A DNA stretch of 64,000 nt from Anaerococcus porci (GTDB lineage Bacteria; Bacillota; Clostridia; Tissierellales; Peptoniphilaceae): contig NZ_VULQ01000009.1 in assembly GCF_009696575.1 (NCBI RefSeq), positions 1 through 64,000 of the forward strand, read 5' to 3'. Below the pieces are notes generated by a model. That model made no database searches and was not told the DNA's origin. It worked only from the letters and a program-made list of their open reading frames with translations. Positions 1-64,000 of this stretch are shown here, piece after piece. The position numbers were made by a program, and so were the translations under genes. Position 1 is the first letter of the stretch; every line of letters starts with the position of its first letter.

Positions 1-24
1 AGTTCGTATAAAATTAAGATAAGC

Positions 25-44
25 TCCATTCCTATAGGAATGGA
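25..44. repeat. 20-bp perfect palindrome
   Basis: TCCATTCCTATAGGAATGGA reads identically on both strands. It lies just upstream of the tandem repeats, in DNA without a convincing reading frame. It could be a transcribed hairpin or a protein-binding site; no function is assigned. Confidence 0.6.
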
Positions 45-70
45 CAGATATTGATACATAAAAAATTGTA

Positions 71-186
71 TCAACCCTTACCCATTGATCAGGATTTAGG
101 TTGATACACAAAACTATTTACAGACCCATCAACCCTTACCCATTGATCAGGATTTAGGTTGATACACAAAACTATTTACAGACCCC
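71..186. repeat. Two tandem copies of a 58-bp unit
   Basis: Bases 71-128 are repeated almost exactly at 129-186; the last base differs. The first copy and its left flank contain the complementary arms TGTATCAACC (67-76) and GGTTGATACA (99-108), so each unit can fold. A further TTGATACATA lies at 51-60. Two contiguous copies without spacers are not a CRISPR array. No coding frame is evident in 1-337. Confidence 0.75.
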
Positions 187-220
187 AGGGTCTTGTTAGA
201 TATATTATTTTGAATAGCAA

Positions 221-260
221 AAAGGCTATGAGTTTGAATGCTCATAGCCTTTTATTTTTC
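221..260 (-). terminator. Strong hairpin terminator, probably bidirectional
   Basis: The 12-bp arms AAAGGCTATGAG (221-232) and CTCATAGCCTTT (241-252) enclose an 8-nt loop. T-rich DNA follows on both strands. It lies about 80 bases beyond the end of the HtrA-like gene and probably ends that transcript. It may also end a plus-strand transcript entering from the left. Confidence 0.8.
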
Positions 261-337
261 GACCTAAAGTTTCCTTATTAAGTTAATTAAGTTTTCATTC
301 TAATCCCTAATTCAGACAGCCTTTCTAGGAGTCTTTA

Positions 338-1564
338 TTAAGGTCTTAACCAATCTGGAAGTGTCTCTTGATTTTCTTCATTTTTCTCACTATTTTCTTT
401 GTCTTTAGGCTTTATTTCCTTATATTCATCAAGACTTGATGAATCCAAGGTGAACTTGAAGTCAATTTTTTCTTCTTTTCCTTTTCTAATAACAGAAATA
501 TTCGCACTATCTCCAACCCTATAGTTAAGTAAAATTTTCTTAAGTGATGACATATCCTTAACTTTTTTATCATCTATAGCAGTTATAATATCACCCTTTT
601 GGAAATAATCACTGGCGTTATCGGAAACTGATTGAATATATACACCTTCACTTCTCCCAACCTTTTTCTCATCAATATTGTTGGATTTAAGTAAAAGGTC
701 AAGATTTATACCAGTTATACCAAGATATACTGAGTTAAATTTACCAGTTTTCGAAATCTCATCTATAACAGTTTTTGCAAGATTAACAGGAATAGCAAAA
801 CCTATACCATCAGAATTACCTGCCTTTGCTGTATTTATTCCTATAAGTTCACCCTTATTGTTTAAAAGTGCACCACCTGAATTTCCTGAATTAATAGCTG
901 CATCGGTTTGCATCAATCCATCCATTTGGGCTCCATTTTGGAATGATACTGTTCTATTTAAACCTGATATTATGCCACTTGTAACTGTAGATTGGAGTTC
1001 AAGTCCTAGAGGATTTCCTATAGCAACTGACCTATCTCCTACCTTAACCTTATCACTATCTCCTAAGGCAATAGCCGGAAGATTATTCTCTTCAACTTTT
1101 ATAACAGCAAGATCAAGTGTGGTGTCATTCCAAATAAGCTTAGCTGGAAGAGTCTTATTGTTTGATAATAATACATTTATCTCACCAGCGTCGCCATCAT
1201 CTACAACATGAGAATTAGTTAAAATATAACCATCTTTAGTTACTATGGAACCTGAGCCTACTCCTTCAACATAACCTGTTTGAGGACCAAAAATAGTATT
1301 TTGTGTAGCCTTAGTCTTGGTTGTAATACCTACAACAGAATTTATAGATTTCTCGACTACTGCTCTTTCCATAGTCATATCATCACTAGGTGATATATTT
1401 ACAACACTTTCTTTTTCATTGCTATTATTACTCTTTATGGTATTATTGGAATTTTTAATAGAGCTACCTAAGAGTGTAAAAACTAAAAATCCACCCAAAA
1501 TAGCTCCTATAAGGCCTGATAAAAAATTAGAAAATCCACCAGAACCATTATATCTTTTTCTCAT
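338..1564 (-). CDS. htrA: HtrA/DegP-type membrane-anchored serine protease
   Basis: A 408-residue trypsin-like protease with a PDZ domain, expected to act at the outer face of the membrane on misfolded exported proteins. One hydrophobic segment (about residues 14-34) anchors the N terminus. A low-complexity Asn/Ser linker follows. The catalytic triad is visible as His119 (TNSHVVDDG), Asp151 (TTLDLAVIKV) and Ser229 (NSGNSGGALL). The PDZ domain spans about residues 285-370, and a charged tail ends in LPDWLRP. AGGAGG precedes the ATG. It is a single-gene unit with its own promoter and a downstream terminator. Assignment to the HtrA family is secure; which paralogue it represents is not. Confidence 0.93.
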   Translation of the reverse strand: MRKRYNGSGGFSNFLSGLIGAILGGFLVFTLLGSSIKNSNNTIKSNNSNEKESVVNISPSDDMTMERAVVEKSINSVVGITTKTKATQNTIFGPQTGYVEGVGSGSIVTKDGYILTNSHVVDDGDAGEINVLLSNNKTLPAKLIWNDTTLDLAVIKVEENNLPAIALGDSDKVKVGDRSVAIGNPLGLELQSTVTSGIISGLNRTVSFQNGAQMDGLMQTDAAINSGNSGGALLNNKGELIGINTAKAGNSDGIGFAIPVNLAKTVIDEISKTGKFNSVYLGITGINLDLLLKSNNIDEKKVGRSEGVYIQSVSDNASDYFQKGDIITAIDDKKVKDMSSLKKILLNYRVGDSANISVIRKGKEEKIDFKFTLDSSSLDEYKEIKPKDKENSEKNEENQETLPDWLRP

Positions 1565-1593
1565 ATTTCCTCCTTGTATTTAATTAAACTTTT

Positions 1594-1621
1594 ATTATAT
1601 TATGTTACAGAAAAATGTAAA
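1594..1621 (-). promoter_or_regulatory. Promoter of the HtrA-like gene
   Basis: On the minus strand TTTACA (1616-1621) is followed after 16 bases by TATAAT (1594-1599), about 30 bases upstream of the start codon. Confidence 0.6.
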
Positions 1622-1965
1622 TAATATGTTATAATATAAATCCATATTTAAAATTATATATAAATAAATATAATCATATCAGTATTATATTAGTTTTATA
1701 CCTATTTTCAAGTTCTACTTATTTTTTTAGTAACTAGATATTTTAAACAAGGCATCATATAATAAATAAAAAATTATAAACAAAAATAAGAAACTGAATT
1801 TAAATGATATTATCGAGTTTTTATTCTAAATATCTAAATGATTGTAAATATGTCTATGGCTTAATTTCATATATAATTTAGTGATATTAACATTCCAACA
1901 TATTGATTAGGTTAAGATAATTTGCATATCTAGAATTCATTGAAAAATATTTATAATTTTATATT
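1622..1965. other. A+T-rich intergenic region, nothing recognised
   Basis: About 340 bases between the htrA promoter and the hbd terminator. I see no plausible gene, RNA or repeat here. Confidence 0.5.
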
Positions 1966-2014
1966 TTACAAATAAAAGCATCGACAAAACCAATAATTAG
2001 TAATTGTCGATGCT
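1966..2014 (-). terminator. Terminator of the butyrate operon
   Basis: The 11-bp arms AGCATCGACAA (1977-1987) and TTGTCGATGCT (2004-2014) are followed on the minus strand by a T-rich tract. It lies just beyond the hbd stop codon. Confidence 0.85.
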
Positions 2015-2060
2015 CTAAGTAACTGCCATAAGCAAGATTCTTATACTATTTTATCTTATC

Positions 2061-2903
2061 TTATTTTGAATAGTCGTAGAATCCTTTACCAGTTTTTCTA
2101 CCTAAATCTCCAGCCCTTACCATTTGTCTTAATAATGGACTTGGACGATATTTGCTATCACCAAATTCATTAAATAATACTTCCATTATAGCAAGACATG
2201 TATCAAGTCCTATAAGATCGGCTAAAGCTAAAGGTCCCATTGGATGATTTGCTCCAAGTTGCATTCCCTTATCAATGTCTTCTACACTTGCAAGACCATC
2301 ATATAAAACTCCAATTCCCTCATTAATCATTGGAATAAGAAGTCTGTTTACAACAAATCCTGGTCCTTCTTTAACTTCAATAGGTTGTTTACCTAGTTCT
2401 TCTGCTAATTTAAAGATTTTTTCATTTGTATCATCACTTGTATGGAGTCCTCTAATAACTTCAACAAGCTTCATCACTGGTACTGGATTAAAGAAGTGCA
2501 TTCCAATGACATTTTCAGGTCTATTTGTAGATGCTGCTATATCTGTAATTGATAAAGATGATGTATTAGATGCAAGAATTGCTCCTTCTTTTACTACTTC
2601 ATCTAATTCTTTAAAAATATCTTTTTTAAGACTTGGGTTTTCTGTAGCTGCTTCGATAACTACATCACATTCAGCTAAGTCTTTGATATCTGTTGTATAA
2701 CTGATGTTTTTTAAAGCTTTTTCTTTTTCATCTTCGCTCATTCTTTCTTTAGAAACTTGTTTGCTATAGTCTTTTTCGATTCTAGCTTTTGCCTTTTCTA
2801 AGAATTCATCTTTGATATCTCTTACTACAACCTCATGGAATTTGGCACATACTTCAACAATGCCGCCTCCCATAATTCCTGAACCAATTACTCCGATTTT
2901 CAT
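2061..2903 (-). CDS. hbd: 3-hydroxybutyryl-CoA dehydrogenase
   Basis: A 280-residue enzyme reducing acetoacetyl-CoA to 3-hydroxybutyryl-CoA with NAD(P)H in butyrate formation. The N-terminal Rossmann motif GSGIMGGG binds the nucleotide. The family segment around [15 protein letters not shown] carries the catalytic His. The C-terminal helical dimerisation domain ends with [11 protein letters not shown]. Length and order match the clostridial Hbd family. It is the last gene of the minus-strand operon and is followed by a clear terminator. Thiolase and crotonase genes, often beside hbd in clostridia, are not in this window, so they must lie elsewhere or be replaced. Confidence 0.95.
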
Positions 2904-3014
2904 ATTTGCTCCTTTTTTTAATTAAAGTTTCGATTTGTTTGTTAAATTAATAACTTATATTATTATTATAACATGACTTTATTATTTTGACAAGGTATAT
3001 TGATTTTTTTTTAA

Positions 3015-4352
3015 CTATTTGTTAGATTTTCTCCAAATCTTCATTTTTTCAGCTTCTTTTATAAGTTCATCTCTTACATCTGGGTGGGCAATTGATATCA
3101 ATTTTTCAGTTCTTTCCCATAAAGATTGTCCTTTAAGATTAACTATACCATATTCTGTAGCAACATAATGTGTATTTGCTCTTGTCCCTGTAGGTTGTGT
3201 TCCCAATTTTAAGGTTGGTACTATGTTTGAATGTCTCTTACCTTCCTTATCTACTCTTGATGAAAGAAGTGTTACAAATGATTTACCTCCCTTAGAATTA
3301 TATGCCCCAAGCATAAAATCTAAAGCTCCACCTGAGCCTGAGATATGTTTAGTTCCAGAACTTTCAGCTGAAACCATACCATTAAGATCAATTTCTAGAG
3401 CTGAATTTATTGACATAAAATTATCTAAAGCAGATATTTGTTTCATTCCATTACAGTAATCAACTGGGGCTGCCATTAATTCTTCATTATTGTCTATATA
3501 ATCATATAATTCTTGGCTACCTGCAGCAAAGGCATAAACTTGCCTACCCCTATCGATGTTTTTCTTATTACCTGTTATAATTCCAGCTTTTGATAATTCA
3601 ACAAAACTATCTACATACATTTCAGTATGTACTCCTAAATCTTTAAGATCAGACTTAGCTATTTCATTTCCTATAGCTGTTGGAAGACCTCCTATACCAA
3701 TTTGAAGTGTTGCTCCATCCACTAATTCATCTACTACAAATTTTGCAACCTTTTTATCAAGTTCATTAGGTGTTGGTTGAGGTATTGTTTTCATAGCTGG
3801 GTTTGAGCCTTCTATTATATAATCAACATCTTTTATATTTATATAATTTTCAAAACCACCTAGTCCTCTTGGTACATTTTTATTTACTTCAACTATGACT
3901 ACATCTGAGTTTTCTATAGCTGCATGTAAATGTGATGCTGAAATACCAAAGTTGAAATTTCCATGATCATCTATTGGTGTTGCTTGAGTTATAAAGACAT
4001 TTGATTTTCTTATAGATGTTCTATAATAATTTGGAAGTTCTGAGTATTTTATTGGTGCATAAAAAGCACGTCCTGCATTTACTAATTTTCTTAAAATACC
4101 AAGTGAATGCCATGAATTATAAACAAAGTGTTCATTGTTTGGATCAGCATCAAATATTTTGAACTGTTCGAGTTCTACTCCTGCTCTGACAACGATATCA
4201 TTTAGATTTGTAATTTCCTTTGCAAAGGCTTCATCAAAATCATGTGGTGTAATAACACCCCAAGAATAATCTACAACATCCCCATCCTTAACAAGCTTAG
4301 CAGCGTCTTCAGCACTAATTAGCTTTTCTTTATATTGTTTACTAAAATCCAT
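3015..4352 (-). CDS. Butyryl-CoA:acetate / 4-hydroxybutyrate CoA-transferase family
   Basis: A 445-residue cytosolic CoA-transferase, probably moving CoA from butyryl-CoA to acetate. GVHTEMYVD places the likely catalytic Glu at residue 244, the position known from the 4-hydroxybutyrate CoA-transferase family. The C-terminal [15 protein letters not shown] motif is also typical. The start at 4352 is chosen because TAGGAGGAG lies 5 bases upstream. A frame-compatible ATG at 4400 falls inside a hairpin and would add 16 atypical residues. It lies between etfA and hbd in the butyrate operon. Substrate preference (butyryl, 4-hydroxybutyryl or propionyl) cannot be settled from sequence alone. Confidence 0.88.
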
Positions 4353-4380
4353 CTTACTCCTCCTAATCTTAATAAAATTT

Positions 4381-4404
4381 AAGGATGAGATTGATCTCAT
4401 CCTT
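4381..4404 (-). promoter_or_regulatory. Intercistronic hairpin between etfA and the CoA-transferase gene
   Basis: A perfect 10-bp stem, AAGGATGAGA (4381-4390) with TCTCATCCTT (4395-4404), has a TTGA loop. Only a weak T-containing tract follows on the minus strand. It could be a partial terminator or an RNA-stability element that lowers expression of the two distal genes. Confidence 0.6.
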
Positions 4405-4460
4405 AATCATTTGAGATACCCTTAAAGATATACCCATTATTGAAAAAAATATTTAATTAT

Positions 4461-5465
4461 TTATTGAGCTTTTCTTTTATTAATTGCTTCTGTAAGTTTT
4501 GGAACTACTTCGAATAAATCCCCTACTATACCATAATCAGCTCTTGCAAAAATAGGAGCTTCTGGGTCTTTATTAATAGCAATTACAGTATCAGCAGCAT
4601 TAATTCCAGCCAAGTGTTGGATAGCTCCAGATATACCTACAGCTATATATATTCTAGGTCCTACAGTTTTACCTGATTGTCCTACTTGGTGAGAGTGTGA
4701 AATCCAACCAGCATCTACTGCAGCACGGCTTGAGCCAACTGTACCACCTAATGCATCAGCTAAGTCTTTGATTATTGAGAAATTTTTAGGATCTCCTAAT
4801 CCACGACCTCCAGAAACTATAAATTCAGCTCCTACTAAGTCTACTTCTTCTCCTTCTTCTCTAGGAATAAAATCAAGTATTTTAGTTCTTACTTCCCCAT
4901 CAAATGTTATATCTTCATCTATAATATCAATTTCATCTTTTGCACCAACAGCCTCTTTTTTAAATACTCCTGGTCTTACTGTACCCATTTGTGGTCTATG
5001 TTCAGGACATAAAATCATAGCCATAAGGTTACCACCAAAGGCAGGTCTTGTCCATCTTACATCCTTTGTTTCTGTATCTATATCAAGTTCTGTACAGTCT
5101 GCTGTAAGACCTGTATGAAGTCTTGCTGCTATTCTTGGTCCTAAATCTCTTCCTAGGTTTGTAGCTCCAATTAAAATAATATTAGGATTATGTTTTTTAA
5201 CTAATTTTTCAATTGCATCTGTGTAAACTTCTGTATTATAATCTTTATAAACTTCATTATCAATTGTGATAATTCCGTCTACACCATATTCTTTAACTTC
5301 TTCTTTTGCCTTATCAACACCAGAACCAATTATAACTGCATAAAGTTTTTCGCCTATAGCATCAGCCATTCTTCTTCCTGGATTCATAAGTTCAAGGCCT
5401 ACATTTACAGCCTTTCCTTCTTGATTTGTTTCAACAATTACCCAAAGATTTTTGTTATCTGACAT
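4461..5465 (-). CDS. etfA: Electron transfer flavoprotein alpha subunit
   Basis: A 334-residue EtfA that carries FAD and pairs with EtfB to move electrons to or from acyl-CoA dehydrogenase. The C-terminal FAD domain shows GGRGLGDPKNF, SRAAVDAGWISHSHQVGQSG and KDPEAPIFARADYGIVGD, all diagnostic of the family. An N-terminal alpha/beta domain precedes it. It starts 12 bases after etfB and has a good ribosome site. With butyryl-CoA dehydrogenase it may form the clostridial electron-bifurcating complex (crotonyl-CoA plus ferredoxin reduced by NADH); this is inferred from gene context and not read from residues. Confidence 0.95.
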   Translation of the reverse strand: MSDNKNLWVIVETNQEGKAVNVGLELMNPGRRMADAIGEKLYAVIIGSGVDKAKEEVKEYGVDGIITIDNEVYKDYNTEVYTDAIEKLVKKHNPNIILIGATNLGRDLGPRIAARLHTGLTADCTELDIDTETKDVRWTRPAFGGNLMAMILCPEHRPQMGTVRPGVFKKEAVGAKDEIDIIDEDITFDGEVRTKILDFIPREEGEEVDLVGAEFIVSGGRGLGDPKNFSIIKDLADALGGTVGSSRAAVDAGWISHSHQVGQSGKTVGPRIYIAVGISGAIQHLAGINAADTVIAINKDPEAPIFARADYGIVGDLFEVVPKLTEAINKRKAQ

Positions 5466-5477
5466 TTCTAAATCCTC

Positions 5478-6290
5478 CTAAATAAGTTTTGCATCTGCAA
5501 GAGCATTTACTAACTTATCTACAGAATCACTAGCATTTTCTTCATTGAAGATTTCTCCTGCTTTATTTTGTTCAGGTGTATAAGATTTCTTAACTCTTGT
5601 TGGTGAACCATTAAGACCTATTGCTGTTTCATCAATATTTTCTTTAAGATCTTCAAAAGTAATTTCTTCTATTGTAGCTTTTTTAGCCTTCATTTTGTTT
5701 TTGATTTTAGGATATCTAAGCTCTTCATCTCCGTATTTAGTAAATGTTACTAAAGCTGGCATTTTGACTTGAAGATTTCTTGCTCCACCTTCAACTTCTT
5801 GTAAAACTTTAATACCTTCGTCATTAACTTCTGCAGTATAGCCATAAGTTACTTGTGGAAGATCTAAATGTTCAGCAATTTCAGGTCCTACTTGAGCTGT
5901 ATCACCATCTATGGCTTGGAGACCACAGAAGATTAAATCATAGTCACCTTCTCTTTTAGCTACTTCCTTTAAAGCTTCAGATATAATATAACTTGTAGCA
6001 AGTGTATCAGAGCCACCAAATTTTCTATCTGTAACTAAGTAAGCCTTATCAGCCCCAACAGCTAATGTATCTCTTAACATTGATTCTGCTTGATTAGGTC
6101 CCATAGATACAACAACTATCTTAACATTTTCAGGATCTTTATCCTTTATTCTCAATGCTTGTTCTAGTGCAAAAGCATCATAAGTATTTAGAATACTTGG
6201 CACACCCTTTCTAATTAATGTGTTAGTTTCAGGATTAATTTTTATCTCATTAGTATCTGGAACTTGTTTAGCACATACAAAAATATTCAT
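5478..6290 (-). CDS. etfB: Electron transfer flavoprotein beta subunit
   Basis: A 270-residue partner of EtfA. The start MNIFVCAKQVPDTNEI is typical, and DLIFCGLQAIDGDTAQVGP is the EtfB family signature. In bifurcating Etf proteins this subunit holds the second FAD and the NADH site. It lies between bcd and etfA with short gaps, so it is almost certainly co-transcribed. Length is normal and no lesions are visible. Confidence 0.95.
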   Translation of the reverse strand: MNIFVCAKQVPDTNEIKINPETNTLIRKGVPSILNTYDAFALEQALRIKDKDPENVKIVVVSMGPNQAESMLRDTLAVGADKAYLVTDRKFGGSDTLATSYIISEALKEVAKREGDYDLIFCGLQAIDGDTAQVGPEIAEHLDLPQVTYGYTAEVNDEGIKVLQEVEGGARNLQVKMPALVTFTKYGDEELRYPKIKNKMKAKKATIEEITFEDLKENIDETAIGLNGSPTRVKKSYTPEQNKAGEIFNEENASDSVDKLVNALADAKLI

Positions 6291-6325
6291 TTCATTCCCC
6301 CTAATTTAAAATTCAGTGTAATCTA

Positions 6326-7462
6326 TTATCTTAAAAGTGCTCCTGATACTACCATCAGCATAACTTCTGAAGTACCTTCATAGATTTCTGTAATTTTGGC
6401 ATCTCTCATCATTCTTTCAACATCATATTCCTTGATATATCCATATCCACCAAGAATTTGAACTGCTCTATTAGCTACAAATGATGCTGTTCTAGATGCT
6501 TTAAGTTTTGCTGCAGCAGCTGCTACTGTATAGCTTTCTCCAGCATCTTTTAACTTAGCTGCATTATAAACTAAGTTTCTTGCTGCTTCTATTTCAATAG
6601 CCATTTCAGCTAATTTAAATTGTGTATTTTGGAATTTTGCTAAAGGACGTCCAAATTGTTCTCTTTCTTTAGAATATTGAACAGCTTTTTCTAAAGCACC
6701 TTCTGCTATTCCTAAAGCTTGAGCTGCTATACCAATTCTTCCACCATCAAGAGTAGCCATAGCTATCTTAAATCCTTTACCAAGCTCTCCTAGTAAATTT
6801 TCTTTTGGTATTCTGCAATCTTGAAAGATTAATTCCCTTGTAGATGAACCATTGATTCCCATTTTGTTTTCTAAAGTACCAAAGTCAAATCCCTTTGTTC
6901 CTTTTTCAACTATGAACGCAGAAATTCCTCTAGTTCCTTGTTCCTTATCTGTCATAGCAAATATTACATAAACATCGGCATATCCACCATTTGTTATAAA
7001 TATTTTTGTTCCATTTAATACATATTCATCACCATCAAGCTTTGCAACTGTTTGTTGTCCTGATGCATCAGTACCTGCATTAGGTTCTGTAAGACCAAAT
7101 GCACCTAATTTTTCTCCACTTGCAAGTGGTGCAAGATATTTTTTCTTTTGTTCATCATTTGCAAATTTATTAATGCAATCTGCACATAATGATGTGTGAG
7201 CAGAAAGGATTACACCTGTTGAAGCACAATATTTTGAAATTTCTTCAACTGCTAATATATATGTAAGTGTATCTGCACCTTGTCCACCATATTCTTCATC
7301 GAATGGTATACCAAAGAAACCTAATTCTTGCATTTTTTTAATGGTTTCTTCTGGAAACATATGTTCTTCGTCAACTTTTTGTGCTAATGGTTTTACTTCT
7401 GCTTCAGCGAAGCTATGAAACATCTCTCTCATTTCTTCATATTCTTCTGATAATTTATACAT
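6326..7462 (-). CDS. bcd: Short-chain (butyryl-CoA) acyl-CoA dehydrogenase
   Basis: A 378-residue FAD enzyme interconverting crotonyl-CoA and butyryl-CoA with EtfAB as electron partner. The signature GAFGLTEPNAGTDA and the C-terminal ILGGYGYIKEYDVERMMRDA are present. The catalytic base is Glu362 in IYEGTSEV, the position used by short-chain enzymes. AGGAGA precedes the ATG. It is the first gene of the operon behind a strong promoter. The butyryl assignment rests on the neighbouring hbd, etf and CoA-transferase genes; the sequence alone shows a short-chain acyl-CoA dehydrogenase. Confidence 0.93.
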   Translation of the reverse strand: MYKLSEEYEEMREMFHSFAEAEVKPLAQKVDEEHMFPEETIKKMQELGFFGIPFDEEYGGQGADTLTYILAVEEISKYCASTGVILSAHTSLCADCINKFANDEQKKKYLAPLASGEKLGAFGLTEPNAGTDASGQQTVAKLDGDEYVLNGTKIFITNGGYADVYVIFAMTDKEQGTRGISAFIVEKGTKGFDFGTLENKMGINGSSTRELIFQDCRIPKENLLGELGKGFKIAMATLDGGRIGIAAQALGIAEGALEKAVQYSKEREQFGRPLAKFQNTQFKLAEMAIEIEAARNLVYNAAKLKDAGESYTVAAAAAKLKASRTASFVANRAVQILGGYGYIKEYDVERMMRDAKITEIYEGTSEVMLMVVSGALLR

Positions 7463-7544
7463 GTTTTCTCCTAAATAATTTTCCTTATTTTGCGTTCAGT
7501 ATCAAGAAAGCAATCTCTAGAAACATTTTAATACTCATGTTATT

Positions 7545-7573
7545 ATATTAACAATCGTAACCAAGCTTGTCAA
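7545..7573 (-). promoter_or_regulatory. Promoter of the butyrate operon
   Basis: On the minus strand TTGACA (7568-7573) is followed after 17 bases by TAATAT (7545-7550), about 80 bases upstream of bcd. Confidence 0.65.
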
Positions 7574-7911
7574 GTCTAAAAGCTAAAATTTTATCAAGTT
7601 TTTTAGAAATGACTTGAATTTACTGTATTTTTTTTAACTAACATTACGTCATAGATAGCTAAATCCAAAACCCAATTCATTATTATGATATCATAAATAC
7701 CTTATCAGTCAAATTATTATCAAATATATAAAAATCAATCTGAAAATGTTTTATATATTATTTTATTATTTGCTATTATTTTATTAGATTACTTTAGAGT
7801 TTTCTAAAAATTTTACCTTTTATAATTAAGAAAAATAACATTGTTTATCTATATTTGCCCATGTAATATATTTCTTTATTTTCCTAACATTTAGTACAAT
7901 TATGTAAAAAC
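7574..7911. other. Divergent intergenic region, nothing else recognised
   Basis: A+T-rich DNA between the two divergent promoters. No coding frame, RNA or clear operator was seen. Confidence 0.5.
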
Positions 7912-7940
7912 TTTAATTTTATTTTATCAAGTGTTATAAT
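7912..7940 (+). promoter_or_regulatory. Probable promoter of the GlcD-type dehydrogenase
   Basis: TATAAT at 7935-7940 lies about 40 bases before the ATG, with a weak -35 (TTTAAT, 7912-7917) 17 bases upstream. TAGGAGGATTT precedes the start codon. Confidence 0.5.
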
Positions 7941-7982
7941 CAGTATACAAAATTTACATATCTATATTAGGTAGGAGGATTT

Positions 7983-9407
7983 ATGGATTATAACAAAATC
8001 AATGACAATATTATTGAAAAAATTAAAAGTGCAGTCAAAGGAGCAGTTTATGTTGGAGATGAAGTTAACGAAGACTTCTTTCATGATGAGATGCCAATAT
8101 ATGGAGAAGGTATTCCCGAGTGTCTAGTTGATGCTACTTGCAAAGAGGATGTAGCAAATATTATGAAAATCTGTAATGAAGAAAAAATACCTGTCATTGC
8201 AAGAGGTGCTGGAACTGGTCTTACAGGAGCAGGCGTGGCAATTAAAAATGGCATCATGATTAATATGCAATCTATGAATAAAATTCTAGAATTTGATGAA
8301 GAAAATATGATTGTAAGGGTAGAACCAGGCGTTTTACTTAATGATTTAGCTAAAGCTTGTCTTGATAAGGGCTATCTTTATCCACCAGATCCAGGTGAAA
8401 AATTTGCTACCTTAGGTGGGAATGTTTCTTTGAATGCTGGAGGAATGCGTGCAGTAAAATATGGTACAACCAGAGATTATGTAAGAAAAATGGAAGTTGT
8501 TCTTCCAACAGGAGAAATTACAGAATTTGGATCTATTGTTTCAAAATCATCTACCGGATATTCTTTGAAAGATTTAATGGTAGGAAGCGAAGGTACACTT
8601 GCCATAATTACAGAATTAACCTTAAAAATTGTACCAAATCCAAAATATATTGTTAGCTTAATTGTGCCTTTTGAAAGCTTAAACAATTGTATCTCTACCG
8701 TTCCAAAGCTATTCCAAAACAACCTAAATCCACAAGCTATTGAATTTATGGAAAGAGATATAATTATAGCTAGCGAAAAATACATAGGAAAGGAAACTTT
8801 TCCTAAAAAACTTGATAGTATTGATGTTGGAGCCTATCTTCTTATAAGCTTTGATGGTGATGATGAAGATTTAATCGATAATACTCTAGAGCAAGCCGCA
8901 GAAATTCTAATCAAAAATGGAGCGATAGATGTCTTAGTCGCAGATACTCCAAACTCTATAAAAGATGCATGGGCTGCAAGGAATTCTTTTTTGGAAGCTA
9001 TTGAAAGCCAATACAAACTATTAGATGAGTGTGATGTTGTAGTTCCTGTTACAAAAATTGCTGATTATATTAACTTTGTCAATAAGGAGAGCAAATCTTA
9101 TATCTTTGATGTTAAGTCATTTGGTCATGCTGGTGATGGGAACCTTCATATATATACTCTTTCAAATGAAGTTGATAAGATTAAGCAATTTAAAGAAGAA
9201 GTTGACAAATTCATGTCTATAATATATGAAAAAGCCTATGAAATGGGTGGTAAAATTTCTGGAGAACATGGTATAGGTTTTGGAAAGAAAAAATATCTTA
9301 AAAATTTTGAAGGTGACGTTAATATTAGACTTATGAGAGCTATAAAAAAAGCTTTTGATCCAAATATGATTCTAAATCCTGATAAAGTAATAGCTATATC
9401 AGAATGA
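7983..9407 (+). CDS. GlcD-type FAD-linked lactate/glycolate dehydrogenase
   Basis: A 474-residue FAD oxidoreductase of the GlcD / D-lactate dehydrogenase family that oxidises a 2-hydroxy acid. The N-terminal FAD-binding domain includes ARGAGTGLTGAG, LGGNVSLNAGGMRAVKYG and MVGSEGTLAIITE. The C-terminal FAD-oxidase domain has SFGHAGDGNLH and GGKISGEHGIG. It is transcribed divergently from bcd-etfBA. In acetogens a related LctD works with its own EtfAB; here the nearest EtfAB genes belong to the butyrate operon, so a shared electron route is a reasonable inference. No lactate permease is adjacent. Whether the substrate is D-lactate, L-lactate, glycolate or 2-hydroxyglutarate is not resolved. Confidence 0.88.
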   Translation: MDYNKINDNIIEKIKSAVKGAVYVGDEVNEDFFHDEMPIYGEGIPECLVDATCKEDVANIMKICNEEKIPVIARGAGTGLTGAGVAIKNGIMINMQSMNKILEFDEENMIVRVEPGVLLNDLAKACLDKGYLYPPDPGEKFATLGGNVSLNAGGMRAVKYGTTRDYVRKMEVVLPTGEITEFGSIVSKSSTGYSLKDLMVGSEGTLAIITELTLKIVPNPKYIVSLIVPFESLNNCISTVPKLFQNNLNPQAIEFMERDIIIASEKYIGKETFPKKLDSIDVGAYLLISFDGDDEDLIDNTLEQAAEILIKNGAIDVLVADTPNSIKDAWAARNSFLEAIESQYKLLDECDVVVPVTKIADYINFVNKESKSYIFDVKSFGHAGDGNLHIYTLSNEVDKIKQFKEEVDKFMSIIYEKAYEMGGKISGEHGIGFGKKKYLKNFEGDVNIRLMRAIKKAFDPNMILNPDKVIAISE

Positions 9408-9482
9408 TTACCGATAGATAATTAAGAGAGTTCGCATTTTTACACATATAACTTTCTAAGATATATATAAGTATAAATATAT

Positions 9483-9630
9483 TATAAGGGCTGTTGCAAA
9501 ATGAATTAATCATTACAAACCCCTCCACGACAATTTGACCTCCATAGGCTGTCAGGCTATTGTCAATTATCTATGGGTAACTTGTAATGGTGGAACATAG
9601 AAATTCATAATTTTGCAACATCCCCTTATA
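9483..9630. mobile_element. MITE-like element with terminal inverted repeats
   Basis: The left end TATAAGGGCTGTTGCAAAAT (9483-9502) is mirrored imperfectly by ATTTTGCAACATCCCCTTATA at 9610-9630. Inside, ATTACAA and TTGTAAT, then CCATAG and CTATGG, nest as further stems, so the whole 148 bp can fold. No reading frame is present. The tips resemble the CTGTTGCAAA ends of IS6/IS1182-type elements, so this may be a non-autonomous derivative; that link is inferred from memory. The remaining gene-free DNA on either side (9408-9482, 9631-9906) shows nothing else. Confidence 0.6.
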
Positions 9631-9906
9631 CATAATATTGCAATCTACAGATAAATTATAATATTAAATATTATACTAAATAATTTATAAAACATTTAAA
9701 CTTATTTTGATATTAAGTAAATTCACATATTATTTAAATTAATTTCTAATTTTATAATATTTAATTGATTCTTTGTATAGTTTTATTAGATTTTACAATA
9801 AGACTCCTATTAAATTACTTTCATCTTTAATTAACTTAATTATAGAATTTATATACAAAAAATTTTTATACTTTATGATAGTAAACTTTAGATTATTAAA
9901 AATCTC

Positions 9907-10302
9907 CTAATTTAGTTTCTTCATATAATTTCTATATGACTCATATACCTTAGTATAGCCATCTTTTTTTAGGATATCTTCTACATAAGCTCTAATGGTT
10001 TTAGTTGATATAATTTTTTTCCATTCTTTTTTCACTATCTTTTCTATATCACCTTTTATAATTTCCAAATCAGAACTATTAAGTGGTGACTCTACTTCTT
10101 TTGCTGCGTTTTCAACAGATAAAGCTATCTTATCAATGCTAAAGGGTTCAATCTTTGTGCTCTTCTTTTTTACATATAATTCATCATCTATAAAATTTTC
10201 TATAACTTCTAATTTGGCCTTATCGAGTTGACTTGACATTTCTTCAATTGATAAGTTTTTTTTATCATAGTAGCTTAAAATTAATTTTGTTATATCTAAC
10301 AT
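9907..10302 (-). CDS. Free-standing ATP-cone domain protein
   Basis: A 131-residue protein. Residues of about 43-131 resemble the ATP-cone nucleotide-sensing domain of ribonucleotide reductases and NrdR: VKKKSTKIEPFSIDKIALSV, then a helical stretch ending in IRAYVEDILKKDGYTKVYES. No catalytic domain and no NrdR zinc finger are attached. The N-terminal 40 residues are charged and unassigned. The start has a GGGGGAAAG ribosome site. The next gene upstream is the antiporter-kinase fusion, about 90 bases away on the same strand. It could sense ATP or dATP for a partner encoded elsewhere; that role is speculative. Confidence 0.65.
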   Translation of the reverse strand: MLDITKLILSYYDKKNLSIEEMSSQLDKAKLEVIENFIDDELYVKKKSTKIEPFSIDKIALSVENAAKEVESPLNSSDLEIIKGDIEKIVKKEWKKIISTKTIRAYVEDILKKDGYTKVYESYRNYMKKLN

Positions 10303-10393
10303 AACTTTCCCCCTTATTTACTTTTTATATATTTACCCTAATTCTAAAAAATGAATGAGTTAAAATAAATAAATTCTAATACAAATTTAATTT

Positions 10394-12196
10394 CTATCGT
10401 TTTTTAGACATATAAATATCTTTAATAATACTTATACAATTATTAATTCCTATAGAAGAACTATCTAAGCAAATATTATAATTATTTGCATCTCCAAATC
10501 TTTTTTTAGTATAGTAATTATAAAATGTACTTCTCATTTCATCGACTTTTTCCATCTCTTCTTTAATATTACCCTTAATCTTATATTGGACTTTTACCCT
10601 TTCAACCCTACTTGGAAAATCTGCAAATATAAAAACTTTTATTAAGTTGTCCTTATTTTTAAGTATATCATCAGCGTTTCTTCCTAGGAAAATACAATCC
10701 TCTTTATTTGCTAAATCTATTATTTCTTTTTCAACATATTGATATTCTTGTTGTTGTATAGCTGACTGTATAGTACTGAGAGAAAGGCTATCTTGAAATA
10801 ATTGCAAACTTTTACTAGGCTCATTATTTGATTCTATATGTTTTTTATATAGATAGTCTTTATCATAATAAGGTATATTTAATTCTTTTGAAAGCTTTTG
10901 TGCAATTTCTAAACCTCCACTTCCATATTTACTACTAATTGTAATAACTACAGAATTATCTTTACTACTAGTTAATGATTTATTATTTAATTCATTTGCC
11001 CATTCAAAACCCTTTTTTGCCATTAAAACTGCAATGATTTCATTAATTACTGCTGCAGCTGCTATAGTACCTTGTAGAATCTTTGCACTTTCTGGTGCTG
11101 GATTCTTTAAAGCATTAACTGCTATACCAGTAAATACTAAAGAAACTCCTGAATGTGGTAATAAGGTAAAACCCAAATATTTTTTAACCGTATTAGGTAA
11201 TTTTGTTATGCTCGCTCCAAAATATGCTCCAAAATATTTTCCAATGGCACGTGCAAGAATATAAATTACAGTATACAATCCAGCTCCCGTAATCAAGGCA
11301 TAATCAAGTGGCATCCCTAAATTAAGAATGACAAATATAAGAGCTATTCCTAATATTGGATTAAAATATGAGATCATATGATCTAACCTATCTTCTTGAA
11401 CCATATTTGAAAATGTGGCAGAAAACGCCATACCAATTATCATAAAGTTGAGCATAGGTCTTGGCATAATAAAATAATTAAAGAAAAGGCCAATTATTGA
11501 AGTTAAAATAATTGATAATATCATTACTATAAGTGTATTTTTTCTATTTGTTTTTTTCTTTAATAGAGGACTAAATAATAATCCACACCCTATCCCTATT
11601 ATTACAGGAAGTAAAACAGTCAAAACTATAATATATGATGGTAATCCAGTTTGTGAAAAATTGCTCATTACAAACGCCATAACTGAAAAGAAAACAACCA
11701 CACCTACCATATCATCAAGAACCGCCATTGGAATCAATGTCCTAGTTACTGGTTCATTTGTTTCATATTCACGAACAACAGACAAGGCTGGTGCTGGTGC
11801 TGTTGCTAAGGCAATTCCACCAAAAATTATACTCAGATATATAGGAATATTAGTCATATAAAATATAATTGCAAACATTAAAGATACAAATAAAAAAGTT
11901 CCCAAAGACTGTGTTAATGTTGTAATAATAATTGATATTCCATACTTTTTTATTCTCTTGAATACCAGTTCTGTCCCAATCATTAAACCAGCTGTACATT
12001 CCAAAATATTTATAAAGACCTTATACCAAGTTTGCTCTAATATTGATTCATTCATTAGAGACAAGGCATGTGGTCCTAAAATCATACCTGCAATAAGCCA
12101 ACCCAATATTGCTGGCATCTTTATTTTTGTAATAATTTTTCCAAATAAATAAGCCAATATAAAAGTAATTAATAATTGCAAAATTGAAATAACCAT
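10394..12196 (-). CDS. Cation/proton antiporter fused to a cytidylate-kinase-like domain
   Basis: A 600-residue fusion. Residues of about 1-395 form a CPA2-type Na+(K+)/H+ exchanger with many membrane segments and the family's acidic pair at Asp161-Asp162 (VLDDMVGVVVF). After a short linker, residues of about 415-600 match the cytidylate-kinase-like P-loop family: ITISSKYGSGGLEIAQKL (nucleotide-binding loop), IPYYDKDYLY, a FLGRNADD motif and an arginine-rich RVERVKVQYKI lid. The usual C-terminal TrkA-N or RCK regulatory module is absent, so the kinase-like domain sits where regulation would be expected. Reading is continuous with no sign of an artefactual join. AGGAGG precedes the start. Confidence 0.82.
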   Translation of the reverse strand: MVISILQLLITFILAYLFGKIITKIKMPAILGWLIAGMILGPHALSLMNESILEQTWYKVFINILECTAGLMIGTELVFKRIKKYGISIIITTLTQSLGTFLFVSLMFAIIFYMTNIPIYLSIIFGGIALATAPAPALSVVREYETNEPVTRTLIPMAVLDDMVGVVVFFSVMAFVMSNFSQTGLPSYIIVLTVLLPVIIGIGCGLLFSPLLKKKTNRKNTLIVMILSIILTSIIGLFFNYFIMPRPMLNFMIIGMAFSATFSNMVQEDRLDHMISYFNPILGIALIFVILNLGMPLDYALITGAGLYTVIYILARAIGKYFGAYFGASITKLPNTVKKYLGFTLLPHSGVSLVFTGIAVNALKNPAPESAKILQGTIAAAAVINEIIAVLMAKKGFEWANELNNKSLTSSKDNSVVITISSKYGSGGLEIAQKLSKELNIPYYDKDYLYKKHIESNNEPSKSLQLFQDSLSLSTIQSAIQQQEYQYVEKEIIDLANKEDCIFLGRNADDILKNKDNLIKVFIFADFPSRVERVKVQYKIKGNIKEEMEKVDEMRSTFYNYYTKKRFGDANNYNICLDSSSIGINNCISIIKDIYMSKKR

Positions 12197-12516
12197 AAAA
12201 ACCTCCTAGTACTTACTATCTATATAAAATTATCTTTATTACTTACATCATATTTTTCTAAAATTAATCAATATTTTTCTCTTTAAATAGATTATAAAAA
12301 ACATAATTAAAATATATTTATAAATGATTAAACAATATATATCACCCTCTATCTTTACTTCTTATCTTATTTACTTTTGATAGTAATATCTTTTGATTTC
12401 CATATCTCTTTCTTTAAAGTTTAAAAAGTAAATTATACTATCGAAAAAGTTTCTTTTTTATTATCTATTAATTAATACATGTTAACAATTTTTCATTTTT
12501 AGGTCAATATCAAAAC
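12197..12516. other. Intergenic region, nothing certain
   Basis: A+T-rich DNA between the antiporter start and the guaB terminator. I found no convincing promoter pair, RNA or reading frame. Confidence 0.45.
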
Positions 12517-12558
12517 AAAAAAGATATCATCATTTTTTGCTATGATGATATCTTTTTT
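12517..12558 (-). terminator. Terminator of the purine operon
   Basis: A perfect 16-bp stem, AAAAAAGATATCATCA (12517-12532) with its complement at 12543-12558, has a 10-base loop. Its A/T tracts make it able to act on either strand. It lies directly after guaB. Confidence 0.85.
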
Positions 12559-12574
12559 CTTAATTTTTAATTTC

Positions 12575-14041
<1,467 letters not shown>

Positions 14042-14063
14042 CTAACTTATTTCTTAAAATATT

Positions 14064-17000
14064 CTACTGCATTTTAAATAATTCTTGATTATTTTTTTCA
14101 TAAATATTCTTGTAAAGATCATCATCTAATCTTTCTAAATGACCCATTCTTCCTAATATTTTGCCATCTTTTGATAAGATTCCTTCTATATTATAATCTG
14201 AACCATTTGGGTTTATATCATATACTGAAAATATTTGACCATTTTTTAACAGTTCTTTATATTTTTCTTCATTTATTATAAACCTACCTTCTCCATGAGA
14301 TATAGGTATTTTATATATTTTATCTAATTTTAAGCCTCTTGTCCATTGACTTTGATTATTTATAACTCTTGTATCAACAAATCTTGAAATATGCCTGTTA
14401 TTAGTGTTGTAGGTTAAAGATGGATCATCTTCTGTAATTTCTTTTATCTTACCATATGGTAAAAGTCCAGTTTTACAAGAGCTTGGAATCCATTGCAAAT
14501 ACCTATTATAAGAGCATCATTCTCATCTAGTAAATAATTAATAGCATCTTTAATTTTTTTATTTCTAATAATATTGGCTAAAAATTTTGCAGATCCATCT
14601 TGCTAATCAGCCATAGAAACCCCCAGGAATAGCAAAAATTTGTGAATTTCTAATTGAATCTGCAAGTTTATCTATAGAATTATCTATATCTTTTCTATCC
14701 TTATTTCTAAATAAGTTTATAGAAACTTCTGCTCCATTTTCACTAAATACATCCATTGTATCCCATTCACAGTTGGTACCTGTTACAGCAAGTATTGATA
14801 CTTTAACCTTATCCACTGTTTTCTTTGATTTTAGATTTAAATTCATCTTGTTTTGTTTTATATCAATTGGATCAATCTCTTCTTTTGCTGCAAATATTTC
14901 ATCTAAAGAATGTAACTAATCATTTTTAAGTTTTTTATCATTTAATTTTTCACCATTTACTATTAAGTCTTTAGAAAATTCTCCAATATTTTCAACAAAA
15001 TCCAAATCTTCAAGATATTCCACAACAAATAAACCAAACATAGCTTTATAAAGATTATCATATTCTAAACTGAAGTTTGAATTTCCTAAAGCTTGTTCAT
15101 ATATGTTTGCCAAAAGATCCTTATTATCCAAACTTATTGTAGTAATAATAGAGCCTTCTCTCATTACTTTTATAAGCTTTTCTAATATTTTCTTATATTT
15201 ATTTAAATCAAGGCTTCCATCTTCTTTGTATGGGCTTTTATTATACCTAGCTTTCCCTTAGCCTTAAGGTCATTTGATTTTATATTTTCTATATCTTCAT
15301 GTGTTACTGCAAATGATATAAGGGTTGGTGGTACTTTTAATTCTTCAAAACTTCCACTCATAGAATCTTTTCCACCAATTGGTGGTATTTTAAAGAAGTT
15401 TGTTACTTCAAAAGCACCTAGTAAAGACTTAAGTGGCTTTGCCCAAGCTTTTTCATTATCCATCTTTTCATAATATTCTTGAAATGATAGTCTTATCTTA
15501 TTAAGATCACTACCTACTGATACAAGCTTTGCAATTGATTCTATTACTGCATAATAACCACCAAGATATTGACTTTTTTCTGAAAGATAGGGGTTAAATC
15601 CATAACTCATTATAGATACGGTTTTTGATTTTCCATCCTTTACTGGAATTTTTGAAACCATTGCTTGAGATGGATTTAATTGTTTTTTTCCACCTAAAGG
15701 TTTCAATACTGCATTCTTTCCTATAGTAGAATCAAAGATTTCTATTAAATTTCTTTGACTTGTTATATTTAAGTCAGATACTTTTTCATAAAACTTTTTA
15801 GGATCATCTTTTTTATTATTTTTTTAGGAATATATTCACTTACAACAAGGACTTTTGCCTTTCTATCTGCACCATTAGTATTTATGAAATCATAAGATAT
15901 ATCTGCAATCTTTAAATCTTTATAGAACATTCTCATCCTATTTGTGTAAGTTACTTTGCCAACTAAAGAGCTTTCTACATTCTCTTCAAGACAATATTGT
16001 TCAAATTCTTTAATGTATTTTTTATCTATTACTACAGCCATTCTTTCTTGAGATTCACTTATAGCTATCTCAGAAGGCTTCAATCCTTCATATTTTAATT
16101 TAACTCTAGAAAGATCAATATCCATTCCATTGAAGATCTCTCCAATAGCAACAGATACTCCACCCACACCAAAGTCATTACATTTTTTTATAAGCCTTGA
16201 AACTTCACTTCTTCTAAATAGCCTTTGAAGTTTTCTCTCTTCTGGAGCATTTCCCTTTTGCACTTGGGCAGATTCTGTTTTTATTGATGAAACTTTATGA
16301 GATTTTGATGAACCTGTTGCTCCACCTATACCATCTCTTCCAGTTCTTCCACCAATCAATAAAACAACATCTCCTGGTTTTGCTCCCATTCTTTTTGCCT
16401 TATAACCTTCATGAAATATTTCCTTTACAAAGCCAGTAGCAAGACCTATTTGGTTACCATATGATGAATAACCTTTTGTAGCAAGTTTTGTTATTTTTCT
16501 TTATGGAAGTTTTCCTTCAATTGTATCATCAACTTTTTCAAGTATATTCCCAGCTCCTGTTATTCTCATAGCTTGATAAACATAGCTTCCTCCAGAAAGT
16601 GGATCTCTTATAGCTCCACCAAGGCAGGTTGAGATTCCACCGAAAGGCTCTATCTCTGTTGGATGGTTGTGAGTTTCATTTTTAAACATTAAAAGATAAT
16701 CTTCAAGTTCCTCTTTGCCATCTTTTTCTACTCTCACCTTTACATAAACCGAGCAAGCATTAATTTCACTTGATATTTCCAGATCATCAAATTCATTCCT
16801 ACTTTTCATATATTTAGAAAGAATTATACCAAAGCTCATTAAAATTATTGGATTTTTGATATTGAGCTCTTTTCTCATTTCCATATATTTATCAAAAGAT
16901 TTTTTTATTGCCTTATCAAGAAGACTTTTTGTTTCAAATTCTATATCAAGACTTGTATTAAAAGTAGTATGTCTACAATGATCTGACCAATAAGTATCTA

Positions 17001-17530
17001 GGATTTTAATTTCTGTTTCATTAGGGTCCCTATTTTCTTTTTTAAAGTAATCCATAACCATTTTCAAATCAGCAAAGTCCATGGCAAGAGATTTATTTTC
17101 CAAAAACCTAGAAATTTCTTCATCGCTATAATTTATAAAACCATCAGATATATCACTAAATTCATATATTGTAGCTGTCTTGCAATCTATATGTTCATCA
17201 AGGACTAAATTCAAAGTATCTATTACTCCTTGTCTTCTTTGGTCAAATTGTCCTGGTAGGTATTCAACTCCAAAAGCTTTTTCAAAAGAATCTTCGAGTT
17301 TAATAGCCTCATCTTTTGTAAAAAACATAATCTAGGCTTCTTTCAGATAGGACATTATTTATAGCCTTATCCAGCTTATCATCTGAAATTTTAATATCAT
17401 ATCTATTGTAAATATTAAGCTTTTCCAACTTGATTTTTTATAGATTTTCTATTTCATTTTTTACTTCCTTTGACTTAGAATCAAACCTATCTTTTTTTCT
17501 TACATAAACTCTTTTAACTTATTTTTCCAT
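14064..17530 (-). pseudogene. purL: Decayed purL (FGAM synthase, large form)
   Basis: Pieces in order on the minus strand match the large, glutaminase-fused PurL that turns FGAR into FGAM. The ATG at 17530 follows purH by 10 bases. I count about ten lesions. In-frame stops lie at 17519-17521, 17438-17440, 16501-16503 (CAA to TAA), 14916-14918 and 14603-14605. Frameshifts lie near 17325 (T tract), 15819-15825 (T7 tract), 15232 (G tract), 14615 (probable loss of a TC pair) and 14487 (A tract). The remains keep the SDHCRHTTFNT, SFGIILSKY, HNHPTEIEPFGG and glutaminase GICNGFQ (Cys) segments. So many separate lesions exclude simple sequencing error. Confidence 0.95.
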
Positions 17531-17539
17531 TTTTAACCC

Positions 17540-19045
17540 TTAATGTCTAAAATGTCTATTGTTAGTAAATACCATAGATATTCCATATTCATTACACTTA
17601 TCAATTGAATCTTTATCTCTTATAGAACCACCCGGTTGGATAATTGACTTCACCCCAATTTTGTGAGCATATTCAACACAATCATCAAATGGGAAAAAAG
17701 CATCAGATGACATAATTGAATCAGTAAAATCTACATCTGGATGGTTGTTTTTAATGGATTCTAGTGCCCAAATTCTAGAAGTTTGTCCACAACCTACTCC
17801 TAAAGTTTTCCCATCCTTAACTATAACTATAGCATTTGATTTGACATATTTCACTACAGTCATAGCAAATTTCAAATCACTTATACAGGACTTTTCTGGA
17901 GATTTTTTTGTAACTACTTCAAAATCATCTTCCTTTTTATCCTTATCTTGGACTAGAACTTTTCCATCTAAGTATTTTACATCTTCTGTTGTAGTATCCT
18001 TGCTTAAATCAACTTTTATAAGACGAACATTTTTCTTTCTTTCTAGTACTTCCAAAGCCTCTTTGGTAAAGTCATTAGCTGCAATTATTTCAAGGAATAT
18101 CTCACTCATCTTTGATGCAGTTTTCTCATCAATTATTCCATTTATTACAACAATTCCTCCAAATATAGATAAAGAATCTGCTTCATACGCCTTTTTATAC
18201 GCATCATATACATCCTCTCCTATTGCTACTCCACATGGAGATTGATGCTTTAGTGCTACACAAGAATTTTCTCCTAACTCTTTAGAAAGTTCTAGGGCAA
18301 CATTTAAATCATTATAATTATTAAAGCTCATTGACTTACCATGTAAAATTTCTATATCTTTTAAAAGACCTTTAGCATAGGTATCCTCATAAAGAGCTGC
18401 TTTTTGGCTTGGATTTTCACCATATCTTAAATCTTCAATTTTTCTTAAACCATATGTCTTATATTGACAATCTTTTTTACTTAAGTCTTTAAAATATCTT
18501 GAAATCACAGAATCATAATATGCTGTTAAGGAATAAGCCTTCATAGCTAAATATCTTTTATACTCTATATCAAAATTTTGAGTATTTAATCTTTGTAAAA
18601 ATTCCTCATAATCATTAGGATCTGTAAGAATTATTACATCTTTATGATTTTTGGCAGCTGACCTTATTAAAGTGGGTCCGCCTATATCAATATTTTCTAT
18701 AATATTGTCTGAGTCATTAGTTTTAAGTGCTTCTTCAAATTTGTATAGGTTAACAACAACTATATCTATATCCTTTATATTGTTCTTTTTCACAGTATTT
18801 TTATGGTTTTGATCATTTCTTTTATAAAGAATTCCACCATGAACATAAGGTGATAAAGTCTTAACCCTGCCATCTAAAATTTCTGGAAAGTTGGTTATCT
18901 CTTCAATTTCAATTGCATCAATGCCACATTCTCTAATTTTTTTGTATGTACCACCTGTAGATACAATTTCCACACCAAAGTCGCTTAGGCCTTTGGCAAG
19001 CATTCCAATATTTTTTTTATCTGTTACAGATATTAAAGCTCTCAT
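17540..19045 (-). CDS. purH: Bifunctional AICAR transformylase / IMP cyclohydrolase
   Basis: A 501-residue PurH catalysing the last two steps to IMP. The N-terminal cyclohydrolase (MGS-like) domain shows STGGTYKKIRE and GRVKTLSPYVHGGIL. The transformylase domain shows LRYGENPSQKAALY, the catalytic Lys-His of ALKHQSPCGVA, and the C-terminal SIIQPGGSIRDKDSI and FTNNRHFRH. The start at 19045 is preferred because GGAGGAATTA sits directly before that ATG. An ATG four codons earlier (19057) would put the ribosome site inside the gene. The frame is fully intact although purL next to it is dead, so purL decay may be recent or PurH may still clear AICAR from other pathways. Confidence 0.94.
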   Translation of the reverse strand: MRALISVTDKKNIGMLAKGLSDFGVEIVSTGGTYKKIRECGIDAIEIEEITNFPEILDGRVKTLSPYVHGGILYKRNDQNHKNTVKKNNIKDIDIVVVNLYKFEEALKTNDSDNIIENIDIGGPTLIRSAAKNHKDVIILTDPNDYEEFLQRLNTQNFDIEYKRYLAMKAYSLTAYYDSVISRYFKDLSKKDCQYKTYGLRKIEDLRYGENPSQKAALYEDTYAKGLLKDIEILHGKSMSFNNYNDLNVALELSKELGENSCVALKHQSPCGVAIGEDVYDAYKKAYEADSLSIFGGIVVINGIIDEKTASKMSEIFLEIIAANDFTKEALEVLERKKNVRLIKVDLSKDTTTEDVKYLDGKVLVQDKDKKEDDFEVVTKKSPEKSCISDLKFAMTVVKYVKSNAIVIVKDGKTLGVGCGQTSRIWALESIKNNHPDVDFTDSIMSSDAFFPFDDCVEYAHKIGVKSIIQPGGSIRDKDSIDKCNEYGISMVFTNNRHFRH

Positions 19046-19079
19046 TAATTCCTCCATAGTAAGCTTTTTTGCCTAAACT

Positions 19080-19244
19080 TTAGACAAGAAAAGGGAAGCC
19101 AAAAATTAGCTTCCCTAAAAACATCATAACATCCATATTTACATTTGGGCATAGGTATTCATTAGATAATTTTAGTCTTTCTTTTTTCTTATCTAATAAT
19201 ATTATATTTGTAAACTTTTTAAAAATATTATTTAAAAATACCAT
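19080..19244 (-). CDS. Candidate 54-codon leader ORF before purH
   Basis: On the minus strand an ATG at 19244 follows a strong AGGGGGGACTT site, and the frame stays open for 54 codons to a TAA at 19080. The predicted peptide starts MVFLNNIFKKFTNIILL, is basic in the middle and ends with the hydrophobic LGKLIFGFPFLV. No family is recognised. Its 3' part lies in a terminator-like hairpin (19092-19116), so it may be a leader peptide or simply an RNA leader that happens to be open. It ends about 35 bases before the purH start. Confidence 0.4.
   Translation of the reverse strand: MVFLNNIFKKFTNIILLDKKKERLKLSNEYLCPNVNMDVMMFLGKLIFGFPFLV
19092..19116 (-). promoter_or_regulatory. Terminator-like hairpin in the purH leader
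   Basis: The 8-bp arms AGGGAAGC (19092-19099) and GCTTCCCT (19109-19116) are followed on the minus strand by TTTCTTGTC. It lies between the leader promoter and purH, where an attenuator would be placed. I did not recognise a known purine riboswitch core. Confidence 0.5.
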
Positions 19245-19271
19245 AAGTCCCCCCTATTTGAATGTAAAATT

Positions 19272-19300
19272 ATCATATCATATTTTATTTTAAATTAAAA
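19272..19300 (-). promoter_or_regulatory. Possible promoter of the purine operon
   Basis: On the minus strand TTTTAA (19295-19300) is followed after 17 bases by TATGAT (19272-19277). An overlapping GATAAT lies at 19269-19274. The pair is weak but well placed about 25 bases before the leader ORF. Confidence 0.35.
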
Positions 19301-19342
19301 GATATTTTATAAATTTGATTTTCAGTAATCCTATATAGTGCT

Positions 19343-20592
19343 CTAAATCATTTTGCTATTTGGTAAAGTAACTATCTCCGTTTTATTCTTTGGAAACTTC
19401 TTATAATCTTTTAAAGAGGCAAAAGTTACAATATTTCTATCATATTTTTTTCTTATATCATAAATAGCCTTATCTATTCTTTCTTTTTTTATAATCTTCT
19501 TATAATCTGAAAATATATCTATTTGAGCAGGTATTCTTGCATCTATAAGATTAATAGCTCTAATTCCCAATGATCTTATAGGGTAAGACCACTTATACTT
19601 TTCCTTAAATAATTTAAGGCCTTCTTCAGAAAGAATTATAGATGACTGGGTCGGATTTTTAAAAGACTTTTGAAATTCATAAGAAATTAAATTACTATCC
19701 TTCATATAAATTTTAATTCCTTTAGCAGAAAGAGAAACTTCTCTTGGTCTTTTTGAAACATCTAAGGAAAGTATTTGAAAAACATTAAATGCTTCCTCAT
19801 CACTAAACAAATCTTCTATAAAGAGTTGATGAGTTTCCTATTGTCTGTATAACTTTCTTACAGTTATAGTCTAAAACTGGCCTATTATCATTTGCATATT
19901 GCCAAAAATAAATTCCATTAATTCCTATAAGAGATTTTAAAATTTTAGGATCAGAATTTGCTAAATCTCCCAAAGTTTCTATTCCTATCCCCATTAATTT
20001 TTCTTTCTGTTGCTCCTCCTATCCCAATAATACGATATACAGCAAGTGGCCAAACTATAGACTTAAAATTATCCTTACTTATTACAGTATTACTTATTAC
20101 AGTAGTTGAATCTGGTTTTTTTTAATCCGACCCAAGTTTTGCAAAAATCTTATTGAAACTTACTCCAACACTTACTGTTATACCTAATTCTTTTTTCACT
20201 CTTTTTCTTATATTATTTGCTATAGTCTCTCCACTTCCAAAAAGTTTATAACTCTCTGTCAAATCAAGCCAACATTCATCAAGCCCAAAGGCTTCAACCT
20301 TATTTGTATAAGAATAATATATTTTTCTTACTTTTCTAGAAAATTTAAGATATTTTTCATAATGAGGCGAGACTATTATTAAATTTGGACATTTAAGTTT
20401 AGCCTGCCAAATATCTTCTCCTGTCTTAACTCCTAGTAGTTTTGCCTCTTGGCTTTTGGCAAGAATTATCCCATGCCTATTTTTAGGATCTCCCGCAACT
20501 GCCATAGCCTTATTTTTAAGACTTGGATTAAGTTTTGCTTCTATTGAAGCATAACATGAATTTATATCTGAATGTAATATTGTTCTTATCAT
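19343..20592 (-). pseudogene. Broken Y-family DNA polymerase (DinB/UmuC type)
   Basis: Three pieces on the minus strand make one translesion polymerase. The first part starts MIRTILHSDINSCYASIEA with the metal-binding Asp, and contains the paired acids in FGLDECWLDLTES. A TAA at 20122-20124 replaces the expected Tyr in LGSDYKKPD. A one-base shift near 20005 separates it from the GIGIETLGDLA (helix-hairpin-helix) part, and another shift near 19815 separates that from the C-terminal little-finger region. A 15-bp in-frame tandem duplication (20077-20106) sits after the stop. The gene is divergent from an XRE/ImmA pair, a common arrangement for such polymerases. Confidence 0.92.
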
Positions 20593-20608
20593 AACTTCTC
20601 CTTGATGT

Positions 20609-20730
20609 TAAAAGACTTTTACTGTATACTTAAGACAGTAAATGGCTTGATTAAAGTTTAGGACATTAAAAGTCTTTTATCAAGACTTTTATAAAATAAT
20701 TAGACATTTATAGTCTGAGACTTTAATTTA
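20609..20730. promoter_or_regulatory. Cluster of repeated operator-like sites between polymerase relic and xre
   Basis: AAAAGACTTTT (20610-20620) recurs inverted as AAAAGTCTTTT (20669-20679), with further AAGACTTTTA (20682-20691) and GAGACTTTAA (20718-20727) copies. A separate stem TTTACTGT/ACAGTAAA lies at 20619-20642. Such a set of half-sites fits binding by the adjacent XRE repressor and control of both divergent genes. Confidence 0.6.
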
Positions 20731-20745
20731 TTTTAAGGAGTGTAT

Positions 20746-21147
20746 ATGAGTTTTCCAAATAAATTAAAAAAATTACGTGAAGATAAAAAACTAACCCAAG
20801 AAGAACTATCAAAACTTGTTGGTGTTTCTCTTAAAACCATATCTAGGTATGAAAAAGGAGAATCAAAACCAAGATATAGAAAAATATATGATAAACTAGC
20901 TGAAGTCTTAGATACAAGCCATGACTATCTTGTAACTGATGAAGAAGATTTTATCCTAGATGCAAGAGATAAGTATGGCTATAAGGGTGCAATTGATGCA
21001 AAAAAGATGGTAGATGGGGTAATAGGACTTATGGCAGGTGGTGAAATCGATGAATCAGATAAAAAGGCTATCCTTGATTCTATACAAGAAGCTTACTATA
21101 TAGCCAAAAGTAAAAATAAGAAATATGGTCAAAAAAAGACTAGGTGA
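20746..21147 (+). CDS. XRE-family repressor (ImmR-like)
   Basis: A 133-residue DNA-binding protein. The N-terminal helix-turn-helix is clear (KLREDKKLTQEELSKLVGVS, then SRYEKGESKPR). The C-terminal half is helical and has no self-cleaving LexA-type peptidase domain. The ATG at 20746 is chosen because AAGGAG lies 5 bases before it; a GTG at 20740 overlaps that ribosome site. It is followed after 3 bases by an ImmA-type protease gene, which in ICEBs1 cleaves the partner repressor ImmR. Here it probably controls the divergent polymerase gene and itself. Confidence 0.85.
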   Translation: MSFPNKLKKLREDKKLTQEELSKLVGVSLKTISRYEKGESKPRYRKIYDKLAEVLDTSHDYLVTDEEDFILDARDKYGYKGAIDAKKMVDGVIGLMAGGEIDESDKKAILDSIQEAYYIAKSKNKKYGQKKTR

Positions 21148-21150
21148 GAT

Positions 21151-21699
21151 ATGTCATTTTACGATGAAATATTTAAAGATGTTAAAAATATAATAAAAAA
21201 ATATGATACTAGAAATCCAAAAGAAATTTTAATACAAAGAGGGGTTACCATTTTAGCCTTTAAAGAAAATACAAAACTTTTAGGTATGTATAAGATAATA
21301 AAAAGAAATTCCTTTGTTTTTTATAATCCCTTTGTAGATAAGAGAATACAAAATATGGTATTTGCCCATGAACTAGGACATGATATCTATCATAGGACTT
21401 ATGCCAAAGATTCTAATCTTATGGAATATGAACTTTTTGATATAAATTCTGAAATGGAGCTTTGTGCGAATATTTTTGCAGCTCATCTTCTTTTAGATGA
21501 AAATAAATTAATCGAAGATATTAAGCAAGGATATACCTATAACCAGCTTGCCTCACTTTATAATGTAAATGTAAATCTAATGATATTTAAATTAAATGAG
21601 ATGCACAGAATGGGTATAAAAATTAAGAAAGAAGAAGCCGACTCTAGATTTTTTAAAAATATAAATGGTAAGGACATTAAAAACCATGACCTATACTGA
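21151..21699 (+). CDS. ImmA/IrrE-family metallopeptidase
   Basis: A 182-residue zinc protease of the ImmA/IrrE family. The HExxH motif is FAHELGHDIYHR, and the downstream Glu of MELCANIFAAHLLL is the usual third metal ligand. The C-terminal helical part (LASLYNVNVNLMIFKLNEM) is typical. Relatives inactivate a neighbouring XRE repressor by site-specific cleavage upon DNA damage or quorum signals. It lies 3 bases after the repressor gene and overlaps the start of the next gene. No integrase or conjugation genes are nearby, so this may be the remnant of an element or a domesticated DNA-damage switch. Confidence 0.87.
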   Translation: MSFYDEIFKDVKNIIKKYDTRNPKEILIQRGVTILAFKENTKLLGMYKIIKRNSFVFYNPFVDKRIQNMVFAHELGHDIYHRTYAKDSNLMEYELFDINSEMELCANIFAAHLLLDENKLIEDIKQGYTYNQLASLYNVNVNLMIFKLNEMHRMGIKIKKEEADSRFFKNINGKDIKNHDLY

Positions 21700-22243
21700 A
21701 ATAAATAACCCAGTAAAATTAGCTCATCTTATTATAAAAGAAAGAATAGATAAAAATATAAGGGCTTGTGATATGACAGCAGGAAATGGTAAAGATTCAG
21801 AATTTATACTCAAAAACCTTAATCCTAGAATGCTTTATTCTTTTGATATACAAAAAAAGGCAATGGAAAATACAAAAAATCTTATAGGTTCCTGTCCTAA
21901 TTTTAAATTCATCCTAGATAGTCATGATAATATAGATAAGTATATATATGAAAAAATAGACCTTTTTATATTTAATCTTGGCTATTTGCCAAGAGGAGAT
22001 AAGTCCATCACAACAAATTATAAGACTGTTATAAGAGCCTTAAAAAAATCTCTTAAACTTTTAAATCACAATGGACTTATTATAATTTGTGTTTATCCAG
22101 GTCATGAAAGTGGAAGACTTGAGGGAGAGTTTTTAGAAGAATTTATGGAAAATCTTGATCAAAAAATCTATCAAGTTATAAAATACGACTTTTTAAACCA
22201 AGTTAATAATCCACCATATTTAATAAGTCTTAGGAAATTATAA
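21686..22243 (+). CDS. Class I SAM methyltransferase, MnmM/YtqB-like
   Basis: A methyltransferase of about 185 residues. The SAM-binding motif is DMTAGNGKDSEF, followed by FDIQ, and the family signature NLGYLPRGDKSITT lies mid-protein. These match YtqB of Bacillus, described as the tRNA methyltransferase MnmM acting on the wobble 2-thiouridine derivative. The C terminus VNNPPYLISLRK is also typical. The ATG at 21686 is favoured (TAAGGA 11 bases upstream). An in-frame ATG at 21665 has no ribosome site. Either start overlaps the end of the ImmA gene. It is probably a housekeeping gene that happens to lie behind the repressor pair. Confidence 0.82.
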   Translation: MTYTEINNPVKLAHLIIKERIDKNIRACDMTAGNGKDSEFILKNLNPRMLYSFDIQKKAMENTKNLIGSCPNFKFILDSHDNIDKYIYEKIDLFIFNLGYLPRGDKSITTNYKTVIRALKKSLKLLNHNGLIIICVYPGHESGRLEGEFLEEFMENLDQKIYQVIKYDFLNQVNNPPYLISLRKL

Positions 22244-22284
22244 GATTAAAGTATATATTTGCTATAATGAAATAGAGGTGAATA

Positions 22285-23607
22285 ATGAAAAAAAGATTAC
22301 TTTTTATTTTTACTCTTATTTCAGCTCTTTTAATTTTTATATTCTTAAAAAAACTAAGTATAAATGACCCCAAGCAAATAGACTTACCCAGTCTTGAAGA
22401 AGGGGATAAAAGAGAATTAGATAAAAAAGAGTATATGGAGGATTTTGAATTTGTATATAATACATTAAAAGAATATTATCCTTACTTTGATATAAATAAA
22501 AAAATTTATAATATTGATTGGCTAGCTAACAAGAAAGAATATAAAGATTATATAGGAAAGTCAAAAAATGATATTGATTTTGGGCTTAGAATGAATAAAA
22601 TTCTTTATGAATTAAATAACGACCATACCCAGCTTATAGACCAAAACCAAGCTCTAGATATGTACCTAACTTATTATAAAGTCCCAGAATATAATTGGAG
22701 ACATGACATAAGCCATATATATGAAAAACAAAATGTAAGAAAAAGGTATAACTTAACTAATAAAAGAATAAATAACTATCTAAAATATAATGATTATAAG
22801 CAAACTTTTAAGGAAAATGAAATCTACAATCTAAAGGGAAATTCCTCAATCAAATCAACTTCAAATGACAATGTTAAGGTTCAAAATATTAATGAAGATA
22901 TAGGCTATATAAAAATAAATAAGATGATAAATTATGACAAAGCCTATGAAGATCAAAAGCTTATTAAAAATTATTTAAAAACCTTAAAAAATAAAAGGGC
23001 CTTAATTCTTGATATAAGAGGAAACCGAGGAGGCGATTCAAATTACTGGCAAGAATTCTTGCTTCCACAAATTATAGATAAACCATATACAAGTAAGTAT
23101 TATAATTTCATAAAACATGGAAAACTTAACAAGAAAGTTATAAGTCAGGAAAAATATCAAGAAGGAGTAAGTAGGCTCTTAAGTAAAACTGAATTTTCAA
23201 ATGAAACAGAAGAAATCTTATCAAAATTTGATTATTATAAATACTATACTTCTAATATTAATCCAAGTGAAGATTCTATAAAATTTAGGGGAAATATTTA
23301 TCTTCTAGTTGACTCTTCAGTTTATTCTTCAGCCGAAATGCTTGCATCATTTTGTAGTGAGACAAAGCTTGCAACACTTGTTGGTGAAAAAACTGGTGGA
23401 GATGGTATAGGTTCTGATCCTATGCAAATTGACCTACCTAATTCAGGCTATGTACTTAGATTTCCAAAGGAATTAGGTTTAACTGCTTCAGGTAAAATAA
23501 ATGAAATTGAAAAAACAAATCCTAACATATTTATAGATTCTAATCCCTATGACAAGCTTTCAGAGCAAGCTATAATAGATAAGATAATAGAGCTTGAAAA
23601 TCAATAA
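22285..23607 (+). CDS. S41-family (tail-specific-like) serine peptidase
   Basis: A 440-residue exported or membrane-anchored peptidase. A hydrophobic N-terminal segment (about residues 4-20) is followed by a charged, helical region. The S41 core is seen as ALILDIRGNRGGDSNYW, the Ser nucleophile in SVYSSAEMLASF and the Lys general base in LVGEKTGGDG. No clear PDZ domain is visible, unlike CtpA-type enzymes. GAGGTG precedes the ATG. The gene stands alone between the MnmM-like gene and mntP. Substrate is unknown; the fold usually trims or degrades exported proteins. Confidence 0.85.
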   Translation: MKKRLLFIFTLISALLIFIFLKKLSINDPKQIDLPSLEEGDKRELDKKEYMEDFEFVYNTLKEYYPYFDINKKIYNIDWLANKKEYKDYIGKSKNDIDFGLRMNKILYELNNDHTQLIDQNQALDMYLTYYKVPEYNWRHDISHIYEKQNVRKRYNLTNKRINNYLKYNDYKQTFKENEIYNLKGNSSIKSTSNDNVKVQNINEDIGYIKINKMINYDKAYEDQKLIKNYLKTLKNKRALILDIRGNRGGDSNYWQEFLLPQIIDKPYTSKYYNFIKHGKLNKKVISQEKYQEGVSRLLSKTEFSNETEEILSKFDYYKYYTSNINPSEDSIKFRGNIYLLVDSSVYSSAEMLASFCSETKLATLVGEKTGGDGIGSDPMQIDLPNSGYVLRFPKELGLTASGKINEIEKTNPNIFIDSNPYDKLSEQAIIDKIIELENQ

Positions 23608-23661
23608 TTTGCTTAAATTTTATTTTATAGTATAATTTTTGGGTTAGTAAAAGGAGTATAT

Positions 23662-24216
23662 ATGAGTCTATTTTCAATATTAGTATTGGCTTTCGGCCTT
23701 AGCATGGATGCTTTTGCTGCTAGTATATGTCAGGGTCTTCAAATTAAAGAAATTAAATTAAAAAACACCCTATCCATAGGTTTATGTTTTGGAATATTTC
23801 AAGCTTTTATGCCTGTATTAGGGTATTTACTTGCTTCAAGCTTTGCTAATTCTATAAGGGCAGTTGACCATTGGGTTGCTTTTGTTTTATTATTTATAAT
23901 AGGTTTTCAAATGATAAGAGAATCAAGAGATCCAAGCTGTGAAATAAATAAGGGGCTTAGCCTCAAAGATTTAATTTCATTGGGTATTGCCACAAGTATA
24001 GATGCCATGGCTGTTGGTGTATCTTTTGTTTTTTTAGATGTAAATATAGTGAATGCAAGTCTAATAATAGGGATAACAACCTTTATCCTATCATCTTTTG
24101 CATTTAATATAGGAAGTAAATTAGGTACAAAAAGCAAGCAGATTTCAGAACTTATAGGTGGACTAATCTTGATGTTTTTAGGATTTAAGATATTAATAGA
24201 GCACTTGTTTTTATAA
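23662..24216 (+). CDS. mntP: MntP-type manganese efflux pump
   Basis: A 184-residue, six-helix membrane protein that exports Mn2+. The two homologous halves carry the conserved acidic motifs FGLSMDAFAAS (first helix) and GIATSIDAMAVGVSF (fourth helix). AAAGGAG precedes the ATG. Only 54 bases separate it from the peptidase gene, and no manganese riboswitch of the yybP-ykoY type is visible there. A strong terminator overlaps its end. Confidence 0.9.
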   Translation: MSLFSILVLAFGLSMDAFAASICQGLQIKEIKLKNTLSIGLCFGIFQAFMPVLGYLLASSFANSIRAVDHWVAFVLLFIIGFQMIRESRDPSCEINKGLSLKDLISLGIATSIDAMAVGVSFVFLDVNIVNASLIIGITTFILSSFAFNIGSKLGTKSKQISELIGGLILMFLGFKILIEHLFL

Positions 24217-24232
24217 TACAAGTGCTCTTTTT
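24198..24232 (+). terminator. Terminator of mntP
   Basis: The 11-bp arms AGAGCACTTGT (24198-24208) and ACAAGTGCTCT (24218-24228) are followed by TTTTT. It overlaps the last codons of mntP and separates it from the convergent siderophore operon. Confidence 0.85.
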
Positions 24233-24983
24233 AATAGCATGCAACAGGTCCGTAAGGTCCTTTTATTATAGAAATATCCGTATCAAAAATTTTAGATAAT
24301 TTATTATTACACATTATCTCTTCTGGTCTTCCAAATTCTTTAATCTTTCCTTCTTTCATACAACATATATAATCAGAATATTTAGCCGCAAAATTTATAT
24401 CATGAATCACCATAACAATTGTCTTTTTAAAATCTTTGCTTATATTTTTTAGATGTTCTAACATCTCAACACTACGTCTTATATCAAGATTATTTAAAGG
24501 TTCATCTAAGAGTATATAATTTGTTTCTTGACTTAAAACCATTGCTACATACACCCTTTGCCTTTGACCTCCCGAAAGCTGATCTAGGTACCTGTCCTTT
24601 AGTTCAGATAAACCAAGATATAATATATATTTATCTACTATTTTTGCATCTTCTTCGTTAAGCCTACCCTTGCTATAGGGAAATCTTCCAAAAGATACCA
24701 ATTGCTTTACAGTAAGTTTTGTTACAAAATGATTTTCTTGTCTCAAAATTGCAAGATTTTTAGATAGAATATTTGATGGTGTTCTTTTAATATCAAAATC
24801 ATCTATAAAAATATCTCCCTTATCCATCTCTAAGAGCCTTCCTAGCATAAGTAAAAGAGTAGACTTACCTGCTCCATTAGGTCCTACTATAGATGTAAAA
24901 GAGCCTTTTGGAATTTCTAAATCTATAGGACCAATTTTGACCTTACTTGAATATTGTTTTTCTAAACTACTAATCTTTATCAT
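24231..24983 (-). CDS. Siderophore ABC transporter ATPase (FecE/YclP-like)
   Basis: A 250-residue ATP-binding subunit powering ferric-siderophore uptake. Walker A is GPNGAGKSTLL, the signature is LSGGQRQRVYVAM, and Walker B is YILLDEPLNNLD. The protein resembles the FecE/FhuC/YclP group. Its start overlaps the end of the second permease by 4 bases, so translation is coupled. It is the last gene of a four-gene operon. Confidence 0.92.
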   Translation of the reverse strand: MIKISSLEKQYSSKVKIGPIDLEIPKGSFTSIVGPNGAGKSTLLLMLGRLLEMDKGDIFIDDFDIKRTPSNILSKNLAILRQENHFVTKLTVKQLVSFGRFPYSKGRLNEEDAKIVDKYILYLGLSELKDRYLDQLSGGQRQRVYVAMVLSQETNYILLDEPLNNLDIRRSVEMLEHLKNISKDFKKTIVMVIHDINFAAKYSDYICCMKEGKIKEFGRPEEIMCNNKLSKIFDTDISIIKGPYGPVACY

Positions 24984-25987
24984 AAGGATTCCTTTCTAAG
25001 TATAACAGATAAAAATAAAAGTCCTCCAAATAACTCTATTATTATAGTTACTACTCCTTGAGCTGAAAATACATGAAACATTAAGAAATATGATAAACTA
25101 AGGATTGAAAAAGCAAGAAGTATTGCCATAATAAATAAATACTTATGGTCAAAACTTTTACATATTTCATAGGTAATACTTGCTGATAGGAATCCAAAAA
25201 ATGTCATTGGCCCTACAAGGGCAGTTGATACTGACATTAGTATGGATACTAAAATCAATATTAAGTTAGCAAGTCTTTTATAATTTAATCCAAGATTAAC
25301 AGCTATATCTTTTCCTAGGCTTAAAACATTTAACTTATTTGCATATAAAAATAAGATAAGACTTGATATAAGCACTATAGGTATAGCTATCTTAAAATAT
25401 GATGGGTCTGACTTTGAAACTGATGCAAAAAGCTTAGCTTGCAAGATATCGAATTCTGATGGAGATAATATTCTTCTCATGAAAGCAGAAAGTGATCTAA
25501 GTCCTGTTCCTATTACAACCCCAATCAAAAGCATATAGTGAATATTTGCATACTTACCATTTAACATAAATCCATAAAGAAGAAGGCAAAGAACCACCAT
25601 TATAGCTATTTGTAGTACAAAAGATGATACATCTCTAAAAGCTAAAAATGCACTTACTCCAAAAAAGAACATCATAGCTGTATGTATAGTTGAATATACA
25701 GCTTCAAATCCTAAGAGTGATGGAGTTATAACCCTATTATTAGTTATAGACTGAAAACTAATAGTTGAAAGAGCTTGACAAACAGAAGCTATAGTAATAG
25801 CAATTATTGTATTCATCCTATTTTTAACAATAATCTTATACGAAGAAGAATCCATAGGTACTGGGTTATTATAATTTAACAATAAAAAGCTTAACAATAT
25901 AGAAATTATTACCATAAAAGTTAATATAAGCATATAATTTTTAAAATCTTTTTTACTTTTAAAAGAACTTCTTATAATATTATACAT
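24980..25987 (-). CDS. Siderophore ABC transporter permease (FecCD, YclO-like)
   Basis: A 335-residue FecCD-family permease with about nine to ten hydrophobic helices. It contains VGPMTFFGFLSASITYEIC, the family's conserved segment after helix 7 that contacts the ATPase. It pairs with the next permease as a heterodimer, the arrangement known from Bacillus YclNOPQ (petrobactin) and Campylobacter CeuBCDE. Its start overlaps the upstream permease by 8 bases. Confidence 0.9.
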   Translation of the reverse strand: MYNIIRSSFKSKKDFKNYMLILTFMVIISILLSFLLLNYNNPVPMDSSSYKIIVKNRMNTIIAITIASVCQALSTISFQSITNNRVITPSLLGFEAVYSTIHTAMMFFFGVSAFLAFRDVSSFVLQIAIMVVLCLLLYGFMLNGKYANIHYMLLIGVVIGTGLRSLSAFMRRILSPSEFDILQAKLFASVSKSDPSYFKIAIPIVLISSLILFLYANKLNVLSLGKDIAVNLGLNYKRLANLILILVSILMSVSTALVGPMTFFGFLSASITYEICKSFDHKYLFIMAILLAFSILSLSYFLMFHVFSAQGVVTIIIELFGGLLFLSVILRKESL

Positions 25988-26951
25988 TTTTCCTCCTTTT
26001 ATATAAGATTAAAACAATAAATACAAATGAGCCAAATGTTCCCAAAATCAAAGAAACCGGAACTTCAAAAGGCATAATAATAGTCCTAGAAATGATATCT
26101 GCTAGACATATTGTTATCATTCCAATTAAAGCAACCCACCAAAGGTTAGTTTTTAAATCATCACCCCTAAAGGTTGATACAAGATTTGGCACTACTAGCC
26201 CTAAAAATGGAAGATTTCCAATAACTGATGAAACTATACCCACACATAAAGAAACCAAGCTTGTTCCAATAAGTAAAAGCAGCTCATAGTTAAGACCTAA
26301 GTTTTTTGAAATATCTTCTCCCAGTCCTATTATAGTAAGTCTGTCAGCTAGAATAAAGATAAGTATTGAAACTAAAATTATTAAATATAAGTATTCATAT
26401 CTTCCTCTTTCTACTGACGAGAAAGAGCCTTGAAACCAAATTTCAAGTGACTGACTCATCTTAAATACTAGGGATAAAAAAGTGGAAATACTTGATACTA
26501 CCGCACCAAGCATTATCCCAATTATAGGTACAATGAGAGATGATTTTAGTTTGATTTTTCTTAAAAATAAGAAAAATACCATGGAACCAAAAAAAGAAAA
26601 GATAATAGCAAAGCTCATTCTCATTGTTAAAGAAGGTGCCTTAAAGATTAGAAAAGATACTATTATACCAAGACCTGCCCACTCAATAGTTCCAGTAGTT
26701 GTAGGTTCTACAAACTTATTTTGAGTCAAAAGCTGCATTACTATTCCTGACATACTCATAGCAAGACCAGTAAGCATAAGGGATATAGTTCTAGGTATTC
26801 TAGTAATAAATATCATCCTAAGTCCATCTTCATTTCCACTTATATCATATGCTCCAGTAAATACTGACAATATGCCTAAGGCAATTGTCAGTATTATAGT
26901 TAGTATAAAAGGCTGAGTCAAAATTTTATTCTTCTTAACTCTAATTTTCAT
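25980..26951 (-). CDS. Siderophore ABC transporter permease (FecCD, YclN-like)
   Basis: A 323-residue FecCD-family permease, first of the two in this operon. GNLPFLGLVVPNLVSTFRGD is the family's ATPase-contact segment. The N-terminal helix and MSMSGIVMQLLTQNKFVEP region are typical of iron-chelate permeases. It starts 3 bases after the binding-protein gene. Confidence 0.9.
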   Translation of the reverse strand: MKIRVKKNKILTQPFILTIILTIALGILSVFTGAYDISGNEDGLRMIFITRIPRTISLMLTGLAMSMSGIVMQLLTQNKFVEPTTTGTIEWAGLGIIVSFLIFKAPSLTMRMSFAIIFSFFGSMVFFLFLRKIKLKSSLIVPIIGIMLGAVVSSISTFLSLVFKMSQSLEIWFQGSFSSVERGRYEYLYLIILVSILIFILADRLTIIGLGEDISKNLGLNYELLLLIGTSLVSLCVGIVSSVIGNLPFLGLVVPNLVSTFRGDDLKTNLWWVALIGMITICLADIISRTIIMPFEVPVSLILGTFGSFVFIVLILYKRRKNV

Positions 26952-26954
26952 AAA

Positions 26955-28019
26955 TTACTTAAAACTTTCTGCAAGTGATTCAAAAATTTTAGTAAAGGTT
27001 TGAATTGACTCATTTAAATATGTGTCATTTGGTGCATATACAATCTTTTTATTTTTAACAGCATTAGTGTTGGCTAGTGCCTCAGATTCTTCTATAACAT
27101 CCTTAGCAGGTTTATTTTCTTTATCTGCCATTGACGCATCCCTATCTAAAACTAAAAGATAATCTGGATTAGATTCTGCTATAGCCTCAACTGAAACATC
27201 ATCTCCCTTATGATCTGATGATGAATCTTTCACTTCTAAAGCAGGTTTAAAGTTAAAGATATCATAAAGTGGTCCCCATACTCTTCCTGAATGAGGAGCA
27301 GCAAATCCTATCTCCCCTCCACTTACAACAAGACTCATTACAGATTGATCCTTATAATTATCTTTAACATCTTTAATAGACTTATCTAATTTCTTAATTA
27401 ATTCATTGGCTTCATCTTCTTTTCCAAATATTTTTCCCAAACCTTCTGTGGATTCTTTTAAGCCATTTATTAAATTTTCTCCAGAATTTCCTTCTTTTGC
27501 TGATACATCATAAGAATAGTCTATAATTGTTGCTTCTGGAAGTAATTCCTTTATTTGATCATAGTATTGAGCAAATCTTTGACCGACTATTACTAAATCA
27601 GGTTTTACAGCAGCTAGTACCTCAAGGTTAGGTTCTCTATGGTTTCCAATGTTTTCTACCTTATCATCCTTAACATAGGAACTATCAGATTTCATAACAT
27701 CCTTTGGTACAGCCTTTAGTTCAACCGACCAAGATTCAAGTGTCTCAAAAGTTCTATTATCTAAAGAAACTACTGATTTTGGATTTTTCTTAACTTCTAC
27801 TTCTCCATGAATATCCTTAATTTTTACAGTATCATTTTCTTTATCTTTATTTGAATTATCATTTGAAATTACATTAGATTCTTTTACATTATCACTTGAT
27901 TTTTCATTGCTTACTAAATCAGTATTTTTATTACTTGCTACATCTGCACCCTGACCTTGTCCACAAGCAGTTAATACAAAGGCAAGTATTGATATTGCTA
28001 TAATATTTTTTATTTTCAT
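26955..28019 (-). CDS. Siderophore-binding lipoprotein (YclQ/CeuE-like)
   Basis: A 354-residue substrate-binding lipoprotein. The signal sequence ends in the lipobox LTACGQ, so Cys19 is lipidated. A Ser/Asn/Asp-rich linker precedes the binding domain. The segments EVKKNPKSVVSLDNRTFETL, EVLAAVKPDLVIVGQRF and ESNPDYLLVLDRD match the periplasmic-binding fold of the FatB/YclQ/CeuE group. It is the first gene of the operon, behind a probable Fur site. The chelate (catecholate, petrobactin or other) cannot be fixed from sequence. Confidence 0.92.
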   Translation of the reverse strand: MKIKNIIAISILAFVLTACGQGQGADVASNKNTDLVSNEKSSDNVKESNVISNDNSNKDKENDTVKIKDIHGEVEVKKNPKSVVSLDNRTFETLESWSVELKAVPKDVMKSDSSYVKDDKVENIGNHREPNLEVLAAVKPDLVIVGQRFAQYYDQIKELLPEATIIDYSYDVSAKEGNSGENLINGLKESTEGLGKIFGKEDEANELIKKLDKSIKDVKDNYKDQSVMSLVVSGGEIGFAAPHSGRVWGPLYDIFNFKPALEVKDSSSDHKGDDVSVEAIAESNPDYLLVLDRDASMADKENKPAKDVIEESEALANTNAVKNKKIVYAPNDTYLNESIQTFTKIFESLAESFK

Positions 28020-28068
28020 ATTCTACCATCCTATTATTATTTTTAATATTATCACGCGCGATCAATAT

Positions 28069-28083
28069 TGAAAGTAATTATCA
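28069..28083. promoter_or_regulatory. Probable Fur box
   Basis: On the minus strand TGATAATTACTTTCA matches the Bacillus 7-1-7 Fur consensus TGATAATnATTATCA at 12 of 14 fixed positions. It lies about 50 bases before the lipoprotein start, near a GATAAT -10 candidate, so iron should repress the operon. Confidence 0.65.
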
Positions 28084-28212
28084 TTACAAATAAGATTTTA
28101 ACATATGATTTAAAATAAAACAAGTTAAAATATTAAAATTATTCTAATATTAATATTATTTTAATATTTACTTTATTTTTTAATCCTAAATATTTATATA
28201 ATATTATGATTT

Positions 28213-28247
28213 AAAAAACTTGCTGTTTTATTTATAGCAAGTTTTTT
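28213..28247 (-). terminator. Terminator of the MarR gene
   Basis: The 12-bp arms AAAAAACTTGCT (28213-28224) and AGCAAGTTTTTT (28236-28247) give a hairpin ending in a T tract on the minus strand. It overlaps the gene's stop codon. Confidence 0.8.
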
Positions 28248-28657
28248 AAATTATCTATCTTTTTTAACAATTTTACAAAGTCTTTCATTTCATTAGAGTT
28301 TAAATTATTGAAAGAATCTTCTATAATCTTTTGGTTTCTTGGAAAAATTTCATTAATTAATTCATATCCTTTTTTTGTCAACGAAAGAATCTCTCTTCTC
28401 TTATCTTTCTTATCCTTGTATGAAAAGATATAGTCTTTTTTCTTTAAATTTCTAACAATAATTGGCATAGTGCCAGATGTAGATAAAATCTTCTTTTTAA
28501 CTTCTCCAATACACATATCACCTTTGCTATAAAGAGCTTCCATAACCGCAAACTGAGGAAGACTTAAGTCATATTCTCTCATAAGCTTACTAGATCTTTT
28601 ATCTATTGAGTTTTTTAATCTGGAAATTCCAATAAAGGCTCTTAATTCATAATTCAT
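28232..28657 (-). CDS. MarR-family transcriptional regulator
   Basis: A 141-residue winged helix-turn-helix protein. The recognition region is DMCIGEVKKKILSTSGTMP and the wing is KDKKDKRREILSLTKKGYEL, both typical of MarR. GGAGAT precedes the ATG. The gene has its own terminator and a palindromic site upstream, so it is probably autoregulated. It lies directly upstream of the siderophore operon on the same strand, but a terminator separates them; a regulatory link is possible, not shown. Confidence 0.88.
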   Translation of the reverse strand: MNYELRAFIGISRLKNSIDKRSSKLMREYDLSLPQFAVMEALYSKGDMCIGEVKKKILSTSGTMPIIVRNLKKKDYIFSYKDKKDKRREILSLTKKGYELINEIFPRNQKIIEDSFNNLNSNEMKDFVKLLKKIDNLKNLL

Positions 28658-28681
28658 AATATCTCCTATAATATATATTAT

Positions 28682-28693
28682 ATCTAGTTAGAT
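28682..28693. promoter_or_regulatory. Possible operator upstream of the MarR gene
   Basis: ATCTA and TAGAT flank a GT centre, 25 bases before the MarR start. MarR proteins usually bind such short palindromes in their own promoters. Confidence 0.4.
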
Positions 28694-28706
28694 GTAATTT
28701 TGAAAT

Positions 28707-28734
28707 TAAAAACTTCCAAGAAAATCTTGGAAGT
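28707..28734 (-). terminator. Terminator of the purine permease/phosphoribosyltransferase operon
   Basis: ACTTCCAAG (28712-28720) pairs with CTTGGAAGT (28726-28734), followed on the minus strand by TTTTTAATTT. Confidence 0.8.
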
Positions 28735-28740
28735 CTCTTA

Positions 28741-29277
28741 CTATACATAAAATAGAGGTAATTTTTCTAAATATACAATATCATCTCTTTTGCTAGCATC
28801 ACCTTCAGCAAGTATTGAAAGCTTTTTGACTATCTTACCTCCTGCCTTTGTAACTAAATTAGACAAAGCCTCAAGTGACTTACCTGTTGATATTACATCA
28901 TCAACTAAAGCCACCCTTTTTCCTTTGATTTTATCTAAATCTTCTTTATCTAGGTATAATTTCTGAATATTCTTAGTAGTTATAGAATCTACATCAACGT
29001 CTATAGTTTCATTCATGTAAGCTTTTTTAGATTTTCTAGCTACAATAAAATCTTTCATTCCAAGATTTTTTGCTATTTCATGAGCAAGAGTTATACCCTT
29101 AGCCTCGGCTGTAACAATAATATCACACGAAAGATTCTTACTCAATTCATAAGCCGCCTTAGTAGCAAGCTCACAATCTCCAAGAAGCACGAAAGATGCT
29201 ATCTTAAGATTATCAGATATTTGAATTATAGGTAGTCTTCTTTTAAGTCCACACACTTCTAAGTTATAATATTCCAT
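28741..29277 (-). CDS. Apt-like purine phosphoribosyltransferase
   Basis: A 178-residue type I phosphoribosyltransferase. The PRPP-binding motif is VALVDDVISTGKSL, and IIVTAEAKGITLAHEIA is the loop that precedes it in adenine and xanthine phosphoribosyltransferases. It joins a free purine base to PRPP to make the nucleotide. It lies 8 bases after a purine-type permease, so the pair makes an uptake-and-trap salvage unit. Adenine is the most likely base by family resemblance, but xanthine or guanine cannot be excluded. Confidence 0.82.
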   Translation of the reverse strand: MEYYNLEVCGLKRRLPIIQISDNLKIASFVLLGDCELATKAAYELSKNLSCDIIVTAEAKGITLAHEIAKNLGMKDFIVARKSKKAYMNETIDVDVDSITTKNIQKLYLDKEDLDKIKGKRVALVDDVISTGKSLEALSNLVTKAGGKIVKKLSILAEGDASKRDDIVYLEKLPLFYV

Positions 29278-29285
29278 CTTATCTC

Positions 29286-30341
29286 CTATAAAATTATAAA
29301 TTTAAGAATAGTTCCTGCCAACAGTCCCATAAAAGGATCACTCGCAGCTGTGGTTGCCATTGCAATACCTGCTACAAGTATTGTATCACCACCTGCTGCA
29401 AAAGCAAGATTTGCATTTGTTGGTACGGTCACTAATGCTCCTAAAACAAACAAAAAACCATGAATAGACTCACCTGGAACATACTTTCCAAGTTTTGGTA
29501 AAAGTCCCATAAACATAATTACACCTAAAATCACCATCATCAAAACACCACTATTTACAGGATTATCACTTGCGCCTGTTGCAGAAATTATTGCCTCTAC
29601 TGGTGCACCACCAAAAAGTGATGATACAGAATCTGCAAGACCTGAATAAATTGTTAAATGATCAATATTTGCTTGAAAGCTTCCTAGAGATGCAGTTATA
29701 TTTCCAAAGGCAATATTAGCTCCTATTGTAAGACATGCCAATGATAAGGCACCCCTTAAAATATCTTTGTTCATTATAGGTTTTTTTATGGATAATTTTC
29801 TCTCTTCTTTTTTTAAATTTTTACCTATTTCCATTTTCTTTACATTTGCATAAATAGATGAAATTGTTACTGATACTATAATTGTATAAACCAAATCCCT
29901 ATTTGAAATAAAATAAGTAAATAAGGCTGTTAATATTGATATTAAACTTACCATCTTAGTTTCAAGCTTAAGCCCATCTACAGCAATTTTTGCAAGTATA
30001 AGTCCAACCCCTGCCATCATACCGTTAAGTACATATTCACCTGCAAGATTTACAATAAAATTTAAACTTCCTGTGATACCTAAAATGGACATTATAATTC
30101 CTGCCCAAAATACAACAGAAAGCCTTTCTCTTATATCCTTTCCATAAGAGCCTGCCAAGGCAATAGTCTCAGCCTGCATGGATATAGGTATAGGAGATTG
30201 TAATAAAAGACAAGCAATTACTCCAATTGCAAATCCAAGAGATGTAGGAAATGCAGCAAAACCAACAGATAGGCCCAAGAGTGCTTGTGGTATACCATTT
30301 ATCACAACACCTATAGCAGCCAATAAATCATTAAATGTCAT
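29286..30341 (-). CDS. NCS2-type purine/xanthine permease
   Basis: A 351-residue membrane protein with at least ten hydrophobic helices. SMQAETIALAGSYGKDI and SLFGGAPVEAIISATGAS resemble the substrate-binding helices of NCS2 purine permeases of the AzgA group. It is shorter than usual (about 430 residues), mostly in loops. GGAGG precedes the start, and TATAAT on the minus strand (30377-30382) marks the likely promoter. No purine riboswitch was seen in the short upstream region. Its partner is the phosphoribosyltransferase directly downstream. Confidence 0.78.
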   Translation of the reverse strand: MTFNDLLAAIGVVINGIPQALLGLSVGFAAFPTSLGFAIGVIACLLLQSPIPISMQAETIALAGSYGKDIRERLSVVFWAGIIMSILGITGSLNFIVNLAGEYVLNGMMAGVGLILAKIAVDGLKLETKMVSLISILTALFTYFISNRDLVYTIIVSVTISSIYANVKKMEIGKNLKKEERKLSIKKPIMNKDILRGALSLACLTIGANIAFGNITASLGSFQANIDHLTIYSGLADSVSSLFGGAPVEAIISATGASDNPVNSGVLMMVILGVIMFMGLLPKLGKYVPGESIHGFLFVLGALVTVPTNANLAFAAGGDTILVAGIAMATTAASDPFMGLLAGTILKFIIL

Positions 30342-30402
30342 AATTCCTCCAATAATTTTAAATTGTCAACGAATTTATTATACCTTATTATTTTAAATTT
30401 CT

Positions 30403-30444
30403 ATAAAAAAAAGAGACTTTTACAATTTTTTTGTAAAAGTCTCT
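30403..30444 (-). terminator. Terminator of the cyclophilin gene
   Basis: A perfect 14-bp stem (30412-30425 with 30431-30444) is followed on the minus strand by eight Ts. Confidence 0.88.
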
Positions 30445-30448
30445 TGCC

Positions 30449-30967
30449 TTATATTTTTTCTACTTCTTTATAATCATAATCCTTGGTATCAACTGTGATT
30501 TTTTTTATTTTTACATCTTCAAGAGGTTTATCATTCATATCTGTCTTAACTTCTGCTATTTGATCTATTACTTCAATACCTTGAATAACTTTTCCAAAGG
30601 TAGCATATTCACCATCTAAGTGAGGAGATTTTTTATGCATTATAAAAAATTGGCTTCCAGCAGAATCTGGCATGAAAGATCTTGCCATCGATAAAACTCC
30701 TTTATCATGTTTTAGATTATTCTCATATCCATTGTGGGAGAATTCCCCCTTAATTGAATAACCAGGTCCTCCCATACCACTTCCCTCAGGATCTCCACCT
30801 TGAATCATAAAATCCTTTATCACTCTGTGAAAAATAAGACCATCATAGAAACCAGATTTTACTAAAGAAATAAAATTATTAACTGTATTTTCTGCAACTT
30901 CTGGAAAAAGTTCTGCACTAAAGCTTTTACCATCTTCCATTTCAAATTTTACTATTGGATTTTCCAT
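30449..30967 (-). CDS. Cyclophilin-type peptidyl-prolyl isomerase
   Basis: A 172-residue cytosolic cyclophilin that isomerises Xaa-Pro bonds. The catalytic Arg lies in GLIFHRVIKDFMIQGGD. GSQFFIMHKKSPHLDGEYA and the adjacent FGKVIQG complete the active-site cleft. No signal peptide is present. It starts 8 bases after the unknown charged protein and is followed by a strong terminator. Confidence 0.93.
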   Translation of the reverse strand: MENPIVKFEMEDGKSFSAELFPEVAENTVNNFISLVKSGFYDGLIFHRVIKDFMIQGGDPEGSGMGGPGYSIKGEFSHNGYENNLKHDKGVLSMARSFMPDSAGSQFFIMHKKSPHLDGEYATFGKVIQGIEVIDQIAEVKTDMNDKPLEDVKIKKITVDTKDYDYKEVEKI

Positions 30968-30975
30968 ATATCCCC

Positions 30976-31767
30976 CTATTTTTTATTCTTAGTTCTTTCT
31001 TTTCTATCTAAGTCAATATCCCTCTTATCACTTGACATAGTAGATCTAGAAACATGGATGCTTGACATATCAAAAGAGTCATCAAAATCCATCATTTTAT
31101 CATTATACTCTTTTTTCTTTCTTTTTTGTTCTAGATATTCTTCTATCTTTGAAATATCAAATCCCTTAACTAAATTATTGATATCAATTTTCTTTTCATA
31201 GGAATAATTATTTTTAACTTTTATATTTTCTTTTTTTGTATTTATCTTTATATAAATGGAATCATCTATGTATTTTAGATTATATCCATTATTTTTCTTG
31301 ATTTTTTCAAACTTATTTGTAAATAGCTTTATTAGATCATTAGGATAGTTTCCATCTCTTATTATCTCTAATTCAGATTTTATTTTCTTTAAGATTTTTT
31401 TACTATTTTCTTTATATTCATTACTTAGATCCTTCTCTAAATATTTATTTAAGTTTTTAAAATCATCCTCATCTATATCATCATAATCAAAATGGCTTAT
31501 AGCATAAGCATCAATTGCGTTTTTGGAATTTTGATCAAGCTCAACCCAATCACTCGGCTTGTCATTATTTATTATCCATGAATACTTAGTGTCTATTTCT
31601 ATACTCTCACCTTCAAGCTCTTTTGAAATCCTAAGTCCACTATATTCTCCTGACTTATAATCAATAAGTAAGTCTACAGATGTCTTCTTATCCTTAAATA
31701 TAGTACTAATTTGATTTTTATCGGTAATTTCTTTTATTTTGTTTTTTACTTCTAAAACCTTGTTCAT
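30976..31767 (-). CDS. Uncharacterised charged cytosolic protein
   Basis: A 263-residue protein I do not recognise. It has no signal peptide or membrane segment. It is rich in Lys, Asp, Glu and Ile. The middle (about residues 95-150) is strongly helical and may form a coiled coil. The C-terminal 40 residues are low in complexity, with MDFDDSFDMSSIHVSRSTM followed by a basic end (DRKERTKNKK). It lies between mprF and the cyclophilin gene, with short gaps to both on the same strand. Confidence 0.7.
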   Translation of the reverse strand: MNKVLEVKNKIKEITDKNQISTIFKDKKTSVDLLIDYKSGEYSGLRISKELEGESIEIDTKYSWIINNDKPSDWVELDQNSKNAIDAYAISHFDYDDIDEDDFKNLNKYLEKDLSNEYKENSKKILKKIKSELEIIRDGNYPNDLIKLFTNKFEKIKKNNGYNLKYIDDSIYIKINTKKENIKVKNNYSYEKKIDINNLVKGFDISKIEEYLEQKRKKKEYNDKMMDFDDSFDMSSIHVSRSTMSSDKRDIDLDRKERTKNKK

Positions 31768-31835
31768 AAATCCCCCTTTATATTTGCTTTTTAATAAATC
31801 TACCCTTAATGAGAGTTTAATTTGTAAAATTAATT

Positions 31836-34340
31836 TTACTTTCTATTTGAAGCATACATTAAAGAAAGAGCTGAAAAGAAAAGTGAAGAGCCTCTTGAAT
31901 ATGAAAGATATCTCTCATCCCATTTTGTAGCATACTTATCTTTATATGATTTTAACCCCTCAAAGGAATAAAAAAAGTCACCAAATTTAAATATCAAATA
32001 AACGAGTTTTTCTTGTAAAAAAGAATGTCTCATAACACCAACATTGTATAAGGGTGCCATTCCTAAGTCAAAGTATTCTATATCATTTTGCTTACAATAG
32101 TTAAAAATATTTATAAATAAAAAGTCCATAAGCCCATCAGGATTTGCATCCTTCTTATAGCGCATTAAATCAACAGTCATCCAATTTTCAATATTTCCAT
32201 AAGGAAGATTAGCAAACGCTATAATGTTTCTATCTCTATCATAAACTACGGCTATATCTGATTCATTAAGGTAAGTTCTATCAAAAAAGCCTAAAGAAAA
32301 TCCCTTTTCTTTTTTACCATCAAGCCATGAATCTGAAATCTTCTTTAGTTGTTGAAGGAATTTTCCCTTATGTGGCTTTTCATAGATTTCAAATACATAC
32401 CCTTCTCTATTTAGCTTATTTATAGACTTCCTTAAATTCTTGTTCTTCTTGCCATCTAAATTAAAGCTACTTAGATCAACTCTAGCACATTCACCAAATT
32501 TCATAAAATTAAATCCATATTCATGAAGCTTTAAAGTGATTTCTTTACTTACCTCATAAAAGACGATATTATAGCCATAATCATCTGCTTCATTAATAAA
32601 GGAATCTAATAGGTTAAAAAAGAAAGTTTTATCCCCAATGGGATCTCCCATTACTATTAATTTGTCTGAAACTCTCCTAAATTGAAGGCATGCTAAGTCT
32701 TCATCATCTTTCTTGTACCAATATAGATATTTATCATTTAAGAAGGCTAAAAAGGCTTCTTTTGATCCACCTTTATTTTCACAAAGACTTACAAATCTAT
32801 CTCTATCAAAGTCCTCACCTATAATAATTTTTTTACCTTGAAGATATTTTATTATAATAAACACAACAAAATAAATTAATGAGATACTTACTACTATAGA
32901 AATAAAATTATACTCAAAAGGTACTACCACAAAGTCACTATTTTTAGCTATGTAAGCATCAATTATGGAGCCTGACTTTAGTATGCCTCCAACATAGATT
33001 ATAAGCATAGTATTGGTTAGGATAAAATCAACAAGTCTATCTTCATTTGCATAGAGGAATTGTTTTGTATACATACCTTTTCTTGTAAATATCCAAATAA
33101 TAAGCATTAATAATATATAGACCATAGTAGATATGCTATAGCCTGTAAGATAGGTATAGATTAGGACTAAGGATAATACTATAGGATTTAGAATATTTGA
33201 TTTTTTTTGCCTTGATATATAGGCCCTTGCCATAATTATAAAAATAAAACCAAATAGAATTGATGGAAACTGGTAAATTGCAGATGCTTTTATAGGATTT
33301 AATCTTGCAATAATTCCTGACCCATAGGCCTTACTTGGAAGAGTTGCAGCAAGAATCATAAAAAGACCAAACACATACATCAAAACCGAATTTACTATAA
33401 TAAGGATATTTCTTGTAAGTCGTCTTATAAATTTTTCATCTTTTATATTAAATACTTTACTTAAATTTTTAATAAAAAATCCAGATGCTATTAAAAATGG
33501 AAGTAGGTAATAAAATATCCTATAAAGTAGAATCCATGTGAAAGCCAGCTCCTCATCTATTCCTTGACTTGATAATGCTAGAAGAATTACCAAATCAAAT
33601 GACCCAATAGAACCTGGAATCATAGAAATATATCCAATAATATTTGCAATTACTACAAGTATAGCAAGTTTAAATATATTAAATTTAACCCCCATTAAAA
33701 GTCCTATAACTACAAAGGAACTCATTACACCAAACCATTCAGAAATCGAGATCAAAAATAGACTAATTTGACTTGACTTACTAAATTCAATCTTTTTTAA
33801 AATTGAAAGACCCAGTACAAATAGTAAGTATAAACTTGCTCCTATAAGAAGAATATAATAATTTTCTAATTTTTCATTAGGATGAAAATGTAAAGAAATT
33901 AAAGACAAAAGTGAGAAAAACCCCAATCCAGTAGGAAGAAAGACTAAAAGCTTCATAATTTTTCCAATCATTTCAGATGAATTTCTTCCCTTGCCATAGT
34001 AGGTCTTTCTTAAACCTATTGAAATGAGCCCTCCAAGACCTAGTACATCATTAAAATTATTAATTGTAAAAGCAGTTTCTCCTATATATCTTTTATCTAA
34101 ATCACTATTTATCTCCTTATTAAAAACAAAGTCATATAAAACTTGGGGAAGGTTGGCACAAATACCGTAAATTGCCATAAAAATTAGTGATATGAAGGAC
34201 TGTTTTCTAAAAATATTATTTACTTCATCAAAACTTAATTCCTTAGAGATTTTTCTAAATTCTAAAACTATTAGTATTAGCACAGATATAAAAAATATAT
34301 TTTTAAATACCTTTTTTAATGTCTTAAATTTTTCATTCAT
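31836..34340 (-). CDS. mprF: MprF: lysyl-phosphatidylglycerol synthase/flippase
   Basis: An 834-residue membrane protein. Residues of about 1-500 hold many helices and form the flippase half, with PGSIGSFDLVILLAL as a conserved loop. The C-terminal DUF2156 domain (about 515-834) transfers an aminoacyl group from tRNA to phosphatidylglycerol; GDPIGD, FGECARVDLSSF and EYFDLGMAPLYNVG are its signatures. The modified lipid lowers the surface negative charge and protects against cationic peptides. Lys is the usual donor, but Ala specificity is possible. Length is normal. GGAGTAATT precedes the ATG. Confidence 0.92.
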   Translation of the reverse strand: MNEKFKTLKKVFKNIFFISVLILIVLEFRKISKELSFDEVNNIFRKQSFISLIFMAIYGICANLPQVLYDFVFNKEINSDLDKRYIGETAFTINNFNDVLGLGGLISIGLRKTYYGKGRNSSEMIGKIMKLLVFLPTGLGFFSLLSLISLHFHPNEKLENYYILLIGASLYLLFVLGLSILKKIEFSKSSQISLFLISISEWFGVMSSFVVIGLLMGVKFNIFKLAILVVIANIIGYISMIPGSIGSFDLVILLALSSQGIDEELAFTWILLYRIFYYLLPFLIASGFFIKNLSKVFNIKDEKFIRRLTRNILIIVNSVLMYVFGLFMILAATLPSKAYGSGIIARLNPIKASAIYQFPSILFGFIFIIMARAYISRQKKSNILNPIVLSLVLIYTYLTGYSISTMVYILLMLIIWIFTRKGMYTKQFLYANEDRLVDFILTNTMLIIYVGGILKSGSIIDAYIAKNSDFVVVPFEYNFISIVVSISLIYFVVFIIIKYLQGKKIIIGEDFDRDRFVSLCENKGGSKEAFLAFLNDKYLYWYKKDDEDLACLQFRRVSDKLIVMGDPIGDKTFFFNLLDSFINEADDYGYNIVFYEVSKEITLKLHEYGFNFMKFGECARVDLSSFNLDGKKNKNLRKSINKLNREGYVFEIYEKPHKGKFLQQLKKISDSWLDGKKEKGFSLGFFDRTYLNESDIAVVYDRDRNIIAFANLPYGNIENWMTVDLMRYKKDANPDGLMDFLFINIFNYCKQNDIEYFDLGMAPLYNVGVMRHSFLQEKLVYLIFKFGDFFYSFEGLKSYKDKYATKWDERYLSYSRGSSLFFSALSLMYASNRK

Positions 34341-34488
34341 AATTACTCCTTAATACCTAAAATTTTAGAATATACTTTTAATATTCTTTAGAAATTTATT
34401 TACATATATTATAAATATCATTTTTTTATAAATTTATTTAGGTATTTACTATTTTATCATTATTAACTTATTTAAATTTATGTACTTT

Positions 34489-34515
34489 AAAAAATCCCAG
34501 GCTAAGGCCTGGGAT
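34489..34515 (-). terminator. Terminator of the str operon
   Basis: ATCCCAGGC (34494-34502) pairs with GCCTGGGAT (34507-34515), followed on the minus strand by TTTTTTA. It lies just after tuf. Confidence 0.88.
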
Positions 34516-34541
34516 AAATCAAAATATTAATTCTTATTTAA

Positions 34542-35738
34542 TTAAGCTATAACTTTTGTTACAACTCCTGAAGCAACTGTTCTTCCACCTTCTCTTACTG
34601 CGAATCTTAGTCCTTCTTCAAGAGCTATTGGTTTTTGTAATGTGATTTTGAATGTTGCATTATCTCCTGGCATTACCATTTCTGTTCCTTCTTCTAATTG
34701 GATGTCTCCTGTTACGTCTGTTGTTCTAAAGAAGAATTGTGGTCTATAGCCTGAGAAGAATGGTGTATGACGTCCACCTTCTTCTTTGGTTAGTACGTAT
34801 ACTTGGCCTTCAAATTCTGTGTGTGGGTGTACTGAACCTGGTGCTGCTATTACTTGCCCTCTTTGGATTTCGTTTCTTTGAACTCCTCTTAGTAGTAACG
34901 CACAGTTATCTCCTGATTCTGTTACTTCTAGTGATTTGTGGAACATTTCTATTCCTGTTACTACTACTTCTCTTGTTTTGTCAGTTAATCCTACAATTTC
35001 TACTGTTGAGCCTAGTTTTAGGGTTCCTCTTTCTACTCTTCCTGTTGCTACTGTTCCACGTCCTGAGATTGTCATTACGTCTTCTACTGGCATTAGGAAT
35101 GGTTGGTCATTGTCTCTTTCTGGTATGTCAAAGTATTCATCTACTTGTTCCATTAAGTTTAGGATTTTATCTGACCATGGTCCTTCTCCACCTTCTTGGA
35201 TTGCTTTTAATGCTGATCCTACTACTACTGGTGCTCCATCTCCGTCGAAGTCGTATTCGTTTAGTAAATCTCTTACTTCCATTTCTACTAGTTCGATTAA
35301 TTCTGGATCATCTACTTGGTCTTCTTTGTTTAAGAATACTGCGATTTTTGGTACTCCAACTTGTCTTGCTAGTAGAATGTGTTCTCTTGTTTGTGGCATT
35401 GGACCGTCTGCTGCTGATACTACTATGATTGCTCCGTCCATTTGGGCTGCTCCTGTTATCATGTTTTTAACGTAGTCAGCGTGGCCTGGTGCGTCAATGT
35501 GTGCATAGTGTCTGTTTGGTGTTTCATATTCTACTACAGATGTGTTGATTGTGATTCCTCTTTCTCTCTCTTCTGGAGCTTTATCGATTTTATCATAATC
35601 AATTGATTCACCTGTTCCGTATTTTTTATTTAATACTAATGTGATTGCTGCTGTTGTTGTTGTTTTACCATGGTCAACGTGTCCTATTGTACCAATATTA
35701 ATATGTGGTTTACTTCTTTCAAATGTTTCTTTACTCAT
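34542..35738 (-). CDS. tuf: Elongation factor Tu
   Basis: A 398-residue GTPase delivering aminoacyl-tRNA to the ribosome. G1 [10 protein letters not shown]2 RGITI, G3 DAPGHADYV and G4 NKED are present, with the three standard domains. Codon use is strongly biased, as expected for a highly expressed gene; this bias also leaves long meaningless open frames on the other strand. It is the last gene of the str operon, 18 bases after fusA. Confidence 0.98.
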
Positions 35739-35756
35739 TTCATCCTCCTGTTTGTT

Positions 35757-37829
35757 TTATTTATTTAATACTTCTTCTTTTACACTTTCAGGTACTTGTG
35801 CATAGTGGTCAAATGTCATTGAATATGTTGCCCTACCTTGAGTTTTACTTCTTAAGTCTGTTGCATATCCAAACATTTCTGAAAGTGGAATGAATGCATT
35901 TAGCACATGGATTCCATCTTTAGGATTCATTCCATCAATCTTACCTCTTCTTGATGAAACATCTCCCATTACATCTCCTAGGTATTCATCAGGTGTTGTA
36001 ATTTCTACTTTTTCCATTGGTTCAAGTAATATTGGTTTAGCCTTAGCTACTGCATTTTTAAGAGCCATAGAACCTGCTACGTGGAAAGCTACTTCTGATG
36101 AGTCTACTTCGTGGTATGAACCATCAAATACTTCTACATGCATATCAACCATTGGATATCCACCAAGTATACCTTGAGTAGCTGCTTCCCTAACACCTTC
36201 TTCAACTGGTTTAATATATTCTTTAGGAATTGCTCCTCCAACAATTTTGGATTCAAATGTAATTCCTGAGCCTTCTTCGCCAGGCATAATTCTAAGAACA
36301 ACGTCACCATATTGACCAGAACCACCAGATTGTCTTACAAATTTACCTTGTGCTTCTGCAGGAGCTGTTATAGATTCTCTATATGCTACTTGTGGATTAC
36401 CTATATTTGCTTCTACTTTAAATTCACGAAGCAGTCTATCTACGATAATTTCAAGGTGTAATTCTCCCATTCCTGAAATTATTGTTTGTCCTGTTTCTTC
36501 ATCTGTCTTAGTAACAAATGTTGGATCTTCTTCAGCAAGTTTTTGAAGTCCTAAAGCCATCTTATCTTGTGAAGCTCTTGTTTTTGGTTCAATGGCTACC
36601 GAGATAACTGGGTCTGGAAATTCCATATTTTCAAGAATGATTGGATCATCTTGAACACATAAAGAATCTCCTGTTGTTGTATTTTTAAGTCCTAGAAGAG
36701 CTACAATATCTCCACAATAACCTGTTTCGATTTCCTCTTGTTTGTTAGAGTGCATTTGTAGTATTCTTCCAACTCTTTCTCTTTTACCCTTTGTTGCATT
36801 ATAGATGTATGAACCTGATTCTATAACTCCTGAATAGATTCTTACATAAATTAACTTACCTACATATGGATCAGTTACTACTTTAAATGCTAAAGCAGAA
36901 AGAGGCTCTTCATCTCCAGGGTGTCTTTCAATAACTTTTTCTTCATCTTTTGGATCTGTACCTTGGACATCTGGAATATCAAGTGGACTTGGCATGTAAT
37001 CAACTATTGCATCAAGTAGTGCTTGAACACCCTTATTTTTGTATGCGGATCCACATAGACATGGGAATATTTTCTTTTCGATTGTTCCCTTTCTTATAGC
37101 AGCTTTCATTTCATCTTCAGTTACTTCTTCACCTTCTAGATATTTCATCATGATTGTATCATCAATTTCTGACAATTCTTCTAAAAGATTAGATCTGTAC
37201 TCTTCTGCTTTTTCTTTCAAATTATCTGGGATTTCGCCTTTGATTGGGTGTGCTCCTAAATCTTCTGTATTGTATGTTACAGATTCCATTGTTACTAGGT
37301 CAACTACACCTTCAAATTCAGATTCTGCTCCTATAGGTATTTCTATAGGTACAGCATTTGCTTTTAACTTTTCTTTGATAGTATCTACAGACATGAAAAA
37401 GTCAGCACCTGTGGCATCCATCTTATTTATAAAACAAAATCTTGGAATATCATATTTATCAGCTTGTCTCCAAACTGTTTCTGATTGTGGTTCTACACCA
37501 CTTTTGGCATCAAATAAGGCAACAGCACCATCTAGTACCCTTAGAGATCTTTCAACCTCTACAGTAAAGTCAACGTGACCTGGTGTATCTATGATGTTAA
37601 TTCTGTGATTATTCCAGTAACATGTTGTAGCAGCAGATCCTATTGTGATTCCTCTTTCCTTTTCTTGCTCCATGGAATCCATTACTGCTGTACCATCGTG
37701 AGTATCACCTATTTTATATATCTTACCAGTATAAAATAACATTCTTTCTGTTACTGTTGTTTTACCAGCATCGATATGAGCCATGATACCTATATTTCTG
37801 GTTTCTTTTAATGAGACATCTCTTGCCAT
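35757..37829 (-). CDS. fusA: Elongation factor G
   Basis: A 690-residue translocase GTPase. The G1 motif [13 protein letters not shown]3 DTPGHVDFT and G4 NKMD lie in the N-terminal domain, and domains II-V follow at normal length. It lies 8 bases after rpsG. No sign of the FusB/tetracycline-protection paralogues: the family-specific [20 protein letters not shown] is canonical EF-G. Confidence 0.98.
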
Positions 37830-37837
37830 CGATCCCC

Positions 37838-38308
37838 CTAATATCTATAGTGTGCGAAAGCTTTATTAGCTTCTGCAGCTCTGTGCATTTCTTCTTTACG
37901 TTTAACACTTGCACCAGCATTATTTGATGCGTCTAAGATTTCTTTAGATAATCTTTCAACCATAGTTTTTTCACCACGAGCTCTTGAGAAATTAACTAAC
38001 CATCTTAAGCCTAAAGTTTGTCTTCTTTCTGGTCTAACTTCCATAGGAACTTGATAGTTTGCACCACCAATTCTTCTTGCTTTAACTTCAAGTGTTGGCA
38101 TAACATTCTCTAAAGCTTGGTAGAATACTTCTAATGGATCATTTCCAGAAGTTTCTCCAACTATATCGAAAGCATCGTAAACTATTTTTGTAGCAACACC
38201 TTTTTTACCGTCAAGCATAACGTTGTTGATAAGTTTTGTTACAACTCTATCGTTATACTTAGCATCTGGCATTACCTCTCTTTTTGGTATATGTCCTTTT
38301 CTTGACAC
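37838..38308 (-). CDS. rpsG: 30S ribosomal protein S7
   Basis: A 156-residue S7 that nucleates folding of the 16S rRNA head. The start is a GTG at 38308, giving [11 protein letters not shown] after the initiator Met and preceded by AAAGGAGG. An upstream in-frame ATG at 38395 would add 29 residues not found in S7 and would ignore that ribosome site. [21 protein letters not shown] is the family signature. Confidence 0.96.
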
Positions 38309-38365
38309 TTTGCTTCCCTCCTTTACCAATTTAGTAATATCTTTAGTACTCGACCCTAAGGCCTT

Positions 38366-38385
38366 AAACGACCTTAAAGCCGTTT
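38366..38385 (-). promoter_or_regulatory. Hairpin in the rpsL-rpsG spacer
   Basis: On the minus strand AAACGGC pairs with GTCGTTT (one G-T) around a 6-base loop, followed by an AAGGCCTT palindrome. In Escherichia coli protein S7 represses translation by binding this same spacer, so an S7 target is possible here. Confidence 0.4.
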
Positions 38386-38443
38386 GTGTGCACATATACT
38401 TTATTTTAAGCTTAGTACATTATGCACTACATCTAAATACTAA

Positions 38444-38854
38444 TTATTCGCCTTTTTTAGCTCCGTATTTAGATCTACCTTGTTTTCTTCCTTCTACTCC
38501 TGCTGTATCAAGAGTACCTCTTATAATATGGTATCTAACACCTGGAAGGTCTTTTACTCTTCCTCCTCTTATAAGTACAACTGAGTGTTCTTGAAGGTTG
38601 TGTCCAATTCCTGGTATATAAGAAAGAACTTCTGCTCCATTTGTAAGTCTAACTCTGGCAACTTTTCTTAAAGCTGAGTTAGGCTTTTTAGGTGTTACTG
38701 TTCTTACTGAAGTACAAACTCCACGTTTTTGTGGTGATTGAACCTTAGTTTGTCTTCTTTTAAGTGTATTGAAGTTGTAACCTAAAGCTGGTGTAGCTGA
38801 CTTTTCTTTAATTGTCTTTCTACCTTTTCTAACAAGTTGGTTAATTGTAGGCAT
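38444..38854 (-). CDS. rpsL: 30S ribosomal protein S12
   Basis: A 136-residue S12, part of the decoding centre. [20 protein letters not shown] and [13 protein letters not shown] carry the two lysines where streptomycin-resistance changes occur; both are wild type here. The longer N-terminal loop is normal for Gram-positive bacteria. GGAGGTGC precedes the start. It is the first gene of the str operon. Confidence 0.98.
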
Positions 38855-38896
38855 AATGCACCTCCTTTTCTTTTAAATTTTTTAATGATAATTAAT

Positions 38897-38919
38897 AGGA
38901 CTGACCTTATGCCAATCCT
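38897..38919 (-). promoter_or_regulatory. Hairpin in the rpsL 5' leader
   Basis: On the minus strand AGGATTGGC and GTCAGTCCT-side bases form a 9-bp stem with two G-T pairs, within 10 bases of the predicted transcript start. It may stabilise the mRNA or take part in ribosomal autoregulation. Confidence 0.35.
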
Positions 38920-38924
38920 TATTA

Positions 38925-38953
38925 ATTTTACTATCTAATGTCTCTAATGTCAA
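38925..38953 (-). promoter_or_regulatory. Promoter of the str operon
   Basis: On the minus strand a perfect TTGACA (38948-38953) is followed after exactly 17 bases by TAAAAT (38925-38930). Confidence 0.75.
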
Positions 38954-39079
38954 ATATTTGAAACACTTTAATAAAATATTTCTTTTTATTTATTTTACAA
39001 AACTTAATAATTGATTTTTGAATGTCTATAAATTATTAAAAAAATCTTAATCATAGCTATTTATAAAGGTATTTACTAA

Positions 39080-39123
39080 GATATAGTCCATATAATTATT
39101 TATAAAGAAAGAGTCATATTTTT
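39080..39123 (+). mobile_element. Relic of an IS256-family element end
   Basis: These bases closely match the left end of the decayed IS256-family element at 55866-55908: both share AGTCCATATAATT and, after a short variable stretch, AAAGAAA followed by GTCAT. No transposase remains here. It lies between the str promoter and the regulator gene, suggesting a past insertion and deletion. Confidence 0.5.
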
Positions 39124-39145
39124 CTAATTTATCAAATATTTTACT

Positions 39146-39907
39146 TTATGAAGTATTTTTTTTACTTTTATAATTGATATATTTAAGAACTAAAAAATCT
39201 ATAATAACATAATATTGACTTACTGGAGATATGGATGTGTTTTTTTCATACCTATAGACCTCATGAGATATAAAGTTTAAATTTACATCAGATATCTTTG
39301 AAAGTTTATTATTAGAAAGCTTTGTAATTGATACAACAAAGACTTTTTTCTTAATATTATTTAAAAAGTTTATAACTAGCTTATTATCTCCTGAAAAAGA
39401 TAAGGCAAATATAATATCTTTTTCTTTTATATTCTCATTAATTAAGGCTATATCTCTTCTTGCATCAATGATAATTATAATTTTTCCTATATTAAGAAAA
39501 TTTCTTTTAAGCTCTTGGGCAAGATTCCTTTGGATAAAGCCTGAATAAATTACATATATGTTTTCAGCCTTGTCTAGATTTTCAAATAAAAAGTCGAGAT
39601 TTCTATTTTTAATCATATTCATACTTATTAAAATGTCATTATAGGTAAACTCTATTTCGTTTTCATCAAAATCTACAATTTTCCCATCTTCCCACTTTAT
39701 TAGATACTTAAGTTCTGAGTAACCATCAAGTCCTAATTTTTTAGCTAAATTTACTATAGAGCTTGTTGAAAATTTTGTATTTTTAGAAAAGTCTTTTAAG
39801 TTCTTTTCTACAAAATCATCCTTATTTTGAGTTATATAAGAAAATAGTTCTATATCTTTACTATCTAAATTTTCATAAGATTCTTTTACTAAATCACTAA
39901 CTTTCAT
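39146..39907 (-). CDS. RpiR/MurR-family regulator, second of two
   Basis: A 253-residue regulator: an N-terminal RpiR helix-turn-helix (FSTSSIVNLAKKLGLDGYSE) and a C-terminal SIS sugar-phosphate domain (ENIYVIYSGFIQRNLAQEL, IIFALSFSGDNKLVINFL). It overlaps the upstream paralogue by 11 bases and is translationally coupled to it. Both lie behind the alpha-glucosidase gene, so they probably sense a phosphorylated alpha-glucoside and control the PTS operon. Confidence 0.85.
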   Translation of the reverse strand: MKVSDLVKESYENLDSKDIELFSYITQNKDDFVEKNLKDFSKNTKFSTSSIVNLAKKLGLDGYSELKYLIKWEDGKIVDFDENEIEFTYNDILISMNMIKNRNLDFLFENLDKAENIYVIYSGFIQRNLAQELKRNFLNIGKIIIIIDARRDIALINENIKEKDIIFALSFSGDNKLVINFLNNIKKKVFVVSITKLSNNKLSKISDVNLNFISHEVYRYEKNTSISPVSQYYVIIDFLVLKYINYKSKKNTS

Positions 39908-40580
39908 TACTTATCCTAAATTCTCTATATTTTTTAAAAAAATCTTCTATCTTCCCTAAATTTTTTGTTATTAGATTTAAACTCTTATCATGAATTTTTT
40001 CTAAATTTATAAAATAATCACAAAGAAATGCATTCTTAATTCCATCGCTTATAAGAATCTTTAGACAATCTATATTTGATATTATTGACAAAAGCTCTAG
40101 AGCATACTGATCTTTTGATAAATCTATTACAAATATTGTCGAATTTTCTAATAATTTCTTATTAAAGGTTGATAGTTCATCCCTTCCCTGATAACTCTCT
40201 GAAAATTGACCAAAATCTTTTAAATATAGTTTAATGGAAGAACACAAAACTTCTTCATATTGTCCATTGCCGTATATAAAGATATTGTTAGTATTAATAA
40301 GTTTTTCAAAAATTTCACTTAAGTCTTCTTTAATTTTACTTTCATCTATGCTTTCAGCATTTCTATCCTTATTGATATAAAATTTAAGTTCACTATATCC
40401 ATTAAATCCTAGTTTTTTAGAAAATCTTAGTACACTTGTCCTTGATGTAAAGCATAGTTTTGCCAAATCATTAATAGATTGGTCTAAAACCCCTCTATTA
40501 TTTAATATAAACTCTGCAATCGTTAGGTCAGTTTGACTTAGCTTTTTTTTATTTTTACTTATCAATTTTTCTATTGTCAT
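39897..40580 (-). CDS. RpiR/MurR-family regulator, first of two
   Basis: A 227-residue paralogue of the next protein. The N-terminal helix-turn-helix is CFTSRTSVLRFSKKLGFNGY, and the SIS domain (about residues 95-210) is shortened and poorly conserved; NNIFIYGNGQYEEVLCSSI marks its start. GGAGGTTCC precedes the ATG. A terminator separates it from the upstream glucosidase gene, so it may be expressed at a lower level by readthrough or from a weak promoter in the hairpin region. Confidence 0.83.
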   Translation of the reverse strand: MTIEKLISKNKKKLSQTDLTIAEFILNNRGVLDQSINDLAKLCFTSRTSVLRFSKKLGFNGYSELKFYINKDRNAESIDESKIKEDLSEIFEKLINTNNIFIYGNGQYEEVLCSSIKLYLKDFGQFSESYQGRDELSTFNKKLLENSTIFVIDLSKDQYALELLSIISNIDCLKILISDGIKNAFLCDYFINLEKIHDKSLNLITKNLGKIEDFFKKYREFRISNES

Positions 40581-40591
40581 GGAACCTCCAA

Positions 40592-40629
40592 AAAAATCCT
40601 AGTAACATTATACTGCTACTAGGATTTTT
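40592..40629 (-). terminator. Terminator between glucosidase and regulators
   Basis: A 13-bp stem AAAAATCCTAGTA (40592-40604) with its complement at 40617-40629, followed on the minus strand by a T7 tract. The loop contains TATAAT on the minus strand. Confidence 0.8.
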
Positions 40630-40664
40630 ATTTCCTATATTATTCTAATTTTCAAAAAATTTAA

Positions 40665-43575
<2,911 letters not shown>

Positions 43576-43600
43576 TTTTATCACCCTCCTTAGGTAAACG

Positions 43601-43654
43601 ATATCTATATATTGATATGATATTATTATTTTTAGTGATTGTCAATAGATATTG
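43601..43654 (-). promoter_or_regulatory. Promoter and two operators of the alpha-glucoside operon
   Basis: On the minus strand TTGACA (43640-43645) is followed after 17 bases by TATCAT (43617-43622). A perfect inverted repeat CAATA/TATTG (43643-43654) overlaps the -35, and ATATC/GATAT (43601-43618) covers the start of transcription. Both fit sites for the RpiR-type regulators of the same locus. Confidence 0.7.
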
Positions 43655-43814
43655 AAATTTCGGGATATTTTGTTATTTTATAAATATATTTTTAAAATGT
43701 GAATATTCTCCTTTAATATTTTCACAGATCAAGTACAATCATGAAAACAATTTTAATGAATTAACTTCTATAACTACAAAAAATAAATTTTGAAATAAAG
43801 AATTTGAGGTAAGT

Positions 43815-44954
43815 ATGACTTTATATAAATTATTAATCTTGGATTTGAAAGAAAAAAAGAAAAAAATTGAATATATAGATAAGCAAGTAAGTGATTTTTA
43901 TATGGGAGGTATTTCTCTTTGTCTTTATTGGATAAATAAAAATAAGCAAGTAAAAGATTTTTGGGCTATTTTTACATCTGCTCTTATTAACTATAAGAAT
44001 CCAATTAGTAAATATATAATTTGTAAAGGAAAAAATTCTAAAATCAAATCATATGCTAGCATAGGAGGAGATTTTTCATATTTTTTAAAAAGTAACTCCT
44101 ATGACGCATTGATTCTACTAAATAAGGCAGATAAAATATATGACTTATATATAGATGGTACAGATATAAAATTTAATAAAATATCTAATGATAACAGTAA
44201 TAATGATACTTTCACCTACCTTAAAAATACATATGGCAATGATACATCTTCTATTTATATAACTTCTTCTACAAAAAGAGGAGATAAATTGTCAAGGCTA
44301 ATTGTTGATAAGTATCGTGGATGCTCTAGAAATCTATCAAATTTTCTATATGAAAAAAATCTAAGATCAATTACAATAAGAAAAAATAAACTTAAATCCA
44401 TCTACTTAAATTTATATAAAAAATCTTCAAGTCCTTGTGAAGGCTGTCTTATATCATGTAAGTCAAGGAGTAAAAAAGAAGAATCTAGTAACCTATTTTC
44501 TAAAAAAGATTCTTATCTAAAAGGCGATTTGAATAAATTAAAAGAAATAAAAGAAAGACTTAACCAATATGGTATAGATATTTTCGGCTTATCTAAAAGC
44601 ATAGAATTCTCGTTTAATCATCTAAATCACATCTACAATTTCAAGGATTTAAGTCTTAATAGCTTAGATAATATCGTAAAAAAAGTAACATCAGATAGAA
44701 GAGATAAATTATATGCTGACCTTTCTAATGGTAGGGAGTTTTTAAAAGATAAATATGGTATAAAAACACTGGAAAAAATGAAAAAAACAGACAATTACTC
44801 ATATAATAAAAAGATAATTGATTCTATTTGCATTTGTTTATTTGCAGTAAACATAAATGACATAGAAGATATAGTGGAAACAATAAATATAGTTTCTATG
44901 AAAAACTTTAAAAAAGATAATATTTATTCTTTAATAGCTGAAATAAAAAAATGA
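43815..44954 (+). CDS. Miniature divergent AOR-family-like protein
   Basis: A 379-residue protein that resembles tungsten aldehyde:ferredoxin oxidoreductase (AOR) but is far shorter than the usual 600. The N-terminal part follows the AOR pterin-binding domain in order: FYMGGISLCLYW, ASIGGDFSYFLK, then SYDALILLNKADKIYDLYI and DTFTYLKNTYG. Residues 208-215 (CEGCLISC) keep the first three iron-sulfur cysteines (Cx2Cx3C). LNQYGIDIFGL and DSICICLFAV resemble the two conserved DxxGLx segments; Cys341 may be the fourth ligand. Most of AOR domains 2 and 3 is missing. It converges on a molybdopterin operon. Catalysis is uncertain; a regulatory or scavenging role is possible. Confidence 0.6.
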   Translation: MTLYKLLILDLKEKKKKIEYIDKQVSDFYMGGISLCLYWINKNKQVKDFWAIFTSALINYKNPISKYIICKGKNSKIKSYASIGGDFSYFLKSNSYDALILLNKADKIYDLYIDGTDIKFNKISNDNSNNDTFTYLKNTYGNDTSSIYITSSTKRGDKLSRLIVDKYRGCSRNLSNFLYEKNLRSITIRKNKLKSIYLNLYKKSSSPCEGCLISCKSRSKKEESSNLFSKKDSYLKGDLNKLKEIKERLNQYGIDIFGLSKSIEFSFNHLNHIYNFKDLSLNSLDNIVKKVTSDRRDKLYADLSNGREFLKDKYGIKTLEKMKKTDNYSYNKKIIDSICICLFAVNINDIEDIVETINIVSMKNFKKDNIYSLIAEIKK

Positions 44955-45081
44955 ATGCTTACTATAAAATATAGCTAGCATCCACTTGTACTTAACTAAT
45001 TAATATTGTGTCAAGTTTGATTTTTATCTTATATAAGTTTTAAATTGATATACAAAATATTTTAACTCCCATTATAGACCT

Positions 45082-46980
45082 TTATATTATTATAGAGCCA
45101 CTTTTATCAGTATTGTATCCTCCAAGTTTTTCCATAGTATCCTTGAATTTTTTTGATTTAAGGATTTCAATAATGTCCTTAATTGAATTAAGTTTCAAAT
45201 TTTTTTCCTTTACTATAAATTGATATTCTTCATCCTTTAAGTAAATAAAGTCAATGTCCATTTTTATGGCAGCCGACTCAACTCCAATAGAAAAGTCACA
45301 GTCCCTATTTTTTACAGCAAGAGCTGCTGAAAGATGGGTTGTTACTTCATTGTCATAGCCCTTTATTTTATATTTATCTATATTTTTCTTATCCAATAAA
45401 TAATCAAATAAAAGTCTTGTTCCAGCTCCCCTTTGCCTATTTATCATGGTCTTATCAAGCAAATCTTCTATAGTTTTTATACCTAAAGGATTTCCCTTTT
45501 CTACATATATACCTTGCCTTCGACCAACCACATTTATTTTTCCTACCTTTTCATTTTTAAAAAATAACTTTATAGCATCATTATTATAAGTACCATTCTT
45601 ATCTAAAAGATGGCTAGGAGCTATTAATGAATCCCCTTCACTTAAGGCCTTAAAACCTGAAAGTGATCCAACATGAGAAGATGATAATCTTGTATTTTTA
45701 TTTTCTATAGCAAGTAAATCATTTATCACATCCAAAACTATATCATGTGAGCCTATTGACACTATCCTATTTTCTAAAACGTTTTTTGGAATAGGTCTAT
45801 GAAGACTTACATTTACAACATCTCCCCTATTATAACCCTCAATATTTCTATCTATAATTACATATCCATCAGATTCTGATAGGGAATATAGGCTTCCTGC
45901 TTTTCTATCTAGAGGTGTTGCTATGAGCTTTCCATCGACTATCCCAATCTTTATCCTTATATATTCCCTATTTTTAAGAGATGATATAATTGGCCTAGTA
46001 AGCTTAGCCTTTAATATTAGCTTATCTTCTATATTTACTCTCATTTTTTTAAGTATTGTAGAAATCACAATTTTATCAAAGATTATATGAGCTGATACTG
46101 GATAACCAGGTAATCCTACAAAAGGTGTTTCTCCTATTTTCCCCAATATTGCAGGCTTTCCTGGTTTTATTGATAATCCATGGGCATAAACTTCACCCAT
46201 TTCTTCCAAAACTTCTCTTGCATAGTCTTTACTTCCTGCAGAAGTTCCTGCAATAAGTGTTATAAAATCACATTCATTTAAGGCTTTTTCTAAGACTGTT
46301 TTTATATCATCTTTATTATCTTTTACTATTGGATAAAGCAATGTATCAATTCCATTTTCCCTTGCCATGCTTATAAGCATGGCAGAGTTTGACTCTATAA
46401 TTTTACCAATTTTTAGCTCATCTTCTTCTCCAATTATTTCATTTCCAGATGGAATAATAGCTAGTTTAACTTTTTTTAATACTTCAACTTCAGTTATTCC
46501 ACTTGCTATAAGAACAGAAAGATCTACCGATGAAAACTTATGAAATGATGTAAATAAGAGATCTTTTTCCACAACATCTTCCCCTTGTATTCTTATATTC
46601 TCCCAAGGATTTACTGCTTTCATTATAGTAATTCCATCTTTTTCAATTTTTACATCCTCAATCATTATCACTGCATCATAACCTTTTACTAGGGCAGAAC
46701 CTGTATTACAAAATATAAAATCTTCATTTTTTAAAAATAATGGTCTATTTTCTCTAGCATATTTGGTCATCTCACTTTTTACCATTACTCCATCCATAGC
46801 AGATGAATGATAGGCAGGAGATGAATATTTTGCATAAATTGCATTTCGACTTACTCTTCCAAATGCATCTTTTGAACTTATAGTTTCAGATTCTAGTTTA
46901 TAAAAAAATTTTAATATATTTTCTTGGAAAATCTTTAAAGCTTTTTCTAATTCCTGAGTATCTAAATATATATTTCTCAT
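45082..46980 (-). CDS. MoeA fused to a PBP-like molybdate-type domain
   Basis: A 632-residue fusion. Residues of about 1-395 are MoeA, inserting molybdate or tungstate into adenylylated molybdopterin: AMDGVMVKSEM, IPSGNEI, AGTSAGSKDYAREVL and VGLPGYPVSAHIIF are visible. Residues of about 400-632 resemble a LysR/periplasmic-binding-type domain (RLSSSHVGSLSGFKAL, NRQRGAGTRLLFDYLLD), an arrangement known in clostridia. The start overlaps the preceding moeA by 4 bases. It is the last gene of the formate dehydrogenase operon. Two MoeA copies may divide Mo and W, as proposed for tungsten users; that is inference. Confidence 0.9.
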   Translation of the reverse strand: MRNIYLDTQELEKALKIFQENILKFFYKLESETISSKDAFGRVSRNAIYAKYSSPAYHSSAMDGVMVKSEMTKYARENRPLFLKNEDFIFCNTGSALVKGYDAVIMIEDVKIEKDGITIMKAVNPWENIRIQGEDVVEKDLLFTSFHKFSSVDLSVLIASGITEVEVLKKVKLAIIPSGNEIIGEEDELKIGKIIESNSAMLISMARENGIDTLLYPIVKDNKDDIKTVLEKALNECDFITLIAGTSAGSKDYAREVLEEMGEVYAHGLSIKPGKPAILGKIGETPFVGLPGYPVSAHIIFDKIVISTILKKMRVNIEDKLILKAKLTRPIISSLKNREYIRIKIGIVDGKLIATPLDRKAGSLYSLSESDGYVIIDRNIEGYNRGDVVNVSLHRPIPKNVLENRIVSIGSHDIVLDVINDLLAIENKNTRLSSSHVGSLSGFKALSEGDSLIAPSHLLDKNGTYNNDAIKLFFKNEKVGKINVVGRRQGIYVEKGNPLGIKTIEDLLDKTMINRQRGAGTRLLFDYLLDKKNIDKYKIKGYDNEVTTHLSAALAVKNRDCDFSIGVESAAIKMDIDFIYLKDEEYQFIVKEKNLKLNSIKDIIEILKSKKFKDTMEKLGGYNTDKSGSIII

Positions 46981-48194
46981 TTAATAAGGCTTACCCACAC
47001 ATATTCATTTTCCCTAAGTCCTTCACTGTATTCATCAATTAAAATATATCCCCTAACTTTCTTTAGTAAGGAAATATTATTTGAAAATCCAAATATAGGT
47101 ATGGCGATAAGCTCATCCTCCCTTCTTTCTATGTCTACTAATTGAATCAAGGTTTTGGCAGATTTAGCATGAATATTTCTAACCAATCTGCATTTAATTT
47201 TAAGACTATCTTCTATATTATAATATCTGTTGTAGGCCTTTTGAAATACACATTTAAAAACTGTATAAGCACTTATTGGATTTCCAGGTAAACCTAGAAT
47301 TATCGTTTTATTATTTAAGCTAAGGCTTGTTGGTTTTCCTGGTTTTATAGAAACACCATGATATATTAGACCAGGTTCTAAATCTTTTGCTATAAATGGT
47401 ATAAAATCTTTTTTTCCCTTTGACGATGATCCAGATACTATTATTAAATCAATATCTTCTAAAAGCTCTTTTCTAATAATCTCTTTATCATCTTTTAAAT
47501 GTTTCATAGAAACTACATTTATGCCCATAGAATTTAGCAATGAGTAAAGCATATAAGAGTTTATATCCCTAGTCTTTGCTGGATAGAGTTCAGATGATAC
47601 TGGAAGAATCTCATCTCCAGTTGATATTATTTTGCAATTTATCTTATCATATACCTCAATCTTATCATAACCTAAGCTTGCAGCCATTGCTATAGTTTCT
47701 GGATCTATAATTTTGCCACTTCTCTGATAAAGATCTCCCTTGCTAGAATCTTCTCCTATATCTATAACATTATCCATAAAGACTATGGGCTTATTGATAG
47801 AAATTAAATCATTAGAAAATTTTTCTGTAAATTCTATTGGTATTACTGAATCTGCCCCTTCAGGAAGCATTCCTCCAGTATAGATTTTTGAAGCTTCTCC
47901 ATTTTCTATCCTACACTTGGGTTCAAATCCCATTTCTATCTCTTCAACAATTCTTAAGATTGTTGGTATAGTATCGCTAGCTCCTTGGCTATCCTTATAT
48001 TTTATTGCATATCCATCCATAGTTGATTTTCTAAAACTAGGCAAATCATCTCTAGATACTAAGTCACTAGCTAGTATATAGCCTAAAGAATTTTTTGTTT
48101 CAAGTAAAATCTTTTTCTTTAATGGAATTTCTTCCATAACTTTTACTTGAAGGTTAACAGCTTCATTTATTGTTTTTACATCTAATAAATCCAT
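46977..48194 (-). CDS. moeA: Molybdopterin molybdotransferase MoeA
   Basis: A 405-residue MoeA. STMDGYAIKY, ISTGDEILPVS, VSGSSSKGKKDF and ILGLPGNPISAYTVFK are the conserved stretches, in order. No extra C-terminal domain is present, unlike the following paralogue. It lies 7 bases after fdhD and overlaps the next gene by ATGA, so translation is coupled. Confidence 0.93.
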   Translation of the reverse strand: MDLLDVKTINEAVNLQVKVMEEIPLKKKILLETKNSLGYILASDLVSRDDLPSFRKSTMDGYAIKYKDSQGASDTIPTILRIVEEIEMGFEPKCRIENGEASKIYTGGMLPEGADSVIPIEFTEKFSNDLISINKPIVFMDNVIDIGEDSSKGDLYQRSGKIIDPETIAMAASLGYDKIEVYDKINCKIISTGDEILPVSSELYPAKTRDINSYMLYSLLNSMGINVVSMKHLKDDKEIIRKELLEDIDLIIVSGSSSKGKKDFIPFIAKDLEPGLIYHGVSIKPGKPTSLSLNNKTIILGLPGNPISAYTVFKCVFQKAYNRYYNIEDSLKIKCRLVRNIHAKSAKTLIQLVDIERREDELIAIPIFGFSNNISLLKKVRGYILIDEYSEGLRENEYVWVSLIK

Positions 48195-48201
48195 AATATT
48201 T

Positions 48202-48906
48202 TTATTCTACAATAAGATTTTTATTCTTATTGTAGATATTAAACCTTTCACCTCTTGCAAAGCCTATTAAATTTATATCCTTACTTCTTGCAATTTCAAC
48301 TGCCCTACTTGTAGGAGATGATTGAGATACTATCAAAGAAAAACCGACTTTTTCTATTTTTTCTATTATTTGCTCATTCACCCTACAAGATGTAAAAATA
48401 AATTTATCGCTTATATCTATCTTTTCTTTTAAAATATGTCCTATAAGTTTATCTACTGCATTGCTCCTAGATACATCTTCTACAAATTTAACTATTTTAC
48501 AATCTTTAATGAGACCTACAGAATGGGCTCCACCCGTACGTTTGAAAATTTCTGATTTATTTTGAAAGATTTTTGAAAGTTTAAATAAGTCATTTTTTTT
48601 GATTCTAAGTATTTTTGTATTATAAACAATTTCTTTTGATAGTTGTGTATTTAAAATTACATAAGAATCTTTATCTTCTATCCTTATACAATTTATATCA
48701 TCAATTGAACTTATATATCCTAAGTTATAAAGATAACCTATAGTTAGATTTTCAATATCTTTTGGACTTATTAAAAGCCTTGCTATAATCTCATCTTTTA
48801 TATGAATATTAAGATCTTTTTCAACTATAACCTCATCTATCATAAAAAATGATTTATCTTTATTTATTTTTTCTATCTTAAAATTTCTAATCAAATCTTT
48901 TTCCAT
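48202..48906 (-). CDS. FdhD-like formate dehydrogenase accessory protein
   Basis: A 234-residue relative of FdhD, which passes sulfur from IscS to the molybdenum cofactor of formate dehydrogenase. RTGGAHSVGLI, FTSCRVNEQIIEK and SPTSRAVEIARS are family motifs. The flexible loop that normally carries the sulfur-shuttling CxxC is missing: no Cys pair lies between residues of about 70 and 115. The first Met overlaps the end of mobA by 20 bases, with AGAAGA as ribosome site. It may bind cofactor without being a standard sulfurtransferase. Confidence 0.88.
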   Translation of the reverse strand: MEKDLIRNFKIEKINKDKSFFMIDEVIVEKDLNIHIKDEIIARLLISPKDIENLTIGYLYNLGYISSIDDINCIRIEDKDSYVILNTQLSKEIVYNTKILRIKKNDLFKLSKIFQNKSEIFKRTGGAHSVGLIKDCKIVKFVEDVSRSNAVDKLIGHILKEKIDISDKFIFTSCRVNEQIIEKIEKVGFSLIVSQSSPTSRAVEIARSKDINLIGFARGERFNIYNKNKNLIVE

Positions 48907-49507
48907 TTTCTTCTAAATAATTTTTCCAATCTTGAGGATAATTTAAATTTCTAAAAACTTTATTTATATTTTCTATATTTTTAATTTCTTCATATTCAAC
49001 CGTATATGCAGAAATTTCATTTAAAAATCCATTTATACTTCTTCTACCTTTATTTAAATAAATCTTTATATTTTCAAACAATTCTTTTTTATATAAGGCA
49101 AAAAATGGCTCTAAATATTTTCCATTATCATATACTAAGGCTTTCTTATATTCTTTATTTTCTAAATATTCTAAATATTGACAACTAAAATAAGGCATAT
49201 CACAAGCCATCAAAAAATTATCTTCATTCGATGAAGAAATAAGACCTGTATACAAACCAGCACATGGTCCTATATTTTTTATTATATCTTCCCTTATAAT
49301 TATATTATTATCATAAGAATTATACCTATCTTTAAAAAAGTCTACTTCATTACTTACTATTACAATCTCATTAAAATATCTAGCTAAGTTTTCTACAATG
49401 GTATCTATCAAGAATGAGCCTTTATAATTTAGTTTTTTTTTATCTTTTCCCATTCTAGTTGATTTTCCGCCAGAAAGTAAGATAGCTGTCAATTCTTTTT
49501 TATCCAT
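48887..49507 (-). CDS. mobA: Molybdenum cofactor guanylyltransferase
   Basis: A 206-residue MobA that adds GMP to molybdopterin to form the dinucleotide cofactor used by formate dehydrogenases. The nucleotide loop is LLSGGKSTRMGKDK; FLMACDMPYFS carries the metal-binding Asp. The ATG at 49507 overlaps the stop of the ferritin-like gene as TAATG, so translation is coupled. An in-frame Met four codons earlier lies inside the previous gene and has no ribosome site. Confidence 0.93.
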   Translation of the reverse strand: MDKKELTAILLSGGKSTRMGKDKKKLNYKGSFLIDTIVENLARYFNEIVIVSNEVDFFKDRYNSYDNNIIIREDIIKNIGPCAGLYTGLISSSNEDNFLMACDMPYFSCQYLEYLENKEYKKALVYDNGKYLEPFFALYKKELFENIKIYLNKGRRSINGFLNEISAYTVEYEEIKNIENINKVFRNLNYPQDWKNYLEENGKRFD

Positions 49508-50004
49508 TAACCACCCCAACTAATATTCATATACTTATCCATCAACCTATCATACTCATCCTTGAAAATCTTAGCATGATTATCTTCCCATCCAGCAAAA
49601 TGACTTAGAATTTCTCTTAATTGTTCATCTTCCACTTTTTTTGACATACTATAATAATCTCTAAAATCTTCTTCTATGAGATAATCCATACGAAGTACAT
49701 TCATATCTTGAATCATAGATTGTTCAAGATTTTGAGCTAAATTCTCACTTTCTTTTCTTTTTTCGAAAAAGATTTCTCCCTTATCTTCAGGTAGATTCAA
49801 TTCTTCACTGACAGTTTCTCCATCCTTATATTTTTTAAGCAATTTCTTAAGATATTCATAATGCTCAAGCTCTATTTTGGATAATTTTTCAAAGATTGCT
49901 TTTGTTTGTAAATTTCTACTTTTTATTGAATTATCTTTGCAAAAGTTATAACCATGCAATTCCATAGCCATGACAAGATTTATTACTTTTATAGAATTAT
50001 ACAT
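49507..50004 (-). CDS. Di-iron ferritin-like protein inside the fdh operon
   Basis: A 165-residue four-helix protein of the ferritin/rubrerythrin superfamily. The expected ligands are in place: Glu15 (AMELHGY), Glu45xxHis48 (IELEHYEYL), Glu111/112 (YLIEEDF) and Glu140xxHis143 (GWEDNHAKI). No rubredoxin domain is attached. The ATG at 50004 is chosen for the AAAGGA site before it; it overlaps the fdhA stop by 8 bases and its own stop overlaps mobA. Such tight coupling suggests a role in protecting or assembling the oxygen-sensitive dehydrogenase, for example peroxide removal. Confidence 0.8.
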   Translation of the reverse strand: MYNSIKVINLVMAMELHGYNFCKDNSIKSRNLQTKAIFEKLSKIELEHYEYLKKLLKKYKDGETVSEELNLPEDKGEIFFEKRKESENLAQNLEQSMIQDMNVLRMDYLIEEDFRDYYSMSKKVEDEQLREILSHFAGWEDNHAKIFKDEYDRLMDKYMNISWGG

Positions 50005-52693
50005 AAGATTTCCTTTCAATCTTTTCTATAAGAACACTTGATACCTTTAACTCAGGTATTTTCGCTATAGGGTCCAAAACAGGATTTGTTAGTAGGTTTG
50101 CAGGTCCATCTGCATAATGAAATGGCATAAATACTACACCAGGCTCTACCTTTTCGGTTATTTTTACAAAAGATTCAACAGATCCTCTCCTTGACTTTAC
50201 CCTAATTTTTTCACCATCTTCTACATTATAAATTTTTGCAGTCTTTGGAGAAATTTCTATATAAGATTTCCCTGCTATTTCATTTAAACCTTCGATTTTC
50301 CCTGTCATAGTTCTTGTATGATATTGATAAAGCATTCTACCGGTTGTAAGAATTAATGGATAATCCTCATCTGGTAATTCCTTACTTTCCTCATATTCAA
50401 TAGCTTTAAAAAGCCCCTTTCCCCTTGCCATAGTATTTTTGTGCATATACTTTGTTCCTGGATGTTCTTTGCCTACACAAGGCCATTGCAAAGACTCTTT
50501 TTCTAATCTTTTGTAACTTATACCACTATAAGATGGGGTGCAAAGAGCTATTTCATCCATAATTTCACTAGGAGAATTATAATATTCTTCATATCCTAGT
50601 AAATTTGATATCTCCATTATAATTTTCCAATCTGCTTTAGACTGACCAATAGGATTTATAGCCTTATTTACTCTTTGAATCCTTCTTTCAGTATTTGTAA
50701 ATGTTCCATCTTTTTCTGCAAAAGAGCTGGCAGGTAAGACAAGATCTGCAAGTTCTGCTGTTTCTGTTAAAAATATATCTTGTACGAGGAGAAAATCTAA
50801 GTTTTCAAGTGACTTTTTAACATGCTTTAAGTCTGGATCTGAGATCATAGGATTTTCACCCATTATATATAAAAATTTAATATCTCCCTTGCCAGCACTA
50901 TTTATCATTTCTGTTAAAGTAAGACCCTTTTTGCTTGGAAGATTACTTTTCCAAAAACTTTCCATACTCTCTCTTACAGGATCTATAAAAACTTTTTGAT
51001 ATCCTGTATAGTCTGTAGGAAGAGCTCCCATATCACAAGCTCCTTGAACATTATTTTGTCCTCTTAGTGGATTAATCCCTGTAGATTCAAATCCAACATT
51101 TCCTGTAAGCATCTGTAAATTGGATGTTGACATAACTCCATTTGTTCCGCTTGAATGTTGAGTTATCCCCATTGAATAATATAGGCTTGCCTTATTGGCC
51201 TTGGCATATATTCTTGCAGCTTTTATTAAATCATTCTTATCAATACCACAAATTTTCGAAACTAAATCTGGCTTGTATTTTTCAATTGTTCTTTTAAATT
51301 CTTCAAATCCTTCTGTTCTTTCATTTATGTAGTCCATATCATGAAGATTTTCTTTCAAAATTACATTCATAATACCGTTTAAAACTGCTATATTGCTGCC
51401 AGGTTTTATTTTTAAAAAGACATCTGCATATTTAGCAAGTTCAATTTCTCGAGGATCTATAACTATTAGTTTTGCTCCATTTTTAACCCTTCTTTTTATC
51501 TTGCTCCCTATAACAGGATGATTTTCAGTTGTATTTGTTCCTATTATCATAAAAGCATCAGTTCCATCTATCTCTTCTATTGAGTTTGTCATAGCTCCAC
51601 TGCCTAATGTATTAGCAAGTCCTGCGACTGTAGATGCATGGCAAAGTCTTGCACAGTGGTCAACGTTATTTGTTTTAAAAACTGTTCTTACAAATTTCTG
51701 AAAGAGGTAATTTTCTTCATTAGTACACCTTGCTGATGAAAAACCTCCGAAAGCATCTGGTCCATTTTCTTTCATAATTTTAGAGTATTTTTCTTTTATA
51801 AGCCTATAGGCTTCTTGCCAGCTAGCTTGAACAAATTTACCATTTCTTTTTATAAGTGGCTTAGTAAGTCTATCTGTATGATTTATAAATCTATATGCAA
51901 ATTTACCTTTTACACATAATAATCCATCATTTGGTATGGTATTTATAGGTTCAATTTCTACTATACGATTGTCCTTACTAAGTAAATTCATCTGGCATCC
52001 TACTCCACAATATGAGCAAGTAGTTTGAGTCCTTTTAACTTCCCAATACCTAAATTTATCCTCTATATATTTCTTTTTAGGATTTAAGGCTCCCACAGGA
52101 CATGCTGAAACGCAATTTCCACAAGATACACAATCGCTATTTCCAAATCCCTTATTAAATGGCGTTTCTACAATTAAATCAAATCCCCTACCTGTAAAAC
52201 TAATGGCTTGACTATTTTGAAGATTATTGCAAATACTTACGCATATACCACATTTTACACACTTATTTGGGTCATAGGTGAAAAATTTGTTTGTCCTATC
52301 TATGGGTAAATTACTTTCTTTATTTTTAAAAGTTGCACTTACTATTCCATACTCATAGCAATAATCTTGTAATTTACACTTACCTGACTTATCACAATTT
52401 AAACAATCATTTGGATGGTTTGAAAATAGCAAATCTAGAATTTGTCTTCTTAATGATTTTATCTTTTCACTATGGGTATAAATTTTCATTCCATCTTTCA
52501 ATTTCTCCGAACAAGAAGTGACAGGATTTTTGTAGCCTTCTATTTCAACAATACAAAGCCTACAAGCTCCATTTGGTAAAACTCTTTTATCATAACATAG
52601 GCTTGGGATATCAATTCCTTGTTTTTTACAGAAGTTAAGAATAGTCATTGGCCTATCTATTTCGTATTCTATATCGTTTATATAGACTCTCAT
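49997..52693 (-). CDS. fdhA: Formate dehydrogenase catalytic subunit (Cys-type)
   Basis: An 898-residue molybdopterin enzyme. The N terminus is NuoG-like: a [2Fe-2S] domain (RLCIVEIEGYKNPVTSC), a His-Cys3 cluster (HPNDCLNCDKSGKC) and two 4Fe-4S sites (CVKCGICVSIC, CVSCGNCVSACPVGA). The catalytic domain starts with CSYCGVGCQMNLL (4Fe-4S) and the active residue is Cys in CARLCHASTVAG, where many relatives have selenocysteine. The Met at 52693 follows AAGGAG; an earlier Met overlaps this site. It sits 1 base after the NuoG-like subunit gene. Confidence 0.93.
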   Translation of the reverse strand: MRVYINDIEYEIDRPMTILNFCKKQGIDIPSLCYDKRVLPNGACRLCIVEIEGYKNPVTSCSEKLKDGMKIYTHSEKIKSLRRQILDLLFSNHPNDCLNCDKSGKCKLQDYCYEYGIVSATFKNKESNLPIDRTNKFFTYDPNKCVKCGICVSICNNLQNSQAISFTGRGFDLIVETPFNKGFGNSDCVSCGNCVSACPVGALNPKKKYIEDKFRYWEVKRTQTTCSYCGVGCQMNLLSKDNRIVEIEPINTIPNDGLLCVKGKFAYRFINHTDRLTKPLIKRNGKFVQASWQEAYRLIKEKYSKIMKENGPDAFGGFSSARCTNEENYLFQKFVRTVFKTNNVDHCARLCHASTVAGLANTLGSGAMTNSIEEIDGTDAFMIIGTNTTENHPVIGSKIKRRVKNGAKLIVIDPREIELAKYADVFLKIKPGSNIAVLNGIMNVILKENLHDMDYINERTEGFEEFKRTIEKYKPDLVSKICGIDKNDLIKAARIYAKANKASLYYSMGITQHSSGTNGVMSTSNLQMLTGNVGFESTGINPLRGQNNVQGACDMGALPTDYTGYQKVFIDPVRESMESFWKSNLPSKKGLTLTEMINSAGKGDIKFLYIMGENPMISDPDLKHVKKSLENLDFLLVQDIFLTETAELADLVLPASSFAEKDGTFTNTERRIQRVNKAINPIGQSKADWKIIMEISNLLGYEEYYNSPSEIMDEIALCTPSYSGISYKRLEKESLQWPCVGKEHPGTKYMHKNTMARGKGLFKAIEYEESKELPDEDYPLILTTGRMLYQYHTRTMTGKIEGLNEIAGKSYIEISPKTAKIYNVEDGEKIRVKSRRGSVESFVKITEKVEPGVVFMPFHYADGPANLLTNPVLDPIAKIPELKVSSVLIEKIERKSYV

Positions 52694-52694
52694 A

Positions 52695-53645
52695 TTATTC
52701 TCCTTCATTTTTCTTTTCTAATTTTGAAATTTTCTTAAAGACATTTTTAAATCCTGTTACTGTTATCCAATCACTTTCAATAAATTCTCCACTTGTCTTT
52801 ATATAAGGTGTATCAGGATTATCTAAGTATAAAAGTTCTGTCATCATTCTTCCCTTAAGGCATAGTGGTCTTCCGTCACTTGGTTTTTTGGCAATAACCG
52901 CAATATTATTTCCATTTTTTGAATAAATTTCAAAATCACATCCAAACTCACAAACTTTACACTTAACAGTCTTTTTATCAGAATCAAAACTTCTAACTTT
53001 TCCTAATATCCTCTTATCTGTTAAGGCTCCTACTGGACATATAGAAACACACCTATTGCAAGATATACAATATGAATGAGCAAAATCTTCTCCCAAATCA
53101 CAAGCAATATATGTATCATATCCTCTATTTGCGAAAGATAAGATAGACCTATCTTCTATTTGTCCACAAATTGATACACACTTCCCACAAAGAATACATT
53201 TAGCATTATCCTTCATTATATAAGGACTAGATAAGTCATAAAATTTTTCTCTTTTTTCTCCATCAATGTCCCTAAAATTAACATCATAATCATAAGCATA
53301 TTTTTGAAGCAAACACTCCCCTGCCTTTTGACAAGTTAGGCAATCATTTGGATGTGAATCTAATAAAAGTTGTAAAATGCCCTTTCTTTTCTTGATTAAA
53401 TTTTTACTACTTGTCTTAATCTCCATACCATCTTTAACTTTCGTTGAACATGAAGTGTCGATCTTTGTCCAACCATTATTTGTAATTTCAACTATACAAA
53501 GTCTACAACCACCAAACTTTTCAAGACTTGGGTCATAACACAAACTTGGAATTTCAATGCCATTTTCTCTAGCAACATCCAAAACAAAGCTATCTTTTTG
53601 AGCTTTTATTTCTTTACCATCTATTTTGATACTTACATAACACAT
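52695..53645 (-). CDS. Truncated NuoG/FdhA-like iron-sulfur subunit
   Basis: A 316-residue protein equal in layout to the N-terminal third of FdhA next door: [2Fe-2S] (FGGCRLCIVEI), HPNDCLTCQKAGEC, CILCGKCVSIC and CISCNRCVSICPVGAL. It then keeps the opening of the molybdopterin domain (CKVCEFGCDFEIY...PLCLKG) but stops before the catalytic core. It therefore has electron-carrying clusters but no active site. It lies between the NuoF-like and catalytic genes, so it is likely an electron-wire subunit of the complex. Confidence 0.87.
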   Translation of the reverse strand: MCYVSIKIDGKEIKAQKDSFVLDVARENGIEIPSLCYDPSLEKFGGCRLCIVEITNNGWTKIDTSCSTKVKDGMEIKTSSKNLIKKRKGILQLLLDSHPNDCLTCQKAGECLLQKYAYDYDVNFRDIDGEKREKFYDLSSPYIMKDNAKCILCGKCVSICGQIEDRSILSFANRGYDTYIACDLGEDFAHSYCISCNRCVSICPVGALTDKRILGKVRSFDSDKKTVKCKVCEFGCDFEIYSKNGNNIAVIAKKPSDGRPLCLKGRMMTELLYLDNPDTPYIKTSGEFIESDWITVTGFKNVFKKISKLEKKNEGE

Positions 53646-53649
53646 AAAA

Positions 53650-55188
53650 TCACCCTTTAGCTACAGCTTTTGGCTTGATTGGACATACATCTAGACAAGT
53701 ACCACACTTAATACACTTTTCTTGATCTATTTTATGAATTTCTTTTTTACTTCCACTAATACATGAAACCGGACAATTTCTCTTACAAGTCCCACATCCT
53801 ACACAATTATTTTTTATACTAAAATGTATAAGATTCTTACATGTACCAGCAGTACAATGTTTATTTTTTATATGATCAATGTATTCATTTTTAAAATATT
53901 TCAACGTTGAAATTACAGGAAAAGCTGCTGATTTACCCAAGCCACAAAGAGAAGTTTCTGTAGTTAATTCACAAAGTTCCATTAATTTGTCTATATCTTC
54001 ACTTCTTCCATCACCATTAACTATTCTTTCGAGTATTTCTAGAATTCTTTTAGTGCCTTCTCGACAAGGGACACATTTACCACAAGATTCATCACATGTA
54101 AATTCCAAAAAAAATCTTGCTATATCAACCATACAGGTATCCTCATCCATAACTACCATTCCACCAGAGCCCATTATGGAATCTAGTTCTTTAAGCGTCT
54201 CATAGTCAACCGACTTGTCTAGGAATTTAGCTGGTATGCAGCCTCCAGATGGGCCTCCAGTTTGTACAGCTTTAAGCTTTTTATCATTTTCTATTCCTCC
54301 GCCTAAATCATATATAATCTCTCTTAGGCTAGTTCCCATACTTACCTCTATTAGGCCACTTTTTTTTACATCTCCTACTAAAGAAAATACCTTGGTTCCT
54401 GGAGATTTTTCTGTACCAATACTTCTGTACCAGTCCGAGCCATTTAAAATAATTTGGCAAACATTTGCTAAGGTTTCAACATTATTAATTACGGTAGGTT
54501 TTTGCCACAAGCCCTTAAAAGCTGTTCTGTGAATCTTAACCCTTGGCATCCCTCTTTTACCTTCTATCGACTCCATAAGAGCAGTTGATTCTCCACATAC
54601 AAAAGCTCCTGAACCTAACCTAAGTTCTATAGTAAAATTAAATCCAGAATCCATAATATTTTCACCTAAAAAGCCCTTCTCACTAGCCTCTTTTATAGCA
54701 TAATTAAGACTTTTAACAGCTTTTGGATATTCTGCCCTTACGTATATAAATCCTTCATCACTACCAATTGCATATCCTGCTATAATCATAGCCTCTATTA
54801 CTGAATGTGGATCATACTCAAGTATGGACCTATCCATATAGGCACCAGGGTCTCCCTCATCGGCATTACAAATAATATATTTTTTATCAACATCATAATC
54901 AAAGGCAGTTTGCCACTTGCGACCCGTTGGAAAACCTGCTCCACCCCTGCCTCTAAGCTTTGAATCCTTTATAATATCAATAACTTCTTGTTGACTCATC
55001 TCTTTTAGCACCTTATAAAGGGCAAAATAACCATCTCTTGCTATGTACTCATCAATATTTTTAGAATCTATAACTCCTAAATTTCTTAAGGCTATTTTAA
55101 CTTGAATATCATCTTTTTTATCTAAATTTTCTGGATGACTTATTTCTGTATTTTCTTTTATATTTCTAAGATATTTTAAATCAATCAT
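53650..55188 (-). CDS. NuoF-like NAD(H)/FMN subunit of formate dehydrogenase
   Basis: A 512-residue flavoprotein. LRGRGGAGFPTGRKW and CNADEGDPGAYMDR bind FMN and NAD; SCGKCVPCREGTKR and the later Cys in SLCGLGKSA hold the N3-type 4Fe-4S cluster. The C terminus adds two ferredoxin-type clusters (CVGCGTCKRNC, CIKCGTCLDVC). This is the layout of HymB/HydB/HylB subunits, which link NAD to ferredoxin. It follows the NuoE-like gene by 9 bases. Confidence 0.93.
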   Translation of the reverse strand: MIDLKYLRNIKENTEISHPENLDKKDDIQVKIALRNLGVIDSKNIDEYIARDGYFALYKVLKEMSQQEVIDIIKDSKLRGRGGAGFPTGRKWQTAFDYDVDKKYIICNADEGDPGAYMDRSILEYDPHSVIEAMIIAGYAIGSDEGFIYVRAEYPKAVKSLNYAIKEASEKGFLGENIMDSGFNFTIELRLGSGAFVCGESTALMESIEGKRGMPRVKIHRTAFKGLWQKPTVINNVETLANVCQIILNGSDWYRSIGTEKSPGTKVFSLVGDVKKSGLIEVSMGTSLREIIYDLGGGIENDKKLKAVQTGGPSGGCIPAKFLDKSVDYETLKELDSIMGSGGMVVMDEDTCMVDIARFFLEFTCDESCGKCVPCREGTKRILEILERIVNGDGRSEDIDKLMELCELTTETSLCGLGKSAAFPVISTLKYFKNEYIDHIKNKHCTAGTCKNLIHFSIKNNCVGCGTCKRNCPVSCISGSKKEIHKIDQEKCIKCGTCLDVCPIKPKAVAKG

Positions 55189-55197
55189 TTTTATCGC

Positions 55198-55698
55198 CTA
55201 CTTATATTTTTCCAAAACTTTTTTAACATCTTCTTTAGTAAAGTGAGCAAGCTGCTTACCATTAATCTCAACAACAGGAGCCTTCCCACAATCTCCTAAA
55301 CACCTTGTTTCAGATATTGAGAATTTTCTATCTTCTGTTGTCTCCCCTTTTTTTATATTAAGTCTTTTTTCAAACTCCTCTAAAATATCTGCCCCACCCT
55401 TTACATAACAAGCAGTTCCAAGGCATATATGTATATCTGTTTTTCCCTTAGGTATAAATGTAAATTGCGAATAAAAGGTAGCCACTCCATAAATCTCAGC
55501 CAAAGGAATATTTAGTTTACTTGAAATAAGCTTTAATATTTCTTCTGGCAAATATCCAAAAACATTTTGACCTTCTTGCAAAATTGGCATCAATGGTCCT
55601 TTTCTGTCCTTATTTTTTTCAATAAATTTCTTAAATTCATCAATCTTTTCTTTATTTTCTTCTTTATCAAATATAAAATTTCCCTTAATTGTTTTCAT
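55198..55698 (-). CDS. NuoE-like [2Fe-2S] subunit of formate dehydrogenase
   Basis: A 166-residue thioredoxin-like [2Fe-2S] protein of the NuoE/HymA/HylA family. The four cysteines are in CLGTACYVKGG and TRCLGDCGKAP, and EIYGVATFYSQF precedes them. It is the first gene of the operon and has AAAGGA before the ATG. Together with the next three genes it fits NAD-linked formate dehydrogenases of the HylABC type, one of which is electron-bifurcating in Gottschalkia; bifurcation is not proven by sequence. Confidence 0.92.
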   Translation of the reverse strand: MKTIKGNFIFDKEENKEKIDEFKKFIEKNKDRKGPLMPILQEGQNVFGYLPEEILKLISSKLNIPLAEIYGVATFYSQFTFIPKGKTDIHICLGTACYVKGGADILEEFEKRLNIKKGETTEDRKFSISETRCLGDCGKAPVVEINGKQLAHFTKEDVKKVLEKYK

Positions 55699-55827
55699 AT
55701 AATCCTTTTTTTAGCTAAAACTTAAAGCTTTTAAAATAAAAAATATAAAACTCTTAACTTCAAAATATAAAGCTAAAAATACACATCTTTATTATTATTT
55801 TAGCATATATATATTAATTTATTTATA

Positions 55828-55856
55828 ATTGTAAAACGTTTTTCTATCTATGTCAA
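55828..55856 (-). promoter_or_regulatory. Promoter of the formate dehydrogenase operon
   Basis: On the minus strand TTGACA (55851-55856) is followed after 17 bases by TACAAT (55828-55833), about 130 bases before the first gene. The long A+T-rich leader contains a short GCTAAAA/TTTTTAGC stem but nothing resembling the molybdenum-cofactor riboswitch. Confidence 0.7.
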
Positions 55857-55865
55857 AGCAATATA

Positions 55866-56568
55866 GATAAAGTCCATATAATTGTGTCAAAAGAAAATGT
55901 CATTTGAAAGCTTAACTAGTACAATGTTTTTAACTAAAAAAATAAACTAGGAGGTATCAAATGACTCAATTACATTTTTCAATTAATCAGGAAGATATTC
56001 AAATTTTAATTAACTCGTAAGTTAAAATTATATGGAAAATTCTCCACAAAAGTCTTTGAATGATACCAGAAAAATTAAAAAACACTGCTATTACTATATT
56101 AGAAATGTACATCCAAAGAGTATCTACTAGGAAAGCATCTAAAGTAATAGAGAATATATGTACAATAACATATTCTAAATTATTTGTATCATCACTAGCT
56201 AAATATCTTGAAAAAGAGGTTAAGCTATGGAGAAATAATGACCTAAGTATAATAAAGTATCCATATTTACTTGTAGAATTAGTTTATATAAAGTCAAGAG
56301 AAAATTATAGATAAGATGTTTTTTCCATAATTGATAAATGATATGATTAATAATAGACTTGAATTGATAATTTCTTTAGAAAGACTAAAGAAATTAGAAG
56401 ACTTGAAAAAGCAATAAAAATATTCGCTAATGAAGAATCAGATATTAAACTAATAGGCGAAATCCTCATTTATATCAATGAGGATTGGATTATATCTTAT
56501 AAATTATATATTAGAATGAAATAGTAGATATTGGACTAGTAATTTTATGCAAGATTTTGGACTTTACA
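55866..56568 (+). mobile_element. Decayed IS256-family insertion sequence
   Basis: The left end GATAAAGTCCATATAATTGT starts at 55866, and TGGACTTTA at 56558-56566 mirrors it near the right. The transposase frame opens at 55961 (MTQLHFSINQEDIQILIN) and is soon broken by a stop. Further pieces at 56060-56314 (MYIQRVSTRKASKVIENI, KYPYLLVELVYIKSRENYR) and near 56390-56524 (IFANEESDIKLIGEILIYI, NEDWI) match the mutator-type transposase in order. The element is about 700 bp against the usual 1.3 kb, so its catalytic middle is deleted. It is not mobile on its own. Confidence 0.88.
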
Positions 56569-56734
56569 ACCTTTAATAACATTGAAATTATAAAAAACAA
56601 TATATCATGTATTGCTATTATTAATTTATATTTTTTAACAATTTTCATATTTACTTCAATAATCTAGGGCTAATACAAAAATTATCCATCTAGTATTTCA
56701 CAATTTATATAAAACTTTAAACAATTAAAATTTC

Positions 56735-57364
56735 TTAACTAATTTCACTTAAGCTACCATTTTCCATAAAAAAAATCTTATCACAAAGCTCTTCTATTAT
56801 ATTTTTTTCATGAGAAGATACTAATATTGTTTTTCCTTTTTCTTTTTCTTCTTTTATTATATCTATTAAAGAATCCACTCCTTTTTGGTCTAAAGCTATA
56901 GTTGGTTCATCAAATATTAATATCTTTGGATCTTCTAATATTACATTTGCAAGTCCTAATCTTTGTTTCATCCCAAGTGAATAAGTCTTATAATTTTTAT
57001 TCATAGCATGTTTTAAACCAACTTTATCCAAGACTTCTATTATTCTATTTTTGTCGGCAATTTTTCTTATTGATGCTATCATTGCTAAATTGTTAAAACC
57101 TGAAAGTTCATCTATAAAGGACGGATTTTCTAAAAGCAATCCTATATCATTATAAATCGCATTTCCATCAATTATTAAATCATCAATTTCTATACAACCA
57201 CTATCTAGTCTAATAAAACCACAAATCGCCCTAAATAACATTGTTTTTCCTGAACCATTCTCCCCTTGAAAACCATATACTTTTGCTGATTCAAGTTCTA
57301 GATTTATTTCACTTAATACTTGATTTGATCCAATCTTTTTAAAAGCTTTAGTAACTTTTATCAT
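56735..57364 (-). CDS. ABC transporter ATPase
   Basis: A 209-residue ATPase. Walker A is GENGSGKTML, the signature is YSLGMKQRLGLANV and Walker B is ILIFDEPTIALD. This form is common among peptide, bacteriocin-immunity and drug exporters with separate permeases. Its start overlaps the upstream permease by 4 bases. It ends a run of coupled genes that begins with a small exported protein. Confidence 0.9.
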   Translation of the reverse strand: MIKVTKAFKKIGSNQVLSEINLELESAKVYGFQGENGSGKTMLFRAICGFIRLDSGCIEIDDLIIDGNAIYNDIGLLLENPSFIDELSGFNNLAMIASIRKIADKNRIIEVLDKVGLKHAMNKNYKTYSLGMKQRLGLANVILEDPKILIFDEPTIALDQKGVDSLIDIIKEEKEKGKTILVSSHEKNIIEELCDKIFFMENGSLSEIS

Positions 57365-58101
57365 TCTTCCCTCCCATAGTAATCATAATATTTTGGCAAA
57401 AAATATAATAATAAAATAATAATTATAAAGTAAATTAAGATAAACAGCAAATTTACTTTTAAGTCGAATTCTCCTCCATAAAAATCTTGCTTCATAATAA
57501 GTGATCCTTGCCCTAGGATAAATCTTACGTTAGATAGGATTGCAATAAGGAGATTTATTATAAATACAGACAATGCAAATAAATATTTTGTAAATAAGGC
57601 TATCATAAAAATCATATTAGTAAATAAAATATTTTCTAATATATAGAAAATAGCAACTCTCACAAAACCTTTCATAAGATATAGATCATTTTTACCTTGT
57701 AAAGAAAGATATAATAAAATTATTGAAAAAAACAACAAGCCAATAAATACATTGAATATACTTGCTCCTAAAATTTTCCCAAGAAAATATTGTCTTTTGC
57801 TTTTAAATTTAGGCATTATATAAGTTCCGAATTCTATGTGATCCTTGTAAAATATTTCAGATATTCCAAAGACTGGTACAAAATGTATTACAAAAAATGA
57901 AATTGGAAGTATGAAATTATTGAAATCAATAAAATTTCCATTATCTTTAAATGCCTGCTCAATAAAAACTTCTATAGGTGGAGTTTCATTAAAAGCCCCA
58001 AATGTTATAAGAATTAATAAAATTAGATAAATTCCCATAAAAATCATAATTTTTTTGCTTTTTTTTAAAAGCAAGTCTATTTCTCTAAAAAATCCACTCA
58101 T
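57361..58101 (-). CDS. ABC transporter permease, ABC-2 type
   Basis: A 246-residue membrane protein with about six hydrophobic helices and no soluble domain. EFGTYIMPKFKSKRQYFLGK resembles the first intracellular loop of ABC-2 permeases. No closer family is recognised. Its start overlaps the preceding permease gene by 4 bases. It probably pairs with that second permease. Confidence 0.78.
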   Translation of the reverse strand: MSGFFREIDLLLKKSKKIMIFMGIYLILLILITFGAFNETPPIEVFIEQAFKDNGNFIDFNNFILPISFFVIHFVPVFGISEIFYKDHIEFGTYIMPKFKSKRQYFLGKILGASIFNVFIGLLFFSIILLYLSLQGKNDLYLMKGFVRVAIFYILENILFTNMIFMIALFTKYLFALSVFIINLLIAILSNVRFILGQGSLIMKQDFYGGEFDLKVNLLFILIYFIIIILLLYFLPKYYDYYGREE

Positions 58102-58904
58102 ATTATTTCCTTATTTTTCTTAAAAATTAAAAAGTAAAGGCAAGATATTAAAAATAAAAGCAAAGGATATATAAAACTTGAAAAACTATGTTTTATTATT
58201 ACCCCATTAAGAAAAGAGCTCAAACTCAAAAAGTTGTTAAAAATCTCGAACCTACTTCTCAATATAGACATTAGTAAATCCAATATTATATCAAGTATAA
58301 AAACCCCGCCTATTCCAAGATATTTAGACTTAAATATATCATTTAAGAACATAGCAAAAGAGCCTATAATTCCTCCTATAATAAAATCTATAAATATACT
58401 AGCTAAATAAAAAAGCAAAGGACTCTTTACTATGAGCTTTATCAAAAATAAATCATTGTTGAATGTAGTATTATAGTAAGTTATAGGTAGGCTTGGTCTT
58501 AGTAAAAGCCATACTGCAATATTTATAAGTAAAACTAGGCTAACACTTAAACCTGCATATACAAAATTTATCAAAAATTTTTTGACTGTATATTCCTTAT
58601 CTGTTATTTTAAGCATATATGTCTTGTATATACCACTTTCCCTATCTTCAACAAAGGAATCTGCCATAGGTAAACTTGCTAAAATAAAAGATAAAAAAAC
58701 AAACATGATAATAGCGTTACCAAGAGAACCATTTATCATAATATTTTCAAGAAAAGATGATTGTACTATAAGCTTATCATTAAAAATTATAGCTTTTCTT
58801 CTAGGTAAAATATCCACTAAATTTATTAAAATTATTATGAAAATAGTAAAGAAAAACCTTTTTCTTTTAAAAAATCTATAAAAACTTTCTTTAATCATAA
58901 ACAT
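58098..58904 (-). CDS. ABC transporter permease, ABC-2 type
   Basis: A 268-residue membrane protein with about six helices. DSFVEDRESGIYKTYMLKIT marks the cytoplasmic loop of ABC-2 permeases. Its start overlaps the upstream gene by 14 bases. With its neighbour it would form a two-subunit exporter driven by the ATPase. Confidence 0.78.
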   Translation of the reverse strand: MFMIKESFYRFFKRKRFFFTIFIIILINLVDILPRRKAIIFNDKLIVQSSFLENIMINGSLGNAIIMFVFLSFILASLPMADSFVEDRESGIYKTYMLKITDKEYTVKKFLINFVYAGLSVSLVLLINIAVWLLLRPSLPITYYNTTFNNDLFLIKLIVKSPLLFYLASIFIDFIIGGIIGSFAMFLNDIFKSKYLGIGGVFILDIILDLLMSILRSRFEIFNNFLSLSSFLNGVIIKHSFSSFIYPLLLFLISCLYFLIFKKNKEII

Positions 58905-59433
58905 CTCCTAGGTCAATTGTCTTATAGTATAGATTTCCTTTTTTATATTCTTTTTTATATTGATCTAAGTAAGTATTGATACTTATTAATAAGGCATTCT
59001 TATAATCACCCTTATCTTCTATCCAGTAATAAAAAGCATACCTTTTCTTCTCTCCCTTTTTTATGTTTAAATCTTTTAAATTATAAGTCGGTTCGAATAT
59101 AAGTTCTTGCTTTTCAGATTCTCTTATATTCTGAACTATACATGAAGAAAAATCCTGATATAAACTAAATGCATATCCTAATTGTACTATATTCATATCA
59201 TTTTTTTGATTCATATATTCAATATCTACACGAAGAGCTTTCCTACCTCCAAAATTTTCTATCTTTCTATTATATATTTTTACTTCAATATCTCCTAAAT
59301 CAATATTATCTTTGTAAGAATATTCCTCTATCTTAGACTTGCTTGGATATCCTGCATTAGCCCTTTGATAAAGAAAAATATATGAAAAAATTAAAACTAT
59401 AAAACCTAAAGATATAAGAATCTTCTTTTTCAT
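58891..59433 (-). CDS. Membrane-anchored extracellular protein of unknown function
   Basis: A 180-residue protein with one N-terminal hydrophobic segment (about residues 4-22) and a mostly beta-type outer domain with a single Cys. I recognise no family. Its ATG overlaps the stop of the preceding lipoprotein gene as TAATG, and its 3' end overlaps the permease gene. It is therefore an integral part of the ABC locus, possibly an accessory or immunity protein. Confidence 0.72.
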   Translation of the reverse strand: MKKKILISLGFIVLIFSYIFLYQRANAGYPSKSKIEEYSYKDNIDLGDIEVKIYNRKIENFGGRKALRVDIEYMNQKNDMNIVQLGYAFSLYQDFSSCIVQNIRESEKQELIFEPTYNLKDLNIKKGEKKRYAFYYWIEDKGDYKNALLISINTYLDQYKKEYKKGNLYYKTIDLGDVYD

Positions 59434-60116
59434 TATTTTATATCCTCCAAGCTTTCAACTTCTTGCATTGAAGATATCATATTTTCATAATCTTCATATA
59501 ATTTATCCAAATTAGAATCTTTTCTATCTAAAATTATGGTATTTTGTGCACCTTCACTAATAGTGCTTGCTTTTGTCATTATAAAATCACTATTATAAAT
59601 CCTATAAGTTCCATCAGACAAATCAATTCTTATCCCATCATCTTCTTTTTTTATAGAACTTATATTATTATCCATTAAATTATCATATAAATTTGAAATA
59701 TCAGGGTACTTGCGACTCAAACCCTTTACAAAATCAGAATCATCAGAAATTTTCCCTCTATAAAATTTATTTTCTATTATATTTATATATAAGGCTTTAT
59801 TTCCTTTAAAAAGATAAACTATTTCAATTGGTTTATTAGGATGATAATAATTTTTCATATAAGAAATATTTTTATCATCCCAATTTACATTCATGTTTTC
59901 TGATAATAAACTTCCATCTTCATAATAAGTTTTGTAATATAAAGCTTGTTTGGGATTTGCTTTATAGATATTTTCTAAAAGCTCAGCATCCTCTTTGTCC
60001 ATATTAGATAAACTTTTTTCTATATTTTGGTTTTTTTCATTCTGATAGTCATCATTACTACATGATGAAAATATAATCACTATTAAAATTAATATAAGAG
60101 TAAATTTCTTTTTCAT
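59433..60116 (-). CDS. Lipoprotein of unknown function
   Basis: A 227-residue exported protein. The signal sequence MKKKFTLILILIVIIFSSCS ends in a plausible lipobox, with Cys19 as the lipidated residue. The rest is acidic and hydrophilic with no domain I can name. It lies 45 bases after the interrupted small exported protein and is coupled to the next gene. Confidence 0.75.
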   Translation of the reverse strand: MKKKFTLILILIVIIFSSCSNDDYQNEKNQNIEKSLSNMDKEDAELLENIYKANPKQALYYKTYYEDGSLLSENMNVNWDDKNISYMKNYYHPNKPIEIVYLFKGNKALYINIIENKFYRGKISDDSDFVKGLSRKYPDISNLYDNLMDNNISSIKKEDDGIRIDLSDGTYRIYNSDFIMTKASTISEGAQNTIILDRKDSNLDKLYEDYENMISSMQEVESLEDIK

Positions 60117-60128
60117 AAAAATATATTA

Positions 60129-60621
60129 ATACATGAACTGACTTAGTATTAACTTAAATTTTACCAACCACAGGACCAAGAATCAGGAGACCATAATCCA
60201 GATGCTGATAGTGTAGAAAATGTACTATATTTAGATCCATGCACTAGGGCTGTTCTGTAACCATCTTCATGTATATTGCTAGAAATACAGTACTTTCCTC
60301 CCTTATTTATATAATATACAGGTGCATAAGATGTAACTTGTTTATTTCCAGCTAAGGCCCTTGCTTTTAAAGTATCCCCACTTATATTATTTACATAAAA
60401 GTATATAGGAGATGCATCTTGTTTTTCCCTAGAAGGAGTATAAAGATTAAAATTTTTCCTTCCAAAATTAAAAGATCAAGATGTGTCGCCAGTATTTTCT
60501 GCCAAAGAAGTCCCCATCATAAGAAACAAAAACGTTATCATAAAAATCGAAAATAAATTTTTAATTTTTTTCATAAGATTTTCTCCTTTAATCTATTTCT
60601 TATATTAGTCAGTTCATGTAT
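60129..60621. repeat. 15-bp inverted repeat flanking the small exported-protein gene
   Basis: ATACATGAACTGACT at 60129-60143 recurs exactly, inverted, as AGTCAGTTCATGTAT at 60607-60621. The arms bracket one gene and lie just outside its start and stop. They could be a site for inversion, element ends, or complementary RNA in the operon transcript. Confidence 0.7.
60161..60574 (-). pseudogene. Small exported protein (DUF2712-like) interrupted by TGA
   Basis: On the minus strand an ATG at 60574 with AAAGGAGAAAA opens a signal peptide (MKKIKNLFSIFMITFLFLMM, cleavage near SLA-EN). Codon 33 is TGA (60476-60478), exactly where a Trp would give DTS-W-SFNFGRK. The frame then runs 104 codons to a TAA. 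The end, TLSASGLWSPDSWSCGW, resembles small secreted proteins of the DUF2712 family, which often accompany ABC transporters. Other genes here use TGA as a stop, so this is most likely a recent nonsense mutation; loss of a Trp codon is the simplest explanation. Family call is from memory. Confidence 0.7.
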
Positions 60622-60639
60622 GAATCCTTTCTTAGATTA

Positions 60640-60668
60640 AAGATATCATAATTTATTTTTCGTGTCAA
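60640..60668 (-). promoter_or_regulatory. Promoter of the exported-protein/ABC locus
   Basis: On the minus strand TTGACA (60663-60668) is followed after 17 bases by TATCTT (60640-60645), about 65 bases before the first start codon. One arm of the inverted repeat lies in the leader. Confidence 0.65.
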
Positions 60669-60825
60669 TTAAATGTATTTATTTAATGTATTAATTAAAT
60701 ATATACTATATATTGATATATGCACATATATATTTTATACTCATTATTTCTCCTTTATTCTTTTAAATTTTTATTTAACAATCAATAGCAAGTATTTTAT
60801 TATTTAGGTCTAAAGAATACAAAAT

Positions 60826-60865
60826 AAAAATACTATGGAGCAAATTACTAGTCCATAGTATTTTT
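60826..60865 (-). terminator. Terminator of rpoC
   Basis: A perfect 14-bp stem AAAAATACTATGGA (60826-60839) with its complement at 60852-60865. A T-rich tract follows on the minus strand. Confidence 0.88.
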
Positions 60866-60871
60866 TCTTAA

Positions 60872-63800
60872 TTATTGATTTTGTTCAGTTTCAGCCTCTG
60901 CTTTTTTTACTTCTTCTATATTCAAAGCTATTTGAGCATCTTCTAAATCCTTATTTTCATAGTCTATATCAAAGTCATTGTAAACTTTCATACCTGTACC
61001 TGCTGGTATCAACTTTCCTATGATTATATTTTCTTTTAGTCCCTTCAAGTCATCAACCTTGCCCTTGATTGAAGCATCTGTAAGAACTCTTGTTGTTTCT
61101 TGGAAGGATGCTGCTGATAACCATGATTCTGTTGCAAGTGATGCTTTGGTTATTCCTAGAAGCTCTTGGCTGTATTCAGCTTTTTTCTTGCCTTCTTTTT
61201 CCATCTCTTCATTTACAATACGAACATCTCTTATCTCTTGTAATGAACCTGGCAAGAAGTCTGTATCTCCTGCTTCTTCTATTTTTACTTTTTTAAGCAT
61301 TTGCTTAGTTATTACTTCTATATGTCTATCATCAATTTCTACACCTTGAAGCCTATATACTTTTTGTACTTCTTTAGTGATGTAGTCTTGAACACCGATT
61401 TTGCCTAATACTTTTAGTACATCATGTGGATCAAGAGAACCTTCTGTAAGTTGTTGTCCCTTTTCTACAACGTCTCCTTCTCCAACTAGAAGTCTTGCAC
61501 CATATGGTATATTGTATTTTTTAGAATAACCATCTTCTGAAAGTATTTCTACATCTGTTTTCTTTTCGTTTTTAATAAGTGATACTGTACCTGAGTTTTC
61601 AGCTATGAATGCAAGTCCCTTTGGTTTTCTTGCTTCAAATAACTCTTCAACTCTTGGAAGACCTTGAGTAATTCCAACACCTGCTATACCTCCAGAGTGG
61701 AATGTTCTCATTGTAAGTTGTGTACCAGGCTCACCAATTGATTGGGCAGCTATAATTCCTACAGCTTCACCTATATTCACTTTCTTACCTGTTGCTAGAT
61801 TTCTACCATAGCATTTTTCACATACTCCATGTTTTGACTTACATTCTAGTACTGAACGTAATTTAACTTCTTTGATACCTTCAGCTACAATTTTTTCTGC
61901 TCTTTCTTCATCAATAATTTGATTTTTAGCTACAATTGTTTCGCCTTCGCTATCTTTTATCTCCTCAAAAGATGTACGTCCTACTATTCTTGTATATAGG
62001 TTTTCTATAAGCTCATTACCATCTTTAAACTCATGAGCCACTACATATCCATCTGTACCACAGTCTTCTTCTGTAACTATAACATCTTGAGATATGTCTA
62101 CCATTCTTCTGGTTAAGTAACCTGAGTCTGCAGTTCTTAAGGCTGTATCTGTAAGTCCCTTACGTGAACCATGGGTTGAGATAAAGTACTCTTGTACTGA
62201 AAGACCTTCCCTAAAGTTAGCCTTTATAGGAATTTCTATAATCTTACCATCAGCCCTTGACATAAGACCACGCATACCGCCTAACTGTCTGATTTGGTTT
62301 GTAGAACCACGGGCACCAGAGTCAGCAAATATCTTAATGTTGTTATCAGATTTAAGTTCATCTAGAAGGGCAGCTGTAACGTCATCTGTTGCCTCTCTCC
62401 ATATGTCTATAACTTTTTCGTATCTTTCATTGTCTGTTATAAAACCACGTCTATAAAGTTTTTCATACTTATCAACTTCTTGATCAGCCTTTGATACTAT
62501 ATCCCATTTTTGATGAGGAATTGTAACGTCTGACATTGAAACTGTAAGTCCTGATAGGGTTGAATACTTATACCCTGTAGACTTAATGTAGTCAAGAACT
62601 GATGCAGTCTTTATATTTCCATGCTTTCTAAAGCAACGATCTACTATATCTTTTAACACACCTGATGAGGTAACTTGATCAATTTCAAGAGAATAAGGAT
62701 CTTCTTTTCTATTTACATAACCTAAATCTTGTGGAATTCCTTCATTATAGATAAATCTACCTACTGATGAATTTACAATCTTTCCTGGGTCATTTTTATC
62801 TTTTTTTATCCTAACTCCAACTTTTGTTTGTAGGGTTACATTGTGGTTAAGTAAGGCTTTTTTCATCTCTGAAATGTCTGCAAAGGTCATTCCCTCTCCC
62901 TTTGCGCCTTCCTTTATTGTTGTTAGGTAATACGCTCCAAGTACCATATCTTGGGATGGTGTTGTAATCGCCTTACCATCTTTAAGACCTAGGATATTAT
63001 TTGTAGACATCATTAAAAGTCTTGCTTCTATTTGTGCCTCATTTGATAAAGGTAAATGAATAGCCATTTGGTCACCGTCAAAGTCCGCATTAAAAGCAGG
63101 ACAAGCAAGTGGATGAAGCTTAATTGCCTTACCTTCTACAAGTACTGGTTCAAATGCTTGGATACCAAGCCTGTGGAGTGTAGGGGCACGATTTAGAAGT
63201 ACTGGATGATCTTTTATAACTTCTTCTAAGATTTCATAAACTCTTGGATCCTTCTTCTCCACCATTTTCTTTGCAGATTTAAGATTGTGAGCCATTTCAT
63301 TTTCTACAACCTTATTCATAATAAATGGCTTAAATAATTCAAGAGCCATCTCTTGAGGTAGGCCACATTGGTTAAATTTAAGATTTGGTCCTACTACTAT
63401 TACAGATCTACCTGAATAGTCAACCCTTTTACCAAGAAGATTTTGTCTAAATCTACCACTTTTACCCTTAAGTAAATCAGATAGAGACTTCATATTTCTA
63501 TTTGAAGCTCCTGTTACAGCACGACCTCTTCTACCATTGTCTATTAGAGCATCAACTGCTTCTTGAAGCATTCTCTTTTCATTTCTTACAATTATTTCTG
63601 GAGCTCCAATATCAAGTAGTCTTTTTAGACGATTATTTCTATTTATAACTCTTCTGTAAAGGTCATTTAAGTCACTTGTTGCAAATCTTCCACCTTCAAG
63701 TTGGACCATTGGTCTTAGCTCTGGTGGCATGACTGGAAGCACATCAAGAATCATCCATTCTGGTTTGTTACCACTTGTTAGAAAGGCATCTACCACTTCA

Positions 63801-64000
63801 AGTCTTCTTGATATTCTTATTTTCTTTTGTCCCTTAGCATCTTCAAGTTCTTTCAATAAGGAATCATATTCTTTTTTAAGATCCATCTTAGCTAGAAGTT
63901 TCTTAACAGCATCTGCTCCCATTTCAGCTTGAAATTCTGTATCATCTGGATAATTATCAAGAGCTTCTGAGTATTCAGCTTCTGATAATTCTTGTTTTTC
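60872..64000 (-). CDS. rpoC: RNA polymerase beta' subunit, 3' part
   Basis: The frame is open to the window edge, so the 5' part is missing; about 1,040 codons of the usual 1,200 are seen. [12 protein letters not shown] holds the three catalytic Mg2+-binding aspartates. [19 protein letters not shown], the trigger-loop region ([20 protein letters not shown]) and [21 protein letters not shown] are canonical. A strong terminator follows. rpsL, often the next gene in Firmicutes, lies 22 kb away. Confidence 0.98.

Follow-up and report, generated by a model that had tools for sequence, protein, structure and literature searches.

A shortened relative of aldehyde:ferredoxin oxidoreductases facing a formate dehydrogenase cassette in Anaerococcus, and its possible role as a cofactor holder

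In the window, by which we mean the whole 64,000-nucleotide stretch of Anaerococcus porci DNA analysed here, a single open frame on the + strand (43815..44954, with its ATG at 43815 and its stop at 44954) encodes a protein of 379 residues related to the aldehyde:ferredoxin oxidoreductases (AORs), hereafter the mini-AOR or mini. Coordinates, strand and length had been given correctly in the first-pass annotation. A likely ribosome-binding site, GAGG, is found at 43806..43809 (+), with 5 bases between its end and the ATG; orthologues, when inspected by eye, have a comparable purine-rich run ahead of the ATG, and several of them also share, again by eye only, a TAGTACAAT-like stretch 5' of the gene. 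A promoter scan found 16 sites against 16.0 expected and thus gives no evidence of a promoter. No molybdenum cofactor riboswitch was found with Rfam at the gathering threshold at six orthologue loci, where the sole match was a TPP riboswitch in L024, and the only Rfam match in positions 38000-60000 of the window at E <= 0.5 is a weak SECIS_3. On one side the gene is flanked by a PTS gene that points away from it. On the other it is convergent with moeA2, at a stop-to-stop distance of 127 bp, so that it lies outside the molybdopterin operon at whose end the first-pass annotation had placed it.

The genes of the neighbouring cassette are all encoded on the - strand. Closest to the mini are moeA2 (45082..46980; 632 aa), a MoeA fused to a C-terminal domain of the PRK14498 type (NCBIfam NF011068, 639.5 bits, cut-off 534), and moeA1 (46977..48194; 405 aa), whose MoeA-type matches fall under the equivalog cut-offs. 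They are followed by fdhD, encoding formate dehydrogenase sulfurtransferase (48202..48906; TIGR00129 above cut-off), a gene for a mobA-like guanylyltransferase (48887..49519; NCBIfam, under the equivalog cut-offs), one for a small ferritin-like protein of 170 aa (49507..50019; named by look, conserved in position and with no NCBIfam match at E <= 1e-10) and fdhA, encoding the alpha subunit of formate dehydrogenase in its catalytic Cys form (49997..52708; TIGR01591, 872 bits). NCBIfam matches identify the remaining genes as those of a NuoG/HoxU-like iron-sulfur subunit (52695..53645), a NuoF-like subunit (53650..55188) and a NuoE-like subunit (55198..55698). Nine of the ten mini loci or genomes have the ferritin-like protein between fdhA and mobA; the exception is G012, which has no fdhA. 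The weak SECIS_3 match lies inside fdhA (51588-51646, - strand; 25 bits, gathering threshold 63) and starts at the codon directly before the TGC of Cys356. The FdhA reading frame contains one TGA in a second mini-bearing genus, g17, and in most other genomes of the bacterial family, and none in seven Anaerococcus genomes. Presuming that these codons are equivalent, the match looks like the relic of a selenocysteine site turned Cys.

The kinship of the mini with AOR/WOR proteins is confirmed by several sequence comparisons. Of the two Pfam families of AOR, on which the first-pass annotation would have its reading judged, the N-terminal one, AFOR_N (PF02730), is recovered at residues 5-190 (43827..44384, +) with 42 bits against a cut-off of 29.8 (E 1.1e-10), but AFOR_C (PF01314) stays under its cut-off, with 23.9 bits against 27. 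Among the seven orthologues with an open frame, the window protein included, AFOR_N exceeds the cut-off in all, and AFOR_C in four, the window protein being one of the three below it. These families correspond to IPR013983 and IPR001203, respectively, in PMC13328260. Scored with a profile built from 11 full-length AORs, the window protein reaches 45.9 bits, and the best of its 1000 shuffled versions only 4.4 bits, which rules out chance similarity. Conversely, the nine distinct PDB sequences that a profile of the seven minis retrieves at E <= 0.01 all come from the AOR family. NCBIfam reports no AOR match for the window protein up to E 10 and, among three other minis, a weak match to an AOR model (E 9.7e-5) for one, and phage families give only weak matches of unknown function.

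The positions of the ligands known from PfAOR were transferred to the minis through L049, a close PfAOR relative, 375 of whose 599 positions align to the window protein. In PfAOR, Arg76 and Arg182 are phosphate anchors of the bis-pterin. The order of segments and cysteines noted in the first-pass annotation is real and conserved in orthologues: the CX2CX3C triplet at residues 208-215, LNQYGIDIFGL at 249-259 and Cys341 are all present. Cys208, Cys211 and Cys215 (44436..44459, +) correspond to PfAOR Cys288, Cys291 and Cys295, and are invariant in 7/7 open minis and 11/11 full-length AORs. Together with Cys341, the counterpart of Cys494, they make up the four cluster cysteines, which are kept in all seven open orthologues. 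Of the eight cysteines of the window protein these four are the invariant ones, and the orthologue at L035 has exactly four cysteines. Since similarity to AOR is found and the cysteines are conserved, neither of the two grounds on which the first-pass annotation would have given up its proposal applies. The open minis also retain, in PfAOR numbering, Gly95, Gly96, Gly341, Asp343, Asp489 and Ser490. The two former are Gly84-Gly85 of the window protein (44064..44069, +), invariant in the seven minis and the 11 full-length AORs.

Pterin motifs of AORs have the form DXXGL[DC]. In the window protein the first of them reads NQYGID (Asn250-Asp255, PfAOR 338-343; 44562..44579, +), with Gly253 and Asp255 invariant, and the second, which includes the fourth cluster ligand, reads DSICIC (Asp336-Cys341, PfAOR 489-494; 44820..44837, +), with Asp336, Ser337 and Cys341 invariant. 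The window copy is the exception at two motif positions, with Asn at position 338, where the other six have Asp, and Cys at position 492, where the other six have Gly. Altogether, 11 of 14 cofactor-motif positions are invariant among the minis compared with 51 of 379 positions overall (p 2.5e-8, for 14 sites chosen after viewing the alignment). Missing from the window protein are PfAOR blocks 221-283, 299-307, 415-471 and 539-598, together with short pieces. The earlier statement that most of domains 2-3 is absent thus holds for these large blocks and fails for the cluster and pterin motifs of both domains, which remain. The minis measure 377-389 aa, well below the approximately 600 of an AOR with complete domains 2 and 3.

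The side chains around the magnesium clamp and the phosphates of the bis-pterin are mostly altered: Arg76 is replaced by Lys in 6/7 open minis and Ala183 by Gly in 7/7, Asn93 is kept in one and Arg182 in four. The magnesium ligands themselves are main-chain groups. Asn93 and Ala183 are described as the main-chain ligands of the magnesium that joins both pterins (PMC12096430, PMC13328260).

Structure prediction points to the same family. An AlphaFold2 model from an 18-row alignment of minis and full-length AORs has a pLDDT of 81.8 and a pTM of 0.76, with residues 199-205, 210-220 and 321-328 under 50, and 9/9 of its structural matches at E <= 0.001 belong to the AOR family (1aor, TMq 0.64). Because the full-length AORs in the alignment could steer the model, a second fold was predicted from the minis alone. 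This model has a pLDDT of 63.5, with the whole of 193-257 under 50, and again 9/9 matches are AOR family members, mainly through domain 1 (1aor, TMq 0.45, 205 columns, 3.2 A). The AOR fold of domain 1 is therefore a firm prediction, and for the rest of the protein an AOR fold is suggested by the sequence together with the 18-row model.

Minis have a narrow distribution. A search of 130 genomes of the bacterial family returned 13 with a match, ten of them of the mini type (eight Anaerococcus, including A. vaginalis, A. obesiensis, A. ihuae and A. jeddahensis, and two of g17); the other three are long AORs in G063 and G087 and a weak local match in G116. A pattern-seeded profile scan of genome contigs from 84,980 species yielded 26 loci with a relative, namely eight minis and 18 full-length AORs, recognised by frames of 600-634 codons from stop to stop; scanning the genome-contig collection with the window protein as single query found nothing. 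The full-length AORs of G063 (L026, 601 aa) and G087 (L027, 621 aa), from the same bacterial family, differ from the minis in that both AFOR_N and AFOR_C lie far above cut-off. In a tree of 39 AOR proteins (including 18 of 19 order-level AOR loci, with L075 left out), the seven open minis share one origin (support 100/100) and have the G063 AOR as sister (100/98). The mini branch is long, at about 1.6 changes per column, so the support overstates the certainty of this sister placement.

Seven of the ten mini loci are open and three interrupted, by frameshifts near the N-terminus in G036, at an A-run near the C-terminus in G012 and in mid-gene in G069. All three breaks lie in or near A or T runs and could be assembly errors, and the four cysteines are readable at 10/10 loci, piecewise at the interrupted ones. 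For the in-frame parts of two close pairs, the dN/dS of the mini is 0.25 (G035/G036) and 0.21 (G011/G012), compared with 0.02-0.15 for eight neighbours in the first pair (a ninth, S7, shows no difference) and 0.01-0.08 for three in the second; by dN alone, FdhD exceeds the mini in G035/G036 (0.043 versus 0.034). The mini is thus under purifying selection, weaker than that on its neighbours, and the idea that it is nothing but a pseudogene is disfavoured by both ratios. A milder version of decay, in which a former AOR is being lost and persists temporarily because it is linked to the fdh cassette, would account for the interrupted copies, for the long branch and for a dN/dS that is the highest among the genes compared in both pairs. 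We consider it unlikely, as the seven open copies are mutually 34-56% identical, share the same large deletions and invariant ligands and have ratios well below 1. Moreover, the breaks may be artefacts of A/T runs, and in G012, the sole genome whose copy has lost its fdh partners, the mini carries a frameshift, which is what one would predict for a functional partner.

As the first-pass annotation had suggested checking, orthologues do adjoin moeA and fdh genes. Where contigs allow it to be read, the fullest order is NuoE, NuoF, FeS, FdhA, ferritin-like, MobA, FdhD, MoeA1, MoeA2, TupA, TupB, TupC and then the facing mini. At eight of the ten loci the mini gene and tupC, from a transporter of the tungstate type, run towards each other; the window and G012 lack the tup genes at this place. 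NCBIfam tung_bind_TupA is matched by TupA of L017 (E 4e-62, below the model's cut-off), and TupB and TupC are named by position and look. The other flank varies (rpsL, PTS, a lipoprotein-like gene with CRISPR genes beyond, mnmE-like, ThiT-like, the last names given by eye), which indicates that the block has moved or rearranged with the mini staying with it. No tupA match was obtained in the window genome, which does carry modABC-like genes (G000:C34:159-2491, locus L094); since the mini is kept there all the same, its presence does not depend on tungstate uptake specifically.

Across 31 Anaerococcus genomes, the mini occurs in eight, fdhA in seven, moeA1 in seven, tupA in six and moaA in 19. 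All seven genomes with fdhA carry a mini, against one of the 24 without it (the frameshifted copy of G012), which gives a Fisher p of 3e-6 over genomes that are non-independent. As only G012 has a mini among the 12 genomes with moaA and without fdhA, the mini tracks fdhA and not pterin synthesis. When mapped on an EF-G tree that covers 30 of these genomes (G029 gave no EF-G match), fdhA and the mini need six changes each, and independent pairs on supported branches agree in three cases and show no difference in one, a sign test without significance (p 0.25). Physical linkage explains part of the co-occurrence. The window genome contains no other AOR and no PF00384 match besides the adjacent FdhA, which leaves formate dehydrogenase as the visible client. 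Of the 32 genomes in the bacterial family in which FdhA was matched, 23 have no mini, all of them outside both mini-bearing genera, and so the mini is no general need of formate dehydrogenase. The co-occurrence with fdhA and the invariant cysteines would also suit an accessory or electron-transfer subunit of formate dehydrogenase that acts through its 4Fe-4S site, perhaps without pterin. This is improbable, given that the mini and the fdh genes are on opposite strands in every case where the two occur side by side and that the mini retains pterin motifs needless for a plain electron carrier.

A gene that faces tup and moeA could also encode a sensor or regulator that binds the tungsten- or molybdenum-bis-pterin or the cluster and controls the expression of tup, moeA or fdh genes. 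In four of the seven open copies (L017, L019, L022 and L023), residues ~241-292 show similarity to HTH_26 at E <= 0.05, in one case above the Pfam cut-off (23.7 versus 22), and none of eight full-length AORs does so at E <= 1; a mini-specific insertion of four residues after the first pterin motif falls within this stretch. However, HTH_26 is not reported for the other three copies, including that of the window, the HTH_26 region and the pterin motif overlap, and each model has one long helix there (256-269 or 256-274, the second at low confidence) and no HTH turn. Consequently a regulatory role appears quite improbable, and its Cro/C1-type form is rejected on the absence of helix-turn-helix geometry from either model and the weakness of the Pfam match.

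With regard to catalysis, the second-shell residues Thr243, Tyr312, Tyr427 and His448 are kept in none of the seven open minis, and Glu313 is lost in five, with a Glu in L028 and L031 in a stretch that aligns poorly. Thr243, Glu313, Tyr427 and His448 are described as the conserved second shell on which the proposed AOR mechanism relies (PMC12096430, PMC13328260). The retained cofactor ligands and the Glu of two copies might be invoked for a reduced enzyme of AOR type that is still active by means of a different second shell. This is highly improbable given the loss of Thr243, Tyr312, Tyr427 and His448 in 7/7 and of Glu313 in 5/7, four of these five residues belonging to the mechanism proposed in PMC12096430. 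The mini is like AOR/WorL (PfAOR, 1aor; Clostridium autoethanogenum AFOR, 9g7j) in the fold of domain 1, the four cluster cysteines and both pterin motifs, and unlike them in having 379 instead of ~600 residues, in the loss of most of the catalytic second shell and in the absence of blocks 221-283, 415-471 and 539-598. It is a homologue that fails on both catalytic residues and size, and classing it among the AOR enzymes would be wrong.

The cofactor of AORs is a metal-bis-molybdopterin (metal-bis-MPT) without nucleotide, and that of formate dehydrogenase is the guanylated form, which MobA makes and FdhD delivers. Guanylation by MobA and delivery by FdhD are also described for formate dehydrogenase in the abstract of PMC13197769. 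Given that the seat for bis-MPT is kept, the chemistry is lost and the neighbours are MoeA, MobA and FdhD, a holding or hand-over function fits best. Our tentative preference, at somewhat less than even odds, is that the mini is a non-catalytic protein that binds a metal-bis-pterin and a 4Fe-4S cluster and serves the assembly of the formate dehydrogenase cofactor; the binding of cofactor and cluster, the hand-over and the step of action are what we infer. In such a domesticated AOR, the seat for tungsten (or molybdenum) bis-molybdopterin and one 4Fe-4S cluster would have been kept while three large blocks were cut out, two of them with catalytic second-shell residues, probably leaving a more open site. 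The protein would take metal-bis-MPT after MoeA has inserted the metal, and would hand it on towards MobA, which adds GMP, and FdhD/FdhA. The 4Fe-4S cluster may act as a structural pin, because it adjoins the pterin in AORs. Among the three options offered by the first-pass annotation, that of a pterin or cluster carrier thus fits best, that of a reduced enzyme is disfavoured and that of a sensor finds weak support.

Several observations count against this holder function. The anchors Arg76, Asn93, Ala183 and Arg182 are largely changed, and model confidence is low at the expected cluster site (residues 210-220, pLDDT < 50). The dN/dS of the mini is above that of its neighbours, and three of ten copies have frameshifts or stops. 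Linkage alone could yield the co-occurrence with fdhA, the sign test is not significant, most FdhA-bearing genomes of the family (23/32) manage without a mini, and the window genome keeps the gene without a tupA match.

Finished tungsten or molybdenum cofactor is unstable outside proteins. Prokaryotes are described, in an extract of PMC10609526, as devoid of cofactor-storing proteins like the eukaryotic carriers, a multiprotein complex being proposed instead. The role suggested here, to hold finished or half-finished cofactor, resembles that of the eukaryotic molybdenum cofactor carriers, which PMC10609526 mentions, but there is no sign of kinship: the fold search with the mini finds only AORs at E <= 0.001. 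The tungsten pathway MoeA1-MobB-MobA-FdhD for formate dehydrogenase shares moeA, mobA-like and fdhD genes with the window cassette, and its abstract mentions no AOR-like part (PMC13197769). It is possible, though doubtful, that a stripped tungsten enzyme serves as a bacterial carrier of metal-bis-MPT for formate dehydrogenase and fills the carrier or storage role said to be absent in prokaryotes. In open-licence papers, no study was found on Anaerococcus together with a truncated AOR, with formate dehydrogenase and tungsten, or with molybdopterin and formate dehydrogenase, and among the matches listed for AOR and cofactor assembly, judging by titles and the openings of abstracts, none describes a truncated non-catalytic AOR. 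The mini family is thus real and conserved, and we have not seen it described in the literature searched. A conserved AOR that has the cofactor seat, lacks the chemistry and is tied to one client is a direct, testable candidate for a cofactor carrier; if confirmed, it would show plainly how a metalloenzyme can become an accessory protein, and would offer a natural minimal scaffold for the tungsten-bis-pterin.

Finally, two further arrangements were observed. In G030 (99% complete) and G026 (89%), tupA is present and there is no match to the modA of the window genome; Anaerococcus species may have swapped tungsten and molybdenum uptake for the same formate dehydrogenase. In G087, the 621-aa AOR, encoded within L027:2732-14874, stands in a row with Tup-like ABC genes (identified by look) and two moeA, and the same row includes MoaD-like, ThiF-like and NuoE/NuoF/FdhA-N-like genes. 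This row may be an electron-bifurcating WOR operon, and the mini cassette could have arisen from an arrangement like it.
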